Shown here piece by piece: positions 1-64,000 of a DNA stretch of 64,000 nt (positions are counted from its first letter, which is position 1; each line of letters begins with the position of its first letter). The DNA comes from a virus. A model generated the notes under the pieces. It was not told the DNA's origin. It searched no databases and was given only the letters and a program-made list of their open reading frames with translations. A program made the translations under genes and the position numbers. The stretch is from positions 1 to 64,000 of IMG/VR virus record IMGVR_UViG_3300021356_000016. One strand, given 5' to 3'.

Positions 1-643
1 TTCTTATAAGGAGATCAGAAGTCGATGTAGACCCATATCCGATATAACCTAGTCTTGTAGCACTACCACCAAAAGCAGTTGCATAAAGAAACTCCATGTA
101 TGGATTTGCAGAGTTCGCAGTGCCTGTAGCAGTGGCATCAATCAGTTGTAATAGATCACCACCAGAAGTTGATTGCACAATAAGGTCACCGGCAGTGCTC
201 ACATACGTTCTATATGTTGAACCGTCTGTAACATCAAGAGGACCAACGGGACTGTTCGTACCAATGCCTACTGCATCCGCACTACCGTCGACAAACAGCA
301 TGTTCGCGTTGTTGTTTGACTCGACGCGGAAGTCAACATCCGCCCCGCTTTGGTTGAAGACAGCACCACCATCTGCGTTTAAGTTTGTGCCATCCCAAGT
401 GAAGTTGGCATCACCTTCGATGCCAGAACTGGAACTGAATACCGCTACGCGATTATCTGCGCCAGATGACGCAGTAATACCGCCAGCAGATGGATCTGCG
501 AGTACGAATGTAGCTGATGAGTTGGCACTATACAACTTTTGATCAGCTGTATTGAGCGCCAACTCACCCTCTACTATTTCAGTACCAAATACCGGTGTGT
601 TGCCAGGTATTGAAGATCTCTTTAATTTTATTTGCGATGCCAT
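1..643 (-). CDS. tail-fibre-like virion protein, 3' end outside window
   Basis: The gene runs off the left edge, so only about 214 N-terminal residues are visible. The start is ATG at 643, preceded by an AGGA-type ribosome site. The first residues (MASQIKLKRS) and the following EGELALNTADQKLY segment match the N-terminal segment of the 805-residue fibre-like protein just upstream (EGELAVNLKDRILY). This suggests a shared virion-attachment module. A later GIGTNSPVGPLDV stretch is typical of phage fibre and adhesin shafts. It is the last visible gene of the neck/fibre transcription unit. The receptor-binding C-terminus is not in the window, so its exact role (fibre or decoration) is an inference. 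Confidence 0.75.
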   Translation of the reverse strand, partial: MASQIKLKRSSIPGNTPVFGTEIVEGELALNTADQKLYSANSSATFVLADPSAGGITASSGADNRVAVFSSSSGIEGDANFTWDGTNLNADGGAVFNQSGADVDFRVESNNNANMLFVDGSADAVGIGTNSPVGPLDVTDGSTYRTYVSTAGDLIVQSTSGGDLLQLIDATATGTANSANPYMEFLYATAFGGSATRLGYIGYGSTSTSDLLIR

Positions 644-656
644 AGTATTTCCTTAG

Positions 657-692
657 AAAAGGGAGGCAGAATAAACTCCTGGTATCTGCCTC
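657..692 (-). terminator. hairpin with short T-run between two fibre genes
   Basis: On the minus strand GAGGCAGA (692-685) and TCTGCCTC (670-663) form a perfect 8-bp stem with a 14-base loop, followed by CCTTTTC. It lies after the stop of the 805-residue gene and 14 bases before the ribosome-site/start region of the next gene. It could be a weak terminator or a 5'-UTR stem. Confidence 0.45.
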
Positions 693-700
693 GTCAAGTA

Positions 701-708
701 TATTTATT
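701..708 (-). promoter_or_regulatory. near-match T4-type late promoter box
   Basis: The minus strand reads AATAAATA, one mismatch from the TATAAATA late box seen elsewhere in this window. It lies 58 bases before the start at 643, farther than the 25-28 bases of the other boxes, so support is weak. Confidence 0.3.
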
Positions 709-713
709 GCCTC

Positions 714-3131
714 TTAGAAAGTGCCCCCATCAATAACAGCATCAAGCTGCGCAAGTTCGCCTGAACCAGCAGTATCGAATGTTGCACCAGGCTCTGAGGT
801 CAAATTAGTCCAAAACTTAAACACATTTGTCGAGTTTGGACCAGTTGCATCAGATGCGTCTCTGAAAAGACCAGCATATCTTAAGCCAGCACCTTCATCG
901 TATTGGCCGTAAAAACCAATGTCAACACTATCTGCTACGTTGCCGTTTGCAAATTTCAGCAACGAGTCATCAACAGTAACGGTAGTCGATTCAATAGTAG
1001 TTGTTGTACCATTGACTGTTAAGTTACCACCGATAGTGACTGTAGTGCCATCGTCTGTAATGCTAGAATTAACAAACTGCTCGTTGCTGTTATCCCATTT
1101 TGAAATGGTGTTGTCAGAAAGAGCCGCAGCATTTTTAAGTGCTATCGTAGCATCTGCATCAGTACCAGAACCATTGGTTACTGTGATACCTTCGCCTTGT
1201 GTTACCGTACCAACAAAATCTCCACTAAGTAGATCAGTTGTAACAACTCCGACGCCGACACCAGCTGAAGTAACTACGATTGTAGCGTTTGCTGCCTGAA
1301 CATTAACACCGTCTGATGTTACAAGAACACCGTTCGCACTTTCTACTTGTATCGAATCAGCATCAACGATAATACCATTTGCTGCGCCTACAGCTAATGT
1401 TCTCGATGCTGTTATGTCGCCGCCGCCTGTAAGACCAGCACCACCAAGAATACTAACCGAACTATGGTCAACGTGTTCATTTGCAACAAAGTTTAACAGT
1501 GAATCGTGATCAACTTGGCTAGCATTTACAGCAACACCAGCAGATGTAACTGTAACAGTAGCGTCAGCAGCTTTTACATTAACACCAGCTGTTGTTACAA
1601 GAACACCGTTTGCACCTTGTACCTGCATTGAATCAGCATCAGAAATGATACCGTTTGCGCCGACAGCGTTAAGTGTAATTGTTGCGTTGGTAGTTTGGTT
1701 TAATCCGAAAGAAGAATCACCAGTCAAACCTGTGCCAGCTGCAATTGTGATTGTTGAGTTAGAAGCCTGGTCCGCCCAAGAAAGATTACCTGAACCATCT
1801 GAAACCAGAGCTTGAGTTCCGGTAGAATCAGTGGTAGGTAAAGTTAAGCTAAAGCTAGAACCAATGGTAGCAGGAGCAGTTAACTCAATGTATTCGCCGC
1901 CAGTGTTATCTTCTAAACGAAGGGCACCAGAAGTACCGGATGTAGGACCAACGATCTTTACAACACCGTCGTCACCAGTACCGTCACCAGCACCTGGGGT
2001 TAAAACAATGTTAGCGCCATTCGCATTAGAACCAGATTGGCCAGAACCAGCAGTAACTAAAACGTCACCAGCAAGTACAGCGCCATCGCCACCTGTAATT
2101 TCTACATTACCGGCAGAACCTGATGTGGAGCTACCTGAACTAACTTGAGCAAGACCACCAGTACCTGAAGTTGAGTCGCCGGCACGAAGTTTAACAAAAC
2201 CGCCTTCGCCAGAAGATGCGTCGCCAGCATCTATCTCGACGTGACCACCATCTCCGGTACCTGAGGCATTACCAGCATCAACTTCGAAGTCACCACCATC
2301 GCCGTCGCCTGAGGCATTACCTAGGTCAAAAGTGACATCACCGCCTCTGCTGTCACCATCACCGTTACCTGTTTCAACTTCGAAATCACCACCGTTGTTA
2401 TCACCTTGACCATTAGTGGTTTCAAGTGTAATACCACCACCTGTGCCGTCAGTGGCTGCAGCTCCTGCTGTGATGACTACCGCACCACCATCACCTTCAC
2501 CATCAGCAGCACCACCTGTAAGATTCAGGTCACCGCCAGCGCCGGAGGTAGCACCACCTTCACCGGCAGTAATAGTGACTTCACCACCATCACCATCTGC
2601 ACCGCCTTTACCAGAAGTAATATTAACATCCGCACCGTCCGTTGAAGAACCAGTAGCTGTACCCATGCTAACATTAAATTCATCCGAAGCGATGGTCATA
2701 ATGTCGGCTACAGCACCGTAACCTGATGGTGCATCGCCTACGTCAAAACGAATAGTGTCGTCGTCGGAACCTTCTTCAACTTGTATTTTGGTATCACCAT
2801 CCGCATCTTGCAAGGTGCCTGCTTCAGTCCAAGAAAGATTACCTGAACCGTCTGTTTGCAGAATTTGTCCGCTATCACCATCGTTTTCTGGTAATGTTAA
2901 TGTATATGATCCGTCAACACCGCTTGGTGCAACAATAGTAATCGTATTGCCGCCTGGATCAGATACAACCAATCCATTGTTTGCGGTATTTCTTGCAAGT
3001 TCAAAAACTGCAGTTGAGTTAGCAGTATATAAAATTCGATCTTTTAGGTTTACCGCCAATTCACCTTCTTGTAGACTTGAAGGTACTACCCCAGCGGTAT
3101 CATTTTTTCTAATTTTGATTATAGATGCCAT
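714..3131 (-). CDS. fibre-like virion protein with Gly/Asp-rich repeat shaft
   Basis: This is an 805-residue fibre-like protein. Residues 1-45 hold the EGELAVNLKDRILY segment shared with the next gene. Residues about 76-106 and 423-453 carry a recurring SLTLP...DGSGNLSW module. Residues about 160-395 are a low-complexity Gly/Asp/Thr shaft in which GDGG-type turns alternate with short beta strands (VTITAG, VEIDAG, VKLRAG), consistent with a beta-solenoid or triple-stranded shaft. The C-terminal half repeats ANGVLVT..GVNV(Q/K)AA segments. The start is ATG at 3131, with GGAG upstream. The position after gp15 and a small coiled-coil gene suggests a virion appendage. The receptor and attachment site are unknown. 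Confidence 0.75.
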   Translation of the reverse strand: MASIIKIRKNDTAGVVPSSLQEGELAVNLKDRILYTANSTAVFELARNTANNGLVVSDPGGNTITIVAPSGVDGSYTLTLPENDGDSGQILQTDGSGNLSWTEAGTLQDADGDTKIQVEEGSDDDTIRFDVGDAPSGYGAVADIMTIASDEFNVSMGTATGSSTDGADVNITSGKGGADGDGGEVTITAGEGGATSGAGGDLNLTGGAADGEGDGGAVVITAGAAATDGTGGGITLETTNGQGDNNGGDFEVETGNGDGDSRGGDVTFDLGNASGDGDGGDFEVDAGNASGTGDGGHVEIDAGDASSGEGGFVKLRAGDSTSGTGGLAQVSSGSSTSGSAGNVEITGGDGAVLAGDVLVTAGSGQSGSNANGANIVLTPGAGDGTGDDGVVKIVGPTSGTSGALRLEDNTGGEYIELTAPATIGSSFSLTLPTTDSTGTQALVSDGSGNLSWADQASNSTITIAAGTGLTGDSSFGLNQTTNATITLNAVGANGIISDADSMQVQGANGVLVTTAGVNVKAADATVTVTSAGVAVNASQVDHDSLLNFVANEHVDHSSVSILGGAGLTGGGDITASRTLAVGAANGIIVDADSIQVESANGVLVTSDGVNVQAANATIVVTSAGVGVGVVTTDLLSGDFVGTVTQGEGITVTNGSGTDADATIALKNAAALSDNTISKWDNSNEQFVNSSITDDGTTVTIGGNLTVNGTTTTIESTTVTVDDSLLKFANGNVADSVDIGFYGQYDEGAGLRYAGLFRDASDATGPNSTNVFKFWTNLTSEPGATFDTAGSGELAQLDAVIDGGTF

Positions 3132-3164
3132 CTATCTTCTCCGTTATGTGTTAACTTTCATTGA

Positions 3165-3389
3165 TTATTGTCTACCACCTAAAGATTTTCTTGGCGGCAA
3201 GTTTGATTTTTTTTTTTCTTCCCCTTCCCCCTTCTCTTTTTTTAGTCTTTCGTTTTCCTTTTGCATTTCATTATTTATATCTTTTAACATTTCGTTTTGC
3301 GTTTCAAGATTTAAAACTTTTGAAATGAGTTCAGAAATCATTTTTTGCTGTTTGTCGCGGAATATATCCATTATATCTTCTTTTTCCAT
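3165..3389 (-). CDS. small coiled-coil protein
   Basis: This is a 74-residue protein. Residues 15-55 form a heptad-like coiled coil, with L, I and M at spaced positions among E, K and N. It ends in a Lys/Glu-rich then basic PPRKSLGGRQ tail. The start overlaps the stop of the upstream gene (TAATG), indicating translational coupling. It lies between two virion genes and may be a fibre chaperone or trimeric linker. No family was recognised. Confidence 0.6.
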   Translation of the reverse strand: MEKEDIMDIFRDKQQKMISELISKVLNLETQNEMLKDINNEMQKENERLKKEKGEGEEKKKSNLPPRKSLGGRQ

Positions 3390-4135
3390 TAGAAATTTCC
3401 CCCGTCAAGTATGCCAAAAGTAGGTCTATTATCTGCTCCTATTTGCAAAACTTCTCCTGGATTACCGGTTGTGAAGTTTAGCGTCACATCACTGTTTGCA
3501 AACAACACACCATTGTTTGAGAATGATGTTAAACCAGTACCACCACTGTCTACACCTATCGGTGAAACCAGATTTGCAATCGTAACATTACTTATAAAAC
3601 CAGCTGTTATATTTACATTTGAAGTCTTTTCATCTACATAAGTCTTAACTGAATAAGTAGTAGGCAATGTAGTTGAATTTGCTGTCGAGTTATTTATAAC
3701 ATTAACTATTGATGTAATAAACTCTACATTAGGACCTCCTAAAGGTTGTATTCTAAAGTTTTCAACCGTAATGTATTCAAGATTAGATCCTGTAGATGCT
3801 GTGTTTGCAGATATTGATAATTCTGTCCAGTTACCATTATTATTTGGTAAAGCACCTGTTGCTGCATCTCTAGATTCACCGACAAGCGATTTGTATTGGT
3901 AGTATGTATTGCTTTTAAATACGAACGAACCAGAGGTATAACCGGTTTTCAAGTAAACCATCATACCTTCTTGCAATCTTTGTCCGGTTACATCTGTTAA
4001 ACGATCTCCAACATCACCACTAACATATTGTAGCGAACCTCTGAGTTCTCTATCAAGCGCAATAGGATGATCGCCGTCAGAACTCCATGTTCCCGGCCAA
4101 AGCGTTCTTGTTAAACCGTCGTAATTCGTACTCAT
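3389..4135 (-). CDS. putative virion structural protein
   Basis: This 248-residue protein has no clear family. The N-terminus has Trp/Gly-rich segments (LWPGTWSSDGDHP) and a VYLKTGYTSGSFVFKSNTYYQYK beta-rich region that looks like a small carbohydrate-binding or fibre-tip fold. The C-terminus (SPIGVDSGGTGLTSFSNNG, then GEVLQIGADNRPTFG) resembles the shaft-end repeats of phage fibres. It overlaps the gp15-fusion gene by 4 bases at its start. A neck- or tail-attached fibre is inferred from context. Confidence 0.6.
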   Translation of the reverse strand: MSTNYDGLTRTLWPGTWSSDGDHPIALDRELRGSLQYVSGDVGDRLTDVTGQRLQEGMMVYLKTGYTSGSFVFKSNTYYQYKSLVGESRDAATGALPNNNGNWTELSISANTASTGSNLEYITVENFRIQPLGGPNVEFITSIVNVINNSTANSTTLPTTYSVKTYVDEKTSNVNITAGFISNVTIANLVSPIGVDSGGTGLTSFSNNGVLFANSDVTLNFTTGNPGEVLQIGADNRPTFGILDGGNF

Positions 4136-6297
4136 GTTATGCTGAGATATGTGTCGCCTGGCTGTAATGTAATGCCATACAACGTATATCCTTCTGCAAC
4201 ATAACCTGCAGGTGGTGTGTCTGGTTCTAAATTAACAGAACCATCTGTTTTACTAACGTTTGCTAATAAATTTGAAGTTGAACCAGCTTGAAATGAAGTT
4301 GGCTGTGATGCTGTAGATCTTATACCTAACCAAAATGCTTGTGGAACAGCCGCTGGATTTGTTACAAATCCAACAAACGTATTTTGCTGATTTCCCAATA
4401 CATTAGTTGTACTTTCAAAACCGCTACTATCAATAATGTCAGCACGAGTAGGTGCTGTTGCTGTTGATGTAGTAAAGATCCAAAAACTTGGATATGTAAA
4501 TGATGCCGATAATGAAGTATCAGAAGCAGTATCTGTTGCGGTATAAGCTGTTCCCGTGACAGCAACAGGACGATTTAAATCTGAACTTAAAGCGAGTGTT
4601 CTTCCACCTCCGTTATCTTTGTGTATTGGTGTTGTAAAAGTAAATGTACCTGAGCCAGATGGGTTCGACACACTTCCTCCAGTAGGTGTGACTGTATGAG
4701 TCACATTTCCTAAATCTGCTATACCTGTAACTCCTACACTGTATGTTGTTGAAGTATACGTTTGCAGGAATGTACTTCCTGACAAGTTACTCATTGATAT
4801 AGTAACGTTTGGTGTTGCCCAATTGATAGTCCAGTTAGCAGTTGTTCCATATGTTGATGGTGTTCCGCTTTCTGTTACTTCAAAGGCAACCGTCGCTGCA
4901 GCACTTCCTCCTGTTATCGTTGTGCTATTTGATCGTATGAACGCATCAACATCTGTTGAGAATGTTTGTGTCCAATCAACACCACCAGCAGGTGTTGCAC
5001 TTTTAGATCCAGCTGTAAAGTTTGCTAATGTTGATACTGCACCTGCAGTTTGTGTAACGGAAAGCACATCTGAAATATAAGAATTCGTAAAGTCAGAAGG
5101 ATTGTCTACAGTTACAGAAAAACCAGTTGCTGCAACATCCCAGTTTAATGATGATGTTGGTAAACCAGCTGCACTCAAAGCAGGAGTAAATGAAGCTAAG
5201 TTTAATACAAGCTTATTGTTCTCAAATTCAGCAGTTCTCACTGTATACGTAGTATCGTCTTCAATGAAACCAGTTAATGTTCTTTTATCACCATCTGGTG
5301 TCCATACGAATTCTTCCCCTCCTGTGCCACCGCCGTTGCCGCTGAGCGAAACGTTAGCCCAAGTGAGTACGCCTTCTCCATTTGTTTGTAATACTTGTCC
5401 TGATTCACCATCGGTTGCAGGCAAATACCAAACAATATTTTCAGGCACATCGTCTGGCGCCCTGAATCCCACATAATTTGAGCTGTCCAAATCATATAAA
5501 CGTATTTGTTTTGTGGTAATTAATGTACTACCTACTTCAGTACTACTTGATTGCACCGATGAATCAAAACCAAAACCTTCTAAATCAATTACAGTGCCTT
5601 GATCTGTAATCGTCATTCTTTGACTTATTGGTGGATTATCTTCCCTATCACCCTCGTGCAAATCCATTACTGCACGGGTAATCACACCTTTTGATTGTAT
5701 TGGCCCATACATGTAACCTTTCAGAGTAAACGAAAGGTTAAACACCAATGCTTGTCTTGAAATGAGATCGCCTTCATATATTTCTTCCATGGCAACATCA
5801 GTTAATATAATCGGAGTATCAACCGTCAAATCCATTTCCGGTATGATGTTTACGCTTGTAGTAAATTCTGGTCTAAAATATGGAAGTATTTGCTCGACAA
5901 TTTGTGTGCCGTCGTCAGTGTTGCGAGCAAAAATAGATAACTGAAAATCTATGTTATAAGGTACAGGAACAAATTGTGACTTTCTTCTTTTATCATCGGC
6001 GTCATCGACAGCGATGTTTCGTAGTGTTGATGACAATTTTCGATTTGGTTCATAGCTGAAATTAGTTATGTTAAATCCAATTCTAGGCAGTGTAATTGCA
6101 ACTTCTGAATCCAGATCTGGATCTTGTCTTAACCTTACTAAAAAGGATTCCTTGGGGCCATAAGCAATCGGTACAGCTATGGACTGTACCTTATTATCAG
6201 AAAAATCGTGTCTCTGTACTACAATGTTGTTAAAGAGATTACCAAAAGCAATCACATACTTTCTGATGATTGATTGGGAACCGAATGGTCTTAACAT
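4132..6297 (-). CDS. gp15: gp15-like tail completion/sheath stabiliser fused to adhesin modules
   Basis: Residues 1 to about 255 match T4 gp15, the protein that caps the tail tube and stabilises the sheath at the head-tail joint. They share the N-terminal IRKYVIAFGNLFNNI pattern, the VEQILPYFRPEF block and the FTLKGYMYGPI block. T4 gp15 is 272 residues; this protein is 721. After about residue 265 comes the recurring GQVLQTNGEGVLTW module, then roughly 400 residues of Thr/Ser-rich, Ig-like beta-sandwich sequence. The gene lies directly after gp13 and gp14, as in T4. The extension would place adhesin-like domains at the neck. The gp15 assignment is strong; the function of the extension is inferred. 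Confidence 0.85.
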   Translation of the reverse strand: MLRPFGSQSIIRKYVIAFGNLFNNIVVQRHDFSDNKVQSIAVPIAYGPKESFLVRLRQDPDLDSEVAITLPRIGFNITNFSYEPNRKLSSTLRNIAVDDADDKRRKSQFVPVPYNIDFQLSIFARNTDDGTQIVEQILPYFRPEFTTSVNIIPEMDLTVDTPIILTDVAMEEIYEGDLISRQALVFNLSFTLKGYMYGPIQSKGVITRAVMDLHEGDREDNPPISQRMTITDQGTVIDLEGFGFDSSVQSSSTEVGSTLITTKQIRLYDLDSSNYVGFRAPDDVPENIVWYLPATDGESGQVLQTNGEGVLTWANVSLSGNGGGTGGEEFVWTPDGDKRTLTGFIEDDTTYTVRTAEFENNKLVLNLASFTPALSAAGLPTSSLNWDVAATGFSVTVDNPSDFTNSYISDVLSVTQTAGAVSTLANFTAGSKSATPAGGVDWTQTFSTDVDAFIRSNSTTITGGSAAATVAFEVTESGTPSTYGTTANWTINWATPNVTISMSNLSGSTFLQTYTSTTYSVGVTGIADLGNVTHTVTPTGGSVSNPSGSGTFTFTTPIHKDNGGGRTLALSSDLNRPVAVTGTAYTATDTASDTSLSASFTYPSFWIFTTSTATAPTRADIIDSSGFESTTNVLGNQQNTFVGFVTNPAAVPQAFWLGIRSTASQPTSFQAGSTSNLLANVSKTDGSVNLEPDTPPAGYVAEGYTLYGITLQPGDTYLSIT

Positions 6298-6298
6298 A

Positions 6299-7105
6299 TT
6301 AGTATCTCAACGTTTCTGAAAACGGATTTGATTCGCTGAAATCTATGATTCCGTCAAATGCTTGCGCTTGTATAAAGTCGTTATCACTATTATCCGGCGT
6401 AGGCAAATCATACTGCAGAAGCAGAGAATCACCATTTTGGTCAAGTATCTTATCGCCGTTTTGTTGTAACAACTCATAGAACAATACATCATGCGAATAT
6501 TTATCTTCAATCGCATCAATGTCAGCATCGCCGGTATCGATTCTTTCACTGCTGTACTCAAACAGTTCACAGCGCAAATCGTACATTTGCAGTGCACCCA
6601 TTTGATAGAATATTGGTTCGTGTTCTACGAACTTGATCTCATATAACTTGCTCAACAATGGGAAGTAAATAAGATCTCCTTCTAATGGTCTGCTTGAAGT
6701 GATTGAATAGTTGTCACCATTTTCATCCTGTAATAGAAAGCTCGAACCGTCTTGTTGTAATAAGTTATAACTTTCTTGTGTGATTAGTTTCTCAGTTCTG
6801 ATTTGGTCAAAACGTTTTTGTGCAAGAGAAAATGTAATCTCATCACGTATTTCTAAGTTAAAACGTGATAAGAAATCACCTTCACCTTCAAAGCCTTCAA
6901 CGTTTTTGATATACATCTCAACTGTTGCCGCAACTTCAAACGTGGACAATATGTCTTCACCAAACAACTGGTCTTCATTAACTAATTTTCTGGGCATATA
7001 TCTCATGTCGTATCCATACATTTTGATGGATTCGATTATAAGATCTTCAATTAAGTTTTGTTCACCTGCATAGTTGTAATTGTTAAAGTATGGATTCAGG
7101 GCCAC
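6299..7105 (-). CDS. gp14: neck protein gp14
   Basis: This 268-residue protein aligns with T4 gp14 (256 residues), which helps form the neck ring joining head and tail. Recognisable blocks are LNPYFNNYNY near the start, ESIKMYGYDMRYMPRKLV, the LFGEDI motif, and EGDLIYFPL followed by the EIKFVEHEPIFYQMG block. The start is GTG at 7105, seven bases after an AGGA site that sits in the stop region of gp13. No ATG in this frame fits better. It sits between gp13 and gp15, as in T4. Confidence 0.92.
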   Translation of the reverse strand: MALNPYFNNYNYAGEQNLIEDLIIESIKMYGYDMRYMPRKLVNEDQLFGEDILSTFEVAATVEMYIKNVEGFEGEGDFLSRFNLEIRDEITFSLAQKRFDQIRTEKLITQESYNLLQQDGSSFLLQDENGDNYSITSSRPLEGDLIYFPLLSKLYEIKFVEHEPIFYQMGALQMYDLRCELFEYSSERIDTGDADIDAIEDKYSHDVLFYELLQQNGDKILDQNGDSLLLQYDLPTPDNSDNDFIQAQAFDGIIDFSESNPFSETLRY

Positions 7106-7109
7106 ATTC

Positions 7110-7853
7110 TTATCCTATAATGTCGTTAACCGGCAAAGAATAAGAAATGATCATCTCTTCTTCTAGTCTGTTTATTTCCTCTACTGCGTCATCATGTATC
7201 TTTTGTCCATTAAATTGAACACCACCTGGCAGTTGCATGCCTTCGAACTTGATTAGATTTTGTCCCCATTGTCTTTTGATCTGTGCAGTTGCATATCTCT
7301 GCAACCAGCGATCGTTCCACACATCCGTATAAACATCTGGATCTGTTAATTTATAACAGTCGATTACAATGTAATCACCAGATGAAAGTCTGCTTCCCCA
7401 ATCCATATCAATATGTAGTTTGTTTACATGTCGATTGTAACGTAAGTTCTGTTCACCGACAAACATTTTTTGCATGTTTGCTATGTGCATCTTAACCATA
7501 TAGTAAGGAAGCAACGGAGTTGCTTGGGCATGGTACATATCGTTTAAATGTATTTGATAGTTAAGATTAAATAATGAAGAAGAGGAAGAAGAACTATTCA
7601 AAGGTAACAGGTCAACTACACCAATGATACTCTGATCCATTTGGATATATGAGTTGTTTATGTTTTCTTGTGTTACTTGATGTTTGAGCAAAACTCTTTC
7701 ACTACCATCAAAATGATAGTCATGGTAATACAGCAACGCATCGTCTATGCGATCTTCTATTTGTTCTTTGCTTACGTTTATATCAACAACTGGATAACCT
7801 AGACGACGTAAGCAATAGTCTTTAAATTGTTCTCTTGTAGTTGGAACTGCCAC
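7110..7853 (-). CDS. gp13: neck protein gp13
   Basis: This 247-residue neck protein is related to T4 gp13 (309 residues), which closes the filled head with gp14. Diagnostic segments are TREQFKDYCLRRLGYPV near the N-terminus, the DRIDDALLYYHDYHFDGSE helix, a MDWGSRLSSGDYIVIDCYK block, and an RYATAQIKRQWGQNLIKFEG helix. The start is GTG at 7853, six bases after an AAGGAGT site. A perfect TATAAATA late box lies 26 bases upstream. It is shorter than T4 gp13, mainly in the middle. Confidence 0.92.
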   Translation of the reverse strand: MAVPTTREQFKDYCLRRLGYPVVDINVSKEQIEDRIDDALLYYHDYHFDGSERVLLKHQVTQENINNSYIQMDQSIIGVVDLLPLNSSSSSSSLFNLNYQIHLNDMYHAQATPLLPYYMVKMHIANMQKMFVGEQNLRYNRHVNKLHIDMDWGSRLSSGDYIVIDCYKLTDPDVYTDVWNDRWLQRYATAQIKRQWGQNLIKFEGMQLPGGVQFNGQKIHDDAVEEINRLEEEMIISYSLPVNDIIG

Positions 7854-7878
7854 TGTAGACTCCTTGAATTGCTCAAAC

Positions 7879-7886
7879 TATTTATA
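7879..7886 (-). promoter_or_regulatory. T4-type late promoter box for gp13-gp14-gp15
   Basis: The minus strand reads TATAAATA, identical to the T4 late consensus recognised by the sigma factor gp55 with the coactivator gp33. It lies in the gap between two genes, 26 bases before the gp13 start. Confidence 0.8.
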
Positions 7887-7901
7887 AACATATTTAGATC
7901 A

Positions 7902-8984
7902 TTATGTTGCTATTAGTCCGTGCGTTCTCAGTTTAGCCAACAAATCATTTAACGCAGCTCTTGCTTCGGTATCAACTGTTGCTCCACCCGTCGCATCAGC
8001 AATAGCTGCTTGCTGAGCGCCAACAACTTTAATACTATTAATTTGTATTTCACCAGCAGCATCGTCAATTCTAAAAGTGTTACCAGGCATACGAACAGTA
8101 GCGCCTGCACCACCAATGTTTACGTTAGCAGTTGCGGCACCAGCAAAGTTAACGGTTGTTGCCGTGGTATTGACCAAATCAAATGATGATGAACCTGTAG
8201 TTAAACTTGTGGTTATTTCAGGTGAAGTTCCAAGAACAACAGCACCGGTTCCCGTTTCATCTGTTATCGCCGCAGCAAAATTTGCACTGCTTGGAGTTGC
8301 TAAAAATGTTGCTATTCCAGTTCCTAAACCGGATACACCAGTGCTTATCGGTAAACCATCGCAGTTTGTTAGCGTACCAGATGTTGGTGTGCCTAAAACA
8401 GGAGTAACCAGAGTAGGACTTGTTGCAAAAACAAGAGAACCACTTCCAGTTTCATTTGATATTACACCTGCTAGTTCTGCGGAAGTTGTTGCCGAAAAGA
8501 AATCCAACGAGTCTGAACTGGTTGCTACTGATGAATCAACTGCTACTGTTAGGTTTTGTCCACTGTGTGTAATATCAATTCCGGTACCATCAACATATGC
8601 TAAAGTTTGACTGTCTAGATCTACTGTGCCTGCGCCGGACGCTGTACTAAAATTAAATGTTTGTGCTGTTACTTGAGCATCAACATATGCCTTAATGCTT
8701 TCAGAACTTGCAATAGTTGTTGCATTTGCTGCAGCAAATGTATCATCATCTAAAACTGCAGTTCCACTTACATCACCATTTAAAACTGGATTAGTGAATC
8801 CACTACTTACTGTGATAGTTCCAGTAATGTTTACATTTGCGAGTGCATTAATTTCATTCGTTAAAGTTAGCTTTGTAGAAGAAGCATTATCTGTAATACC
8901 AGAAGAATACAAATTTGCTATTTGATGATCTTCATCTTGTGGTGTTGTTTTTAAGAAAACACCTTGTACTTTAGTGAACGCCAT
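7902..8984 (-). CDS. fibre/adhesin-like virion protein
   Basis: This is a 360-residue Ser/Thr/Ala-rich beta-repeat protein with features typical of phage fibres. The middle holds repeated SPTLVTPVLGTPTSGTL-like segments. The C-terminus ends in an RAALNDLLAKLRTHGLIAT helix, which closes many marine phage fibre and head-fibre proteins and probably trimerises. The start is ATG at 8984 with AAGGA upstream. It sits between a short fibre protein and gp13, where T4 places wac and the short fibre, so a neck or baseplate appendage is plausible. Confidence 0.7.
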   Translation of the reverse strand: MAFTKVQGVFLKTTPQDEDHQIANLYSSGITDNASSTKLTLTNEINALANVNITGTITVSSGFTNPVLNGDVSGTAVLDDDTFAAANATTIASSESIKAYVDAQVTAQTFNFSTASGAGTVDLDSQTLAYVDGTGIDITHSGQNLTVAVDSSVATSSDSLDFFSATTSAELAGVISNETGSGSLVFATSPTLVTPVLGTPTSGTLTNCDGLPISTGVSGLGTGIATFLATPSSANFAAAITDETGTGAVVLGTSPEITTSLTTGSSSFDLVNTTATTVNFAGAATANVNIGGAGATVRMPGNTFRIDDAAGEIQINSIKVVGAQQAAIADATGGATVDTEARAALNDLLAKLRTHGLIAT

Positions 8985-8995
8985 TTATTTGTTCC

Positions 8996-9181
8996 TTAGT
9001 TGCAATTGGCCCAAGCACCATTTGCTCTTACTTGAAGTTTATGATCTGTTGTATTGTAAACAAGCATACCATTAACTGTTGGAGAAATAGCATCCCTTTC
9101 AGTTGTGGTGTAATGGGCAATGTATGTTACGGCCGTATTGCCAGTTGCTTGTGGAATGATTTCGCTTAGTTGAATACTCAT
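8996..9181 (-). CDS. short fibre-shaft protein
   Basis: This 61-residue protein is little more than one shaft module, with VNGMLVYNTTDHKLQVRANG followed by AWANCN, a motif common at the ends of phage fibre proteins. It overlaps the upstream gene by 4 bases at its start, so it is probably translationally coupled. It may be a stand-alone cap or accessory chain of the neighbouring fibres. Confidence 0.6.
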   Translation of the reverse strand: MSIQLSEIIPQATGNTAVTYIAHYTTTERDAISPTVNGMLVYNTTDHKLQVRANGAWANCN

Positions 9182-9825
9182 TGATAAACTCTCCAGTAAC
9201 CTTGTCCTGCAATGTAAACCATTTTAATCTTTGCACCCGAAACATTGCAGACCAAATCTTCGGCTACACCATCTTCTATTTTGTGTCCCGAGCTGATTCC
9301 TATGGATACGGTTAGATTGTTTGTGCCCCATGTTTTTCTGTAATCTAATATTTCTACATAGTCACCATCATTGGCACTTACAGGTAATCTAAGTTGCCAT
9401 GAACTCAAACTCGTATCTGCCATTATTCTGTCAGAAGCACTTGCGTTATATGCTGAACTTTGGATTTCCCATATAGATGCTAAATCATAACCTGATGAAA
9501 TTTTATTTGGTGTAACGGAACCATCAGAAGGTGCTCCTGCATCTAACGTATCACCAAGAACATAAGCAAAAAACTCAGTTCCCAAATCAGGTGCTGTCGT
9601 AAACACAACGTTTGACTGCAAAGGAGTCGTATTATCGATTGTGTATGCAACACCAGGTTCTTGTATAACACCACCCAAGGAAACTACTAACTGTTGTTCT
9701 GTACCAACGTTAAGCCAATCACCATCGTTTTTTAACTCAAACGATGTTGTTCCACCAAAGGTACCAGAAAAATCATCTACCTTCTTGTAATTAGCTATTT
9801 GTGGTTGTCTTCCGATGTAAGCCAA
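9178..9825 (-). CDS. conserved marine-myovirus fibre-like protein
   Basis: This 215-residue protein begins AYIGRQPQIANYKKVDDFSG, followed by QQLVVSLGGVIQEPGVAYTI. This arrangement is common in virion proteins of T4-like marine phages, where a short N-terminal anchor precedes a beta-rich presentation domain. The C-terminal part (DGDYVEILDYRKTWGTNNLTV) forms a jelly-roll-like beta segment. The start is TTG at 9825 with GAGG eight bases upstream; no better start is in frame. A perfect TATAAATA box lies 25 bases upstream. Confidence 0.7.
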   Translation of the reverse strand: MAYIGRQPQIANYKKVDDFSGTFGGTTSFELKNDGDWLNVGTEQQLVVSLGGVIQEPGVAYTIDNTTPLQSNVVFTTAPDLGTEFFAYVLGDTLDAGAPSDGSVTPNKISSGYDLASIWEIQSSAYNASASDRIMADTSLSSWQLRLPVSANDGDYVEILDYRKTWGTNNLTVSIGISSGHKIEDGVAEDLVCNVSGAKIKMVYIAGQGYWRVYQ

Positions 9826-9849
9826 TTGAGTATCCTCTATGTTTTTCTT

Positions 9850-9857
9850 TATTTATA
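9850..9857 (-). promoter_or_regulatory. T4-type late promoter box
   Basis: The minus-strand TATAAATA lies 25 bases before the TTG start at 9825, in the short gap after the 1494-residue gene. The spacing matches the other late boxes of the window. Confidence 0.78.
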
Positions 9858-9858
9858 A

Positions 9859-12800
9859 TCAGTAGTTAGGACCGGGATGGTTAGTGTATCCCAATACTAC
9901 GTTTGCACTGAATGTATCTCCTACTTCACCGGTAGGCACAACAAAGTATCCAACATCATCAAGCACAACTTGATTTGTACTAGGTGCTGTTTTGTCTTTA
10001 TAGAAATCATTGCTGAGTAAAACTTCATAATCTGTAGCATCAGTTACATTACGAATAGCAGGAGCGTCTTCTGTATGGATTCTAAAAAAGTCCTTGTGCT
10101 GATAACCAGTTTTAGATGAGTTGTCTCCTATAAACTTAACATCTGAGGGAGGAGTATAAGTAAACTCAACATTACTCCATCCGCCTGTTTGTGCAGTGAT
10201 GCCAATATAGTATGGGTTACTTGATGTGCTAGTCAGGCTTGTATAGAAAACAGATCCGTTTCTACTATAGGTTATAGTCGTTCCCGTTTTTTGTATTTGA
10301 AACTTGTCACCGATTTTCCAGTTTGATGAGTCCTCAGTAAAAGGATTCGACGCGCCTTCATACACGGCGACATCTCTGCTGGAAGCTGTTGTTGGATGTG
10401 AAGAAACATAAACACCATATTTTGCTTCTGTGCGAGCATACATTTGATCTTGCAGAGTTGGTGTATCACTTACAAACATGCCATTACGAAACAATGATGT
10501 GTTTTGAGTATTTGCAAGTTCAATAAATCCGGACAATGTAAAGTTAGTTCCTCCACTAGCAGGTAGTGAATACCATCTCACAATTTCATTGCTGTCACTA
10601 AATACATGTCCTAAATTGGAAGGTGAAAATGATTGGAAGTTTTCGTCATTTTCAGACGTAGGATTAATCATTTCATCACGCATGCTAAACATTACACGAT
10701 CTGTTCTTGCACCAGTATTCGTGACTTGCGTGAAGTTGTAATCCACAGGATGGATATACTCATAGTTGGTCCAATCAAATTCGTTTGTGTTATCTTTAAA
10801 TATTCCTTCAGAAACAACGAACGTCCAGAAATCTCCATCCTCCCAAGAATCAGATGGCGATGGTGTATATGACGGCCATGCTACCTTTATCCCATCTTCG
10901 ATTGTTTCTTCATTAGTATGAGTTTGTCTTCCATCTTGCAACGATTCTGTCATTAACCATTCAGCTGCTTTGTTTCCCGAAATGCTTCCTGGTGTGGTGT
11001 TATCATTTTCTATATCAGATATGCTCCACTTACTATCGTGAACAGCGAAGTTTGTCATTCTTCCATTCAAAAAATGAAGAGGCAATGACTTACCATTCAC
11101 ATCTGATATTGCATCTACACCAATGTAGAACTTAGCATTACCTGATTGGTTGCGCCAATCAACTGCGTTAGTTAAAGTTACTCCGCCTATTTGTGTGCCG
11201 TTAATATAAAGGTTTGCGCTTGTGTTATCGACTGTCACCACGAATCTGTTGTTAGCGCTGAACTGATCGTTTTCACTGTTAAGATATGCAGAAGCAGAAC
11301 CAAGATCGGCAAACACTGTATTTCCAGTAGCATTGCCTATCAAAACAATGTTCTCAGAACTTCGATCTTCAAAAAGAGTATCTGCGCTCTGTGAATATCT
11401 GTTTTTGAAGTTTAACCATAAGCTAATGCGATTGTCCGTATAAGGCTCGTGATAATCAAAAATGCATTGGCCTGTTTGCGCGTTATATTGCTTGTCTCTT
11501 GCATCTAAGCTAAACGCAAATGTAGCATCTGGCGAAGTTGACCAAGTATAACTTGAGCCATCAAACAGTTCGGTCCCATCGCAGTATGCGTCACCAGCAA
11601 AAATAGCAGTATTCCAATCAAAGCCTATTCTCTTTAGATCCACTGCACTGTTTTTGCTTCCCGTTAGAGCAGCAGTATCATTGAAAGGTTGACCATAGCC
11701 TTCTACCCAGGCAGATCCATTCCAACCATATCTTCTCCAACGGACTTGTCTTCCCATTGGACTTCTGCCATCCCATGATGTTGGATTACTTAGTTCACCA
11801 CCATATTTTAGAGTAGTGTCATCAGTATTATAGTTTTCCATTCCTCTTCGACTAATGCCCGTGTTAAAATAACCAGCATAAGGTGTAGAATTTCTCAATC
11901 TATTGTACGATGCATCATGTGTTAAGCACATTGCACTGGAGTTTGGAAAAATAGTTGATACACCTATGTAATTAAAAATATTACTGGTCTCGTTTGCGTC
12001 GCTGGTTGCTTCTTGGTTTGTTTCATCTTCTATAGTTGCCTCAAAGGTATGAAACGTGCGCCTTTGAAGTGAAACTTCGCCAGTAAGCGTTCCGGATATG
12101 TAAGGAACATCGTTCCTATTTAAAGCAGAATCTGTTTTATTTACTATAGGACTCGAACCAAATGCATTGTTGAGGGATCTGCCAAAACCATTGGTAGTAC
12201 TTGGCCAAGATGGGTAGTATGGTTGGTCATTAAAAAATACAGGATATGTGGTGAAAACATCTATATTGTTTTCATCTATAAAAAAATCTTTAATCCAAAT
12301 TGAACCTTTATCGGTACAGTGTAATAACGTATTGTAATACTTTTGACTTAATACTAGAGCATCTGTTATTTTCAGGCGATCTCTAACAAAGGTCTCGTTT
12401 ATACTTAGCTGTTCTGTGCTTTTTACAGTACTTTGTGTACTTCCTGTGTACCAAAAAATATCTTGTGTAATATCTGATACTGTCGTGTTGGCAAACATAA
12501 CTGCCAAGTGGTGATCCGTGTGCTCAGGATCTCCTATTAAACCAGTTATGTTCGAACGTTCTCCACTCCTAGCAGTAAATGTACTGTTTGTAAATGTTAT
12601 AGAATTGCTATCATTTAAAGTAGGATTGTCACTGTACACTAATCCGCCTTCAAACATGGCGTATATTCTGTTATTTCCAGTAAAACACACACCGTAACAG
12701 TTTCCAGTTTGAATGCTGTTCGTTGATACAGACATTACGTTTGCTGTTGGTGATCCGGTAATATCTGAAATTCTTATGAGACCTTGAACCCTATCACAAC

Positions 12801-14343
12801 ACCAAATGTTGTTGTTTGCATCTGTTGTTAACTGAGTTAGATAACTGAAATTCATGTTAGTTCTAGCACTATCAAAATTCCAGAACCAGCCTTTATGCAC
12901 TTGCAACAAAGTGATTCCATCGAAATCATGTGTCATAATATGCGTCTTTGCTAAGCTGCTATCGTGGCGAAATCTGTTAAACAATCTTGGGTTTGTAACG
13001 CCATGCATACCAAAACCGCTTGTAGCACTAGTAAAATCAACTGCTTTGATTTGTCTTATACCAGCAGTATCATTTCCGCTACCTGGTTGGTAATCGGCAT
13101 CCTGCATTGTGAATATTCCAGAGAGCCAAGGCATTGATATTAGTTCACCATTGCCGTGCCAATATAACTCGTTATTTGTGTCAGTGTCATGATGGTATAA
13201 ATGAAAATCTTCGACTGCCCAGTTATAATAAACACTTGAGCCAGTATCACCGGTGCCACTTACTTCTACTCTGTAGTGTTTCGGAAAATCTGGATTCGTC
13301 CAGTTCACGCCATTTGCGTTTGGCCTACCTGCGCTGCCTGCCAAATAATCAACATCGGAAGCTGGTCTAATCGCGTTTTTAGAATGGTTATGGATAATCT
13401 GTATTGGTGAGTTGTAGTTAATAGTATCGTAGATATAGTTATTTGCTGGCAAGAAAGGAATCATGTTAATACCAGATCTTAATGAAGCAAACACTTGCCC
13501 ATTTCTTTCTGAGTTTCTTGCTATGTTTACCTGAGCACTTCTACGATCAAAACTGAAATCAGTGTCAGTACTGGTAAATGTCTCTTGTCTCAGTTTGCCA
13601 AATCCGGTTCCTTCATTACCTGATATATTGAAATAGTTGTATGATGTATTGGAGCTTGCTGGGGGATTACCCAAATCTGCACCACTATTCCAAAAGGTCT
13701 CATATCTACGGGTCAAGCCATCCGGAACCTTTGCACTCATTGATGTTTCTAAAGTGTTTGTGTAGTTTGCAATGTTTGCAATGTTTGTAGAAAAGTCAAC
13801 TCCTTCAGGCGAAATTCTATTTGTGTTAAATGCGTGTTTCCAATAGTTCTTTATTGGATACCCTAATGAAAAATCATCCGACAATGCTTCATCATAAAAG
13901 TATAAGCGATATGTAATATCAATGTTTTCGCCTGGTGCCTGTACACAAGGTGGATCTAAAAAAATATACGCAATGGTGTAATCTTCTCTTCCCGCTCTCA
14001 GCATTACGTGATAGAATGTATAGTTTCCAGGATTATCACTAAGTCTTGCGTTGAACTCCCAATATGGTGCCGGGCTACCATTTGGATATTTTGTTTTGCT
14101 TGCGTTATCAGTTACAAGAACTTCAGGTGGGAAATAAGCTTTAGCACTTATTTCCTTTGTTGATCTTTGAGTTGTTCCTATAGCGATGTTTACAGTATCA
14201 AGACCTATATTACTACTGTCCGCCCAGTGTCTGATTATAGAATAAGGAAACAAATACGTTGTTGTGTTTTCCTGTACTATAGTTTCTTTAACTTCATCAG
14301 TCACTGCATCTCTTTTTACTATAGTAACTTCACCTTTGACCAT
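9859..14343 (-). CDS. giant fibre/adhesin with LamG-like lectin domains
   Basis: This 1494-residue protein is among the largest here. The N-terminal ~130 residues (VKGEVTIVKRDAVTDE, then an IAIGTTQR segment) look like a virion anchor. Around residues 490-560 there are beta-propeller-like blade sequences (LTTDANNNIWCCDRVQGLIR). Residues about 940-1115 form a LamG/concanavalin-like jelly roll (RISLWLNF, VTVDNTSANLYINGTQIGG, FLNGRMTNFAVHD). Residues about 1288-1404 form a second lectin-like sandwich (GDKFQIQKTGTTITYSRNG). ATG 14343 is chosen over an upstream GTG because AAAGGA sits eight bases before it. It probably binds a host surface glycan; this is an inference from the domains. Confidence 0.75.
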   Translation of the reverse strand: MVKGEVTIVKRDAVTDEVKETIVQENTTTYLFPYSIIRHWADSSNIGLDTVNIAIGTTQRSTKEISAKAYFPPEVLVTDNASKTKYPNGSPAPYWEFNARLSDNPGNYTFYHVMLRAGREDYTIAYIFLDPPCVQAPGENIDITYRLYFYDEALSDDFSLGYPIKNYWKHAFNTNRISPEGVDFSTNIANIANYTNTLETSMSAKVPDGLTRRYETFWNSGADLGNPPASSNTSYNYFNISGNEGTGFGKLRQETFTSTDTDFSFDRRSAQVNIARNSERNGQVFASLRSGINMIPFLPANNYIYDTINYNSPIQIIHNHSKNAIRPASDVDYLAGSAGRPNANGVNWTNPDFPKHYRVEVSGTGDTGSSVYYNWAVEDFHLYHHDTDTNNELYWHGNGELISMPWLSGIFTMQDADYQPGSGNDTAGIRQIKAVDFTSATSGFGMHGVTNPRLFNRFRHDSSLAKTHIMTHDFDGITLLQVHKGWFWNFDSARTNMNFSYLTQLTTDANNNIWCCDRVQGLIRISDITGSPTANVMSVSTNSIQTGNCYGVCFTGNNRIYAMFEGGLVYSDNPTLNDSNSITFTNSTFTARSGERSNITGLIGDPEHTDHHLAVMFANTTVSDITQDIFWYTGSTQSTVKSTEQLSINETFVRDRLKITDALVLSQKYYNTLLHCTDKGSIWIKDFFIDENNIDVFTTYPVFFNDQPYYPSWPSTTNGFGRSLNNAFGSSPIVNKTDSALNRNDVPYISGTLTGEVSLQRRTFHTFEATIEDETNQEATSDANETSNIFNYIGVSTIFPNSSAMCLTHDASYNRLRNSTPYAGYFNTGISRRGMENYNTDDTTLKYGGELSNPTSWDGRSPMGRQVRWRRYGWNGSAWVEGYGQPFNDTAALTGSKNSAVDLKRIGFDWNTAIFAGDAYCDGTELFDGSSYTWSTSPDATFAFSLDARDKQYNAQTGQCIFDYHEPYTDNRISLWLNFKNRYSQSADTLFEDRSSENIVLIGNATGNTVFADLGSASAYLNSENDQFSANNRFVVTVDNTSANLYINGTQIGGVTLTNAVDWRNQSGNAKFYIGVDAISDVNGKSLPLHFLNGRMTNFAVHDSKWSISDIENDNTTPGSISGNKAAEWLMTESLQDGRQTHTNEETIEDGIKVAWPSYTPSPSDSWEDGDFWTFVVSEGIFKDNTNEFDWTNYEYIHPVDYNFTQVTNTGARTDRVMFSMRDEMINPTSENDENFQSFSPSNLGHVFSDSNEIVRWYSLPASGGTNFTLSGFIELANTQNTSLFRNGMFVSDTPTLQDQMYARTEAKYGVYVSSHPTTASSRDVAVYEGASNPFTEDSSNWKIGDKFQIQKTGTTITYSRNGSVFYTSLTSTSSNPYYIGITAQTGGWSNVEFTYTPPSDVKFIGDNSSKTGYQHKDFFRIHTEDAPAIRNVTDATDYEVLLSNDFYKDKTAPSTNQVVLDDVGYFVVPTGEVGDTFSANVVLGYTNHPGPNY

Positions 14344-14359
14344 TTTTTGTGTCCTTTTA

Positions 14360-15559
14360 TTAACCACCAATATTTGGATTTGTTTGAACTGTGTTTGAGA
14401 AGTTAGTCAATACACCACTTCTAGCAGCATTGGTATTTATATTGATAACCATATCTGCAGTTTCTGTAGATTTTCCTTGCAGTGTTATGTAGCCACTTGA
14501 AGGTGTTGTTACATAGTTAGAAACTCTATAAGTGAATCTACCTTCACCTGATAACTCTACAAATGCGTTTAATCGTTGACTGAACTCTATGTTTTTATAA
14601 TAGGCGATTACTCTGTATTTTCTATCAGCTACAGTTCCGCTATATCTTAAATCAGTTTTGATCGGATTCGTGTCAGGAAACTTTACCAAAACTTGTGTCC
14701 ATGTGTTTGAACCATTTGTTTGTTCTTCAACAACCCATCTATCAATCAAGTCATAATCATTTAGAAAAGTAGAAACTGTATTTGTGCCGGTGTCCGTTCC
14801 TGTGGCTGGATGATACCATTCTAGGTCCCATGAGCTAACATCACAAGCTGTGTTTGCTTGGCCCTGTATTCCTGTAGTTGTTGCACCGATTCTTCTTAAA
14901 ACGATAGCAAGATTGTGCAGATCAAATGTACTATTTCGATTTGGTTTAGTGTTTATGTTGTTTGCTGATGCGGTATTATTTTTTACGCTAACAAAAGGAA
15001 CAGTAGATGATAAGTTTTCTAGTAATCCGACGCTGTTTGGTTTAGTGTTTATGTTGTTTGCTGATGTGGTATTAACCTTAGTACTAACAAATTGTAGCGT
15101 GGTTGAGAGATTGGCTAGCGTGCCTTCACGATTTGATTTAGTGTTTATATTTCTTACATCTGCTTGGGGTGTTCCTTTAATGACCACATCATCAAACTGT
15201 TCGTCTTCTTGACCTTTATTGATGTAGAATCTGATGGTGCGATCTATAAAGTTATCAAGTAAAACTTCATAGTTTACAGTTCTCTTGTCTGTGTTAGTAA
15301 GAGAAAGATTGCCATCGGTCAACGGGTCCGGTGATATTTGTTCCCAGGTATAAGTTGTGCCTGCGGGAGGATCGTTATCTGTTAAGAGCTCGCCTAAGCG
15401 AGACACGCTTGCAGTTATGCTACCAGATTGGATACAGATGTTAAAGAAATCATCACCGGCAGTTTCTAAAACTATAGGTATTACCTTTAGCTTAGATACG
15501 ATTAATACAGTGCCTTCTATTCGTAATGAATCACCTTTAATCTCTAATATAGAAGTCAT
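14360..15559 (-). CDS. virion protein with PKD/Ig-like domains and 32-residue repeats
   Basis: This 399-residue protein was not matched to a named family. Residues about 35-110 (PPAGTTYTWEQISPDPL and following) look like a PKD- or Ig-like beta sandwich. Residues about 125-215 contain three copies of a 32-residue unit built on NINTK.N..G.L.NLS, with a weaker fourth near the C-terminus. A second Ig-like domain (DLEWYHPATG to AYYKNIEFSQRLNAFVEL) lies between. It is read together with the giant adhesin downstream, whose GTG alternative start overlaps its stop. It may be an anchor or linker for that adhesin. Confidence 0.6.
   Translation of the reverse strand: MTSILEIKGDSLRIEGTVLIVSKLKVIPIVLETAGDDFFNICIQSGSITASVSRLGELLTDNDPPAGTTYTWEQISPDPLTDGNLSLTNTDKRTVNYEVLLDNFIDRTIRFYINKGQEDEQFDDVVIKGTPQADVRNINTKSNREGTLANLSTTLQFVSTKVNTTSANNINTKPNSVGLLENLSSTVPFVSVKNNTASANNINTKPNRNSTFDLHNLAIVLRRIGATTTGIQGQANTACDVSSWDLEWYHPATGTDTGTNTVSTFLNDYDLIDRWVVEEQTNGSNTWTQVLVKFPDTNPIKTDLRYSGTVADRKYRVIAYYKNIEFSQRLNAFVELSGEGRFTYRVSNYVTTPSSGYITLQGKSTETADMVININTNAARSGVLTNFSNTVQTNPNIGG
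14940..15165 (-). repeat. three 96-bp tandem coding repeats
   Basis: The segment ggtttagtgtttatgttgtt occurs with the same phase at 14943 and 15039, and a diverged copy occurs near 15135. This gives a 96-bp (32-codon) period inside the 399-residue virion gene. Confidence 0.75.
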
Positions 15560-15568
15560 TTGAAACCA

Positions 15569-15904
15569 TTATGTAATCTCTAATACAGACATAACAACGT
15601 CTGCTGAGGTTGCAGTATTTGCAGTAACCTTGATTGAATCACCTTCAAGTAAAACTAGTTTTTGATCTCCGCCAACGACAACAAGACTCCCACCATATGC
15701 AATCGGTGCGTCCTTTATAAGATATGTAGTTGATCCGGCGTTGTTAGCATATTGAACATCAGCAGTTATTGCAGATGCTGTAATGTTTGAAATGGACAAT
15801 CCTATGACAGTCTCCGTTGCTCCAGTAGCGACCGTATGACTGCCAATCGTTGTTGCTACCGTACCAACATTATTTGAAGTGAAAACCTTAAAACTGTTTG
15901 CCAT
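15569..15904 (-). CDS. small virion/decoration-like protein
   Basis: This 111-residue, all-beta protein has a pattern common in marine phage structural modules: hydrophobic strands (VIGLSISNITASAITADVQ), an AYGGSLVVVGGDQKLVLLEG hairpin, then GDSIKVTANT. Its low charge and Gly/Thr richness suit a compact virion surface protein. It sits in the cluster after the DUF4815 baseplate gene. Its exact position in the particle is unknown. Confidence 0.65.
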   Translation of the reverse strand: MANSFKVFTSNNVGTVATTIGSHTVATGATETVIGLSISNITASAITADVQYANNAGSTTYLIKDAPIAYGGSLVVVGGDQKLVLLEGDSIKVTANTATSADVVMSVLEIT

Positions 15905-15908
15905 GTTT

Positions 15909-16409
15909 TTATCCTAATGCTATTGCGAGTGCCAATGCGTCGCTAAGTACTGTTGTGTCTTTATCATCGACGTATTTTTTGTTTGTTATGACGTTATTAG
16001 TAACGACTGTGTTTTCATAGTTATCAGCAAGAGGTACAGACAACTGACCGTTTGCCGCAAGTGTAAGTTTTGTTTGTGCTGCTCCTGCACTAGCAACTGC
16101 AAACTCCATGTCAGCACCTTCAGAACCATTTGTTATATCTGAAGAACGAACTGATACGTATCCAAAAGTATCTTCTGAAACACTGTCATTAAAGTTAAAT
16201 ACTATTCTTGATTCATTTGCAATACTTGCTGCTGAATCATTATACAACGTAACAAAGTTGATACTGTTGTCTTGTCTGAATACAGCATTGTTTGCCGTTA
16301 CAGAACTGTTTGTATTAGATATGGAGTTTACACGAGTAATGCCTTCGTTAACTCGTGTAAATCCAAGTCTAAATGTACCTGATAAATCTACATTTGCTAT
16401 GTTAGCCAT
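15909..16409 (-). CDS. putative fibre-like virion protein
   Basis: This 166-residue protein begins MANIANVDLSGTF and has Asn/Ser/Val-rich strands. The C-terminal NYENTVVTNNVITNKKYVDD resembles the coiled or knitted stem that ends many phage fibre proteins. It overlaps the coiled-coil gene upstream by 8 bases. The assignment rests on composition and context only. Confidence 0.55.
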   Translation of the reverse strand: MANIANVDLSGTFRLGFTRVNEGITRVNSISNTNSSVTANNAVFRQDNSINFVTLYNDSAASIANESRIVFNFNDSVSEDTFGYVSVRSSDITNGSEGADMEFAVASAGAAQTKLTLAANGQLSVPLADNYENTVVTNNVITNKKYVDDKDTTVLSDALALAIALG

Positions 16410-16620
16410 TTGATTGTCCGACTAATTTTGATAACATGTCCTTAATATCTTGCATCTCTTCTTTGAGGGTATTTATGTCATTGCACAATTGTGTGGCATT
16501 CATTTTTCTTTTCTTGTATGCAGCCAAACCTCCGGAATCAATTGACACCATCGCATTCGTTTGAATGTCGCGTTTAAAGTCAGATACATTTTCGATTGGT
16601 TGAAGGTTTCTTTTTGCCAT
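16402..16620 (-). CDS. small coiled-coil protein
   Basis: This 72-residue protein has a C-terminal coiled coil (INTLKEEMQDIKDMLSKLVG). Its N-terminal half contains VSIDSGGLAAYKKRKMNA, an arrangement seen in small conserved proteins beside the baseplate genes of T4-like marine phages. It may be an assembly or linker protein. It starts a few bases after the DUF4815 gene stop, without an obvious ribosome site. Confidence 0.6.
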   Translation of the reverse strand: MAKRNLQPIENVSDFKRDIQTNAMVSIDSGGLAAYKKRKMNATQLCNDINTLKEEMQDIKDMLSKLVGQSNG

Positions 16621-16624
16621 TGGT

Positions 16625-19600
16625 TTATGCCTGTAGTGCGATTGCTCTTAGATCAGATACTCTAGGAACATTTGAAAAGGTACTCGACAGTAATACAATC
16701 TTTATAGCAAAATATTTATAACCAGAATAAGTCACACTATCATACGTGTATTCAACGACTGTATTTACATCTTGTGCAGTACCGGTTAAGTTTGCTGCAG
16801 GTATTCTATACTCGTACTCCTGAACATCATCCTTGTTTTCGTAATCAGAATACAACGTTGCTTTCGTTGTTTGCTCCATTTCAAACCAGCTCTTGTTTTC
16901 AAAATCATCTGGATCATTTGCGTTCATTATCTTGTAGTAAACTTTAACATCAGAAGTATCTGGTTTGTAAGCAGTTAAGAATACTTTCAGGTCTTCTGCA
17001 TCTTGATTTTCTGCAAGTGTAACTGTTTTTGTAATGTATCTCGCAAGAGCATTACCACCAGATGCCGCAGTTTCTCCTGTTGAATCGTTATTCACGAGGT
17101 TTTCAACTGCTGCTAATGTTGCTCTATCCAAATCAATCACTGGACTAACTAAGAAGTTATCACCATTTTGTAGTTGTACTCTTAGTTTGCCACTTCGTGT
17201 GCCTGCTGCGATTGCATCCTCGGTTGGTTTGCTTAATACAAATTTTCTACTGTCAAACGTCGTGTCGCCGTTATCTTGCAACTGTCCATATGTTGTTTCT
17301 AACTGTGTGGTGGATGTTGCAAGCGCAGCTGTTATGCGCGTGTCTGTTCCTTCGGGTTCGAACTTGCCGATTGCATTGTGCAATGTATCTACAGGAACAT
17401 CAAACAACTCTGTAATGTCAGCTGTTGAGTTATTTTCGTCGTTTGTAACTTGCATGCCGGTTACAAATGTTCCACCTGAAGTTCCACTTACTCTCAGTTC
17501 ATCGTAATCCTGTGTTGCTGCATCGTAATATTCGATGGTGGCAACCGGAGTATTTTGTGCGTTGATTTTTGCTTTTGTTACTGAGTTGTTTAACTTAGCA
17601 TTTTCACCAGAAGCAAATGTTCCATTTACATCCTTGAGTCTATAACTAGATCCATCGATGATTGTGATGGTACCATTTGCACCGGATGTTTCACCGACAA
17701 GGAAATCACCATTGTTATTTGCACCACCGATGTTGGTTGCTAACGTAAGTGTTGTTTCACCTTTCAGTTCTGCTCCTATTCTATTGAAATCGGCAGAAGC
17801 ATTATTGACTTTAATATATTCTCTTTGTATCGTGTTTAGCTCTACTGTTCCGCTCGCATTTGTACCAAAGTTGGCTACATATAGTGTATACTTCAGATCT
17901 TCTTCCTGAATCGCATTCCATGTTTTGTCGTTAGAGGAAGCGAAGAATATGCCTGACGCAGGTTGTTCCGAAATCTTCTCGCCTGTACTCAGATCTTCAT
18001 CACCAATGCGTGCTGTCCATACTGCATAGTTAGGGTTGTTTGCGATCGGCTTGATGACGATAGCATACTGTGAATCTGCCTTTACATATACAGGTGTAGG
18101 GAACACAACAGTTGTTACTGCTGATGCATCATCAGAAATATTAACCGATGAAGCAGGAACATCGACCTGACCAAAAGGCAATATTCTAGGAGTAACATAA
18201 CCAGATGAAGCATCAACTTCTCTGATCTGTACGCTTACTCCGTAGGTTGCATCTTTTTTCTGGAAGTAAAGATCAATCTTACTCAAAAATACACCAGTAG
18301 TAGACTGTGCAGATTTGAATAATCCTATTCCATTCGTGTCAATTGTAAATGATTGTGCAATAGGATCGTCGCCACCACCATCATCGATATCGCCAGCAGT
18401 AGAGTCAACATCGAGGACAGGCGTTGTGCCAACTTCATCACCTTCAAGTGTAAACCGAGGAGCAACTGGTGGTAAAGGATCTCCGACAAAACTACTTGAT
18501 CTGCTCGTCGATGAAGAAGTGCGTGTATCAGTAACTCTACTAGGAACAATCTTAGGAGTTCTCGTGGAGATAACAGTTTCGCTTACTGTTTGCTGTAAAC
18601 CAGAGGCAGTGTATTCATCTCTAGCAAATGTTGTAGTTTCTCCTGATCCTGTTCTTCCCAACAAGTTGTCTGTCAAAACAAACTCTTTAGTGCCAACTCT
18701 AAATCTCATTGCACTGTTGTTCGGAATCCTGAACTGTCCGTAAACTTCGCCGTTTGTATTTACAGTTAGTTGTGTTCCGTATGAGCTAGGATTAGCAAAA
18801 GAACTATCAGTACTCCTACAATAATCGCTTACATCTTCGCCGTCAAAGAATGGATAGACCTTTGCACCAGGTTTCATACCGATTGCTTTGAAATCTACGA
18901 TTCTTGAACGCATGAAAGGAACTAAGTTAACATTTCTTACAGAAGTTCCAGCAGATTGAGTCTGCGTTTCAGGAACAACAATATTTCGAATGCCTGTTCT
19001 TTGTTGTCCTAATGTCGTTGTTGTAATGTTGCTTGTTAAAGTGCCTGCTCGTCCACCTCTATTTGTTCTTGTTTGTTCGGTGCGAGTACTAATGTCACGG
19101 TTGATTGTTTCCCAACTACCCCATTCAGTTCCCCAGCTGTTTGCTAAGAACTGCCAGTTATCGGTGTTTAAGTCAAAATCAACTTGTACATCTGGTGCTG
19201 TTGTGGTGTCTGTCCAAATATCACCGTCCGGTGTTAACTCTAACTCACCCGACCAGCTGTAAAACAATCCTGTCGCGTTTCGAATATTTGAAGCCAAAGG
19301 TTGATTTACTAAAACAGAATGGCTTTGTATCGGCAAAGTTACATATGAGCCATTCTTTTCAACACCCGCTGAAGTCGTAGCATTATACTCTACAGGTATA
19401 TCTCTAACAATAAAAGAAGGACGTATTTCATTTTTTTCTTTGTCAATGGATATCTTGTAATCGGCATTCTTTACATTGCCAACATTATGGCCAGTAAATG
19501 GATCAACAAGAATGCCGTTCTTGAAACGATCAAGTCCATTTGCATCAGTGATGGTCATGTTTTTCGTATCAGATTCAAGCATAGACAATGATGTGTAGTA

Positions 19601-22600
19601 TTCTAAGTTATCGACACGATCTTTAATCGTACCAATATCCTTCATTGTAAAACGAACTTGTCTTACTGGTTTGATGCGTGATACGTTTAGATAGTCATCT
19701 GAATCACTTGCTTTTGCTTCCTCAAAAGGTGTCGAAGGAAATGCTGCAATGTCGATAAGACCGATTGTTAAACCATCTGCTGGAGGTGGTGGCAGTAAAG
19801 GATTAACTGCAGGTACACCTTTGACTGTCTGGAACAATCCCTTTTCCGTTACATAGATTCTATCTCTTCGTGGCAAATAGAACTCAGAAGAGTTGAATAC
19901 AAATGATTTGTTTGGTTTAGGGAATGCAAGATAACCTGGTGCTCCAGTCGTGAAGCCAGCAGGAGGAACTGGGTTTTGTCCAGCACCATCTACGTTTCCA
20001 TTAACACTTGCATCACTTCCGCCGTTTCCTCTTCGGGGTCTAACGTCAATGCTATCTCTCAATCTATATTCCAGACCTGTAGTTGGTGAGGTAAAGATCG
20101 GGATTTCAGATGTTGTTATTGTGTTTGTAGCACTTGGATTTGAATCATCAATCGGATACGAATCAATAGTCATATAAGATATGCCATCGTTTTCGTCATG
20201 TTTAAACACATCCATAATGACGAGTAATCTTGTAGTGGAGCTATCAATGCTCAACGTTGAACTTGGTTTTAACTGAATGTATGCATGGTCATAGTAGTTA
20301 TCCTTTTGACCATTAAACACATTAAACTCTTTCGTTACATCAGTGCTTCCTGTAAGATAGTTCGCAGTAGTAAAATCCGTATCATCTCTCTTTAGGATTT
20401 GTCTTACTTTCAATACATCATAGAAACCAATGTACAAAGGATCTGTAGCCGCAGTCGCTGCAGAACCAGTGATTGCATTTTTTGCTCCGCCTGCACCGAT
20501 GCTCTTTAACTCAACTGAAAGATTTTTGTATATGTCCTTTCCTTTAGGACCAACATCGTTTCTCTGGAAGAATGTTGAACCTTGGATCTGTAGAGGATCT
20601 GTAGTTGTTACGTTAATATCAATCGTAGCCACGTCAGCAGTTGAGTTGATTGTTATTGTTCTTCCTGAAGCAGTTGGCATAGGAATGGGATAACCTTTTC
20701 TAAATGCTCGCTTCGCGGTAGCACCACTCTCGGCAGTCAGTGTGCCGTTAGTAGAAATGTGGACGTTTGCCGTCGTTGCGTTTGTTATTTCGTTGAGGAC
20801 AACATATTGTCCTCCTGCAAATTTAATCAGGTCACCTTCTGCTAACTCTGTATCAAATGCTGTGCTCAATCCAACCAATGCGCCGGTCGTTTCTGTTAGC
20901 GATATGGTTCCTGTTAAATTACTAGAACTTTCGGTATCTGTATTTGCAATAAGGTACCAGTAGTCTTCCTTTTGTGTGTCATTCAATGTTGAACCACCAG
21001 CAAATGGAAGTTTGTCACCACCAGTAGAAATAGAATATGAACCACCAGAATCGGCAACAGATGCGATTGCTTTAAAGTGCTCATATGTTACGTCGTTTGA
21101 TCCATTGTTCTTTAATGTCTTTGCATTTTGTGGACCAAGTTTAAACACGCCGGTATTGTATCCGACTTCTTTTAACACAGCTGTATTTGCATTGCTTACG
21201 ATAACGTCAGCTGTTCCTGGAAGTTGTGGACTTGATGCAACCGAAACTAAAGATCTAACATCAGTGAAAGTATTGGCTCCCGACATGCGAATGTTTGTGA
21301 GGTATGCACGATATACTGCATCTTCCTCACCAGGATTTCCACTTTCAAACTGGATTCCTTTTAGTGTGGCTACACCGATTTCGGTTCCTCGAGTAGATGC
21401 TAATGAAGGAGCACTGATGCTTGTGTTCGATATTGCATATTGCTCAATGTCGTAGAGTTTTACATCACTCCAAGAATCTGCTGCAGTAAATGAACCAGCA
21501 ACTTCCTTGACTTCTAGGTAGTTGCCAGTGTTGATTGGAATAGTCAAGTTCTCGGAAGTTAGTGTATCGATTCCCTTTTCAACTGCAATGTGTTTGGTCA
21601 AGAGATTGTCTACTTGATAACCTTTTACATATGCTCTACCAGGAGATACATCGATTGACAAGTTGTTAGCATCACCACCGTTTGCTGCAGTATAAACACC
21701 TTGGTTTGTTGATGTTTTAAGATGTTCTCTTAAACGAACTGTTAAACCTTCAACAAGGTAATCTCCAGATTCGTCGAATGTTCTTCTTGCTATGTAATCA
21801 TTGATGATTGCATACTGTGGTTTTTCTGCCTTAAACACAGGTGCTCCACTTTGCAGTCTTAGTATTTCAACAAAATCTTTTTCTTGTGTGGAAGTAATCG
21901 CGTTGTTCGTAGTGATTGTTGCTGTAAGTTTTAAACGATCTGCACCTGGTGCATTTTCGTTAGGCGATCCTTGAGCAGGATCTAATAAACTATTGTCTGT
22001 TGTTGCTTTTACGATTTCTTCATTGATGACATAACCAATCTTTACTGTAGGAGTTCTTTCATATCTAGAAGCATTGACAGATTGCCTGTCTATGCGTATA
22101 AAATGGTCTTTTGCAAACATGATGCCATCATCATATGTAACACGAATCACATTGTTAGATAATGCGCTACCGCCCGCGTTCCAAGTATTTGCAGACAAAG
22201 TATCCGATGTTAAAGTTTCATTGATGGTGTATTTTCCAGCATCATTCGTTCCTACGCTAACGTACTTAACGTAAAGTGTTTTTGTGTTTGGATATTCAGC
22301 TTCTGATCCGTCAATCGCATCCACAACATAAGCTTGCACACCGTCAGCGGATCCTGTAATCGTTTTGCCAATAAAGTCAGATGGGTTAACTGCGGTCGTT
22401 CCATCTGCTGCAAAATCTCTCAGGCGTATATAAGGAAGGGAAGTATCGAGATTCAATCCCATTCCAGATACAACACTTCCTTCTTTGAAAATGTGCTCTG
22501 CGAATCTGTCAATTTGGTTTTGTAACGTTGTTTGAAGCTGTGTCAACTCTCTAGCTTGCACAGCATAACCAGGATTAAACAACAACCGATTATAGTTTTT

Positions 22601-22675
22601 CGTTTCGTCAAAGTCATCATAATAAGGTGACACATTAAAATCAGTCGTAAGTGATTTTGTATTTGCAGTTGCCAT
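16625..22675 (-). CDS. giant DUF4815-type baseplate/virion protein
   Basis: This 2016-residue protein is the longest in the window. The N-terminus has SPYYDDFDETKNYNRLLFNP followed by GYAVQARELTQLQTTLQNQI, the hallmark of DUF4815 proteins in phage baseplate regions. Residues about 800-1050 include the segment RLRDSIDVRPRRGNG. The second half has many beta repeats and an SQPASGIFFASSNDKTWN segment suggestive of sugar-binding or fibre-shaft domains. It takes the genomic place of T4 genes 9-12, directly after gp8, so a peripheral baseplate or fibre-network role is inferred. An AGGATA site precedes the ATG at 22675. It is long compared with the usual family size as I know it. Confidence 0.75.
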   Translation of the reverse strand: MATANTKSLTTDFNVSPYYDDFDETKNYNRLLFNPGYAVQARELTQLQTTLQNQIDRFAEHIFKEGSVVSGMGLNLDTSLPYIRLRDFAADGTTAVNPSDFIGKTITGSADGVQAYVVDAIDGSEAEYPNTKTLYVKYVSVGTNDAGKYTINETLTSDTLSANTWNAGGSALSNNVIRVTYDDGIMFAKDHFIRIDRQSVNASRYERTPTVKIGYVINEEIVKATTDNSLLDPAQGSPNENAPGADRLKLTATITTNNAITSTQEKDFVEILRLQSGAPVFKAEKPQYAIINDYIARRTFDESGDYLVEGLTVRLREHLKTSTNQGVYTAANGGDANNLSIDVSPGRAYVKGYQVDNLLTKHIAVEKGIDTLTSENLTIPINTGNYLEVKEVAGSFTAADSWSDVKLYDIEQYAISNTSISAPSLASTRGTEIGVATLKGIQFESGNPGEEDAVYRAYLTNIRMSGANTFTDVRSLVSVASSPQLPGTADVIVSNANTAVLKEVGYNTGVFKLGPQNAKTLKNNGSNDVTYEHFKAIASVADSGGSYSISTGGDKLPFAGGSTLNDTQKEDYWYLIANTDTESSSNLTGTISLTETTGALVGLSTAFDTELAEGDLIKFAGGQYVVLNEITNATTANVHISTNGTLTAESGATAKRAFRKGYPIPMPTASGRTITINSTADVATIDINVTTTDPLQIQGSTFFQRNDVGPKGKDIYKNLSVELKSIGAGGAKNAITGSAATAATDPLYIGFYDVLKVRQILKRDDTDFTTANYLTGSTDVTKEFNVFNGQKDNYYDHAYIQLKPSSTLSIDSSTTRLLVIMDVFKHDENDGISYMTIDSYPIDDSNPSATNTITTSEIPIFTSPTTGLEYRLRDSIDVRPRRGNGGSDASVNGNVDGAGQNPVPPAGFTTGAPGYLAFPKPNKSFVFNSSEFYLPRRDRIYVTEKGLFQTVKGVPAVNPLLPPPPADGLTIGLIDIAAFPSTPFEEAKASDSDDYLNVSRIKPVRQVRFTMKDIGTIKDRVDNLEYYTSLSMLESDTKNMTITDANGLDRFKNGILVDPFTGHNVGNVKNADYKISIDKEKNEIRPSFIVRDIPVEYNATTSAGVEKNGSYVTLPIQSHSVLVNQPLASNIRNATGLFYSWSGELELTPDGDIWTDTTTAPDVQVDFDLNTDNWQFLANSWGTEWGSWETINRDISTRTEQTRTNRGGRAGTLTSNITTTTLGQQRTGIRNIVVPETQTQSAGTSVRNVNLVPFMRSRIVDFKAIGMKPGAKVYPFFDGEDVSDYCRSTDSSFANPSSYGTQLTVNTNGEVYGQFRIPNNSAMRFRVGTKEFVLTDNLLGRTGSGETTTFARDEYTASGLQQTVSETVISTRTPKIVPSRVTDTRTSSSTSRSSSFVGDPLPPVAPRFTLEGDEVGTTPVLDVDSTAGDIDDGGGDDPIAQSFTIDTNGIGLFKSAQSTTGVFLSKIDLYFQKKDATYGVSVQIREVDASSGYVTPRILPFGQVDVPASSVNISDDASAVTTVVFPTPVYVKADSQYAIVIKPIANNPNYAVWTARIGDEDLSTGEKISEQPASGIFFASSNDKTWNAIQEEDLKYTLYVANFGTNASGTVELNTIQREYIKVNNASADFNRIGAELKGETTLTLATNIGGANNNGDFLVGETSGANGTITIIDGSSYRLKDVNGTFASGENAKLNNSVTKAKINAQNTPVATIEYYDAATQDYDELRVSGTSGGTFVTGMQVTNDENNSTADITELFDVPVDTLHNAIGKFEPEGTDTRITAALATSTTQLETTYGQLQDNGDTTFDSRKFVLSKPTEDAIAAGTRSGKLRVQLQNGDNFLVSPVIDLDRATLAAVENLVNNDSTGETAASGGNALARYITKTVTLAENQDAEDLKVFLTAYKPDTSDVKVYYKIMNANDPDDFENKSWFEMEQTTKATLYSDYENKDDVQEYEYRIPAANLTGTAQDVNTVVEYTYDSVTYSGYKYFAIKIVLLSSTFSNVPRVSDLRAIALQA

Positions 22676-22688
22676 TTATTGTATCCTA

Positions 22689-24242
22689 TTAGAACTTTAA
22701 AGTTACTTTAAAATTTTCTCTTTGTAAAGAATCTCTATCTACACCAGCATCAAAGTTATCTATAAACAAAACATCACCTCTTGATAACTTGAACTCTCCG
22801 TTTTCGATCTTCGAAATAACAGCTTCTGTTCCAGATGAAGATCCTTTAATACTTGCTCCCACTGTGAACAATCCATTATTAGCATTTGTTGTTGACAATA
22901 CTCCAGCCGTGTTCGATGCGTTTGTGTTTGCAAACTGAACTACATTGCTAGTAATGTCGCTTGAGTTTACAAAGTAGATTTGTTCGTCCTTAGTAAACTT
23001 GCCATCATTGGTGACGTTTACCAAAGTAAGATTTGTTGTTTGTCCATAAACATCTCCTTGTGCAAGTGCACCGTTTGAAGATAGCAATGGATTCTTAACT
23101 AAACCATAAAATCTAAAATCATTGTCTACTGTTTTTCCGGCATTGCCTTCATCGAATGCAACACTTTTATCAATCATTATATTTATTCCATTCAGCTCAT
23201 GTATCGCGTTTGAGCCATGTCCACCAGGTGGAGAAATGGTTGGACTAAGCGTTGCATTTTCTCCAGTGTTTCCAACTATTGTTGCTGATGCTTGCGTATA
23301 TTCACTACCTTTTGAAATCATAATAATCGAATCGATGTTTGTGCCGTTTGTGTCAACAACACTTCTTGCGATTGCATCTACACCGTCGCCCTTTATTTCA
23401 ACTGTTGGCGAAACGATGTATGTGGAAAGCAATGTTGGAGTAACTGTAAACGGACTTTCCAATCTTAGTGTTTTTGTTGCTCCGTTGTATTCTGTAATCT
23501 TTCTTATTTGCCCAGCACCTGTTCCGCTTGAAATGAATATGCTGTAGTTGAGATATGCGTTTGTGGTATCACTTGCGGAACCATCTAATGTGATATAATA
23601 CTTATCAGCAGTGATTGCACTTATATTTCCGGTATCTGTAATGTAGTTATTGCCACTTTCCACGACTCTTATTTGTTTTAAGTCACCAATAACAGCTGTT
23701 TGTTGCACATCATACTGAGGTATGATTGAATTTGTTTCAAGTTTAACCGGAATGTAGTCATCTGTCTCAAACTTATTTTTGAGTGCAGAGTTATATCCGT
23801 ACATAAACTTCCAGGTGTATCCATCAGAAGTCGTAAACTCCTCTGTCGATGTTCCTGTTGGTTCAACTGTAGATTGACCGCTGTTTGCAATGCACTTGTA
23901 AACATTATCAACACTTGTCCTTACATAGAAAGGAGTCGTGTTTGAGTAAAGTGTTGCGTTATCATGCACGAAATGGTTATAGATTTGTCCATTTGCCCAA
24001 TCATATCTTGGCACAACATGCTCAATATCGTTTTCAACAACTCTTACTGCGTGAACAATATCTTTCCATATGTCATGCACAGTATCTTTATCAGAATCCA
24101 ATAACGTTGGAGCACTGCCGGTTTCCCAGTCATACGTCTTGCCAACAAACACGTACAGATTATTGTCCGTACTAGTGTCGAAGGTTTCTTTAAAGTTTGC
24201 TGCATTGTTTAAACGCAGATATCTTGTAATGTATTGTGCCAT
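22689..24242 (-). CDS. gp8: baseplate wedge protein gp8-like
   Basis: This 517-residue protein resembles gp8 in its N-terminal half: a YVFVGKTYDWE segment, then VVPRYDWANGQIYNHF (T4 has VIPRRDWGD), and a DGYTWKFMYGY block (T4 DGYVWEYLFEI). T4 gp8 (334 residues) is a wedge dimer holding gp7 and gp10. The longer C-terminal half has repeated Ig-like strands ending in FDAGVDRDSLQRENFKVTLKF. It follows the gp7-like gene, as in T4. It is probably a wedge subunit with an added beta domain. Confidence 0.75.
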   Translation of the reverse strand: MAQYITRYLRLNNAANFKETFDTSTDNNLYVFVGKTYDWETGSAPTLLDSDKDTVHDIWKDIVHAVRVVENDIEHVVPRYDWANGQIYNHFVHDNATLYSNTTPFYVRTSVDNVYKCIANSGQSTVEPTGTSTEEFTTSDGYTWKFMYGYNSALKNKFETDDYIPVKLETNSIIPQYDVQQTAVIGDLKQIRVVESGNNYITDTGNISAITADKYYITLDGSASDTTNAYLNYSIFISSGTGAGQIRKITEYNGATKTLRLESPFTVTPTLLSTYIVSPTVEIKGDGVDAIARSVVDTNGTNIDSIIMISKGSEYTQASATIVGNTGENATLSPTISPPGGHGSNAIHELNGINIMIDKSVAFDEGNAGKTVDNDFRFYGLVKNPLLSSNGALAQGDVYGQTTNLTLVNVTNDGKFTKDEQIYFVNSSDITSNVVQFANTNASNTAGVLSTTNANNGLFTVGASIKGSSSGTEAVISKIENGEFKLSRGDVLFIDNFDAGVDRDSLQRENFKVTLKF

Positions 24243-24248
24243 GTATTT

Positions 24249-25868
24249 TTATACCGTTATGGATTCTACATTTGCTTCAACTGTTACTGTTGACACTGCA
24301 ATCGAGTTATCAAATTGCTTTCTACCAAACAGCATGTTTCCAGCTGGATGCAACAGTTTTAGCAATAACTTTCTATAACTATTTATAACCTGGTTAGATG
24401 TTATTTCATAAGAAAATTCTTGATAGAAGTAGTTATCTTGTAATCTCTTGTTAGATGATAACCAACCTCTTGTGTCAAGATATCTGCCTTCAATATCAAC
24501 AACACCAGTGACGCTCCCCGTTGCGGTTGCGTTGTATGTGTTTGCCCTTGAACGATTTATCAACGTGTATCTATTTGATGCGTTGTACGTAGTGATAAGT
24601 TTACTGTCAACTGTTGCGGCTGCAATCGAACCATCAACATATGCAGGAGTTATGACTGCGTTTTCTCCTAGTGGTGGTCCTAATACGGCAGTTGCTTCTG
24701 CGTCTAATACTTCAACAGTTGGCAATGAAGTATAACCTCCGCCTGTACTGAATGTTGCTATCGTATTGATAACACCGTATAGGGAGTTTGCAGTGGGCAA
24801 AGCATCTGACATTAAACTATCGACGTTTGCTGTAGAAAGTTCTGTGCTAATCAAAATAGAAACATTTCCGTATGCACCAAAACTAGGACTCGTATCAATT
24901 GCTACGTTAGCCACATATTCGATTTTGTCTGTTTGTATTGCGACATTACCAGAAGGAACGATGCTAGTAATAAGAAACCCAGCATCAGTTCCAGGACCAC
25001 CAACAACAGAAACTGATCCTAATGTTGGATTACCTGTTGGGTTGTTCGCATCAACATAAGAAATGCGATAACCATCACCGCCGTTTGTTACAGTAAAGTC
25101 AATTGCTGATGTGTTTGATATTGCAGTAACAGTACCGGTAGCACCCGATCCGATTAGTCCTTCTATATCAATCTTATCACCAACTTGATGCCCAGATCCA
25201 CCCGACAATATAGTTATTGATTTTAACTGTCCTACTGTGTTATCTATTTTAGCAGTGATCGTTTGATCTGTATTTTCTATCGTTTCACCATCTACAAATG
25301 TGCCCAAAACATTTGATATGGTAATGTCATAAAAGTCTAATCCGTTTACTAAATTGTAGTTAACAGTTTGTACTCTTGCTATTGCACCAGATGTTAAACC
25401 TTTAATCGTATAACCGTCAATATCAGTTATTGTGCCGGTGATTGGTGTAAGCCTTAACTTTATGGTTTCATACCATTGCCCATCTGAAGCACGAAGTATA
25501 TCTTCACCTGGGTTATAGAAACTGATTTCTTCATTGAACAAAATTCTAAACAACAGTTCAAAAGATTCTTCTGTGCCTTTTGATAAGTACAAATCACGAA
25601 CATGCTTTAGGAAAAGTTTATCATCTACCATAAGTGTTTTTGGAACACTTGTGAAAACTTCTCTATAAAAATAGTCTATGAATTTTTCTAACGTGTTATC
25701 AAGATCTTGATAATTCAGTAAGTTCTTATTTGCATCTAAGGCATTTCCAGTCTGTTCCATATACTCATAATAAGCTTTGACAAACTGAATAAGATTCTGG
25801 CCTTCGTCATAAACGAAATCCGGAAACTGTTGCTCAATAAGTACTGAGGTTTTATTGTCTATTGCCAT
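24249..25868 (-). CDS. gp7: baseplate wedge protein, gp7-like position
   Basis: This 539-residue protein lies between gp6 and gp8, the place of T4 gp7. The N-terminal 160 residues are helical, with EQQFPDFVYDEGQNLIQFVK and FLKHVRDLYLSKGTEESFEL (then LFRILFNEE), a segment widely shared by wedge proteins of marine T4-like phages. The remainder is repeated beta units (ILSGGSGHQVGDKIDIEG and similar). It is about half the length of T4 gp7 (1032). The start overlaps the gp6 stop (TAATG). The gp7 equivalence is inferred from position and the conserved N-terminus. Confidence 0.7.
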   Translation of the reverse strand: MAIDNKTSVLIEQQFPDFVYDEGQNLIQFVKAYYEYMEQTGNALDANKNLLNYQDLDNTLEKFIDYFYREVFTSVPKTLMVDDKLFLKHVRDLYLSKGTEESFELLFRILFNEEISFYNPGEDILRASDGQWYETIKLRLTPITGTITDIDGYTIKGLTSGAIARVQTVNYNLVNGLDFYDITISNVLGTFVDGETIENTDQTITAKIDNTVGQLKSITILSGGSGHQVGDKIDIEGLIGSGATGTVTAISNTSAIDFTVTNGGDGYRISYVDANNPTGNPTLGSVSVVGGPGTDAGFLITSIVPSGNVAIQTDKIEYVANVAIDTSPSFGAYGNVSILISTELSTANVDSLMSDALPTANSLYGVINTIATFSTGGGYTSLPTVEVLDAEATAVLGPPLGENAVITPAYVDGSIAAATVDSKLITTYNASNRYTLINRSRANTYNATATGSVTGVVDIEGRYLDTRGWLSSNKRLQDNYFYQEFSYEITSNQVINSYRKLLLKLLHPAGNMLFGRKQFDNSIAVSTVTVEANVESITV

Positions 25869-27727
25869 TACACAACAGTTCCTAATGCAACTTCATTAAT
25901 TTGTGTAGCATCACCGATTGTGTTTACTGTTTTTGCGACCTTTGCAGTCGAACCGCTAACATCGCGCAAATCAAATGTTGTCCCACTTAGCAACAAGATT
26001 TGGTACCTATTGCTAGTAATGTCATAACTGTTTGGACTCACGGAAACTTCTACTTGATCGTTTGTAGCTGCGGTTGGTTTGAAACTGATTAGTTGGATCT
26101 TACCTGACGTGTAATCAATCGTGCCTTGCGTATTGTTTGTATAGACCTTTGTTACCCCGTCAACGTCCAAGTAATATGCACGAACATTTCCTTTACCATC
26201 ATCATCTAAATATGTAGTTTTTCCACCAAGAGTGAATGATGTAGAAGTCAACGTTGAGCTGCCGTCATTTCTGCATTTCTCTAAAGCATTTTGAAAGTTT
26301 AATGTGTATGTGGTATTGTTACTAAAATCAGGAGTAAATCTTTTTTGTAACAACAGTGTCGAGCTATTGTTTTGTATTGAAGTATTGGTGTCATCAATCG
26401 CTGCACTAAAGTTGGAATATTTCAAGTTGTTATTTTCAAACGTGCCAAGGTTTGTTGTTTCAAAATTCTTAATCGTGGTTTCTATGTTTGTTGCTAACGC
26501 ATTTGGTGATAAGCTTGTTTGTTTGCTATCGTAGTAAACTGTGATTGTTGGCTTGATGTAAAGATACGTTGGATCTACAAATCGTATGTCCATTGCCATC
26601 ACATTATACTTTTTCAGGTATTGCTTGATCTCGTCCTTCTTCTGTTGTGATAAAAACGTTGAGTTTTCTGTTCGACCAGATATGAATACCTTTCCATATA
26701 TTGGTTGGTCGTTTTCTTCACCGCCCCAGACACTGATGCTTTTGAGATCACCAAACTGTTTTAGCAATAGACTTTTATAGTCAGTCGCAAGCACTGCACG
26801 ATCTTGTGTTTCAAAATATCTTGGTGCGTTAAACTTGATGGACTCAACGGATTCAATCTCATCTCCTCCGCTTGTTTTATCTTCAACTGTAGAACCGGTA
26901 ACATCAGCACCAGGTACTGTTGTTGGCACAACGAATGTGTTTACACCATTTGTGATTGAACCATTACAAACACGATAGGAAATGCTTACGACGTTGCCAT
27001 CACTAAGTTGTTTTCCTATAACACCATCGCCGAAATAAACTTCATAAAGATTGTCGTTTATTTCCTGAATAAAGTAAACTGCAGAGTCCTTATTTACATC
27101 TAAAATATTTTCCGCTAATGTGAAAGTCTCTATGTTACTAGAACCTGCAGTTTCTTCTACTGTTATTGTAATCGAAGTTGTATCTACGTTTTCGTTTGGT
27201 ATGACGTACTTGACTGGGTTAACTGTGCTGACCGTATACTTTTGTGTGAGCGGATTGCCTTCTACGATTGTGACAATTCCTTCGTATGTTCCATTGTCAT
27301 CATAGATGATATAGTTTTCTGGTGTAACCCAAGTATATTCGATGCCGTCAATTGTTGCTGTGAACTCTGTATTTTTTGGAATAGTGATTGAAAGTGGTGC
27401 TGGTGTTGGAGGATTAGGTGTTAACTCCAAACAAACTCGTGTACTACTTCCTCTTGCAGATCTTGTTGTGTATCCTAGCATCTTTGCTCTTGAAACAACA
27501 CTGTCTCTCAACAATGCTGAGTCCAAAAACATTTCGTTACCGACCATGCTTGTGAGAAATGCATTTTGATATGTGTTATAAGCCATCATATCAAGGAGCA
27601 GACTAATCGTAGAACCTTCAAAGTTATAGTCGATAAATTCTGGCTTTGCCTTGATGTAATCCTTGATACCTTCTCTTATGGTATCAAAATCAAGTTCTGT
27701 TATTTTTAATGCGGTGTTAGCTGCCAT
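25868..27727 (-). CDS. gp6: baseplate wedge protein gp6
   Basis: This 619-residue protein matches T4 gp6 (660 residues), the wedge subunit whose dimers form the inner iris of the baseplate and which belongs to the Baseplate_J family. Typical segments are LDFDTIREGIKDYIKAKPEF, then SLLLDMMAYNTYQNAFLTSM and LRDSVVSRAKMLGYTTRSA. A later EVYFGDGVIGKQLSDGNVV block is the gpJ core. It overlaps gp25 at its start (TAATG), as often seen in contractile tail operons. Confidence 0.93.
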   Translation of the reverse strand: MAANTALKITELDFDTIREGIKDYIKAKPEFIDYNFEGSTISLLLDMMAYNTYQNAFLTSMVGNEMFLDSALLRDSVVSRAKMLGYTTRSARGSSTRVCLELTPNPPTPAPLSITIPKNTEFTATIDGIEYTWVTPENYIIYDDNGTYEGIVTIVEGNPLTQKYTVSTVNPVKYVIPNENVDTTSITITVEETAGSSNIETFTLAENILDVNKDSAVYFIQEINDNLYEVYFGDGVIGKQLSDGNVVSISYRVCNGSITNGVNTFVVPTTVPGADVTGSTVEDKTSGGDEIESVESIKFNAPRYFETQDRAVLATDYKSLLLKQFGDLKSISVWGGEENDQPIYGKVFISGRTENSTFLSQQKKDEIKQYLKKYNVMAMDIRFVDPTYLYIKPTITVYYDSKQTSLSPNALATNIETTIKNFETTNLGTFENNNLKYSNFSAAIDDTNTSIQNNSSTLLLQKRFTPDFSNNTTYTLNFQNALEKCRNDGSSTLTSTSFTLGGKTTYLDDDGKGNVRAYYLDVDGVTKVYTNNTQGTIDYTSGKIQLISFKPTAATNDQVEVSVSPNSYDITSNRYQILLLSGTTFDLRDVSGSTAKVAKTVNTIGDATQINEVALGTVV

Positions 27728-28122
27728 TATCTTACTCGTTGTAGTTGAACGGTTACTTCGACTGGATCTATAAGTGCACGTATACCAAACTTGATCTTTG
27801 CGCTTAATGTATTCGTGTCAGCTTCACTGTTTACAACTATGCTAATAATGTCTGCACGTGGTTCGAAGTTTTCTAATGATTGTCTGATGTTTGTTGCTAA
27901 GTTGTATTCTAAAAACGCATCTGCGTTTTCAAAAAGTTGAGCTGTAACATTACCACCAAATCTAGGATTGTATGGTCTTTCGTAAAAGTTAGTCAACACG
28001 ATATTCTTTACGGCTTGCTTCACGGCATCGGCATTTACCAAAGCATTTACCTTTTTCGTTATTGGATGTCTATTAAAAGACAAAGGTAAGTCTTTATACA
28101 GTTCTTCTTCGGGCGCCGGCAT
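27727..28122 (-). CDS. gp25: baseplate wedge protein gp25
   Basis: This 131-residue protein is the conserved gp25-like baseplate wedge component (T4 gp25 is 132 residues), which contacts gp6 and starts sheath assembly. It shows DLPLSFNRHPITKKVNALVN, then NIVLTNFYERPYNPRFGGNV, with the EPR-like loop here read as FEPRADI. GGAG precedes the ATG at 28122. A perfect late box lies 28 bases upstream, so gp25 begins a late unit with gp6, gp7 and gp8. Confidence 0.95.
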   Translation of the reverse strand: MPAPEEELYKDLPLSFNRHPITKKVNALVNADAVKQAVKNIVLTNFYERPYNPRFGGNVTAQLFENADAFLEYNLATNIRQSLENFEPRADIISIVVNSEADTNTLSAKIKFGIRALIDPVEVTVQLQRVR

Positions 28123-28149
28123 CTGAAGTCTCCAAGTTCTATGTGTTTT

Positions 28150-28157
28150 TATTTATA
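28150..28157 (-). promoter_or_regulatory. T4-type late promoter box for gp25-gp6 unit
   Basis: The minus-strand TATAAATA sits between the upstream fibre gene stop (28164) and the gp25 start (28122). Confidence 0.8.
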
Positions 28158-28163
28158 ATGACT

Positions 28164-29561
28164 TTAACCTATTCTCCAGTTCGTGCCATCATAAAACACT
28201 GGAACAAAGTTTGAGCCAGTTCCTGCTACTACACTGTGAAATGTAGTTGCTGTTGCATCATTCACGAAATGTCGTGTTCCTGGTGCCGGTGCTGTTGGCA
28301 AGTTTGCTACAGTAACTACAGGTTGTCTTCCGTCTGACCAGTACATGTACCCTGACGTGTTTGCGGATAAGACATAGTGAGATGTATTTGCCGGTGCAGT
28401 ATTAGGCAATCTTAAATCAACATTTGCCGCATAGTTTCCAGGTGATCTTAATGAAATGTAGTAATCGTTATTTGCTTGATGAAATCTTAACTCGGACTGT
28501 GCTCTTAACGATGTGGTTCCATCAACATCAAGTCTTGCATCGAGTTCTTTTTCGGTACCAGATATTATTGTTCCTAAACGCAATGTATAGTTATTAAACT
28601 CGGCCATTGAGATCATACCATTCGCAAAGGCTTCGATTAAAGGTTTACCATCAATATCAGTTACACCAAATACTGAGTTACTAAAGTCAGTTGTTACTGA
28701 AAAAATCTCCCCGTTGTCGTTACTGAATGACAGCGCAGTGTAATCAGTAGCAACACCCGAACCTTGTTCATCCTTAACGGTCATGGTGATTATGTTATTG
28801 GGTGTAGTGTTTGCACCACTGAAAACCATTCTAGGATTTGAAACAACACCGCCATCATTAATCGAAATCGTATTTGAGACGTAAAGAGTTTGAATGTTGT
28901 TGGCCCATTTAAACGCGCTGTTGCCAGCAAGGTTCGTTCCGTCTGCCCAATAAGCTATCTGATATGTGTCCGGTGAGCCAACTTTAGAAGCACCGCCTCC
29001 ACCTTCAGACCAATACATGTAGCCAGATGTGTTTGATGCAAGCACATAATTTGTGGCAGTTGCGTGTGTGTTTGGTAAGAAAAATGTTACGTTTGAAGTA
29101 TATGCATCTGCCGATTTAAGTGCTATGTAATAATCGTTATTTGCTTGATGAAATCTTAACTCGGATTGAGCACGAAGCGATGTGGTTCCATCAACATCAA
29201 GTCTTGCATCAAGTTCTTTTTCAGTACCAGATATTATTGTTCCTAAACGCAATGTATAGTTATTAAACTCGGCCATCGAAATCATGCCGTTTGCAAAGGC
29301 TTCGATTAAAGGCTTTCCGTTAATATCAGTAACACCAAATACGCTATTTGAAAAGTCTGTGGTGATGGAGAAAATTTCACCGTTATCATTTGAATACGAA
29401 ATCGCCGTATAGTCAGTAGCAACACCTGAACCTTGCTCATCCTTAACGGTCATGGTGATTATGTTATTGGGTGTAGTGTTTGCACCACTAAAGGAAATAG
29501 AAGGTTCTGATGTTTCTCCTTTATTTGGTGTTATTAGTATGTCTTTATCCGAGTTTGCCAT
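28164..29561 (-). CDS. fibre protein with an internal 223-residue duplication
   Basis: This 465-residue protein is built from two nearly identical halves. Each half has FSGANTTPNNIITMTVKDEQ, then FGVTDI.GKPLIEAFANGM, RLGTIISGTEKELDARLDVD and SELRFHQANNDYYI. Each ends in a Y.LA.NTSGYMYW module like those in other fibres here. The C-terminal tail (TRHFVNDATATTFHSVVAG) resembles receptor-proximal ends of phage fibres. It belongs to the lectin/fibre block between the hub genes and gp25. The near-identity of the halves points to a recent duplication. Confidence 0.75.
   Translation of the reverse strand: MANSDKDILITPNKGETSEPSISFSGANTTPNNIITMTVKDEQGSGVATDYTAISYSNDNGEIFSITTDFSNSVFGVTDINGKPLIEAFANGMISMAEFNNYTLRLGTIISGTEKELDARLDVDGTTSLRAQSELRFHQANNDYYIALKSADAYTSNVTFFLPNTHATATNYVLASNTSGYMYWSEGGGGASKVGSPDTYQIAYWADGTNLAGNSAFKWANNIQTLYVSNTISINDGGVVSNPRMVFSGANTTPNNIITMTVKDEQGSGVATDYTALSFSNDNGEIFSVTTDFSNSVFGVTDIDGKPLIEAFANGMISMAEFNNYTLRLGTIISGTEKELDARLDVDGTTSLRAQSELRFHQANNDYYISLRSPGNYAANVDLRLPNTAPANTSHYVLSANTSGYMYWSDGRQPVVTVANLPTAPAPGTRHFVNDATATTFHSVVAGTGSNFVPVFYDGTNWRIG
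28320..29500 (-). repeat. 669-bp internal direct duplication
   Basis: taatcgttatttgcttgatg occurs at 28462 and 29131, and tccttaacggtcatggtgat occurs at 28771 and 29440. Both pairs are offset by exactly 669 bases (223 codons). Sequence between these anchors is largely identical in the two copies. Confidence 0.85.
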
Positions 29562-29566
29562 GTTTT

Positions 29567-30274
29567 TTATATTCCAAATCTACTACGCAATGCGCTAAAA
29601 TTTGTTTGGATTTCTGATGATGTGAGTGCTCTGTTGTATATTCTAAAGTTTGCTATTTTTCCATCATGGTTATAGCTATTGTTTCCGCCGTACTTACCAA
29701 TGTTTAAAGTTGTAGATGATATATTATAGCTATCGCCAGATGATGATGTAACAAACTGCCCGTCTACATACATCGACGTTGTTGTACCACTTCTTGTCAT
29801 TGTAACATCATACCATCTATCAGCGACAGGTACTGTACCTTGAGTGTACACATTGCTACTCACACCTAAAGTAGGATTGTAGTATCTAAACCCGTATCCA
29901 CTTACGCTAGTTCCTGCCGTCAATGTTCCTCCGTTTGAACCAAAATCATAGATATATTGATTAGGACCAGTACTATCTTTCAATACCCATACAGTTATTG
30001 TAAAATCATTTGTTCCTGGTTGAACATTAGAAACTGTAACTGAGTCATCGCTTCCATCGAAAACAATAGACCCACCATTGGCACTATCAAAGGTGGCCCC
30101 GCCGTTGATTGTTCCATCATTTCCATTACCGCTTATGTCAAACCAAGTAGTTCCACTGCCAGGATACGATGCAGTATCACCAGCGTCTAAATAAAGTGTT
30201 AAACCATCAGTGATAACAAAAAAGCGTTCTATTTTGCCAGTTTCAGAATTTCTTTTTCCATATACTACTCCCAT
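29567..30274 (-). CDS. LamG/concanavalin-like lectin-domain protein
   Basis: This 235-residue protein is mostly one LamG-like jelly roll. It has GLTLYLDAGDTASYPGSG, then WFDISGNGNDGTINGGATFD, a FDGSDDSVTVSNV strand, WVLKDSTGPNQYIYDFGS, a WYDVTMTRSG...MYVDGQFV pair, and a closing KIANFRIYNRALTSSEIQ strand. Such domains bind sugars or cell-surface polymers. ATG 30274 is preferred over TTG 30286 because the GGAG site lies six bases before the ATG and overlaps the region of the TTG. Its first residues, GVVYGKRN, resemble AVVSGKRG of the gene upstream, which suggests a shared attachment peptide. Confidence 0.8.
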   Translation of the reverse strand: MGVVYGKRNSETGKIERFFVITDGLTLYLDAGDTASYPGSGTTWFDISGNGNDGTINGGATFDSANGGSIVFDGSDDSVTVSNVQPGTNDFTITVWVLKDSTGPNQYIYDFGSNGGTLTAGTSVSGYGFRYYNPTLGVSSNVYTQGTVPVADRWYDVTMTRSGTTTSMYVDGQFVTSSSGDSYNISSTTLNIGKYGGNNSYNHDGKIANFRIYNRALTSSEIQTNFSALRSRFGI

Positions 30275-30288
30275 TTTACACTCCAAAC

Positions 30289-30807
30289 TTAAGCATATAG
30301 GACATCGTTGTTTGACGTATCATATTCTGACGAAAGTGTATATTGTCCAGTCCACGGTATATTAGTTACATATTTTACATTGTGCCAAACGGTATCATCC
30401 TGAGAAGCTTCTAGTCTAAATGAATCCATGTATCTGTCGCTATCGCTATATCCGGCTTGTTTGATTCCGTTTACTGGAGTAACATTAGTGTTTGCACCAA
30501 AATCAATCTTAATCCAAAAACTAGGATCTTCTGCTGTGCTTTCATACCATAAAGTTCTCGATGAGGAGCCTATAATCCCATCAAATAACATACTAAAAGG
30601 ATAGGTCGACGCTGCTACTTCAGGCGGAGTAGAACTAGTTTTAGCTCCATCGTCGTTCACAACAACTCCATTCTTTAAAAATTGGAGTTCGGATATTTCA
30701 AGATAACCTCCGCCGGGAATGCTTATATCAGTTATTCTCCAATAGCGATATGACTTTGCCCTTGTTAGCTTCCCATCTGATCCTCTTTTTCCGCTTACTA
30801 CAGCCAT
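30289..30807 (-). CDS. discoidin (F5/8 type C)-like carbohydrate-binding protein
   Basis: This 172-residue protein resembles an F5/8-type-C sandwich. It has YRYWRITDISIPGGGYLEIS and ELQFLKNG early, a FDGIIGSSSRTLWYES loop (family pattern: ..A.DG...T.W.S), WIKIDFGAN, and then DSFRLEASQDDTVWHNVK. Such domains bind glycans or lipids. It begins AVVSGKRGSDG, a short tag also seen on the LamG protein that follows. It overlaps the end of the fibre gene upstream by 10 bases. I infer a fibre-tip or accessory lectin. Confidence 0.7.
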   Translation of the reverse strand: MAVVSGKRGSDGKLTRAKSYRYWRITDISIPGGGYLEISELQFLKNGVVVNDDGAKTSSTPPEVAASTYPFSMLFDGIIGSSSRTLWYESTAEDPSFWIKIDFGANTNVTPVNGIKQAGYSDSDRYMDSFRLEASQDDTVWHNVKYVTNIPWTGQYTLSSEYDTSNNDVLYA

Positions 30808-32621
30808 TTCAATGCAACCTCGTATTCAGTTTCTAGTTTAGGAACATCCTTACGCTCAGCATACACATGATAGAAGTATCTCAATGAATCACTTTTATTG
30901 TTACCCACGTGTATTCGATTGTTATTTATTTCCTTCACAAACAATTCTTGATAGAAACCGTTGGGAGTAAGTTCTACTGTGATTGTTTCTTCGTCGATTA
31001 AGTTGATCCAGTAATCAGGTAGTTCGATTACGTTTTGTGAGCTTTTACCTCGAACATACACACCATTTTCTGGTCCTTCCAACGATGCGTATTGGAGCAT
31101 GTGATGCTCTTTTGTAGGATGTTTGATTAAGAATGATTTTGTTGTTGCTTGTATGTGACCAATGACAGTTAACGTGTTTGCGCCATAATCAAACTTGAAA
31201 GCAGGTGTTCCCATTATTTGATTGTTCGAAGTCCATATGCTTACTTCAGTATTTGCTGCATACGCATATGAGGTAGTTCCATTTGCAGATATATCACCTG
31301 TGCCACCACCGCCACCTCCCGTAGCAGTAAACGTGATAGTATCAGTTGCTGCGTCTGTTGTGATAGTCATGTTTGAGCCAGCAACAAACGTCAACGTATC
31401 ATCGTCTGTCTCGGCTACAACTGAGTCTTGTCCTGAAACTGCAATAGTAGAAAACGTGTTTGATTCAGAAGCAACAACACTGGCAGCAAATGTAATCGTA
31501 TCTGTGCTAGCATCTGTTGTGATAGTCATGTTTGAACCAGCAACAAATGTTAATGTGTCGTCATCCGTTTCTGCTACAACTGAATCTTGTCCTGAAACTG
31601 CAAATGTAGAAAAGGTATTTGACTCAGGAGAAGTTGCAGTAGAAGTAAACGTAATCGTATCTGTGCCTTCTTCTGTTGTGATGGTCATGTTTGAGCCAGC
31701 AACAAACGTTAACGTATCATTAACTGCATCGGCTACAACCGAATCTTGTCCTGCAACAGCAATACTTGCGAATACATTTTGTGAAGGAAAAACAATCGAT
31801 CCTAACTCAAATGTTATTGTGTTTGAGGAAGGAGCAGTGCTAATATTTATTCCATTGCTTCCAACAAATGCTAATGTGCTATCTCCATTTGCTGCGTATA
31901 AAGTACTTTGACCAGAAACAGTAAATGTCGTAAAAGCGTTTGTAGCTGGTGATGCTCCTCCGCCCCCTGCGCCCCATTCAGTATTACCACTTGCATTTTG
32001 TAGTATCAGTGCTTGTCCAACAGTGCCTAACACATTTGGAAGTTTTATTGTGTATGATGTATCTAAGTTATCAGGGCCGCTTATTCCTACAAACTCATTT
32101 CTATCCGTATCAAAAAAGCGAGCAACACCAGGTCCGTCAACATTTGGTCCAATGACACGAACAACACCTTCTGTTGAAGGTGTCGAAGTATTCGCACTGT
32201 CCGTATTTGCATATGTGTTATAGTTACCTGGACGTAGTTCTATGTCTCCGCCTTTTGTGTCAGCGTGGAATACAACGTTTGCTCCTGAACCTGCTTGCAA
32301 AACAATGGGTGCACCATTAACAGTGCTACCTGCCTGATTTGACTGGCCCATGTTTACAATCAAACCGTTTGCAGCGAGTGTCATAACACTCTGTACGTTG
32401 GAATATCCAGGTATTGAGTTTCCTACAAAGAATCGAAGCACATCTTCGTCTTCAGATACCTCAGGGTCCATGCCAGTATCTTTATCGGCATCAAACGTAG
32501 CACCGCCATCTCCAGACCCAGTTCCTTTTGTTAGGTCAAGGTAACGGAAGTTATCGTCTAACTCTTGATAAGTTAACGCACTACCTTTTTCTAATCTATA
32601 TGTAATCGTGTTGGCAACCAC
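30798..32621 (-). CDS. tail fibre with 53-residue repeats and conserved C-terminal domain
   Basis: This fibre of 607 residues has its start set at GTG 32621. That GTG overlaps the upstream stop (TAGTG) and lies nine bases after AAGGA, whereas the TTG at 32630 abuts that site. The N-terminus (YRLEKGSALTYQELDDNFRY) is a common anchor of marine phage fibres. Residues about 280-450 hold 3-4 copies of a 53-residue unit with SGQDSVVAETDDDTLTF and GSNMTITTD. The last ~130 residues (KSFLIKHPTKEHHMLQYASL, then EGPENGVYVRG) form a conserved C-terminal domain of marine T4-like fibres. It follows the PAAR and hub genes. Confidence 0.82.
   Translation of the reverse strand: MVANTITYRLEKGSALTYQELDDNFRYLDLTKGTGSGDGGATFDADKDTGMDPEVSEDEDVLRFFVGNSIPGYSNVQSVMTLAANGLIVNMGQSNQAGSTVNGAPIVLQAGSGANVVFHADTKGGDIELRPGNYNTYANTDSANTSTPSTEGVVRVIGPNVDGPGVARFFDTDRNEFVGISGPDNLDTSYTIKLPNVLGTVGQALILQNASGNTEWGAGGGGASPATNAFTTFTVSGQSTLYAANGDSTLAFVGSNGINISTAPSSNTITFELGSIVFPSQNVFASIAVAGQDSVVADAVNDTLTFVAGSNMTITTEEGTDTITFTSTATSPESNTFSTFAVSGQDSVVAETDDDTLTFVAGSNMTITTDASTDTITFAASVVASESNTFSTIAVSGQDSVVAETDDDTLTFVAGSNMTITTDAATDTITFTATGGGGGGTGDISANGTTSYAYAANTEVSIWTSNNQIMGTPAFKFDYGANTLTVIGHIQATTKSFLIKHPTKEHHMLQYASLEGPENGVYVRGKSSQNVIELPDYWINLIDEETITVELTPNGFYQELFVKEINNNRIHVGNNKSDSLRYFYHVYAERKDVPKLETEYEVALKWL
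31330..31790 (-). repeat. tandem ~159-bp coding repeats in the tail fibre
   Basis: Near-identical units encoding SGQDSVVAETDDDTLTF plus GSNMTITTD recur with a 53-codon period. Two units are almost identical and a third (and weaker fourth) has diverged. Confidence 0.8.
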
Positions 32622-33145
32622 TACAAGCAATCCTTAAACGTTTTTGGTGGTGAAGGAACTACAGAATCAGGATCTGTAATAGGTTCATCGAATACCACTG
32701 ATGTTAACGATGCAACGTTCGGTAAATCCGGTATTACTTCTGGTTGTAAAACTGGCGCATCAGGTGGACCACATATAAACTTATCTTCTATACCTGAGGC
32801 TTCGCCTGAGAAATCCCCCTCAGCATTTACATACACACCGACGTAAGAAAATAAGCAAGCATCATTTGGATCAGCTGGGTTTATAGGATAAACATTTGTA
32901 GGCAACCCAGGTTGTGGTGCTACATATTCTGTAGCATAGCCTTCTTGATACTCGCCGTCGTAACCAGATACGTATTCAAATAACTCCTTTTCTGGATCCG
33001 TAAGTAAATCTTCTTCCTCATTAAACTGAGGCACAGAAAAGTCAGCATTAAACTTGTCGATTAACTCTTGATACAAAACAAGATTGTTTGCAGCGTAAGC
33101 TGTTCCTATTTCTTGTAGTCTTGTTTCGTACTGTATATCAGGCAT
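32621..33145 (-). CDS. acidic Pro-rich protein next to PAAR gene, unknown
   Basis: This 174-residue acidic protein has an N-terminal helix (TRLQEIGTAYAANNLVLYQE) and a long Pro/Asp/Glu-rich remainder with three Cys (CLFSY, FICGPP, KDCL at the C-terminus). I recognise no family. It is translationally coupled to the PAAR gene before it (overlapping start and stop) and to the fibre gene after it. A tail-tip or baseplate accessory role is inferred from position. Confidence 0.6.
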   Translation of the reverse strand: MPDIQYETRLQEIGTAYAANNLVLYQELIDKFNADFSVPQFNEEEDLLTDPEKELFEYVSGYDGEYQEGYATEYVAPQPGLPTNVYPINPADPNDACLFSYVGVYVNAEGDFSGEASGIEDKFICGPPDAPVLQPEVIPDLPNVASLTSVVFDEPITDPDSVVPSPPKTFKDCL

Positions 33146-33504
33146 TAGTCTGGACTCGGTACTTTCTTATAACTGTCATCACCATTTACAAATACGTTAT
33201 CAGAAGCAGTCAATGCGAAGTTTGGTATCCATGAGTCATGCCCACCTGTTGCGTCCCATTTACGATGAACACGAATATTGTTTGCATAAACGTCAGGCGA
33301 TGCTTCTGCTGCAGGATCGGTGCAAAATGTAATATCGCCTAAACGTACAGCGCCATAGTTATCTCCACTTCCATTCAATGTTTCAGGATCGTTCACAAAT
33401 ACATTAGGAGATGATGTTGCGTATTGTGTACGATGAAACGGTGCAGGTGAAAATGAAGGATGTCCTAAGTGACAATCCAAAATTCTTCTTACTTGTCCTG
33501 GCAT
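33145..33504 (-). CDS. PAAR-like tail spike tip protein
   Basis: This 119-residue protein resembles PAAR-repeat proteins that sharpen the central spike (T4 gp5.4). It has an early CHLGHPSFSPAPFHRT segment with Cys11, His12, His15 and His24 as possible metal ligands, repeats of PNVFVNDPETLNGSGD and YANNIRVHRKWDATGGHDS type, and a VFVNGDDSYK end. It is encoded immediately after the gp5-like spike gene, the expected partner. AGGAGA precedes the ATG. Confidence 0.8.
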   Translation of the reverse strand: MPGQVRRILDCHLGHPSFSPAPFHRTQYATSSPNVFVNDPETLNGSGDNYGAVRLGDITFCTDPAAEASPDVYANNIRVHRKWDATGGHDSWIPNFALTASDNVFVNGDDSYKKVPSPD

Positions 33505-33505
33505 A

Positions 33506-34441
33506 CTAATCTCCTGTTACAGGTCTGTCGGAAGGTTGTGAGTTGAAGAATATGTTTCCGTCGCCTCTAAGGTTACCTGCTCCACTGTCAATAGTAATGT
33601 TATCTATAGAATCAATGTCTATTTTCTTTGCAACATCAATCGTTAAGTTGCCGTCAACCTGTATGTCCCAATCACCTTTTACATAAGTAGTAGCTTTACT
33701 ATCGATTGTTATATTGCAACTTCCTTTGACATAACAGTAATCATCACCTGCAACTATCTCATAGTTGTTCTTGACTACTCTTGTAACCTTTGTTCCTTCT
33801 TCATCGATTTCGTAAAAGGTTCCTTTTTTATGATACTCATGGATCCTTTCATGTTCTTCCGTATCATCGTATTCTCTTATGTGTCCAGATTCTGATTCAT
33901 AAACGTGATTGTAAGGATATGAAGCATCGTATGGACTTGTGGGTTGATCCCACTCATCGTTCCTTAAGTTTAAAGCCCGATCAACGTTTTTTTCTCGTGA
34001 ATCTTCTTTATCTTTTAGTACCTCATGCTTGTACTCATCATCATTTCTTGCGAGACGATTTACATCAGGTTCACTTATTCTCTCTTGCCTTGGATACTTT
34101 TCGTTTGGATCATTGAATCCTGCACTACCAGCGGGACCTTGTAAAGGAATACCTGCAAGTGTTCCCATAACAACTGGACGCTGTCCTTCAACACCATCCA
34201 ACCAAAAACCAACACACCACGTTCCTTCAACGATTCCAGTTGGTGAATGACCAACATCACTTATTGCAGCCGATGTGATTTGCTGTAAAGGTTGCGCCCA
34301 AGGAAGATCTTCTGTCTTAATCATTCCTTTATCTGCTGTATGATGAGAATATATTCTCACACGAACACGACCTAACTTGATTGGATCATTCCTATCCTCA
34401 ACAACTCCTATCCACCAGTTAAAAGTTTCTCCTATCTGCAT
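33506..34441 (-). CDS. gp5: baseplate central spike gp5-like, no lysozyme domain
   Basis: This 311-residue protein has a gp5-type N-terminal OB fold (residues 1-110: WWIGVVEDRNDPIKLGRVRV, then W.VGFWLDG and RPVVMGTLAG). Its C-terminal beta-helix (residues about 215-300) has repeated G/D-I-x strands such as GDWDIQVDGNLTIDVAKKI. T4 gp5 (575 residues) has a lysozyme between these parts. Here the linker (residues 110-210) is charged and shows no lysozyme motif. It is the membrane-piercing spike, paired with gp27 and PAAR on either side. GAGGG precedes the ATG. Confidence 0.88.
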   Translation of the reverse strand: MQIGETFNWWIGVVEDRNDPIKLGRVRVRIYSHHTADKGMIKTEDLPWAQPLQQITSAAISDVGHSPTGIVEGTWCVGFWLDGVEGQRPVVMGTLAGIPLQGPAGSAGFNDPNEKYPRQERISEPDVNRLARNDDEYKHEVLKDKEDSREKNVDRALNLRNDEWDQPTSPYDASYPYNHVYESESGHIREYDDTEEHERIHEYHKKGTFYEIDEEGTKVTRVVKNNYEIVAGDDYCYVKGSCNITIDSKATTYVKGDWDIQVDGNLTIDVAKKIDIDSIDNITIDSGAGNLRGDGNIFFNSQPSDRPVTGD

Positions 34442-34443
34442 GT

Positions 34444-35895
34444 TTAACCCTCAAATCCAGCATCATCTGTTTCAACTTGACCTTCTGCATATGTATCGCG
34501 AATGCATTCCAATGTAGTGAAAAACTTATCTTGTATTTTGTTGTACGTATGCTTCATTGCAGTGACCAAAAATTTTCTATCGTTAAACAACAAGTTTGTT
34601 TGTGTAGCATATTCTTTAAAGCTAGAACTTTGAGGAACAACAATATTTATCATGGTGCCTACATCTAACTCTACATTGCCTGGTATAGTTATCTCAATGA
34701 TGATGTTGTTTAACTGTTGTCTTGATGCAATGTCATACTTCAAAAACTTGTGTGCTACTCTAGGAAACTTAATCTGATTGTCTGTGTTTTTTCCTTTCTG
34801 TACGTACTGCGTACTCAGGTATTCTTGATCAAAGTTTGTTACCATGAAGTGTTTGATTGTGTTTGCTTCTTTTTCTTTATACAAAGAACGCTTCGTGTAA
34901 AATCTCTGATCTTGCATGTGTCCTAACTTATCAAAGTCATCTTCGTATAGAAACACATCACTCTTGAATGTCTTGATAATCGGATCAATCGAATCGACTT
35001 GGTTGTTATACATACCAGTTCTCACGTTCTGCAATGCATCAAACTGACCTACCATGTTAAACTTTTCTATCTTTTGATAAGCATATACTTCTTCGATTGG
35101 ATCATCAAAATCTCCACCGACAAGTCTTGTTGTTGACTTTGATGGTTTTTCACTTAACGATCTTCTTGCCTGTACAGTTGAAGGCGCATAGTAAAACGTG
35201 TCTTTTGGAAAAGGTTTTTGTTGCAACAAACTATCTAACGTTTTGAAGTGCCATTCCTTATTGTCTTTATGTGTTTCATAGAATAGAAAGTTTGATCCTT
35301 TTTTGTTTTCGTTTTTTGCTTCACCTTCTTTGCAAAGATAGTCGATTATCTCAAAAGGTTTTTGTGTAGGAAACACCCATGCTTTCTTTTCCTTTGTCTC
35401 CTGTATACTTAACGAAGGAGAACTTTCAAGTATCGCTTCACCATATTCACTTGCAGTTGGTCTCAGATACTCATTGTATATTTGACTAATAACTTCCGAT
35501 GCTTTTAAGTTTGTATAGGAACGTGAAACCATTTTTCTATGGTTTGATATTGTCTCAGGTGTAATGCCGTGCAATAAATATGATTCTGTCCGTGAATCGT
35601 TTTTTGTTCGATTATCTATTTTGTATACTCGAAACGTATACAACATTGAGAAAGGATCATCTGAGTTATCTGTGAACTCAAGTATCATAGACTCATCACC
35701 AACAATAGGAACTAACTCAATCAATCCGTTTGAATCTTCTATGAGCATCTCAATCTTCGTACCTTGAGCAAATAGATCATGGTAAACATTGAACTCAACC
35801 ATGACGTGACGAAGATCTAAAAGTTCTTCCCTATAGTTCGTGAGCAGGCATCTTTCTAACTTGAGTATGCCAGGACGATACGGTGGAAGTGCCAT
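34444..35895 (-). CDS. gp27: baseplate hub protein gp27-like
   Basis: This 483-residue hub protein lies directly upstream of gp5, its expected binding partner. T4 gp27 (391 residues) forms a trimeric torus under the tail tube. Supporting segments are VEFNVYHDLFAQGTKIEMLI, then FRVYKI..., EIIDYLCKEGEAK, and a C-terminal IEITIPGNVELDVGTMINIV block typical of the gp27/gpD/VgrG tube domain. The start overlaps the gp53 stop (TAATG). Confidence 0.82.
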   Translation of the reverse strand: MALPPYRPGILKLERCLLTNYREELLDLRHVMVEFNVYHDLFAQGTKIEMLIEDSNGLIELVPIVGDESMILEFTDNSDDPFSMLYTFRVYKIDNRTKNDSRTESYLLHGITPETISNHRKMVSRSYTNLKASEVISQIYNEYLRPTASEYGEAILESSPSLSIQETKEKKAWVFPTQKPFEIIDYLCKEGEAKNENKKGSNFLFYETHKDNKEWHFKTLDSLLQQKPFPKDTFYYAPSTVQARRSLSEKPSKSTTRLVGGDFDDPIEEVYAYQKIEKFNMVGQFDALQNVRTGMYNNQVDSIDPIIKTFKSDVFLYEDDFDKLGHMQDQRFYTKRSLYKEKEANTIKHFMVTNFDQEYLSTQYVQKGKNTDNQIKFPRVAHKFLKYDIASRQQLNNIIIEITIPGNVELDVGTMINIVVPQSSSFKEYATQTNLLFNDRKFLVTAMKHTYNKIQDKFFTTLECIRDTYAEGQVETDDAGFEG

Positions 35896-36464
35896 TATCT
35901 AAATATCACTCTTTGTTGACGAAGGATTCCAGGAATGAACTCTTTTCTCACGATTTTGATTTCTCGTTTGTCGTCATTTTTTCTTAATTCATAATCATAG
36001 TTACTTACTTCTCTTTTGAGGGAAGCATCTCCTATAGAATTGTATGTGTCCAAATCTATTTGTAATGTTTTTTCTTTAATGATTGTTCCATCAGATAATC
36101 GTTGACCTTTGCGAAGTATTTGCTCATAATGGTGCACTTGACTTTGTGCTGTTCCAATGTTTCCATATTTTCCTTTAATGAATTCCACTAAGTCTAACTG
36201 CGTTAAAGGCCAATCATACTGTGGATCAATGATGTTATTTGCCATGTAGATAATCCAATCCAATGTCACATCGTCATAGTATCTGTCTGCAATAAACTGA
36301 GCTGTCTCGTGATCCTGTACTGTGTATGTATAGTAAGTCGCAGATCTAAGACCTAGTAAGTTTATCAACTTGTGACGAACTAATGGATTCTGTGTCTTTA
36401 CTGTTATGTCATTTTTCAGCACATCATAATCTACAGTTGGATGGTATTGAAAATAGTGTGGCAT
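35895..36464 (-). CDS. gp53: baseplate wedge protein gp53
   Basis: This 189-residue protein matches T4 gp53 (196 residues), the wedge clamp that binds the gp6-gp7-gp25 core. The LysM-like part is clear: QDHETAQFIADRYYDDVTLD, then WIIYMANNIIDPQYDWPLTQ. The C-terminal half has basic and charged helices (ISDGT-like loop, RKEFIPGILRQQRVIFR). AGGT precedes the ATG, and gp48 is just upstream. Confidence 0.92.
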   Translation of the reverse strand: MPHYFQYHPTVDYDVLKNDITVKTQNPLVRHKLINLLGLRSATYYTYTVQDHETAQFIADRYYDDVTLDWIIYMANNIIDPQYDWPLTQLDLVEFIKGKYGNIGTAQSQVHHYEQILRKGQRLSDGTIIKEKTLQIDLDTYNSIGDASLKREVSNYDYELRKNDDKREIKIVRKEFIPGILRQQRVIFR

Positions 36465-36468
36465 ACTT

Positions 36469-37422
36469 TTACCTATTGTAATCCTGGATTTCTTTCTTTG
36501 TTATGATAGCAATTTCTTGGAATGTAGCATTTATCGTAACGGAAACAGGAGCTTTTCCTGTGCTTCCACCAGTATCATCACCTTCAGATATTTCATGGTA
36601 CATTGCACGACCTTCACCATGATAGTTTACTTCAAATGAAGTGCAAACAGATGGTGCGATGTTGTATAGGTATTCATCGTAATGAAAGTCAATGTCAAAC
36701 TGTTCAGGGTATTGAAAGAAGGTACTGTTTGTTCCTTCCATACCAGGAGCAGAATGAAACTTGAATGTCTTGATTATATCTTTTAAAAGTGTAGATTCTT
36801 TAGCACTTTTTGGTATTAGCTTCCAACTAAACTGATGTGTTCTCATTTCAGGTGCAGTGTAAAGCGTTGCCATGAATGGATTGATCGCAACACCTTGCCC
36901 AGCAATAGCACCTTTTACAAATTGACCTCCGATAGTTCCACCAATGCCTCCTGTTATTGCACCAATAGTTCCACCTAATCCACCTCCTGCTGCAGCCCCA
37001 AGGGCAGTACCTGCTTCAGATAATGCTTGTGCTCCATAATATCCAGTTCCTCCTTTAAATCCATCCTTGATTGTCTGTGCTGCTCCGCTGACGTTTTTAA
37101 CAAAGGATGAAAAATCCGTACTTTTATCAATTACTCCTATTATATCATTACCAGCACTTGCCCCTGCTACACCAGCCAATCCAATCGCTTCATTGGAATA
37201 CTGTTGAGAATATTGTGTGCCAAGATTGTCTGGTAAAGGCAGGAATATACGTGCAATATCGTTTGCAGTTTCAAAATCAGCTTTCTTACGAAGCTCTGGC
37301 TTGTTTACTCTAAAAACCATCCAATGATCTATCTGATTTAAGTTATCAGGAAAGACAAGATTGTTAGTTCCTGATGTTCCAGATAAACTATTTGTTAGAT
37401 CGTTAAATCCTGCAGTAGGCAT
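36469..37422 (-). CDS. gp48: tail tube initiator gp48-like
   Basis: This 317-residue protein resembles gp48/gp54, the tube-like proteins that start tube growth on the baseplate. Key blocks are QIDHWMVFRVNKPELRKKAD, PEMRTHQFSWKLIPKSAKES, a LLKDIIKTFKFHSAPGME helix, and FEVNYHGEGRAMYHEI near the end. The middle (residues about 95-185) has a Gly-rich hydrophobic stretch (GGGLGGTIGAITGGIGGTIG). AGGA precedes the ATG. A perfect late box is 26 bases upstream. Confidence 0.85.
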   Translation of the reverse strand: MPTAGFNDLTNSLSGTSGTNNLVFPDNLNQIDHWMVFRVNKPELRKKADFETANDIARIFLPLPDNLGTQYSQQYSNEAIGLAGVAGASAGNDIIGVIDKSTDFSSFVKNVSGAAQTIKDGFKGGTGYYGAQALSEAGTALGAAAGGGLGGTIGAITGGIGGTIGGQFVKGAIAGQGVAINPFMATLYTAPEMRTHQFSWKLIPKSAKESTLLKDIIKTFKFHSAPGMEGTNSTFFQYPEQFDIDFHYDEYLYNIAPSVCTSFEVNYHGEGRAMYHEISEGDDTGGSTGKAPVSVTINATFQEIAIITKKEIQDYNR

Positions 37423-37427
37423 AAATA
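37420..37427 (+). promoter_or_regulatory. T4-type late promoter-like box for gp4 unit
   Basis: The plus strand reads CATAAATA, one mismatch from TATAAATA, 33 bases before the gp4 start. It would form a divergent pair with the minus-strand box at 37448-37455. Confidence 0.5.
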
Positions 37428-37447
37428 AATCCTATTAGTTTTTTCTA

Positions 37448-37455
37448 TATTTATA
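37448..37455 (-). promoter_or_regulatory. T4-type late promoter box for gp48-gp53-hub unit
   Basis: The minus-strand TATAAATA lies 26 bases upstream of the gp48 ATG, in the short divergent gap with gp4. Confidence 0.8.
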
Positions 37456-37459
37456 AAGC

Positions 37460-37906
37460 ATGGCGACATATAGACAAGGCAAATTCAGGATAAAAAATAG
37501 AAGTAAGTACAAAGGAAATCCAAACGATATTGTATACCGTTCTGGGTGGGAACTTAAGTTTATGAAGTTCTGTGACACAAAGGATCATGTATTGAAGTGG
37601 TCATCAGAAGAAGTTGTTGTTCCCTACAAAAGTCCTATTGATGGAAGGTGGCATCGATACTTTACAGACTTCTACTTAAAGGTCCGCACAAAAACTGGTG
37701 CTATTGAAGAATGGATTGTTGAGATCAAACCAAAGAAACAAACACAACCTCCAAAAAAACAAAAACGTCAAACAAAAAGATACATCAATGAAGTTATGCG
37801 ATGGGGAATCAATGAAGCAAAATGGAAAGCAGCTGAAAGATTCTGTGGTGATAACGGAATGAAGTTTGTCATACTGACAGAAAAAGAACTAAACATCAAT
37901 CCTTGA
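37460..37906 (+). CDS. gp4: head completion protein gp4
   Basis: This 148-residue protein aligns with T4 gp4 (150 residues), which acts in head completion and has a TnsA-like nuclease fold. Matching blocks are ATYRQGKFRIKNRSKYKGNP near the start, a SSEEVVVPYKSPIDGRWHRY core, FTDFYLKV, then EEWIVEIKPKKQTQPPK. Candidate nuclease residues are Glu31, Asp70, Glu88 and Lys90 (D..ExK pattern). It opens the plus-strand morphogenesis block. No strong ribosome site is visible before the ATG. Confidence 0.92.
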   Translation: MATYRQGKFRIKNRSKYKGNPNDIVYRSGWELKFMKFCDTKDHVLKWSSEEVVVPYKSPIDGRWHRYFTDFYLKVRTKTGAIEEWIVEIKPKKQTQPPKKQKRQTKRYINEVMRWGINEAKWKAAERFCGDNGMKFVILTEKELNINP

Positions 37907-37914
37907 TATAAATA
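37907..37914 (+). promoter_or_regulatory. late promoter box abutting a start codon
   Basis: TATAAATA on the plus strand overlaps the gp4 stop region and ends five bases before the next ATG (37919). If it is used as in T4, transcription would begin at about the ATG, giving a leaderless message, or would mainly serve the following genes. Confidence 0.4.
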
Positions 37915-37918
37915 GATC

Positions 37919-38503
37919 ATGGCGATTCAAACATTCGAAAAAATACTTGCGGCAGCAAGGCAAGCAAATAGAAATCCAGGCCCACAGAGTGCGGACTGGT
38001 TTCGTGATATGGCGAGAAAAACAAGAACAGAACCAGATGTATTAATGCGAAATGCAGATGCAAGAAGATTGACGTATCGACCTGAAGTTGGAAGAATGTA
38101 TGCTTTCTTTTATGACCCAAAGTATAAGAAAACACTTCCATATTACGACACATTTCCATTGATATTTCCGATTGATACTGTACCTGGTGGTTTTATGGGT
38201 CTCAACTTTCATTACTTGCCTTACATGCTTCGTGCAAGACTAATGGACGCGTTGTATGATTTGCGAACAAATGATGCGATCGATGAAAACACGCAGTTGA
38301 GAATGTCATACTCCTTGTTAAAAGGTTCAAGCAGATTTGATTTGTTTAAACCTGCATTAAAAAGATACTTAAACTCCCATGTGAAATCTAGATTTGTTGA
38401 GATATTTGCAAACGAATGGGACATAGCATTAATGTTACCAATAGCAAGATTCGAAAAAGCCAATCAACAAACCGTTTGGAGGGATAGTAGAAATGCCGTT
38501 TAG
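37919..38503 (+). CDS. conserved T4-like virion protein of uncertain role
   Basis: This 194-residue protein is of a type common in T4-related phages. It has an RPEVGRMYAFFYDPKYKKTL segment, then PYYDTFPLIFPID and GFMGLNFHYLPYMLRARLMD. Its C-terminal part is basic and helical. Homologues lie near head-completion or baseplate genes, but I cannot assign a T4 gene number with confidence; a DNA end protector (gp2-like) or structural role are options. No ribosome site precedes the ATG; a late box abuts it. Confidence 0.7.
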   Translation: MAIQTFEKILAAARQANRNPGPQSADWFRDMARKTRTEPDVLMRNADARRLTYRPEVGRMYAFFYDPKYKKTLPYYDTFPLIFPIDTVPGGFMGLNFHYLPYMLRARLMDALYDLRTNDAIDENTQLRMSYSLLKGSSRFDLFKPALKRYLNSHVKSRFVEIFANEWDIALMLPIARFEKANQQTVWRDSRNAV

Positions 38504-39116
38504 CATAAACGATTTTCAAGGTCAAGTTGGAGGCAATGGTGGGTTTTCACTAGGCTATGAGTTTGAAGTCGTGATACCAAATATAGTTGGTTTAGATACA
38601 CAAACGAATCTTGGAACCAGTATTGCAGAAAACATGCGATTTAGAATCGATTCGTTTACTGTTCCTCCTCGTGCAATACAAGAAATTGATTACTTTACTT
38701 ATGGTCCGCCAAGTAAAATTGGTGCGTTTGCAAACTATGTGCAGGCAGATATGAACATCATTTGCAGCCGAGATTTAAAGGAACGTTTTTTCTTTATGAA
38801 ATGGCAAGATTTGATTACCGGAAACCATCGTTTAAACAGCGGTGACTTCGATGAATCAAGAAAGTCATTTGACATTGGTTATTACAACGACTACAGATCA
38901 CAGAACATAAAGATCAATAAATATTCTGGCTTAGGAGATGATGGAAAAAATGCTTCTCCTATTTACACATGCACATTGATTGATGCGTTTCCAAGTCTTG
39001 TTGGTGGTTTACAAATGAGCTGGGACAATACTGAAATCTTAAAACTACCTGTATCGATTACATATAGATATTTTGTAGAGGAGTCTGCATCTGCGGAATT
39101 AGAAACAAGAGGATGA
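38493..39116 (+). CDS. tail-tube-fold protein, gp54/gp19-like
   Basis: This 207-residue protein has the tail-tube pattern: RFRIDSFTVPPRAIQEIDYF early, an ERFFFMKWQDLITGNHRLNS helix, and the closing IDAFPSLVGGLQMSWDNTEI, which parallels LWPTNVGELQLDWD in T4 gp19. Strands VSITYRYFV end the fold. It is longer than gp19 (163) and shorter than gp54 (320). Its position beside the gp26/51-like and tape-measure genes favours a gp54-like tube initiator. GGAGGG lies ten bases upstream, inside the previous gene. Confidence 0.75.
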   Translation: MPFSINDFQGQVGGNGGFSLGYEFEVVIPNIVGLDTQTNLGTSIAENMRFRIDSFTVPPRAIQEIDYFTYGPPSKIGAFANYVQADMNIICSRDLKERFFFMKWQDLITGNHRLNSGDFDESRKSFDIGYYNDYRSQNIKINKYSGLGDDGKNASPIYTCTLIDAFPSLVGGLQMSWDNTEILKLPVSITYRYFVEESASAELETRG

Positions 39117-39123
39117 AAATATT

Positions 39124-39840
39124 ATGGCTTTACCCAGTCTAGTAGCACCTGAATATGAAACGATTATACCATCGACGAAACAACCAATAAGATATAGACC
39201 TTTTTTGGTCAAGGAAGAAAAGATTCTATACTTAGCAATGGAATCTGGAGAAGAAAAAGAAATATTGCGTGCGTTAATGAACTTGCTTGATTCATGCATA
39301 TTAGATGATGTTGATACGAATGTGTTGACAACGTATGATTTGGAATACTTGTTCTTAAACATACGTGCTAAATCTGTAAACGATGTGATTGCATTAAATG
39401 CTAGACACAAAGATGATACTGATTGTGGGCACGTAACAAAGATTGAAGTTAAGATAGATGATATCAATATCGTTAACGATGAGGAACACATTTACAACTT
39501 GGTACTAGACGAAAAGACTGGATTAGGATTGGAGTTAAAAGATCCTGCAGCACTTGATCTAGGAGAAATCGCAGAAACAAAAGATGAGTTTGATGCTGTG
39601 TTTGGAATGGTATACAAATGTGTTAAACTAGTTTTTGATGAGAATAATGTTTATGATAGTTTTACAGAAAAGGAACTGAGGGAAAGCATTTTAGACAACT
39701 TGAACCAAGAACAGTTTGAAAAGCTAATGAAGTTTTTCAATACGTTGCCAAAGTTAAAGCATGAAGTTACATACACCTGTCCTAAATGCGAAAAGGAAGA
39801 AACCATTGTTATAGAAGGATTACAAAGTTTTTTTACATAG
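39124..39840 (+). CDS. gp26: gp26/gp51-like baseplate hub assembly protein (zero-frame product)
   Basis: This 238-residue protein belongs to the T4 gp26/gp51 baseplate family. It has an IRYRPFLVKEEKILYLAMES start block, then RALMNLLDSCILDDVDTNVL and DLEYLFLNIRAKSVNDVI, followed near the C-terminus by a CPKC pair (about residues 221-224). T4 gp26 (208) and gp51 (249) are needed for hub assembly. It lies directly upstream of the tape-measure gene, the usual place of tail-assembly chaperones. Its last codons AGT TTT TTT ACA TAG contain a T7 run, and the -1 frame continues openly for 59 codons after it. Confidence 0.85.
   Translation: MALPSLVAPEYETIIPSTKQPIRYRPFLVKEEKILYLAMESGEEKEILRALMNLLDSCILDDVDTNVLTTYDLEYLFLNIRAKSVNDVIALNARHKDDTDCGHVTKIEVKIDDINIVNDEEHIYNLVLDEKTGLGLELKDPAALDLGEIAETKDEFDAVFGMVYKCVKLVFDENNVYDSFTEKELRESILDNLNQEQFEKLMKFFNTLPKLKHEVTYTCPKCEKEETIVIEGLQSFFT
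39828..39834 (+). promoter_or_regulatory. putative -1 ribosomal frameshift site (T7 run)
   Basis: The zero-frame codons around the run are agT TTT TTT aca TAG, fitting the X XXY YYZ slippery form with all T. Slippage by -1 enters a frame that is open to 40013, where its stop overlaps the tape-measure ATG. The zero-frame stop is only one codon past the run. Confidence 0.6.
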
Positions 39841-40013
39841 GGCTGTCTCATGATTCGTTGATAAACATTTATCATACGAATTTTAGTTTGATGCAACATC
39901 ACGGGTACAGCCTAACAGAAATAGAAAACATGTTTCCGTTTGAAAAACATATTTACTTGCAAATGTTACTTGCATTTTTAGAAGAAGAACAAGAACGGAT
40001 GAAACAACAATAA
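39834..40013 (+). CDS. frameshifted C-terminal extension of the gp26/51-like protein
   Basis: This 59-codon open segment lies in the -1 frame relative to the gene before it. It encodes YIGLSHDSLINIYHTNF, then LMQHHGYSLTEIENMFPFEK and an LEEEQERMKQQ end. Such 'HHxYSLTEIExMxPxE' sequence is typical of chaperone ends placed before tape-measure genes. Independent starts are poor: ATG 39786 lies inside the zero-frame gene, and ATG 39891 has no ribosome site. A fusion of 296 residues (237 + 59) is the better reading. The stop overlaps the tape-measure start (TAATG). The alternative is a separately translated 40-residue peptide. Confidence 0.6.
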   Translation, partial: YIGLSHDSLINIYHTNFSLMQHHGYSLTEIENMFPFEKHIYLQMLLAFLEEEQERMKQQ

Positions 40014-41941
40014 TGGCTTTACCAGTATTACAAAACTCAGGTGGTCCTCTAGCTTTTGCTGGTGGTGGAATGTTGCCTGACAATCAGGCTGAGCAAATGG
40101 CATGGCGTGATGGAATGGCTGCAGCTACACAAGCGATATACAACACATTAACCGACATACTTGATGTACAAAAAGACATCCTAGCTGTACTTCGAGGCAA
40201 TGATCTGCAAGCCGACATGGCAGCAGAAGCAGGCACCGTTAAAGATACATCTCTTGATACCAAACAAAAAACCACGATGTTTGAAGACCTGAAAAACATT
40301 CAAACACAAGCAGGAGATTTTTTAAGTAAATTTATCGTTGCGCTTGGCGCCGCAACTTTGTTATGGGCAAATGATCTTGAAAAATATGTAGCAACAGTCT
40401 TACTTCCTTCTACTATAGAAAAGTTTAAGTCACTTGCTAGTTTTATAACAAAAATAGTATCCGGTATAAAGAAAGGGTTTGAACCTATAGTAAGTGCTTT
40501 CACCAACTTAGTGAAACCGTTAAAAGACTTTTTGTCTGGTAATCTACAATCACTTGGTGGCTTAGTCAAAGCATTTGTAATGAAGTTTGAAAACGTGCAA
40601 AAGGCATTTGTGGTTCTAAATGAAGGATCTACAAAGCTTTCAAGTGTTGTTAGTAAAATCAGTGGAGTGCTTGGAACGATTGGTGGTTTCTTTTCAAATA
40701 TCTTTACTGTCTTTAAAAGTTTTGTTAGCACATCAAAAACTGTAGGAGCAATCGTTAGCTCTATCAGTAAGCTCATTGCGCCGGTGAGAACATTCCTATC
40801 TAGTTTAGGACCAATCATAACCAAAATATTATGGCCGATCCAAGCAATCATGAGCGTGTTTGATTTTATGAAAGGATATGCTCAAGCTGAAGGCAATGTT
40901 GTAGAAAAGTTTATTGGTGGCATCACTGAAGTTTTTACTGGTCTTTTTGTAAAACCTCTTGACCTACTTAAAGATTTGCTTTCTTGGACCTCAGAAAAGT
41001 TAGGGTTCACTGGTTTTTCGGAATGGTTGGATTCGTTTTCACTTGAGGATGAGTTTAAATCCATCGTAAAATCAACAGTCGATTTCTTTAAAGGCATACC
41101 TAATATGCTTTTTAAACTTTTTGATGGTGATGAAGACGAACCAGAACCAGCGCAAACACAACGAACTTACATAGGTGCGGGCGGCAATATTCCTGGTGTG
41201 TATAATATGTACGAAGCAGAAAGAGAAAAGAAAGCTGCAGCTGAGGCGGTAACACGAACTAAAAGTAGAGCAGAAATACGTGCTGCGCGTCGTGCTCGTC
41301 TTGATGGCAACGTTTTGGAACGTGGTTCAAGAGCAACTGGCACTGGAGGTTCAGGAGCAATTGCTGGTAGAGTTGCAGCAGCTCAAACATCATCGGTTTC
41401 GAGTGCTGTTGCTGGTGCAACAGCCGCATCAACAAGTGCAAAGTATCCACCGAATACAGTAAGAGGAATCGTGCATCAAGTAATGCCTGAAGCAACTGAA
41501 ACAGAAAAGCAAGTTCGTACAGTTATGATTGCTGAGGAGTTAGGATTTGATACCGATAAGCCTTTAAGTAAAGACCATATGATTCTTGCCGAAGGTGCAG
41601 CATATAAACTTTCCGGTAAGCCAAAACCAACTGGCATTAAGAGTTCAATGGCTGTAGCTGCAGAACAATTATCTAAAGAACAAAACGCAACCAAAAATCA
41701 GTTACAACCAAATGTAACTGTTCCTAGCACTGTTACCTCAGGTATGTCGGCTCAAGCAAAGCAAGCAGAAAGAGCTAAGTCTCAGGTAAATGTTGCACCT
41801 TCTATTGTGAATGCACCAACTACTGTAACAAACAATACTGTAGCTTCTGGTGGAGGTGGATTGAGTGGTATATTCTCTAGGTCTTCATCCAATCCTTCTG
41901 AAAGACGAGCACCTACAGTAACAATAGGAATCAGAGGATAA
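40013..41941 (+). CDS. gp29: tail tape-measure protein, gp29-like
   Basis: This 642-residue protein lies in the place of T4 gp29 (590 residues), which sets tail length. It starts ALPVLQNSGGPLAFAGGG. An early helical part (AIYNTLTDILDVQKDILAVL) leads to a hydrophobic middle (residues about 90-300) rich in Phe, Val and Leu with repeated helices such as SFVSTSKTVGAIVSSISKLI and LGPIITKILWPIQAIMSVFD. This is typical of tape measures that insert into membranes. The C-terminal third is Ala/Ser/Thr-rich and low-complexity. The start is coupled to the frameshift extension stop. A terminator hairpin follows within six bases, read by the opposite strand. Confidence 0.82.
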   Translation: MALPVLQNSGGPLAFAGGGMLPDNQAEQMAWRDGMAAATQAIYNTLTDILDVQKDILAVLRGNDLQADMAAEAGTVKDTSLDTKQKTTMFEDLKNIQTQAGDFLSKFIVALGAATLLWANDLEKYVATVLLPSTIEKFKSLASFITKIVSGIKKGFEPIVSAFTNLVKPLKDFLSGNLQSLGGLVKAFVMKFENVQKAFVVLNEGSTKLSSVVSKISGVLGTIGGFFSNIFTVFKSFVSTSKTVGAIVSSISKLIAPVRTFLSSLGPIITKILWPIQAIMSVFDFMKGYAQAEGNVVEKFIGGITEVFTGLFVKPLDLLKDLLSWTSEKLGFTGFSEWLDSFSLEDEFKSIVKSTVDFFKGIPNMLFKLFDGDEDEPEPAQTQRTYIGAGGNIPGVYNMYEAEREKKAAAEAVTRTKSRAEIRAARRARLDGNVLERGSRATGTGGSGAIAGRVAAAQTSSVSSAVAGATAASTSAKYPPNTVRGIVHQVMPEATETEKQVRTVMIAEELGFDTDKPLSKDHMILAEGAAYKLSGKPKPTGIKSSMAVAAEQLSKEQNATKNQLQPNVTVPSTVTSGMSAQAKQAERAKSQVNVAPSIVNAPTTVTNNTVASGGGGLSGIFSRSSSNPSERRAPTVTIGIRG

Positions 41942-41966
41942 AAAAAGGGGGAGCCGAAGCTCCCCC
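41941..41966 (-). terminator. strong intrinsic terminator of the gp32 unit
   Basis: On the minus strand GGGGGAGC-TTCG-GCTCCCCC (41966-41947) is a perfect 8-bp stem with a TTCG tetraloop, followed by six T (41946-41941). It lies ten bases after the gp32 stop. On the plus strand no T-run follows, so it serves mainly the minus strand, between convergent genes. Confidence 0.92.
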
Positions 41967-41975
41967 GAGAAGAAG

Positions 41976-42848
41976 TTAGTCTTCTTCAGCTAAGGATTTA
42001 AAGAAACTCATATCGTCATCATCGTCATCAGCAGTTGCTAGAGCAGGCTGTTTTGCAGGCACATCCCATTCATCTTCAACTGAAGATGCAGCAGCTGTTT
42101 CTTTATGTTCAACAACGTTGAGTGCAAGAACACGATTGAGTTTAGTCTTCAGTTCATCATATGATTTGAAGTTTTTAGGATCAAGGAAATCATTCAGTGA
42201 ATACTGCGACTTCCAAATCTTTTCCATTTCTTCATCATCTCCTAACGACGAAGTAGATTCAAACTCAGACTTATCGTAGTTTGGATAACCTTCAAACTTT
42301 CTGATCTTCAACCGGAAGTTTGCACCTTCCCAAAAATCAAATGGGTTAACCGGAGCTTCATCATCAAACTCAGGATGCATTTGATCGTTGATCTTATCAA
42401 AGATTTTCTTACCGTACTTGTAAAGATAAACATTGCCTTCACGTTCTGGTCGTGCTGGATCTTTGACTACGTAAATGTTTGAGATGTAGTTAAGGCGGCG
42501 CTTTTGATCACGTGCTTGTTGTTTGCCAGCATCGGTGCCGTTGTTCCAAAGCTGTGAGTTCAAATCACCGCAAGGATCCTTTTCACCAATGGTAGTTAGA
42601 CTGTTTTCAATGTACCAACCACCCGGACCTTGGAATCCATGGCTAAACAATCTCACATATGGTAGATCTTCGCCTGCTGATGGAGGAAGAAACCGAATGA
42701 TAGCTGAGCCATTCCCGGCTTTGTCTACTTCTGGTTTCCAAAAACGGTCGTCCTGCGCACGGTTTGTGTTTTGTACTTTGTTTGTCTCGGAGACAATCTT
42801 GTCGTACATCGACTTGCTGGATTTTTTTAACTCTGAAAATGTGGTCAT
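41976..42848 (-). CDS. gp32: single-stranded DNA-binding protein gp32
   Basis: This 290-residue protein is the T4-type ssDNA-binding protein that coats replication and recombination intermediates. It has the basic N-terminal LKKSSKSMYDKIV segment (LAST-like), a core with AIIRFLPP, LFSHGFQGPGGWYIENSLTT and ARDQKRRLNYISNIYVVKDP, and an acidic DDDDDDMSFFKSLAEED tail that recruits partners. Only one Cys (Cys93) is present in the segment that holds the zinc ligands in T4, so the zinc site is absent. GAGGTAAT precedes the ATG, and a sigma70-like promoter lies upstream. A strong terminator follows. Confidence 0.95.
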   Translation of the reverse strand: MTTFSELKKSSKSMYDKIVSETNKVQNTNRAQDDRFWKPEVDKAGNGSAIIRFLPPSAGEDLPYVRLFSHGFQGPGGWYIENSLTTIGEKDPCGDLNSQLWNNGTDAGKQQARDQKRRLNYISNIYVVKDPARPEREGNVYLYKYGKKIFDKINDQMHPEFDDEAPVNPFDFWEGANFRLKIRKFEGYPNYDKSEFESTSSLGDDEEMEKIWKSQYSLNDFLDPKNFKSYDELKTKLNRVLALNVVEHKETAAASSVEDEWDVPAKQPALATADDDDDDMSFFKSLAEED

Positions 42849-42911
42849 ATGTATTACCTCGTATTTTTCTGTATGTTGTATTGTCCACGTTATTCATTAT
42901 GTAACTAGTAT

Positions 42912-42941
42912 ATGGTATCATGTGATAGACCGTATTGTCAA
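42912..42941 (-). promoter_or_regulatory. sigma70-like promoter for gp32
   Basis: On the minus strand TTGACA (42941-42936) is followed after 18 bases by TACCAT (42917-42912). It overlaps the end of gp59 and lies about 64 bases before the gp32 start. The -35 is a perfect consensus; the -10 is 4/6. Confidence 0.55.
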
Positions 42942-43520
42942 CAGTCTTCGTTTAACTAGCTCCCTATATTTTTTCTTATCAATAGAGAAAAAGCCAACTG
43001 ATTTTTCTATCTTCTTCATCACCTCCTCTGCAACTGGATCTTTTAGTTTTAAGTGCCAATGCTCTAAGTATAAACCTAGAACCTGTAGTATGACAAGTGT
43101 GTTTAGTGAGATTTGTTTTCCTAAATACCACTTCAATAAAGGTGGGTGCTGACCGCACTTTACTCGAATCACATCATCGACTGTAAGGTCATCATCATGC
43201 ATACAATCTTGTATAAATGAAAGATCATTCTGAAATTGATAAGTCATTCCTTCATTTTCTATCTTCCACTGTTTGTATGTTTGTTCACTCATATTACCCA
43301 CCCAAACATTCGTGTCTTCTAAAAAATTAGATAGGAAAAAATCTTTGACCTTTGGACCAAACTTCTTTTCTATCTTTTGGAATATGTATTTATCTTTTCG
43401 CCTTTCAAATGCGGCAGCGCTTACCTTTACCTTTCCGTTATATGTATGGAAATTGTAGTCACTATTGAAGTGTTTTTTTAACGCAAGATACGTCTTATAT
43501 GCTTCGTAACCAGAGGACAT
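42918..43520 (-). CDS. gp59: helicase loader gp59
   Basis: This protein of 200 residues matches T4 gp59 (217 residues), which loads the gp41 helicase onto gp32-coated DNA. Shared features are the early YKTYLALKKHFNSDYNFHTY, then KVSAAAFERRKDKYIFQKIE (T4 has RVSDAAYQKRRDKYFFQKL), FFLSNFLEDTNVWVGNMSE, and a helical C-terminus with LLKWYLGKQISLNTLVILQ. ATG 43520 directly follows the gp33 stop; a TTG at 43541 with AGGAG ten bases upstream is an alternative. It forms a unit with gp33 before and gp32 after. Confidence 0.9.
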   Translation of the reverse strand: MSSGYEAYKTYLALKKHFNSDYNFHTYNGKVKVSAAAFERRKDKYIFQKIEKKFGPKVKDFFLSNFLEDTNVWVGNMSEQTYKQWKIENEGMTYQFQNDLSFIQDCMHDDDLTVDDVIRVKCGQHPPLLKWYLGKQISLNTLVILQVLGLYLEHWHLKLKDPVAEEVMKKIEKSVGFFSIDKKKYRELVKRRLLTIRSIT

Positions 43521-43521
43521 A

Positions 43522-43746
43522 TTAGATCGGTAGTGTAGCAAACTTAGTATTCTCCTTCAACAAGTTAGACTGATTTGCTTCTAACTCTATCATTATACGA
43601 ATTTTCTCATTTAAAAGTGATGCAGCAGACTCTATTTCTATGTTGTTTTTCTCACAGTAATAGCATATTGCATCTATATAGTCTATTTTCTTTTCATTAA
43701 CTAATCTTTCTATTACTAATGAGAAAGAAGTTTTGTTGAACAACAT
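43522..43746 (-). CDS. gp33: late transcription coactivator gp33
   Basis: This 74-residue protein fits gp33, which bridges RNA polymerase and the sliding clamp at late promoters. It has FSLVIERLVNEKKIDYIDAI, then CYYCEKNNIEIESAASLLNE and a KFATLPI end. This pattern is known from gp33 of marine T4-like phages (T4 gp33 itself is 112 residues). Three ATG codons occur in a row at the start; 43746 is best because GGAG lies six bases before it. It precedes gp59 and gp32. Its presence fits the TATAAATA late boxes in the structural region. Confidence 0.85.
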   Translation of the reverse strand: MLFNKTSFSLVIERLVNEKKIDYIDAICYYCEKNNIEIESAASLLNEKIRIMIELEANQSNLLKENTKFATLPI

Positions 43747-43748
43747 CA

Positions 43749-44153
43749 TCATCTCCTATAAAAAATATGATTTCCAATCGTAACGGTTTTCTTCAATTTA
43801 CTGGCCCAGTAAGGATTGCTCCTTGTTGTATGGAAATAGATTGAACCATACGTAGGATCCTTATACTTACCTCTCAGTATTTTTGAACTCAATTTTTTAA
43901 TGCGCTTATACAGTTTTTTATCTTTTGGAACATCTGATATTTTATCATGTGTCCAAGAAAACTGTTTGTGTTGATAGACTACTTCGCAAATTGAGTTAGG
44001 ATATTTTTTTGATCTAACACGACTCAACGTAACGTGCCCAACTGCAATTTGTCCTTGTTTTGATTCACCTCTTGCCTCATGGTATATGTTTAGTGTCAAA
44101 CAATCTAGAGGCGTAGCAGCTAAGGCAGCTGCTACTATCATTTCTTTAGACAT
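43749..44153 (-). CDS. SleB-type cell wall hydrolase (endolysin)
   Basis: This 134-residue protein is a Hydrolase_2/SleB family peptidoglycan hydrolase. It has the LNIYHEARGESKQGQIAVGH block with the family's HEARGE motif (His25-Glu30), then RVRSKKYPNSICEVVYQHKQ, a FSWTHD motif, and GSIYFHTTRSNPYWASKLKK near the end. A short hydrophobic N-terminus (MIVAAALAATPLD) could be a weak export or signal-arrest segment. Since gp5 lacks a lysozyme domain, this is the likely lysis enzyme. No holin was recognised beside it. Confidence 0.88.
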   Translation of the reverse strand: MSKEMIVAAALAATPLDCLTLNIYHEARGESKQGQIAVGHVTLSRVRSKKYPNSICEVVYQHKQFSWTHDKISDVPKDKKLYKRIKKLSSKILRGKYKDPTYGSIYFHTTRSNPYWASKLKKTVTIGNHIFYRR

Positions 44154-44155
44154 AG

Positions 44156-44374
44156 TTACTTCTTGTTTATAAAACCTTGTAGTTTTTCTGCCTGTTTTAT
44201 GATCTCTTCCGGTGTAATCATTTTTGGCAAATATTTTTCCGCTTCTTTATAGAGCTCTTTATTTGCCTCAAATGCTTTCCATGCTAAGTCCAGATTCATC
44301 TGATATTGCCTGTCAAGATTATCCTTTGCCATCTGGAGTAGATAAAGCCTTACTTCATATGGTGATTTGCTCAT
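44156..44374 (-). CDS. conserved small T4-like phage protein, unknown
   Basis: This 72-residue protein begins MSKSPYEVRLYLLQMAKDNL and has a KMITPEEIIKQAEKLQGFIN helix at the C-terminus. This layout is conserved in T4-like marine phages, but the function is unknown. ATG 44374 is chosen because GGAGGAA lies upstream; the longer reading begins within the previous gene. It sits between a small gene and the endolysin. Confidence 0.75.
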   Translation of the reverse strand: MSKSPYEVRLYLLQMAKDNLDRQYQMNLDLAWKAFEANKELYKEAEKYLPKMITPEEIIKQAEKLQGFINKK

Positions 44375-44375
44375 C

Positions 44376-44537
44376 TTAGATTCCTCCGTAACCTGCTTTG
44401 CGCAGCTTTGCATCAAGGTCTACACGGTCGACCGCAGATTCTAGATCTGCACGGTGACGACGATAATAGATTGCCGAACGTGTGACAGCTTCTCTTGCTG
44501 CAATCCAAGACTTGAACCAATTTTTAATTTTACTCAT
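44376..44537 (-). CDS. small basic protein, unknown
   Basis: This 53-residue protein (MSKIKNWFKSWIAAREAVTR, then YYRRHRADLESAVDRVDL) is amphipathic at the N-terminus. ATG 44537 is preferred because AGGAG lies before it. A longer reading starts in the tmRNA terminator region and is unlikely. It is the first gene after the tmRNA locus. No family was recognised. Confidence 0.6.
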   Translation of the reverse strand: MSKIKNWFKSWIAAREAVTRSAIYYRRHRADLESAVDRVDLDAKLRKAGYGGI

Positions 44538-44586
44538 AACTTTTCTCCTGTGTGTGTTGTGTGTGTAAAATTTGCTCCGTTTGGGC

Positions 44587-44610
44587 AAAAAGGACGGAGC
44601 AACTCCTCCT
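44587..44610 (-). terminator. intrinsic terminator of the tmRNA
   Basis: On the minus strand AGGAGGAG-TTG-CTCCGTCCT forms an 8-bp stem with a bulged G, followed by TTTTT. It starts eight bases after the tag stop codon and ends the tmRNA transcript. Confidence 0.8.
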
Positions 44611-44617
44611 GCTACTC

Positions 44618-44662
44618 TTAGGCAGCTAGAGCCGTTTCAGGCTCAAAGTAAGCATCGTTTGC
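44618..44662 (-). other. tmRNA proteolysis-tag reading frame
   Basis: Reading from the resume codon GCA (44662-44660) gives ANDAYFEPETALAA then TAA. The AND start and ALAA end are the classic features of tmRNA tags, the latter recognised by ClpXP-type proteases. Confidence 0.93.
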
Positions 44663-44749
44663 GTTTACTTTAGTTTGCTAGTTTTACATCATTCGCCTGA
44701 TGAATCGTCAGTTTACCTTATCTCACCACGTCGAAACCTTGTCACCCCC

Positions 44750-44825
44750 ATCAAAAGTACTCGCACCATTCCCTACGGGCAGTTGGTTGGTGGTCCTCGT
44801 CTGCCAACGATTGTTCGAGTACTTT
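44750..44825 (-). other. tmRNA intervening (processed) segment
   Basis: 76 bases separate the CCA end of the acceptor piece from G1 of the coding piece. AAAAGTACTCG-type arms (44826-44816 and 44763-44753) form a perfect 11-bp stem that brings both ends together, as expected for a segment removed by processing. Confidence 0.88.
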
Positions 44826-44896
44826 TGGTGGAGGTGGGGAGAATCGAACTCCCGTCCGCAATGCCTCCAGTTTACATCATACGATTATTCTGATTA

Positions 44897-44980
44897 AGAA
44901 ACATACTAGGTTTTGGATTCGAACCTTGTCCTAGTGTTGTCCATCTGCACGTCCCACCGTACTGAACCTAGTATGTTTCT
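44897..44980 (-). ncRNA. tRNA-like element with a 16-bp closing stem in the tmRNA leader
   Basis: AGAAACATACTAGGTT (minus strand from 44980) pairs perfectly over 16 bp with its complement at 44912-44897, enclosing 52 bases. Inside are a D-arm-like GTAC-GGTGGGAC-GTGC hairpin and a T-loop-like GGTTCGAATCC (44925-44915). No anticodon stem can be drawn and the T stem has only two good pairs, so a working tRNA is unlikely. It lies between the tmRNA promoter and the acceptor piece. Confidence 0.6.
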
Positions 44981-44987
44981 ATTTATG
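44980..44987 (-). promoter_or_regulatory. near-match late promoter box at the tmRNA leader
   Basis: The minus strand reads CATAAATA, one mismatch from the late consensus, just before the 16-bp stem. It could add late expression of the tmRNA; it may also be chance. Confidence 0.35.
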
Positions 44988-44992
44988 TATCT

Positions 44993-45021
44993 ATTCTAAC
45001 AAGTACTAATCACAATGTCAA
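44993..45021 (-). promoter_or_regulatory. strong sigma70-like promoter of the tmRNA locus
   Basis: TTGACA (45021-45016), a 17-base spacer, and TAGAAT (44998-44993) on the minus strand. The -35 is perfect and the -10 is 5/6. It overlaps the gap after the secreted-protein gene and points into the tRNA-like element and tmRNA. Confidence 0.8.
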
Positions 45022-45024
45022 TAG

Positions 45025-45414
45025 TTAAACGGGTCCGACTGTGCCTTCAAGAACTTGTTTTCCTTTTTCAATCACACAATAAAAGTTCCCATCTGTTCTT
45101 ACAATAGCAAATTCATTTGTGTTTTCATTGTGATAAAACAAAACATATATACTATCTTCATTTACAAGTTCAGTCTTTGCCGTGAACTTAGAAAAAGTAT
45201 AACCTTCTATATCAACAAGTTTCTTAAAGTTCTTTTTGTCCGTGCAAAAAATTGGCATAGTAAATATTTGCATCTCTGGTTTATCACTTTCCTGCATTTC
45301 TTCTTTTGGCTCTACTTTCTTTTCCCAAAACGGAGATGGGATTGACGTTTGCGCATTTGCATATTGTGCAAATGTAGCCAAAAGAACGATGCTTAAAAAC
45401 GGTAGTATATTCAT
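45025..45414 (-). CDS. exported protein of unknown function
   Basis: This 129-residue protein has a clear signal peptide (hydrophobic ILPFLSIVLLATFA core, cleavage after ANA at about residue 21). The mature part begins QTSIPSPFWEKKVEPKEE and holds a two-Cys beta domain (IFCTDKKNFKKLVDIEGYTF, then FAIVRTDGNFYCVIEKGKQ), with the Cys possibly disulphide-bonded in the periplasm. I do not recognise the family. It is coupled to the nuclease gene upstream by a 4-base overlap, and the tmRNA promoter lies just past its stop. Confidence 0.7.
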   Translation of the reverse strand: MNILPFLSIVLLATFAQYANAQTSIPSPFWEKKVEPKEEMQESDKPEMQIFTMPIFCTDKKNFKKLVDIEGYTFSKFTAKTELVNEDSIYVLFYHNENTNEFAIVRTDGNFYCVIEKGKQVLEGTVGPV

Positions 45415-46061
45415 AGTGCTAACCTCTCTGTGAAAAATTTGTGTTCTCTGTAATCATTTGGATTTGATAAGAACGTTTGTGGTTTATCATTTTCAACAGC
45501 AATCAGAACAATGTTATGATGAATCTCATCGCCGTACATTTCTTCAAACATGAAAGAATATGCAGCACACTGTAGAAAATAGTCTTCAATAGATTCTTGT
45601 TTCTTTTGACGAGAAGAAGTCTTGAAATCTATAACACAACGAAAGCCATCACAGTTGGCAATGCAATCGACCTGTCCTGCTAGCTTATACTTATGTGAGA
45701 ATAGAAATGCTTCTTGCATGTACACACTTGCGATGTTCGTGTCAAGATATCCTTGTATCGATTTGAACAACTGCACGTGTGGTGGCATGTGACCTTCAAG
45801 GTAGTCCTGTTTACCATTAAGATAATCCTCAATGATTTTATGAACCTTTGTACCTCTTTTTGAAGCAACTCGAGAAACTCGGTTTGCTTCTTCCTCGCCT
45901 ACTCTTTTTCGCCATTCAAAAAAAGCTTTCTTGTTATTTGATGCTTTGCCGATAGCCGTCGTTACGCTTTCATACTTTTCGTCTGTACCAGGTATTTGAT
46001 ACATACGACCCTCGGGTGTGGTTACCCGTTTCATAGTATATGGTTGGTATTGTTTCACCAT
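45411..46061 (-). CDS. RecB/Cas4-like PD-(D/E)XK nuclease
   Basis: This 216-residue protein shows the PD-(D/E)XK motif series: RGTKVHKIIEDYL with His74, AGQVDCIAN with Asp132, VIDFKTSS with Asp145 and Lys147, and the QCAAYSFMFEEMY motif with Gln164. These match the RecB nuclease / Cas4-like exonuclease family common in marine T4-like phages. It probably degrades or trims DNA in recombination or host genome breakdown. The start overlaps the previous gene. Confidence 0.85.
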   Translation of the reverse strand: MVKQYQPYTMKRVTTPEGRMYQIPGTDEKYESVTTAIGKASNNKKAFFEWRKRVGEEEANRVSRVASKRGTKVHKIIEDYLNGKQDYLEGHMPPHVQLFKSIQGYLDTNIASVYMQEAFLFSHKYKLAGQVDCIANCDGFRCVIDFKTSSRQKKQESIEDYFLQCAAYSFMFEEMYGDEIHHNIVLIAVENDKPQTFLSNPNDYREHKFFTERLAL

Positions 46062-46366
46062 TTGATTTCTTTCTTTTTCCGTAAGTGTTTATCAACAAGT
46101 TGTCTACGTTTTACTGATTTAGAATCCTTTGAACCATACTTATCAGCATGTGGACTGTATGGATTTGCATCAGCAACCTTTGACATTACTTCACTAAATG
46201 CGCCATCAGTTCGACCTTTTAGATTAACACCAGCAACAATCGATGGTGCTTGTGGTACTTGTTTAACGTGTGGGTTTTCTTTTAGAAAATCAGTCATTGC
46301 ACTGATAGAACAAAGTTCTTCCCAGTATTCATCCGACTCGGTATTATGAAAAATGTAAGTCGGCAT
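46055..46366 (-). CDS. conserved small phage protein (FmdB-like layout without Cys)
   Basis: This 103-residue protein (MPTYIFHNTESDEYWEEL, then LKENPHVKQVPQAPSIVAG, basic C-terminus) resembles the family of FmdB-like small proteins of cyanophages, though the CxxC zinc knuckle of FmdB is missing. ATG 46366 is preferred over 46369 because AAGGAG lies seven bases before it. The function is unknown; a regulatory role is a guess. Confidence 0.65.
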   Translation of the reverse strand: MPTYIFHNTESDEYWEELCSISAMTDFLKENPHVKQVPQAPSIVAGVNLKGRTDGAFSEVMSKVADANPYSPHADKYGSKDSKSVKRRQLVDKHLRKKKEIKW

Positions 46367-46686
46367 CATTCTTCTCCTTTGTAGTATCGTTCATTGTAAT
46401 AGTCCAACATTCGTTTCATCACTCTGTCTTCTTGACTATATTCATTCTTATATAGTCCATTGAAACTAGCCTTTGGATGAGTACGATTCAGTTCAAACTT
46501 ACCGCACCAATAATCTAATCGTTGAACATTCATAACTTCAGGCGCATATCTACATTCACCAGCTGAATCGGATAGACAAAAAACTTCGTTATACTTATTC
46601 GCTTTTTCTAATTCTTCGTCATGATACTGATAAAAATAAACGCACATATCACAAGACCATTTTTCTGGATTTGTGTGTTCAGCCAT
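46366..46686 (-). CDS. Cys-rich small protein, unknown
   Basis: This protein of 106 residues has five Cys spaced as C..C (WSCDMCVYFY), VFCLSD, AGECRYAP and DYWCGKFE, which suggests metal binding (Fe-S or zinc). ATG 46686 is chosen because GGAG lies eight bases before it. It overlaps the stop of the small gene before it and the start of the gene after it. No family was recognised. Confidence 0.65.
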   Translation of the reverse strand: MAEHTNPEKWSCDMCVYFYQYHDEELEKANKYNEVFCLSDSAGECRYAPEVMNVQRLDYWCGKFELNRTHPKASFNGLYKNEYSQEDRVMKRMLDYYNERYYKGEE

Positions 46687-46864
46687 CACTCGTACTCCGT
46701 TCCCATTGTAGAGTGATAGTATCATTAGTTGCATTTAACAGAACTCTTACGTTATCACTTACACCAATATGCTTAGACCTTACGAGTTCAATCAGCGTTT
46801 CACGACTGATTACAAGTTCATTGAACTCAACAGTTTTAGTTTTAACAAGTTTTTCTAAGTTCAT
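46679..46864 (-). CDS. small protein, unknown
   Basis: This 61-residue protein (MNLEKLVKTKTVEFNELVIS) has a mixed alpha-beta pattern. The ATG at 46864 overlaps the stop of the gene upstream (ATGA), which fixes the start and implies coupled translation. No family was recognised. Confidence 0.6.
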   Translation of the reverse strand: MNLEKLVKTKTVEFNELVISRETLIELVRSKHIGVSDNVRVLLNATNDTITLQWERSTSDG

Positions 46865-47418
46865 GCTGCTTCGCTCCACCAGGTTGGTACTTCACGACGA
46901 GTCCATTTTGCAAAGTCTTTCTTTGCTTTTAGATAATAATTACGATATGATGTAACCGCATCTTCCACAATGCACTCAGGATAATGCTGCATTGCTTTTG
47001 CAAACGGTGTTAATTTGCCAACAGGTAAATTATCTGGCACAATAGCTAATATCGTACCAATATCATTCTTAAAAAAAGCTGCGTGTTTCTTGCCATACCT
47101 GTATGTATATTCAAAAGAAAGAGCACTGTAGTGATTATACAGCCAGGAGTAATTAGCCGATGATTGCATAATCCATTGAGTACATGGATGATTAACGTGG
47201 CAAGCCTTCATTAGTATATTTTCACGAAAGTCTGATAAAGCCCAGTACTTAGGATTTGTTTTACCGGATTTAGATGGCCGCCGTGTTTCTATACCATCAA
47301 GTACACGATGAGCTGTCGATAACATTTGTGCTGATTCTGTTACCATTTTAACAACGTGCTTATCGCACATCATAACAGCAGATTCTACGGGAGACTTGTC
47401 AAGGACAAAAATGTTCAT
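46861..47418 (-). CDS. conserved phage protein, MNIFVLDxxP family
   Basis: This 185-residue protein has a highly conserved layout: NIFVLDKSPVESAVMMCDKH, then VVKMVTESAQMLSTAHRVLD, NHPCTQWIMQSSANYSWLYN, an EYTYRYGKKHA block, and FAKWTRREVPTWW at the end. Members occur in many marine phages. Some database entries label relatives as pyrimidine-dimer glycosylase-like, but the sequence does not resemble T4 DenV and I do not adopt that. The conserved Cys, His, Trp and Tyr suggest an enzyme. AGGTGAA precedes the ATG. Confidence 0.75.
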   Translation of the reverse strand: MNIFVLDKSPVESAVMMCDKHVVKMVTESAQMLSTAHRVLDGIETRRPSKSGKTNPKYWALSDFRENILMKACHVNHPCTQWIMQSSANYSWLYNHYSALSFEYTYRYGKKHAAFFKNDIGTILAIVPDNLPVGKLTPFAKAMQHYPECIVEDAVTSYRNYYLKAKKDFAKWTRREVPTWWSEAA

Positions 47419-47986
47419 AATTTAAATTCACCTTTACATTATCACTTATGGGTGCGTATACCTTTACTTCATTAGGATACGCAAAAATAAAGTCTACACT
47501 AGGGTTTGATTCAATCAACCATGCAAGAAACCGCATACGATTACGAGTATCTGGTAATGCAGCTCTTGTTTCCATTCCATAACAGTTGGTACCGTCATAA
47601 AGATTGGATGTAGCCATTATATCATCTACAATGAGAAAGTCAAACCCGAAACACATCAAATTTGTGTATCCCATTGCGATTGCATAACGCATTGCAACCA
47701 TACCAGCATTTGACCTAGGAGTAGGACCACTTGTGCGTCCGTAAACTTTGGGTGGTTCGTATCGGTCATTTTCATGTGGAAAGATACATCGGCTTTGATT
47801 GCTGTATGTTTTCTTGATTTCTTGAATCATCTTGTCGTCAATAGCTACAAGATAGTCAGGTTCAAAATCGCGATATAGTGCATTGCATCCAAAGATTGTA
47901 CCTACATCACGAAGTGCTTCTAGTTTTAACGTTTTTCGTGATGCACCGTTACCGATGATACATGCTGTAGTCGTCTTCGTGCTCAT
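47399..47986 (-). CDS. conserved phage protein with nucleotide/sugar-binding-like fold, unknown
   Basis: This protein of about 195 residues has an N-terminal ACIIGNGASRKTLKLEAL loop, a GTIFGCNALYRDFEPDYLVA strand with an IDD motif, and a FGFDFL strand later. This resembles phage proteins related to DUF115/glycosyltransferase-like folds. It overlaps its neighbours at both ends. ATG 47986 is taken because the conserved strand begins soon after it; 47998 is also possible. The function is unknown. Confidence 0.65.
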   Translation of the reverse strand: MSTKTTTACIIGNGASRKTLKLEALRDVGTIFGCNALYRDFEPDYLVAIDDKMIQEIKKTYSNQSRCIFPHENDRYEPPKVYGRTSGPTPRSNAGMVAMRYAIAMGYTNLMCFGFDFLIVDDIMATSNLYDGTNCYGMETRAALPDTRNRMRFLAWLIESNPSVDFIFAYPNEVKVYAPISDNVKVNLNYEHFCP

Positions 47987-48134
47987 CATATGGCCCATAG
48001 TTGTGATTGTTCTTTCTTTGCTTTCTTAACTTCTTAGATATCTTTTTAAAAGATTTCTTGTCTTTACTAGGATATTTATTTTTACCAGAATATCCATCTT
48101 CGATATCTTTTTCTCTACGATACGTCTTGCCCAT
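47949..48134 (-). CDS. small basic protein, unknown
   Basis: This 61-residue Lys/Arg-rich protein (MGKTYRREKDIEDGYSGKNK, then FKKISKKLRKQRKNN, acidic end) resembles small basic proteins of T4-like marine phages and may bind nucleic acid. GGAGGTAAT lies 12 bases before the ATG. It overlaps the next gene by 38 bases, more than is usual here. Confidence 0.6.
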   Translation of the reverse strand: MGKTYRREKDIEDGYSGKNKYPSKDKKSFKKISKKLRKQRKNNHNYGPYDEHEDDYSMYHR

Positions 48135-48146
48135 GACTACTTTTGA

Positions 48147-48590
48147 TTACCTCCATTTCTGTTCTAAATCAGGGTAAGCTTCTTCGAAAAGCTTCTTCGT
48201 TAAGCCTTTGTAAGGCATTTTTTTGAAACGTATAGATTCCATTAAATCAACATCATCGGGATCCAATGATTCCAAAAACTGTAGCCACAACTGTTCTCTT
48301 TTGGAACGTGTCATGTTGTCATATCCGTTTTGTGCTAAGAATGGTCTTACCTTGCGCATTGAAGCAATAAGCGTAGACTGTAAGTCAGTACTTTTCTTAT
48401 TCTTTTTAACTTCTGGTGTAGGAGTGTCGGGAAGTAACCAGATATACTTTTTGTTGTAGCACAAGTCAATGATCGCTTTTCGTACTTCAAAGTTTTCAAT
48501 CGGTTTACGAAGTTCTGCTATTTTTTCTTTCTTTGTCTTAAGTGCTGAAATGCGTTTTAGATATTCGCCAACACCTTCAATAACTGCCAT
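48147..48590 (-). CDS. conserved T4-like phage protein (DUF6433-like)
   Basis: This 147-residue protein has a Lys-rich N-terminus (GVGEYLKRISALKTKKEKI), YIWLLPDTPTPEV, and a helical C-terminal half. The WLLPxxxP segment is typical of a small family found next to replication genes in T4-like phages (I recall it as DUF6433). The function is unknown. GGAG precedes the ATG, and RNase H is immediately upstream. Confidence 0.65.
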   Translation of the reverse strand: MAVIEGVGEYLKRISALKTKKEKIAELRKPIENFEVRKAIIDLCYNKKYIWLLPDTPTPEVKKNKKSTDLQSTLIASMRKVRPFLAQNGYDNMTRSKREQLWLQFLESLDPDDVDLMESIRFKKMPYKGLTKKLFEEAYPDLEQKWR

Positions 48591-49456
48591 TAAAATTCTC
48601 CAATATATTCCATAAGATTTTTGAGTTTGTTTTTAACGAAATAAGGAAATAGTTTATTCCTGCTATTTACTTGATAGTTCTCATACATAGTTATGGTACT
48701 ATGGTACACCTCATCTGGTATTCTGTCAAGGTCGACAAGTGCTTGATTGCGCATCCAACCTCTCATCATCTTTTCATCACACCAATCTTGAGGATTATCT
48801 TGTTGCAACCACTCGGAAACATTCTTGGAACTTAATCTCTTTTGTTTCTTGCCGTCAACTACGAATGTGTCATCATCCGATAGAAAGTTAGGAATACCAT
48901 CACCTCTGTCACCACGAATGATATGTTCCCTAATATATAGGTGTGGTTGATTGTGTCTTACGAACTTCTTTTGTCCTGGTGAGTACTGTTCTACGTTAGC
49001 ATATTTTTGCAGTTGAACAAAATCTTTATCAGAAGAAAGAATCAATATCTTTTCTGTGCTCTCTGCATTTAGAAACACACCATATTTTTTACATATGGAA
49101 GCAATCACATCATCGGCTTCCGCACGTTCAACATGCAATACACGATATGGAAATACTTCTTTGAGCTCATCACGTACTTGGTTGAGTGCGGCAAATATCA
49201 AGTTCCAATTTAGACTTGATGCTTCTCTATCTTTCTTACGATGAGCTTTGTAATACGGAAAAATGTCTTTGCGCCAATAGTTCTTGTCATCACAGCAAAT
49301 AACCAACTCACCATATTTCTTTGAGAACATATTTTTTAGACTACGTATCTTGTTAAGTGTCATATGCCGAAACAAGTTAGTATCTACATTATTTTTCAAC
49401 TCTGGTAGTTGATACATATTTGCTAACATTACCTGATTTAAATCAATCAGTATCAT
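48590..49456 (-). CDS. rnh: T4-type RNase H / 5'-3' exonuclease
   Basis: This 288-residue protein matches T4 RNase H (305 residues), a FEN-family 5'-nuclease that removes Okazaki primers. Metal ligands are visible as Asp5 (ILIDLNQ), Asp56/Asp57 (VICCDDKNYWRKDIFPYYKA), Glu113-Asp115-Asp116 (AEADDVIA), Asp143 and Asp145 (SSDKDFVQLQKY), and RGDRGDGIPN for the later Asp pair. ATG 49456 is chosen because AGGAGG lies six bases before it; an ATG two codons earlier abuts that site. Confidence 0.92.
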   Translation of the reverse strand: MILIDLNQVMLANMYQLPELKNNVDTNLFRHMTLNKIRSLKNMFSKKYGELVICCDDKNYWRKDIFPYYKAHRKKDREASSLNWNLIFAALNQVRDELKEVFPYRVLHVERAEADDVIASICKKYGVFLNAESTEKILILSSDKDFVQLQKYANVEQYSPGQKKFVRHNQPHLYIREHIIRGDRGDGIPNFLSDDDTFVVDGKKQKRLSSKNVSEWLQQDNPQDWCDEKMMRGWMRNQALVDLDRIPDEVYHSTITMYENYQVNSRNKLFPYFVKNKLKNLMEYIGEF

Positions 49457-49751
49457 TATCATCCTCCTGAATGATTGCACCGGCATCTTTAAGAACACCG
49501 AGTATTAGATTCAAATGGTTTTCCCATTCGTGTTCATGTCCACGACCAGAAAGGAATGTTATACGTAATAGCTCGAGAATGTATCCTAAACGATTACATG
49601 CTTCTTGAGTAGTCAAAACATCCTCATAACCTAAATCGGCCATGTGCACTAAAAACGAATCAAATGCTTTATCCAAATCATCAGCGATAGACAAAGGTTC
49701 ATCTTCATTACTTACTGAAGGAAATTGTATCACATTGTTAGTTGTTTCCAT
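49443..49751 (-). CDS. conserved small acidic protein, unknown
   Basis: This 102-residue acidic protein (NNVIQFPSVSNEDEPLSIAD, then TTQEACNRLGYILELLRITF and a DDNDTD end) has a helical core. Similar small acidic proteins occur beside RNase H in marine T4-like phages. The start is coupled to the previous stop (TAATG). The function is unknown. Confidence 0.65.
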   Translation of the reverse strand: METTNNVIQFPSVSNEDEPLSIADDLDKAFDSFLVHMADLGYEDVLTTQEACNRLGYILELLRITFLSGRGHEHEWENHLNLILGVLKDAGAIIQEDDNDTD

Positions 49752-50878
49752 TATTTGAATACCTTAAGTAGAATTGTGTCATTATTTATCCGGCCTTTTG
49801 CAGTACCAGGTTTGGTATTAATACCATTTATTGTTTTCCGCAATGCTATTTTACCACACTCACTCAAGGTTGTCAATAGTTCATCTGGTTTTCTCAAACG
49901 CTTTGTGTATGATTTTTCTGAAAAGTTTTGCAATGTCGTGCCTTTAAAAGAAAAACCATCAGATGATGCAGATATGTAATAAGTAAGTTTTTTGTATTTA
50001 ACGTTGTAAGTAATGAGTTCGTTTGCTCCAATGATCTTCTCAGGAGAAACACTTACAAGTTTCAACTCATTAAAAGATTTCATATACTGCAGTTTAGCAA
50101 GTTGTTTGTTTGGTGTTGTAGATTTCTTTTGACGAGTTTTTCTTATCTTCTTGTTGTTGTTCTGCCAAATGTTCACGTCATCAATGATTGACTGCAGAAA
50201 CTTTATGAACCGATTTTTCTGTGCAGTTTTAATATGTGAATAGGCTTCAACAAGTTGCTTGTCTTCTTTGTTTTTAGCGGCAAGAACTTCGTCCAACATC
50301 GGTTGAAAACATTCTTTGATGAAGTTGCAGTTTGCGACTTTAATGCCGTTCCGTTGCAACCACTCATACATTGAAAAGGTTGATTTGTAGCCATTGTTTC
50401 TAAAGGCATCAATCTCTTCTTCGACCTCGCCGAGCAGTGAGTTCATTTTTTCTTGCATTCTATCCTTAACAGAAAGAATTTTGACATTAGATTTTTCTTT
50501 AATAACTATTTCTTCTTGTTCTTCGTTCTTGCCCAATGCAATGATTTCTTTCAAAGCTTGAAAGAAGTTGTCCATTTGAGCATCTGAGAACTTGCATCCC
50601 ATATACATCATTCTTGCCATATAGCCAAGGTTAGGGGCAATTTTGATTGTAGGCACTCTTTTAATAAGAGCAACTTCTTTCTTGCTGCTTCTTGGATAGT
50701 TGTCGACAAGCAACTTTGCAGCAGATTTGTGGTCATTGAAATAGTTGTACCAATTGAAGGCTTTAACTAAATCACTTTTTGATGGCTCAGAATCTGGCCA
50801 AGTAGGTTCTTCACCATAGTATTTGGTGTCGAAGTTTTTTGGTACACGAGTTGTAACTGGCTTTTTAATACGAGGCAC
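49751..50878 (-). CDS. conserved T4-like marine phage protein, unknown
   Basis: This protein of 375 residues begins at GTG 50878 (MPRIKKPVTTRVPKNF). AGGAGC lies seven bases before that GTG; ATG 50902 is upstream of this site and is disfavoured. Features: KYYGEEPTWPDSEPSKSDLV, a long helical charged middle (residues about 100-260), and a basic C-terminus (RKTRQKKSTTPNKQLAKLQY) with a small beta domain at the end. Relatives occur next to DNA-metabolism genes in T4-like marine phages. No catalytic motif was found. Confidence 0.7.
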   Translation of the reverse strand: MPRIKKPVTTRVPKNFDTKYYGEEPTWPDSEPSKSDLVKAFNWYNYFNDHKSAAKLLVDNYPRSSKKEVALIKRVPTIKIAPNLGYMARMMYMGCKFSDAQMDNFFQALKEIIALGKNEEQEEIVIKEKSNVKILSVKDRMQEKMNSLLGEVEEEIDAFRNNGYKSTFSMYEWLQRNGIKVANCNFIKECFQPMLDEVLAAKNKEDKQLVEAYSHIKTAQKNRFIKFLQSIIDDVNIWQNNNKKIRKTRQKKSTTPNKQLAKLQYMKSFNELKLVSVSPEKIIGANELITYNVKYKKLTYYISASSDGFSFKGTTLQNFSEKSYTKRLRKPDELLTTLSECGKIALRKTINGINTKPGTAKGRINNDTILLKVFK

Positions 50879-50908
50879 AATATTGCTCCTATGCAAAAAC
50901 ATACATCT

Positions 50909-50914
50909 ATTATA
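50909..50914 (-). promoter_or_regulatory. -10-like TATAAT before the 375-residue gene
   Basis: The minus-strand TATAAT lies about 31 bases before GTG 50878, with no good -35. A TATAAATC box at 50998-50991 is a possible late-type element. The divergent gap 50879-51134 otherwise holds only the plus-strand promoter at 51041 and no further structure I can support. Confidence 0.35.
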
Positions 50915-51040
50915 ATATGTATGGTGTTCAAAAAAAACTAATAAAAAGTTAATGAGATCAACCACTTATGGGTTTGGTGTCTAAGTCATTGATTTATAAC
51001 GACTTTTTGTAAGTAATTGATTCTCAAACGAAAAAAACTG

Positions 51041-51069
51041 TTGCATTCTGTGCTTGAATGACCTATAAT
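51041..51069 (+). promoter_or_regulatory. strong sigma70 promoter for the plus-strand early block
   Basis: TTGCAT (51041-51046), a 17-base spacer, then TATAAT (51064-51069). The -10 is perfect and the -35 is 4/6. It lies 66 bases before the DUF932 start and probably drives an early transcript through the tRNA and small genes. Confidence 0.8.
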
Positions 51070-51134
51070 AGATCCATGATTTGCATTGATGCATTTCGTT
51101 CTTAAAACTTTTTGACCTTGGAGGTTCTTATATT

Positions 51135-52148
51135 ATGTCCGCTAATCTTGAAGTAAACGCCGAAGGCACCTACAATGCAGCATATGTTGGTGATGCACCC
51201 TGGTGGGAAACAGGCGGCCTTGGCAAACGTTTGCCCGAAGACTGTTCTCCAGCCGAGATGCTCGAAGCAGCCAATCTTGACTGGGAAGTAGAAAAACAGC
51301 CACTTTACATCGAAAAAGATGGTTCTTATAAAGAAGCAAAAGGCAAGCAAGCACTTGTTCGTTCATCTGATGGTAAAGTACTTGACTTTGTTGGTCAAGA
51401 TTGGAATCCACTTCAAAACTCAGAAGCATTCGCATTTTTCAACGAGTTCGTTGAAGTTGGTAATATGACCATGGAATCTGCTGGTTGTATTGACCGCAAT
51501 GGAAAACTCAATGTATGGGCACTTGCGAATATCAATCGTCCTTTTGAGATCTTCAAGGATGACGTAATCCAACCATTCTTTTTGTTCTCTAATCCTCATA
51601 TCTATGGTCGTACTATCGACATTTCAGAAACTGACGTTCGTGTTGTTTGCGATAACACACTTACATGGGCATTGAACAAAATGTCAGCAACTCTGAAAGA
51701 TGCTGATAGTGCAGTGCGTTCTGTTAAAATTGGCCATCGTCGTAAGTTTGACCCAGAAATGGTCAAAGATGCTCTTGCGATTGTGCAAACTCGCAACGAG
51801 ACTTTCCGTGATGCTGCACAGTTTCTTGGCTCTAAAAAGTACAAGAACGAAACACTGATGGAATACCTTGACCGCGTGTTTCCTGCTGCTCGTCAGAAAA
51901 ACCCTGAAGTGCAGGAAAAGAAATACAGCCGCAATGCTAAGATTGCTGCTGATATCGTGAACACTCAACCTGGTTCTCAATATGGCCGAGGTACTTGGTG
52001 GCAGGCGTTTAACGCAGTCACTTACATGACTGACCATGTTATTGGTCATAACGCTAATAATCGTGCTGATTCAGCTTGGTTCGGCTCCAAGAAAACTAAG
52101 AAGCAAGATGCTTTCAAACTTGCTGTCGAATTTGCAGAGGCAGCATAA
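51135..52148 (+). CDS. DUF932 phage/plasmid-like protein
   Basis: This 337-residue protein is a DUF932 member (the phage/plasmid-like TIGR03299 type). It has PWWETGGLGKRLPEDCSPAE near the start, LVRSSDGKVLDFVGQDWNPL, a VWALANINRPFEI strand, DVRVVCDNTLTWALNKM, and the C-terminal GRGTWWQAFNAVTYMTDHVI. These proteins are common in phages and plasmids; the function is not established. GGAGG precedes the ATG. It is the first gene of a strongly promoted early block. Confidence 0.88.
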   Translation: MSANLEVNAEGTYNAAYVGDAPWWETGGLGKRLPEDCSPAEMLEAANLDWEVEKQPLYIEKDGSYKEAKGKQALVRSSDGKVLDFVGQDWNPLQNSEAFAFFNEFVEVGNMTMESAGCIDRNGKLNVWALANINRPFEIFKDDVIQPFFLFSNPHIYGRTIDISETDVRVVCDNTLTWALNKMSATLKDADSAVRSVKIGHRRKFDPEMVKDALAIVQTRNETFRDAAQFLGSKKYKNETLMEYLDRVFPAARQKNPEVQEKKYSRNAKIAADIVNTQPGSQYGRGTWWQAFNAVTYMTDHVIGHNANNRADSAWFGSKKTKKQDAFKLAVEFAEAA

Positions 52149-52158
52149 CTAAATAGTG

Positions 52159-52234
52159 GGACGGTAGCTCAGCGGTAAGAGCAGCGTTCTTATAAGGCGT
52201 TGGTCGGAGGTTCGAATCCTCCCCGTCCTACCAA
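52159..52234 (+). tRNA. tRNA-Ile (anticodon UAU)
   Basis: The cloverleaf is complete: acceptor GGGACGG/CCGTCCT (one G-U pair), D arm GCTC-AGCGGTAA-GAGC, anticodon arm GCGTT-CTTATAA-GGCGT, and T arm GGAGG-TTCGAAT-CCTCC. The anticodon loop gives UAU for AUA codons. The 3' ACCA is encoded. AUA is used fairly often in this AT-rich genome. Confidence 0.95.
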
Positions 52235-52256
52235 TTTTTAACAACTAAGGTGTTAT

Positions 52257-52625
52257 ATGGATCGTTACCAAAAAACCGGAAACTACCTCGTCTGGACAGA
52301 AGGCGAGTATTCTGATTACCGATGGGAAGCTTTCTTTCGTGTTCTAAAAGACTTTGATTTTATAGAACTAGTTGAAGAATGGGCTCGTCATGTTGGTGTT
52401 GAGTTCGATAAAGAACTCGAATTCGACCGCGGTTATGATGATGATTACTTACAATTCGTTATTTACAGTAGAAAAATGTATGATATTCAAGATGGAAAGT
52501 ATAAGAATTCCATAACATTTTTTCCATATCTTCTTCGCGAAGGTTACATTGAAGAAATAAAAACACAAGAATGTCACACCAGTGGTTGGGGTGATTTTGA
52601 ACTAACAGTAAGGACAACTAAATGA
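52257..52625 (+). CDS. early protein, unknown
   Basis: This 122-residue protein is acidic and aromatic-rich (GNYLVWTEGEYSDYRWEAFF, ELEFDRGYDDDYLQFVIY). I recognise no family. It follows the tRNA and overlaps the next small gene by 4 bases. AAGG lies upstream of the ATG. Confidence 0.6.
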   Translation: MDRYQKTGNYLVWTEGEYSDYRWEAFFRVLKDFDFIELVEEWARHVGVEFDKELEFDRGYDDDYLQFVIYSRKMYDIQDGKYKNSITFFPYLLREGYIEEIKTQECHTSGWGDFELTVRTTK

Positions 52626-52807
52626 AATATGAACTAGAAACAACCGAAACCCTTATCGAGCTATTACGAGACTGTTGGAAGAACCACAACGGAGTTTATG
52701 ATTTGACTACTAGCGACAACGACAGAGTATTGGATTTGATTCAACGTCTTGATGACGACATGTATTACTGGAAAGAACAAATAGAAACCCCACTTCAAAA
52801 TCGGTAA
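52622..52807 (+). CDS. small early protein, unknown
   Basis: This 61-residue protein (TLIELLRDCWKNHNGVYDLT) is helical and acidic. Its start overlaps the previous stop (ATGA), implying coupling. No family was recognised. Confidence 0.55.
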   Translation: MKYELETTETLIELLRDCWKNHNGVYDLTTSDNDRVLDLIQRLDDDMYYWKEQIETPLQNR

Positions 52808-52819
52808 TAGGAGTGAATA

Positions 52820-53281
52820 ATGGGTTGCGACATACACGTACATACTGAAGTTAAGATCGATAATACCTGGCACCATTATAACAATCCGCATATTAGTCGG
52901 AACTATCTATTATTTACTCACATGGGTTTAACAACTCGGGTACATAGTGATTTTATTGATCAACCAATCACAAAAACATCTGTTCCAATGCCTTATGATG
53001 CGAGTTTGATTACTCGTTTAGAATGGCAAAAATGGAGCGGTGACGCACATTCGTTAGGAGTCTTTTACCATAAAGAGATTATGGAACTAGAAGATCGATG
53101 GAAAGAAATAAAAGAAAGTGTAGATTGGAAACCAGAAAGATACACATTTATTGAATCACAGTTTGGGTATTTATTCTCCAATGGATGGGGAGATAAGTGG
53201 AGATATCCAGATGTTGAATATACATCGCAACAATACGCAGAAATCCAAGATGTTAGATGGATTTTTTGGTTTGACAACTAA
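52820..53281 (+). CDS. conserved phage protein, MGCDIH family
   Basis: This 153-residue protein begins MGCDIHVHTEVKI, a start found in many phage proteins of unknown function. Conserved His, Asp, Trp and Tyr (CDIHVHTE, SFDIN-like loops, NGWGDKWRYPDVE) suggest an enzyme or metal-binding fold, but no function is established. AGGAG precedes the ATG (about 9 bases). Confidence 0.7.
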   Translation: MGCDIHVHTEVKIDNTWHHYNNPHISRNYLLFTHMGLTTRVHSDFIDQPITKTSVPMPYDASLITRLEWQKWSGDAHSLGVFYHKEIMELEDRWKEIKESVDWKPERYTFIESQFGYLFSNGWGDKWRYPDVEYTSQQYAEIQDVRWIFWFDN

Positions 53282-53293
53282 GAAGGAGATATA

Positions 53294-53503
53294 ATGCCTA
53301 GTCGTAAAAACTTTGAGAGCAATGTGAAAGCTCGTCGTGTAACTGCTGCTGCTCGTCGGCAGTCAGAGATTGGTGGTTTCGACAAAAAAGAAGTCGAAAC
53401 TTATATTAACCGCATCACCGAAAATGGTGAACGTAAGAACTCTAAGATGATTAGATCTCAGGTCTTGGCAGAGGTTGAATCCCTCAAGAAGGTGAAGGTA
53501 TGA
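53294..53503 (+). CDS. small basic early protein, unknown
   Basis: This 69-residue protein (MPSRKNFESNVKARRVTAAA, then EVETYINRITENGERKN) is basic and helical. A textbook AAGGAGATATA site precedes the ATG. Its stop overlaps the lipoprotein start by four bases, so the two are likely co-translated. Confidence 0.65.
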   Translation: MPSRKNFESNVKARRVTAAARRQSEIGGFDKKEVETYINRITENGERKNSKMIRSQVLAEVESLKKVKV

Positions 53504-53961
53504 AGAAACTATTGATTCTTCCATTGGTTGCAATGCTTGTTGGTTGCCAATCAATGGGACAAAGGGAAACAGTCGGCACTCTTGGTGGTGCTGCGCTTGG
53601 TGGCCTTGTCGGTGCACAGTTCGGTGGTGGTTCCGGACGAGCCATCACTACTGCTGTTGGTATTATGGGTGGTGCTTTGATTGGTCGTGGCATTGGTCAA
53701 GAGCTTGACCGTGCTGACCAGGACCGTCACGCAAGAACTTTCCACAATGCACTTGAACACAATCGTTCTGGTTCAATACAACGCTGGCAAAACCCCAACA
53801 ATCGAACACGAGGTTATGTTGTTCCACAGCGAACATACCAAACAAATTCTGGCGGATATTGCCGCGAGTACCAAACAAGTATTAGCGTTGGCAATCAAAC
53901 ACAAAACGGATACGGTACGGCTTGTCGTCAACCAGATGGTTCTTGGAAAATTCAAGGTTAG
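53500..53961 (+). CDS. 17-kDa-antigen-type glycine-zipper lipoprotein
   Basis: This 153-residue protein has a lipoprotein signal (MKKLLILPLVAMLVGC, lipidated Cys16). Residues about 26-66 form a Gly-rich double hydrophobic hairpin (LGGAALGGLVGAQFGGGSG, then GIMGGALIGRGIG), as in the Rickettsia 17-kDa antigen/SlyB glycine-zipper family. The C-terminal domain has two Cys (GGYCREYQTSISVGNQTQNG, GTACRQPDGSWKIQ) matching that family's conserved end. It would sit in the host outer membrane. It is probably of bacterial, alphaproteobacterial-like origin. A role in superinfection exclusion or envelope stabilisation is a guess. Confidence 0.88.
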   Translation: MKKLLILPLVAMLVGCQSMGQRETVGTLGGAALGGLVGAQFGGGSGRAITTAVGIMGGALIGRGIGQELDRADQDRHARTFHNALEHNRSGSIQRWQNPNNRTRGYVVPQRTYQTNSGGYCREYQTSISVGNQTQNGYGTACRQPDGSWKIQG

Positions 53962-53980
53962 ATAAAGGATGCCACATAAC

Positions 53981-54241
53981 ATGAATCGTGAAGAAATGAT
54001 CAAATCTTTAAAAGAAAACATTTGCCGCGTTACTTTCTTGAAATTGAATGGTGATGTCCGAATGATGTATTGTACGCTGCAAGAAAGCTTTCTGCCCAAA
54101 CGTCCTATACAAGAAAAAAACAATACTATAACAAATCGTAAAGAAGTCCCCTTAATAGTATGGGATATTGATGTAAAAGGTTGGCGTTCTTTTCGCGTAG
54201 ATTCTGTCACACATTTTGATAGTAACCCAAATGCGGAGTAA
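53981..54241 (+). CDS. small SH3-like/DUF2693-type protein
   Basis: This protein of 86 residues (start set at ATG 53981; ATG 53969 is possible) has CRVTFLKLNGDVRMMYCTLQ, then VPLIVWDIDVKGWRSFRVDS. This pattern is that of DUF2693/WYL_2-like SH3-type proteins common in T4-like marine phages. The function is unknown. It is followed closely by kdsA. Confidence 0.75.
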   Translation: MNREEMIKSLKENICRVTFLKLNGDVRMMYCTLQESFLPKRPIQEKNNTITNRKEVPLIVWDIDVKGWRSFRVDSVTHFDSNPNAE

Positions 54242-54245
54242 AAGA

Positions 54246-55028
54246 ATGAAAATTATTGCTGGTCCTTGTCTCCATGAATCTTATGACCAATCGTTAGATA
54301 TTGCTGAACATTGTTCTCGTGTCTGTAGTAAGTATGGCTTTGATTATTATTTCAAGGCCTCCTTTGATAAGGCCAATCGTTCATCTTCTTCAAGTGTAAG
54401 AAGCGAAGTAGAGTTTTCTGACTTTCAAGAAGACTTTTATGGATTTCGTAAAGTTGAAAAAATCAAAACACTTACCGACGTACATGATGTATGGCAAGTG
54501 CCCAAAATATTTAATGTTGTAGATGTTATGCAAATACCAGCATTTCTTTGTCGCCAAACGGATTTGATTGAACAGGCTGCTGAATATTCCCGAATCTTGA
54601 ATATCAAAAAAGGACAGTTTCTTGCTCCTTGGGATGTTGCCAACATTGTGAATAAAGTAAAGAATGTAAATCCGGATTGTGAAGTCTGGATTACAGAACG
54701 TGGCACATCTTTTGGTTACAATCGCCTTGTGGTAGACTTTACTGGTATGCAATACATACTAGACCAAGACATTTGCACCCTAGTGTTCGATGCGACTCAT
54801 AGCGCACAACAACCTGGTGGTGAAGGTACAAAGAGTGGTGGCAATCGTGAATATGCGAAATCACTTGCGTATGCTGCAGCTGGCATGGGTGTTCAAAACT
54901 TCTTTATGGAAGTACACCCTGATCCAGACAACGCACCAAGTGATGGACCAAACATGATACGATTAGAAGACTTTGAGAAAGTTGTAAGTAAACTAAGTAA
55001 GTTGATTAGGGCCAAAAATGAAAATTGA
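54246..55028 (+). CDS. kdsA: 3-deoxy-8-phosphooctulonate (KDO-8-P) synthase
   Basis: This 260-residue enzyme joins phosphoenolpyruvate and arabinose 5-phosphate to make KDO-8-P, the precursor of the LPS inner-core sugar Kdo. Matching blocks: AGPCLHES, KASFDKANR (Lys37-Arg45), TDVHDVWQ, VDVMQIPAFLCRQTDLIEQA, NIKKGQFLAPWDVANI, ERGTSFGYNRLVVDF, FDATHSAQQPGGEGTKSGGN and FFMEVHPDPDNAPSDGPN. Cys in 'AGPC' marks the metal-dependent class. ATG 54246 follows GGAG by seven bases. It begins the surface-glycan cassette. Confidence 0.95.
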   Translation: MKIIAGPCLHESYDQSLDIAEHCSRVCSKYGFDYYFKASFDKANRSSSSSVRSEVEFSDFQEDFYGFRKVEKIKTLTDVHDVWQVPKIFNVVDVMQIPAFLCRQTDLIEQAAEYSRILNIKKGQFLAPWDVANIVNKVKNVNPDCEVWITERGTSFGYNRLVVDFTGMQYILDQDICTLVFDATHSAQQPGGEGTKSGGNREYAKSLAYAAAGMGVQNFFMEVHPDPDNAPSDGPNMIRLEDFEKVVSKLSKLIRAKNEN

Positions 55029-55230
55029 TATAGAAGACTTTTATGAATATTTAAGCTCACAAGTTAACGACAACAAAATTTCTGCTTTGATGCGTGAACA
55101 CATATGCCTATACGTGTGTAGAAAAACTCTTAATGAAATCAAAAAAACAACCAGACATGAAGCAAGAATAACGCATGACAATGTTAAATATATAAGATCG
55201 TTGATTGAAGAAGCCGAAGACTTTATATAG
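55018..55230 (+). CDS. small protein, unknown
   Basis: This 70-residue protein (KIDIEDFYEYLSSQVNDNKI, then ICLYVCRKTLNEIKK) is mostly helical. It overlaps the kdsA end by 11 bases, so it is coupled to it. No family was recognised. Confidence 0.55.
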   Translation: MKIDIEDFYEYLSSQVNDNKISALMREHICLYVCRKTLNEIKKTTRHEARITHDNVKYIRSLIEEAEDFI

Positions 55231-55238
55231 GAGAAATT

Positions 55239-56210
55239 ATGGAGTTTAAGATTACAAGTGAAGATACGATCACTGCTGATGGTACCGCCGTAAATGCAAA
55301 AGGTGGTACCGAACAAATGAAAGAAAGGCTCATGCAAGAGCTTCCTGATGACTTTAAAGAAAAATTTAATATCATCTGTTCCCGTGTACGTGATGTTTCG
55401 GATACAAAACAAAACATTCTATGGTTGCATGATACGTGGAATGACCCAGAATCTATGCACTTAAAAGATCCGAGCAGTCGTGAAAGATTTTCTAAGCTAG
55501 TTTTCGTATCAAACTATCAGTGGCAAACTTACCATCAGTTTCATGGTATTCCTTATTCCGAATCAATTGTTCTTCGCAATGCAATTGATCCCATTGAAAA
55601 ACACAAAAAACCAAACGACGGCCAGATTCGTCTTATCTACCACACGACACCACATCGTGGTTTAGAAATTCTTGTTCCCGTTTTTGAAGCATTATATGAA
55701 AAACACGGAGACAAGATTGTTCTTGATGTTTACAGTAGCTTTGATATATATGGTTGGCCGCAACGCAATCAACCATATGAAGGTTTATTTGAAAAATGTA
55801 AAAATCATCCCGGCATAAACTATCATGGCACAGTTTCAAATGATGAAATAAGAGAAGCATTAAAGAAAGCTCATATTTTTGCGTTTCCTTCTATCTGGTT
55901 AGAAACATCGTGTATTGCTGCGATTGAAGCAATGAGTGCTGGGTGTTCTATTGTTTGTCCTAACTATGGTGCATTGCCAGAGACAACAGGAAATCTTGTA
56001 ACGATGTATCCTTGGAATGAGGATTTAAATGTACATGCGAATTACTTTGCTGTTGTTTTGAATTCTGTAATCGAAAACTACTGGCATCCAATAATACAAA
56101 ATAAGTTAATGTTTACAAAGAGCTATACAGATAACTTATATAACTGGAACACTCGTAAAGAAGAGTGGATGGTTTTACTGCAAAGTTTGGTGGATCAAAA
56201 TGTTTCCTAA
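55239..56210 (+). CDS. GT4-type glycosyltransferase
   Basis: This 323-residue protein has a GT-B layout. Near the N-terminus KGGTEQMKERLMQELP resembles the donor loop. Then come a NILWLHDTWNDPES strand and KLVFVSNYQWQTYHQFHGIP, and in the C-terminal domain HTTPHRGLEILVPVFEALYE and the E-x7-E motif Glu222/Glu230 (WLETSCIAAIEAMSAGCSIV). The acceptor and donor are unknown. AGGAG precedes the ATG. It lies between kdsA and the sulfotransferase gene. Confidence 0.9.
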   Translation: MEFKITSEDTITADGTAVNAKGGTEQMKERLMQELPDDFKEKFNIICSRVRDVSDTKQNILWLHDTWNDPESMHLKDPSSRERFSKLVFVSNYQWQTYHQFHGIPYSESIVLRNAIDPIEKHKKPNDGQIRLIYHTTPHRGLEILVPVFEALYEKHGDKIVLDVYSSFDIYGWPQRNQPYEGLFEKCKNHPGINYHGTVSNDEIREALKKAHIFAFPSIWLETSCIAAIEAMSAGCSIVCPNYGALPETTGNLVTMYPWNEDLNVHANYFAVVLNSVIENYWHPIIQNKLMFTKSYTDNLYNWNTRKEEWMVLLQSLVDQNVS

Positions 56211-56835
56211 TAACATTTTAAGAGGCATTATTGAATACCCAAATTTAGAACTAAACTATTGGTCCATACAAAAAAACTCAACCACCTCACTTAAACATAG
56301 TTTTCAGATATTGAATGGAACTATAAATCATTTACATAAAAATGATGAAAGTTATAGAGAAAAAGATTACGATGTTATACATCGACACAATAACTACATT
56401 TCTGTAAATCAGGCCAAAAACAACAACTATCGTAATATCATTTTTTCTAGAAATCCATATGATAGAGCGTTGAGCATGTATAAGTATCTGAAAAACAATC
56501 CAAAAATGGATAAGCACATATATGGGGTGCTAAGAAAAAAATGCAAAACCTTTTTTGAGTTTCTTACTGAAGTTCATGTGGGCAAACTCAATTCGAACTC
56601 AGGGTGTCTGATGTTTTGTTCACAATCAAACTATCTTGAAAAGGATGTTGAGTATACAAGGGTTAAACTAGAAGAACTTGAAACATTGCCGAGTGTATTG
56701 GGTATTAGTGACTTTCCTTTCTTTTATCTAAACAAAACTACCAAAGATGAAAAGGTACTAGATGATAAAGAAATCGCACTTATAAACACCATCTATGAAA
56801 AAGACTTTTTAACATTTGGATATGAAATGAAATGA
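56200..56835 (+). CDS. sulfotransferase-family protein
   Basis: This 211-residue protein has the two PAPS-binding motifs of sulfotransferases: the 5' loop IQKNSTTSLK (residues 23-32) and the 3' motif IIFSRNPYDRALSMY with Arg84 and Ser92. This suits a sulfotransferase_2-type enzyme acting on glycans. It overlaps the genes on both sides. It could add sulfate to the host or phage-made surface polysaccharide; the substrate is unknown. Confidence 0.85.
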   Translation: MFPNNILRGIIEYPNLELNYWSIQKNSTTSLKHSFQILNGTINHLHKNDESYREKDYDVIHRHNNYISVNQAKNNNYRNIIFSRNPYDRALSMYKYLKNNPKMDKHIYGVLRKKCKTFFEFLTEVHVGKLNSNSGCLMFCSQSNYLEKDVEYTRVKLEELETLPSVLGISDFPFFYLNKTTKDEKVLDDKEIALINTIYEKDFLTFGYEMK

Positions 56836-57239
56836 AAAAAATATACGATAGCAACAACGAACTGTGTCACATGATCTTCAAGGTCGAAAAAGAAGAGAAA
56901 AACTCTAGAACAGACATTGCACCACCTGACCAGTTTATTCAAGTATCACATTTAAACTTCGAAAAGGGCAAAACCTTTAGACCGCATAAACACATATGGA
57001 AACCTTCTCCTAGGGAAGAAGTTATCGCACAAGAATCTTGGTGTGTTGTTAAAGGTGCTGTAAAGGCATTTTTATATGATGCACAAGGAAACTTGCTTCA
57101 TACTGAAATCCTGACTGCCGGCGAAATATCACTAACATTTCAAGGTGGACATACATATGAAATTTTAGAAGATGCTGAAGTCTATGAGTATAAAACCGGT
57201 CCGTATGAAGGCCAATCCTTAGACAAGGAGTTCATTTGA
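56832..57239 (+). CDS. cupin-fold protein, WbuC-like
   Basis: This 135-residue protein has a cupin core: KGKTFRPHKHIWKPSPREEV with His residues for metal, ESWCVVKGAVKAFLYDAQG, and GGHTYEILEDAEVYEYKTGP. Such cupins occur in sugar-nucleotide and O-antigen clusters (WbuC-like). The reaction is not known. The start overlaps the previous stop (ATGA), and the stop overlaps the next start. Confidence 0.78.
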   Translation: MKKIYDSNNELCHMIFKVEKEEKNSRTDIAPPDQFIQVSHLNFEKGKTFRPHKHIWKPSPREEVIAQESWCVVKGAVKAFLYDAQGNLLHTEILTAGEISLTFQGGHTYEILEDAEVYEYKTGPYEGQSLDKEFI

Positions 57240-57778
57240 TGAAAATACACATTGGCTGCGGTAGTCGAGATTTTGGCAAAGATTGGGTGCATATTGACGG
57301 CGGCGATTTTGAGCATGTTCAATATAACGACATAACAGATCTAAGCCAGTTTGAACCTAACTCTGTAGATTTGATTTATGCTTCCCATGTATTGGAATAT
57401 TTTGATAGAAAAGAAGTCATGTATGTTTTAGATAACTGGTATAGCGTTTTGAAAGTGGGCGGTATTCTTAGATTAGCAGTTCCTGATTTTGAAGCAATGG
57501 CAAAACTATATGTTGCTGGTTCACATTCACTTACTGCGTTTTTAGGACCGTTGTATGGTAAAATGGAAATGAACGATCAAACGATCTACCATAAAACAAC
57601 ATACGATTTTCAATCTATTAAAAACATACTTTTTGGTAGAAAGTTTACAACCGTACGATATTGGAACTGGAGGGAAACAGAGCATTCTCATATAGATGAC
57701 TGTTCGCAGGCCTATTTACCTCACATGGAAAAAAGTAAAGGTGTACTTATAAGTTTAAATGTGGAGGCCATAAAATGA
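57239..57778 (+). CDS. SAM-dependent methyltransferase
   Basis: This 179-residue protein has class I methyltransferase motifs: KIHIGCGSRDFGKDWVHIDG (motif I), then SVDLIYASHVLEYFDRKEVM and LDNWYSVLKVGGILRLAVPD (motifs II/III). It lies in the glycan cassette and probably methylates a sugar. ATG 57239 overlaps the previous TGA; an upstream TTG is less likely. Confidence 0.85.
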   Translation: MKIHIGCGSRDFGKDWVHIDGGDFEHVQYNDITDLSQFEPNSVDLIYASHVLEYFDRKEVMYVLDNWYSVLKVGGILRLAVPDFEAMAKLYVAGSHSLTAFLGPLYGKMEMNDQTIYHKTTYDFQSIKNILFGRKFTTVRYWNWRETEHSHIDDCSQAYLPHMEKSKGVLISLNVEAIK

Positions 57779-58383
57779 ACTCATTTAATGTAGTACGTGA
57801 TTTTGAAAAACGAGTAGCTGATTTCTTTGGTGCACCCTATGCTGTTGCGACTGATTGTTGTACTCATGCTGTTGAGTTATGTTTAAGATATAGAAATCAG
57901 CAAACTATCTGCAGTCCAAAACACACATACGTTTCTATACCAATGCTTGCGCGTAAGCTCGACATTAAACTAGAATGGCATGACTTTGAATGGACTGGAA
58001 TGTATAAAGTTAATGATTCCTTAACTCCAAGCATCTTTGATGCCGCCACACTTTGGAAAAAAGATTCATACATACCTTATTCCTATATGTGTTTGAGTTT
58101 CCAATTTCAAAAACATTTGTCTTTAGGAAAAGGCGGCATGATTCTACTTCAGGACAAAGATGAAGCGAATGGGCTGAGGCGCATGGCTTACGATGGACGT
58201 GCTCCCGATGTTCCTTGGAGAGAGCAAAATATACTTGAAATGGGATATCATTATTACATGACACCAGAAACAGCACAACTAGGATTAGATAAGTTGCCAG
58301 ATGCTATAAAACGCGAACCGAAAATATGGTCTTGGAAAGACTATCCTGATCTAACAACAATGGGTGTATTTAAATATGGGTAA
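57775..58383 (+). CDS. DegT/DnrJ-type aminotransferase, short form
   Basis: This 202-residue protein carries the N-terminal two thirds of a DegT/EryC1 fold: ADFFGAPYAVATDCCTHAVE, then SPKHTYVSIPMLARKLDIKL, IFDAATLW with the PLP-ring Asp89, and SFQFQKHLSLGKGGMILLQD with the PLP Lys113. Family members are usually 350-400 residues. The C-terminal domain is missing, and the gmd gene begins right at its end, so no lost frame is visible. It may make an amino sugar or be a shortened, changed enzyme. GGAGG precedes the ATG. Confidence 0.78.
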   Translation: MNSFNVVRDFEKRVADFFGAPYAVATDCCTHAVELCLRYRNQQTICSPKHTYVSIPMLARKLDIKLEWHDFEWTGMYKVNDSLTPSIFDAATLWKKDSYIPYSYMCLSFQFQKHLSLGKGGMILLQDKDEANGLRRMAYDGRAPDVPWREQNILEMGYHYYMTPETAQLGLDKLPDAIKREPKIWSWKDYPDLTTMGVFKYG

Positions 58384-59344
58384 AAAAATTGCATTGATAA
58401 CTGGTATAAGTGGTCAAGATGGAAGCTATCTATCGGAACATTTACTGGAAGAAGGCTTTGAAGTTCACGGAATAATCCGAAGACATTCTACTGCTGAAAA
58501 TCAAAGTGACAGATTGAACCACATCTTAGATAACTGCCATTTGCATTATGGTGATATGTTAGATGAGATGAGTATTCTTCGTGTTCTCAAAAAAGTAAAG
58601 CCGACACATATTTTTAACCTTGCTGCAATGTCACATGTGCGCATTAGTTGGGATATGCCAGCGTTTACAATTAAGACAAATGCAGAAGGTGTTCTTAACT
58701 TGTTAGAATGTTATAGACTAGAAGCACCTGAAGCTAAGTTCTATCAAGCATCTTCATCTGAAATGTTTGGAAATTCAGTAGACGCTGACGGATATCAGAG
58801 ATTAACCACACCCATGACGCCAACTAGTCCTTATGGATGTGCTAAGGTTATGGCGTTCAATCTGGTCAATCACTATAGAAATGCATACAATTTACATGCA
58901 TGTAACGGCATTTTGTTTAATCACGAATCTCCTAGACGTGGATCCAATTTTGTAACCAACAAGGTTTGTAAAACCGTTGCTCAAATTAAAAAGGGAGAGG
59001 TAGATGTACTTGAGTTAGGAAACATGGATTCCTACAGAGATTGGGGCCATTCTTACGATTATGTAAGAGCAATGAAACTTATCATAGACCACGAAGAACC
59101 TGATAACTGGATTGTTGCTACTGGTGAAACACGTAGTGTCAGAGATATGTGCGAGATTGTATTTTCGTACGTAGGGTTAGACTATAAAGACTATGTAGTT
59201 CAAAATGAAAAATACATGAGACCAGAAGAGTTGGAATATTTGAAAGGTGATAGTTACTTAACTAGAAAAGAGCTTGGCTGGAAACCAAGCTACTCTTTTG
59301 AAGAAATGATGCACGAAATGGTTGATTATTGGATGGGACGTTAA
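58376..59344 (+). CDS. gmd: GDP-mannose 4,6-dehydratase
   Basis: This 322-residue enzyme converts GDP-mannose to GDP-4-keto-6-deoxymannose, the route to GDP-fucose and related sugars. It has the NAD(P) motif TGISGQDGSYL (9-19), RRHSTAENQSDRLNHI, NLAAMSHVRISW, the active-site Ser128-Glu129 in QASSSEMFG, Tyr153-Lys157 in SPYGCAK, and FNHESPRRGSNFVTNKV. ATG 58376 is used; the longer reading starts with GTG inside the previous gene. Its tail overlaps the convergent GT11-like gene by four bases. No GDP-fucose synthase is seen in the window. Confidence 0.95.
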   Translation: MGKKIALITGISGQDGSYLSEHLLEEGFEVHGIIRRHSTAENQSDRLNHILDNCHLHYGDMLDEMSILRVLKKVKPTHIFNLAAMSHVRISWDMPAFTIKTNAEGVLNLLECYRLEAPEAKFYQASSSEMFGNSVDADGYQRLTTPMTPTSPYGCAKVMAFNLVNHYRNAYNLHACNGILFNHESPRRGSNFVTNKVCKTVAQIKKGEVDVLELGNMDSYRDWGHSYDYVRAMKLIIDHEEPDNWIVATGETRSVRDMCEIVFSYVGLDYKDYVVQNEKYMRPEELEYLKGDSYLTRKELGWKPSYSFEEMMHEMVDYWMGR

Positions 59345-60042
59345 TGGCTTAGCATTTGTGTGTAGTTAAAGTTTTGTAGGTTTCTTACAAGCACATCAAA
59401 CTCTTTCCAAAATCCATAGGGATAACACATGTCCCTATGGAAACATTGAACATCTAAAGTTTCGTTCAGTAATGCCGGTGTCCACATAAAAGTAGAGGGT
59501 ATGCCATATACCCTCTTTGCTTTTGATAGTGATAACCAATCGCCTATGGTTGTATCATTTTCACTGCACTCGTAATCTTTAAACCTTTCAAGGTAGTTTT
59601 TATCATCAACAAAAATCGTTGGATTGTTTAGTTGTCCAGCAACAGTTTCATAAGTCTCCATACTACACAATCTTCTATCTTTTAAATAACGAACATGCAA
59701 AATGTTCTCGTAAGTGGAGCTCTCATGTGTATGCTTTATTGTGATTTCCTTTCTTATTTTTTCTATGTGTTTGCACAAAAGTTCAACTGACTTTACATTG
59801 TACTTAACCTTTTGTGTACCACTAACTACTTCAACGTTGGGTTGTGTTTGAAAATCTAGTACTTCCTTGAAGTATAGTATATCGGTGTGTAACTCAGGAT
59901 ATAGATTTTCTATTTCTTGACCATAGTTGTATGCGTTTACTTTTATGCTCTTCACATTCTCCTTTTTTTCATACGCGATAGCATAACCCAACAATATTTG
60001 TAAAACCTGTGTTCCCAGACTTCCTCTTATTTGAATTTGCAT
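59341..60042 (-). CDS. GT11-like (fucosyltransferase-type) protein
   Basis: This 233-residue protein resembles the GT11 alpha-1,2-fucosyltransferase layout: GSLGTQVLQILLGYAIAYEK near the start (family GGLGNQ..Q...G.A.A), a LHVRYLKDRR strand in the place of the HxRRxD motif, IFVDDKNYLERF, and DWLSLSKAKRVYGIPSTFMW in the place of the DF..M..C.H.I..NSTFSWW region. The Arg/Asp of the classic HxRRxD are not fully kept, so activity is uncertain. The convergent gmd gene would supply a GDP-6-deoxyhexose route. Confidence 0.65.
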   Translation of the reverse strand: MQIQIRGSLGTQVLQILLGYAIAYEKKENVKSIKVNAYNYGQEIENLYPELHTDILYFKEVLDFQTQPNVEVVSGTQKVKYNVKSVELLCKHIEKIRKEITIKHTHESSTYENILHVRYLKDRRLCSMETYETVAGQLNNPTIFVDDKNYLERFKDYECSENDTTIGDWLSLSKAKRVYGIPSTFMWTPALLNETLDVQCFHRDMCYPYGFWKEFDVLVRNLQNFNYTQMLSH

Positions 60043-60980
60043 AATATATTCTCCAGTTTGTCAAACGATTCTCTTATGTTAAAATGAACATCAAGGTAGT
60101 GATTTATAAACGCAGTATAATTTTTGCATGATGTATCTATTTGCATGTCTCGATGAAACGGTATAGTAACACCATTATAGTCAGCATTACCAAAGCAAAC
60201 AATAGGCTTACGATGGAGAATGGCTTCTAATCCAGTGCCTCCAGAGTTAACAGTAAACATTGCTTCACAGTTTCTAAGACATTCGTGAATGTTTGCTTCG
60301 TTTACCCACATGTCATGCTCATCTGCATGTTTATTGAATGTCTGCATTAAAGGTATCATTGAACCAAGATTTACGGGATGACCTTTGACAACTACTGGAA
60401 TGTTATTTCTTTTGCCAAAGTCAAGTGTATGTCTTATTGCTTCATCCACAGATATATTGCTATGATTTTTTATAACAGTATCGTGTGGTAACTGTGCAGT
60501 GAAGAGTATGTATTTTTCAGGCAGTTTAACGTTATGCTTTGGTTGAGAAAATTTGCTTACGTTGTTTAAAACTATTTCTTTATAAAGCTCATCAAACCTA
60601 TCTGTTTCATTACTACCTTTATTTGGGTTAAGAGGAAATCTAGAATCTGTTGCACACCAACCTTGATGATCTATTGAAAAAAGAAATGGGATTCCCATCT
60701 GCATACAGTAAAGAATATTTTCTCCTGGGAAGTCATGTTTTTCTCGATGAAGCATAAGACCAACGTCATAATCCTTAGCATCATCTGGTGTAAACTCCCA
60801 CATTGGTTTTTTGAGTACTGTTAGCTCGTGATTATATTTCTCACAATGCTCACGAATGCGCCTTTCAAACTCAACATAGTGTAGACGAACTGGATTATTA
60901 GGCGGGCCTTCTTTTAAAGGCACATGCGGCGTTGGTTTAAAGCTTATATCAAGCCTCGGGGACATATAAAGTATTTTCAT
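60027..60980 (-). CDS. KpsS-like capsule/Kdo glycosyltransferase-type protein
   Basis: This 317-residue protein resembles the KpsS/KpsC (LipB-like) capsule family, whose members include Kdo transferases. It has IPVVVKGHPVNLGSMI (about residues 194-209) and FTVNSGGTGLEAILHRKPIV with CFGNADY (about 242-268). N-terminal EKYNHELTVLKKPMWEF forms the first domain. It is compatible with kdsA in the same window, since both concern Kdo. The substrate is inferred. Its start overlaps the stop of the next upstream gene. Confidence 0.78.
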   Translation of the reverse strand: MKILYMSPRLDISFKPTPHVPLKEGPPNNPVRLHYVEFERRIREHCEKYNHELTVLKKPMWEFTPDDAKDYDVGLMLHREKHDFPGENILYCMQMGIPFLFSIDHQGWCATDSRFPLNPNKGSNETDRFDELYKEIVLNNVSKFSQPKHNVKLPEKYILFTAQLPHDTVIKNHSNISVDEAIRHTLDFGKRNNIPVVVKGHPVNLGSMIPLMQTFNKHADEHDMWVNEANIHECLRNCEAMFTVNSGGTGLEAILHRKPIVCFGNADYNGVTIPFHRDMQIDTSCKNYTAFINHYLDVHFNIRESFDKLENILCKFK

Positions 60981-61912
60981 ATAAACGGATTCACTCTTGT
61001 TACACCATGGATTGCATGGCGCTCATTGTTATTCATTTCCCTACCACGGGCGTGGAATCCACCGACATTTGCTATGATTAGTGTATTGGCTTTCACATGC
61101 AATGGTTTCATCTCATATCCCATGACTTCAAGTTCTTCCTTTGAAGCTCGCAAAGAACCTTCGCCTTGTGCTTTTGCTCGCCAAGGTTCCGCCTTTCCTT
61201 CTGCTGTTTCAAGACAACGATCATACCAAAACTGAATTAGTGAGTTTGTTAACTGGCAACTTCCTACGGAATAGTTAAGGGCATTGTTTTCCGTAGTGTC
61301 ATTAAGAAACAACCACCATTTCATTGAAGGAAAGAAAGTATCTGAATGATACTCATTTTGTTGGTCATAACCTTCAGCATCATAAATCATATTGGCTGTT
61401 GCATGTGCTTGTGCAGGAAAGATTAGGCGCTGATAATGAGTACGCGTGTTGAAACTCTTCTGCATATCTTTATTCCAAGTACCAAGACAGTTTTCAAGTC
61501 TTTTGCGTACATCAGATAGCATATTGAGTTCATCGGTACCAAGAACAGTGGATGGGGAATAACCTACTCTAGAAGGCATTTTAGCGCATTTTTCGCTAAA
61601 GTATTTGTAGTCTTGATCATTGAGGTAGTTTTCTATAATAACGGCACCTTCATTCATATATTGGGGAAGGGCACCGTTTTTGATATAACTTAAATGACTG
61701 ATGATAAGACGAAGAACATTTGCTCCACGATAGTTTAGTTCACGATCTGTGATAATGTTCTTATTGCCACTAAAAAAATATTTGGTGTTATTTTTTGTTA
61801 CTTTTTCAGCAAGGCTTGTCCATTGCTCAGCAGACTCAAGATCACTTAGTTCTTTGATTTCCTTGAGTGTGTAGGGATTATTTGGTGTTGATGAAATGAA
61901 CTCTGCAAACAT
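60977..61912 (-). CDS. 2OG-Fe(II) oxygenase, PhyH-like
   Basis: This 311-residue protein has the facial triad of phytanoyl-CoA-type dioxygenases: NEYHSDTFFPSMKWWLFLND with His189 and Asp191, and NVGGFHARGREMNNNERHAI with His287 and a following Arg that would bind 2-oxoglutarate. NALNYSVGSCQL matches the GxLxxxPGSH region. Such enzymes occur in phage and glycan clusters. The substrate is unknown. ATG 61912 overlaps the previous stop (TGATG); TTG 61915 is less likely. Confidence 0.82.
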   Translation of the reverse strand: MFAEFISSTPNNPYTLKEIKELSDLESAEQWTSLAEKVTKNNTKYFFSGNKNIITDRELNYRGANVLRLIISHLSYIKNGALPQYMNEGAVIIENYLNDQDYKYFSEKCAKMPSRVGYSPSTVLGTDELNMLSDVRKRLENCLGTWNKDMQKSFNTRTHYQRLIFPAQAHATANMIYDAEGYDQQNEYHSDTFFPSMKWWLFLNDTTENNALNYSVGSCQLTNSLIQFWYDRCLETAEGKAEPWRAKAQGEGSLRASKEELEVMGYEMKPLHVKANTLIIANVGGFHARGREMNNNERHAIHGVTRVNPFI

Positions 61913-62463
61913 CAAACCTTCCTGAAAAACATCCCATGTTTTTTGTAAAAAGGTTTTCTCATGAGGCTCGCTTCTTTGAGCTCTGTTGTTTTATCGCCGT
62001 CATAAGAAAACCCGTATTCTCCAAAAACATCAATCCAATATTCGGTTGGTTGGCAGTTAACGTGGTGGTGTCCCGTGTGTCCTGGAGGAGCTGCAGTACA
62101 TACTACATGTTTACATTTGGCAAACTCTGGCATGAAGTTTGGAATGTATTTTTCCTCAACATGTTCTAAAAACTCAACAGACCAAGCAAGATCAAACTCT
62201 TTATCTACAAGAGGATCCGTCACTGTACCAGTAGTAAAATCATGCGTTACAAACAGTGTTGGATTTAGTTCAAGAGTAAAATCTCCGTCAATACCAACAG
62301 CGTCAAGTCTACGATTGCGAGCAAGCTCAACCATATCACCTGGTCCACATCCAATATCAAGCATTGACTTAACACCACATGTGTTAATCATGTTTAGAAG
62401 AATGCCTCGATCGACGTGTACTTTGTTTAAATGGCCACCAAGATGTTCTGGTAAATCTGTCAT
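61912..62463 (-). CDS. SAM-dependent methyltransferase
   Basis: This 183-residue class I methyltransferase has KSMLDIGCGPGDMVELARNR (motif I), DAVGIDGD, and EFDLAWSVEFLEHVEEKYIP (motif II). The C-terminus has a His-rich PPGHTGHHHVNCQPTEYWID segment. It probably acts on a sugar or lipid of the glycan pathway. Its ends overlap both neighbours. Confidence 0.87.
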   Translation of the reverse strand: MTDLPEHLGGHLNKVHVDRGILLNMINTCGVKSMLDIGCGPGDMVELARNRRLDAVGIDGDFTLELNPTLFVTHDFTTGTVTDPLVDKEFDLAWSVEFLEHVEEKYIPNFMPEFAKCKHVVCTAAPPGHTGHHHVNCQPTEYWIDVFGEYGFSYDGDKTTELKEASLMRKPFYKKHGMFFRKV

Positions 62464-63134
62464 TTTTTATGCTCTCCAAGTGCTTTTACGAACTTTTCAT
62501 GTGAATATTTTCTTTGACCCTTTCCGGTCCAAATAACGGAATCTTCAACAAACTCCCAGTCTATATATTTCTTGTCTATTTGTTCAAAAGAAAGGTCACT
62601 GTTTTCTTTAAAATAGTTATGTGCTCTCCACAAAATGACTTGATCTATAAACCATATGTTCTCGTTGATCATGTTTAATGTTTGGCCTACTTGCCGGGCA
62701 AAATCTATTCCATTTTTGTCTATGTATACTGCACCTGCTGCTACATTCGTACCTTCTTTTTCTAAACCAGTTGTCCCTGGTAATGGATCTCTTAAAAACA
62801 ATGCGTAATCGCTAGAAGGAAACTCCATTTCCTTTAAAACAAGACAATCGGTATCAATAAAGAATAGCCCATCAACATCAAGGTTATTTAAGAGAGCTTC
62901 TGAAAATATGAATCTAGCAGATGCATAAAACGACTTATAAGTTCTGTTATCTGCTATTGTATGGAACTCAGTGTTTTTATAGCTTTGATTTGATATGAAC
63001 TCTTTATTTTCTTCAGTAGGATTTATAACAACTACTATCAGTTTGGTTTCGTTTAGTTTTTCTACAGAGTTTATCAATGCTGATGCAAACTCTTTAAAAT
63101 ACACACTATCACATACAGTACATAGTTTTTTCAC
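62460..63134 (-). CDS. GT8-like (GT-A) glycosyltransferase
   Basis: This 224-residue protein has a GT-A pattern: KLCTVCDSVYFKEFASALIN with the donor-binding start, and a DxD motif FFIDTDCLVL (Asp94-Asp96). Then come GTNVAAGAVYIDKNG and IWFIDQVILWRAH, the region where GT8-like enzymes bind the acceptor. The second cassette gene of this type follows upstream, coupled by a short overlap. Confidence 0.8.
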   Translation of the reverse strand: MKKLCTVCDSVYFKEFASALINSVEKLNETKLIVVVINPTEENKEFISNQSYKNTEFHTIADNRTYKSFYASARFIFSEALLNNLDVDGLFFIDTDCLVLKEMEFPSSDYALFLRDPLPGTTGLEKEGTNVAAGAVYIDKNGIDFARQVGQTLNMINENIWFIDQVILWRAHNYFKENSDLSFEQIDKKYIDWEFVEDSVIWTGKGQRKYSHEKFVKALGEHKK

Positions 63135-63865
63135 TTACCATAGCCTCCATATTCAACTTTATTTTTGAGCAAGGATTCATCAAAAGGATAAAATACCTTT
63201 GCTTCATCAAATGTATTCCAAAACAAATCGACCAAATCTTTTCTTGGATGTTCTTTTGGTGTGCCTTTAAACCATTCTGGCTGCCAAGGTTGTGTGGGCA
63301 TATGTGTATAGTGAAGAAGCCAAAAAGGTTCTACGTCGCCGTCATGACTATTCCATGCTGGATCCAGATTACCAACAACATTGTTCTGTATCATTAGTTG
63401 TATGTATTGCTGATGGAAATGATCCAAATGCTTCCATTGTTCGGATGGCTGCACACCTTTCCATCTAGCACAATCGAATAGCATCACACAAAACTCTTTG
63501 CCACCAAACCTTTTACCATCTCTTGCGAGACACATTTTACCTTCCGGTATTTCCAAATCAAAAAGATCACCAATGTCACGGAAGTTTAACATATCTACAT
63601 CAGTGTAGATGGCTTTACCTTCAAAGTTACAATATTCTGGAATACCCCAACGAAAACCACTGAACGGTGTTGACCATTGTTTGTCATTCCAACCATGCCA
63701 AAACTTGTTCTCTTCATTTAGTCGTGCGGCATTGACTTTACGCATCCATACGATTTCTAAATCTCTTGAGGTATTTTTCCTAAGAGTGTGTTCGTATGCT
63801 GCTTCGGCCTTCCAATCTTCACCATTGGCTGAAGTGCCAATGAACATTTTAACTTTATTACTCAT
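63131..63865 (-). CDS. GT8-like glycosyltransferase
   Basis: This 244-residue protein has MFIGTSANGEDWKAEAAYEH near the start, a DxD-like AIYTDVDMLNFRDIGDLFDL (Asp89-Asp91), KEFCVMLFDCARWKG, and DPAWNSHDGDVEPFWLLHYT. This is the GT-A layout of glycogenin/GT8-related enzymes in phage and capsule clusters. The start follows the IscA-like stop immediately (TAAATG). The sugar transferred is unknown. Confidence 0.8.
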   Translation of the reverse strand: MSNKVKMFIGTSANGEDWKAEAAYEHTLRKNTSRDLEIVWMRKVNAARLNEENKFWHGWNDKQWSTPFSGFRWGIPEYCNFEGKAIYTDVDMLNFRDIGDLFDLEIPEGKMCLARDGKRFGGKEFCVMLFDCARWKGVQPSEQWKHLDHFHQQYIQLMIQNNVVGNLDPAWNSHDGDVEPFWLLHYTHMPTQPWQPEWFKGTPKEHPRKDLVDLFWNTFDEAKVFYPFDESLLKNKVEYGGYGK

Positions 63866-64000
63866 TTAAAATCCTATACTTTCTCCACACCCACATGTTG
63901 TTTTCACATTTGGATTCTCTATCACAAATGATTGTGAAAAGATTGTTTCTTTAAAATCCAAAGTAGAACCTTCGAGATACATCATGCTCATTGGATCTAC
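63866..64000 (-). CDS. IscA/HesB-like iron-sulfur carrier, 5' part outside window
   Basis: The visible 44 C-terminal residues (DPMSMMYLEGSTLDFKETIF, then FVIENPNVKTTCGCGESIGF) end in the CGCG pair of the IscA/ErpA/SufA family. These proteins carry Fe-S clusters, with a third Cys earlier in the chain that lies beyond the edge. Related genes are known in marine T4-like phages. It lies just before the glycan genes. The full gene cannot be judged here. Confidence 0.85.
   Translation of the reverse strand, partial: VDPMSMMYLEGSTLDFKETIFSQSFVIENPNVKTTCGCGESIGF

Follow-up and report, generated by a model that had tools for sequence, protein, structure and literature searches.

The minus strand of the window (the whole 64,000-nucleotide stretch of viral DNA that was analysed) carries at 44886-44571 a complete circularly permuted (two-piece) tmRNA gene, with the acceptor piece encoded ahead of the coding piece, and the locus is probably that of a functional beta-type permuted tmRNA whose transcript would also carry a tRNA-like leader and a structured spacer as further small RNAs. 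The features of the locus are the following:

44993-45021, minus strand: sigma-70-type promoter TTGACA-17-TAGAAT with TG ahead of the -10 box (consensus scan, 11/12 matches, a sequence match only)
44897-44980, minus strand: leader RNA, member of a tRNA-like family, model core 44974-44903 (fold z, family covariation, covariance model R1)
44826-44886, minus strand: acceptor piece with P2 5' strand, T arm, acceptor 3' strand with U70, and ACCA (RF04321 and RF01850 alignments)
44750-44825, minus strand: spacer (intervening segment) of 76 nt with a closing stem of 10 bp, or 11 bp if the last A of CCA is counted (folding, spacer comparisons)
44571-44749, minus strand: coding piece with GGGGGUG 5' acceptor strand including G3, TLD D-loop region, P2 3' strand, tag and 3' structure (covariance models, ARAGORN, folding)
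44618-44662, minus strand: tag frame ANDAYFEPETALAA and stop TAA (ARAGORN; in-frame codon insertion in relative L201)
44376-44588, minus strand: 70-aa ORF directly downstream of the tmRNA, ATG at 44538 (no match to any family; relatives conserve the start region)
41976-43752, minus strand: gp33 late-transcription regulator, gp59 helicase loader and gp32 single-strand DNA-binding protein, a syntenic block downstream of the tmRNA (PHROG matches)

RF04321 (tmRNA_permuted) matched the tmRNA over its full length with 136.4 bits (gathering 47), RF01850 (beta_tmRNA) matched it over positions 1-331 with 125.9 bits (gathering 84), and ARAGORN independently called a permuted tmRNA with the tag ANDAYFEPETALAA, all of which bear out the permuted order on the minus strand that an earlier sequence-only reading had described. 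That reading had put the gene at 44587-44890, which places it rightly except that the 3' end lies slightly past 44587. It had also named the alpha and cyanobacterial models as a check and suggested an alphaproteobacterial host. RF01849 (alpha_tmRNA) gave a partial match of 39.4 bits, under the cut-off of 50, and RF01851 (cyano_tmRNA) reached 41 bits, under the cut-off of 70; the RNA is therefore beta-type, an alphaproteobacterial origin is dismissed on these scores, and the suggested host finds no support.

The acceptor piece begins with the P2 5' strand AATCGT (44886-44881), followed by the T arm, the acceptor 3' strand CACCTCC (44836-44830) and the ACCA end at 44826. The coding piece opens with GGGGGTG at 44749, carries the P2 3' strand ACGATT at 44708-44703 and ends in a 3' hairpin reaching about 44571; a terminator had been predicted after the tag. 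The alanine identity pair G3-U70 is present together with the ACCA 3' end, as had been read from the acceptor stem, and the predicted 14-codon tag was recovered at 44662-44621 with a stop codon at 44620-44618 and an LAA end. In L201 the tag frame contains an insertion of one whole codon, in frame.

A permuted tmRNA in a T4-like phage has been published for Melnitz, at the same site upstream of gene 33 (PMC9004378), and a single exact pattern retrieved at least 119 permuted-tmRNA-like stretches from IMG/VR, in most of which ARAGORN calls a permuted tmRNA. The window tmRNA thus belongs to a phage tmRNA class that is already known and abundant in IMG/VR, and it is not new in kind; the sequence-only reading was right to recognize a two-piece tmRNA in a T4-like phage, while the novelty that it implied falls away, since such phage genes were published in 2022. 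All 131 resolved viral genes have G3-U70, and because the search pattern by which many of these loci were gathered fixes one stem, the 12 distinct acceptor stems, which all have it too, are the fairer count; in the viral acceptor stems pairs 4-7 differ by compensation while G3-U70 stays. The viral tags end in AA in every case and in LAA in 122/131. Seven loci (L222, L277, L287, L301, L316, L318 and L320) have GGCAGTA or a sequence close to it in place of TTCGATT as the T loop of the acceptor piece, mostly in combination with a GGATCGA D-loop region, which makes an unusual elbow.

Both mature pieces are near-perfectly conserved in the relatives L201, L202 and L206, in which the flanking coding genes are about 72-82% identical to those of the window. 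Fragments of ssrA are known from prophages through imprecise excision (PMC9004378), and the window gene might in the same manner be a non-functional relic captured from a host and carried passively. This is highly improbable for a gene with a complete structure and scores far above threshold, conserved near-perfectly against diverged flanks, provided with its own promoter-like site, placed at a site common to many phages, and belonging to a class whose acceptor stems covary while G3-U70 is kept.

The source record, a 65,373-bp viral fragment, belongs to the T4 superfamily according to PHROG matches to gp32, gp33, gp59 and baseplate wedge genes, and its nearest gp6 relatives are Pelagibacter phage HTVC008M, methylophage Melnitz and the rhizobial and Caulobacter T4-like phages phiN3 and Cr30; gp23 is not on this 65-kb fragment. 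Among 47 gp32-related viral loci, each with at least 3.5 kb upstream, 16 have a permuted tmRNA upstream of gp32, always on the same strand, and both alpha- and beta-type tmRNAs occupy this site, in different phages. Since Melnitz has an alpha-type tmRNA and a non-alpha host (PMC9004378), the tmRNA type is a weak host marker. A host search by exact match to the acceptor piece returned Oxalobacteraceae (Herminiimonas, Noviherbaspirillum) and is not decisive, because unrelated one-piece tmRNAs of Kaiserbacteria match too; these one-piece tmRNAs (L209, L213, L214, L215 and L218, from Candidatus Kaiserbacteria and relatives) are identical to the window over 32 nt of T arm and acceptor, and ARAGORN gives them odd tags (ANKVAR...). 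The 26 records tested, among them G000 and T4, do not encode SmpB (the window record is a 65-kb fragment), so that the phage tmRNA would rely on the SmpB of the host. An 86-aa ORF that lies between the tmRNA and the endolysin gene (44156-44416, minus strand) weakly matches the PHROG 'decoy of host sigma32' (E 0.0012).

In the promoter region of the tmRNA locus a T4-late-like CATAAATA also occurs (44987-44980), and the promoter arrangement of the window is repeated in L201 and L202. In other phages with a good promoter match the distance from the -10 box to the acceptor piece is most often about 7 nt, so that transcription would start at the tmRNA, whereas the intervening leader stretches it to about 104 nt in the window lineage. 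This leader, outside the coordinates of the sequence-only reading and missed by it (44980-44897), is an 84-nt hairpin with a fold z of -4.1 vs shuffles, a 16-bp outer stem and D-arm-like and T-loop-like elements; it scores 92.7 bits with covariance model R1. In L201, L202 and L206 the leader equals the mature tmRNA in its degree of conservation, in contrast to the diverged sequence upstream. No comparable stem was seen in a first pass over 123 tmRNA predictions.

A pattern scan for the leader core with two sub-patterns returned 99 and 80 stretches, and the family comprises about 104 usable viral loci, among which 65 sequences are distinct. Aligned without gaps, 55 distinct sequences give 92.4% paired cells and double (compensatory) changes in 13/20 pairs, and the covariation score is 0.572 vs 0.174 +/- 0.011 when shuffled and <=0.12 when slid. 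Most of the covariation comes from the ten-pair outer stem, with contributions from two pairs in the D-arm-like hairpin and from the closing pair of the GACAA loop, which varies among C-G, A-U and G-C. The T-arm-like pairing is invariant in the 55-sequence set and apparently kept with changed bases in the divergent member L317; RNAalifold favours an alternative hairpin at this place, so the T-arm-like part of the fold is tentative. A tRNA would have a five-pair T stem, a seven-base anticodon loop with U33 and a CCA end; the leader has a two-pair T stem, a GACAA loop and no CCA, and ARAGORN makes no call on it. Weak matches of 20-25 bits to the leader model include tRNA-Ile(TAT) at 52158-52233 (+), the sole tRNA gene in the window, with 21.8 bits.

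Searches for the leader returned only chance-level matches in Rfam (E-value limit 10), no convincing match in 50,697 records of cultured phages (BLAST only), 0 in 72,556 plasmids and 0 in 299 bacterial genomes of the phylum tested (a weak negative, obtained with stricter filters and without a positive-control genome), and the family appears to be new to the sources covered by these searches. That the leader is just a terminator or a hairpin arisen by chance is rejected on account of the family and its covariation, a known riboswitch, ribozyme or tRNA by the lack of an Rfam match, and a homologue of T4 RNAs C/D by the lack of a model match in the T4 genome.

About 38-40 leader loci lie in tRNA arrays, usually 10-22 nt past one tRNA gene and often 10-30 nt ahead of the next. 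In about 16 loci the leader stands ahead of an acceptor piece as in the window (a script counted 18, including L303 and L310, which sit in tRNA arrays), in 20 loci a leader-type RNA is exactly the spacer of a permuted tmRNA, and 28 loci have other settings, with a permuted tmRNA on the same strand no more than about 4 kb away in 15 cases. Searched with the covariance model, 18 virus records each yield one strong copy and no more, even those of 149-160 kb, and no copy turns up in 199 other loci of the first tmRNA and gp32 sets or in 31 further whole records; the single strong copy per record rules out a multi-copy mobile repeat or repeated punctuation signal. A permuted tmRNA is present in 15/18 leader records, the remaining three being 45-70 kb fragments, vs 7/18 gp32-related control records (Fisher p = 0.015), an association that is modest and, the control records being mostly shorter (size-biased), only suggestive.

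This distribution bears on the possibility that the locus is an ordinary phage permuted tmRNA whose leader and spacer are merely cis-acting processing aids ('tRNA punctuation'), in which case RNase P or RNase Z would read the tRNA-like leader and so define where the acceptor piece begins at its 5' end, and the precursor would be held together by the spacer stem. Members of the family do usually follow a CCA end directly or directly precede a tRNA or acceptor piece on the same strand, spacer stems are conserved as stems, and the family is weakly tRNA-like, as the score of the window tRNA-Ile indicates. A processing signal, however, would not be expected as one strong copy per record when arrays hold many tRNA junctions, most viral permuted tmRNAs do without a leader, about a quarter of the leader loci lie outside tRNA arrays and are not fused to a tmRNA, and the near-invariant unpaired core exceeds what a processing signal should need; we consider this explanation unlikely, though the most probable of the alternatives. 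Since the leader occurs once per genome, changes places and keeps a near-invariant unpaired core, we infer that a trans-acting RNA freed by tRNA-type processing fits better than a cis signal. As a single-copy tRNA-like RNA without a decoding arm the leader could also be thought of as a decoy, the phage tmRNA or the leader titrating host SmpB or tRNA-directed nucleases independently of the tag and with no ribosome rescue. The complete tag frame with its LAA end and the whole-codon insertion of the relative speak against this, nothing direct points to any decoy, and it appears quite improbable.

The removable loop with an 11-bp stem proposed between the two pieces was found as a closing stem of 10-11 bp round 44825-44750. 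Among 94 distinct viral spacers the closing stem has a mean of 11.4 pairs vs 6.5 when halves are swapped between spacers, and 82 of them end in GAT, as does the window spacer before the coding piece; their interiors fall into many unrelated groups. The 54-nt core of the window spacer is identical to that of L040/L080 at 53/54 positions, and four changed stem pairs are all still paired, while the mature tmRNA pieces are identical at only 57/75 and 112/163 positions (about 70%). Conversely, L201 has mature pieces identical to those of the window at 75/75 and 156/163 positions and a wholly different spacer, which is shared by L202 and L206, the mature tmRNA being 96-100% alike in these relatives. 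The spacer interior has thus been kept across a diverged tmRNA and exchanged beside a conserved one. As the window spacer family consists of two distinct sequences only, a functional core rests on one comparison, and recent recombination of spacers between phages could mimic a conserved core; the window spacer core has no match in cultured phages.

Six distinct spacers contain an ORF of 22-49 codons led by a ribosome-binding site, mostly short and hydrophobic, that ends in the TGA of a terminal TGAT (the ORF test was passed by eight spacers in all, two without the TGAT ending, and by 0 in one shuffled set). ORF-bearing spacers include L031, L044, L010, L254 and L309, and the predicted peptides of L031 (MKPYEVIVITLLTILILVHVFF) and L044 (MKTYEFICIVSLITVICIHVFF) are related. 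A second spacer family (L013, L016, L294) has a T-arm-like end GGTTCGAATCC and a CGAAGGGCAC...GGTGG element and is possibly another tRNA-like RNA. Two more families recur, one in L089, L094, L101, L113, L002, L024 and L042 and one in L088, L115, L120 and L058, with the conserved cores ...CCGAG..TTCGGTAGCAAACA... and ...TTAGATGAAAGAAACC...GGGCTCTAATGGG...; Rfam searches of loci including them gave no match above threshold to either the L089-type or the L088-type family.

For the window we propose that the tmRNA would be transcribed from its own sigma-70-type promoter and that host tRNA-processing enzymes would divide the precursor into the acceptor and coding RNAs, with RNase P cleaving at GAT|GGGG and nucleases trimming to CCA; the RNase P and RNase Z steps are assumed by analogy with tmRNAs in general. 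The two RNAs would pair through P2 and the acceptor stem, the two-piece tmRNA would be charged with alanine via G3-U70, and together with host SmpB it would add ANDAYFEPETALAA, an LAA-ending degradation tag, on stalled ribosomes, which is its likely function from what is established for tmRNAs. The phage may plausibly take over or replace ribosome rescue in its host, as the earlier reading had raised. The same cuts may release the leader RNA, tRNA-like and of a new family, and the spacer RNA, which would be a cargo exchanged among phages. In a wider form of this proposal, for which we see the chances as about even, two-piece tmRNA genes would be cargo carriers in which the spacer and the front stretch offer slots for unrelated small genes, and one widespread cargo would be a trans-acting, single-copy tRNA-like RNA family that also occurs in tRNA arrays and is used by phages with their own tmRNA.

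The window tmRNA is a beta-type addition to a known class, and its surroundings weigh more. The leader is a conserved RNA family with a clearly covarying fold that is missing from the databases searched, and the surroundings also suggest one reason why phages might keep a permuted tmRNA, namely that its by-product is a slot for a processed RNA. If this is confirmed, several functional products would come from the maturation of one phage RNA, and phage regulatory RNAs and micropeptides could be sought in the spacers of permuted tmRNAs, which annotation normally passes over.

Compared with known systems, Melnitz and the Pelagibacter myophages (PMC9004378) resemble the window in having a permuted tmRNA in the T4 superfamily upstream of the late-transcription coactivator gene; Melnitz differs in that its tmRNA is alpha-type with a glutamine riboswitch nearby, whereas the window has a beta-type tmRNA, a tRNA-like leader and no riboswitch match. 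The window tmRNA is a full-length match to both RF04321 and RF01850 (PMC11915505), but unlike the genes of these families it has a leader inserted between promoter and acceptor piece, and three betaproteobacterial-type genes have spacers of 42-49 nt vs the structured 76-nt spacer of the window. The T4 stable RNAs C and D (rnaC, rnaD) are, like the leader, small RNAs in a phage tRNA operon, and rnaC shares the GGGTTCGAATCCC T-arm sequence with it, although the leader model matches nothing in the T4 genome. HDV-like theta ribozymes (PMC10879173) are likewise structured RNAs adjoining the 3' ends of phage tRNAs, from which the leader differs in its fold and conserved core, in having no Rfam match and in its one copy per record. 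YrlA Y RNAs (PMC7790460) are, like the leader, non-coding RNAs with a tRNA-like domain and no decoding role, and the leader stands apart from them as an RNA that matches no Rfam family.
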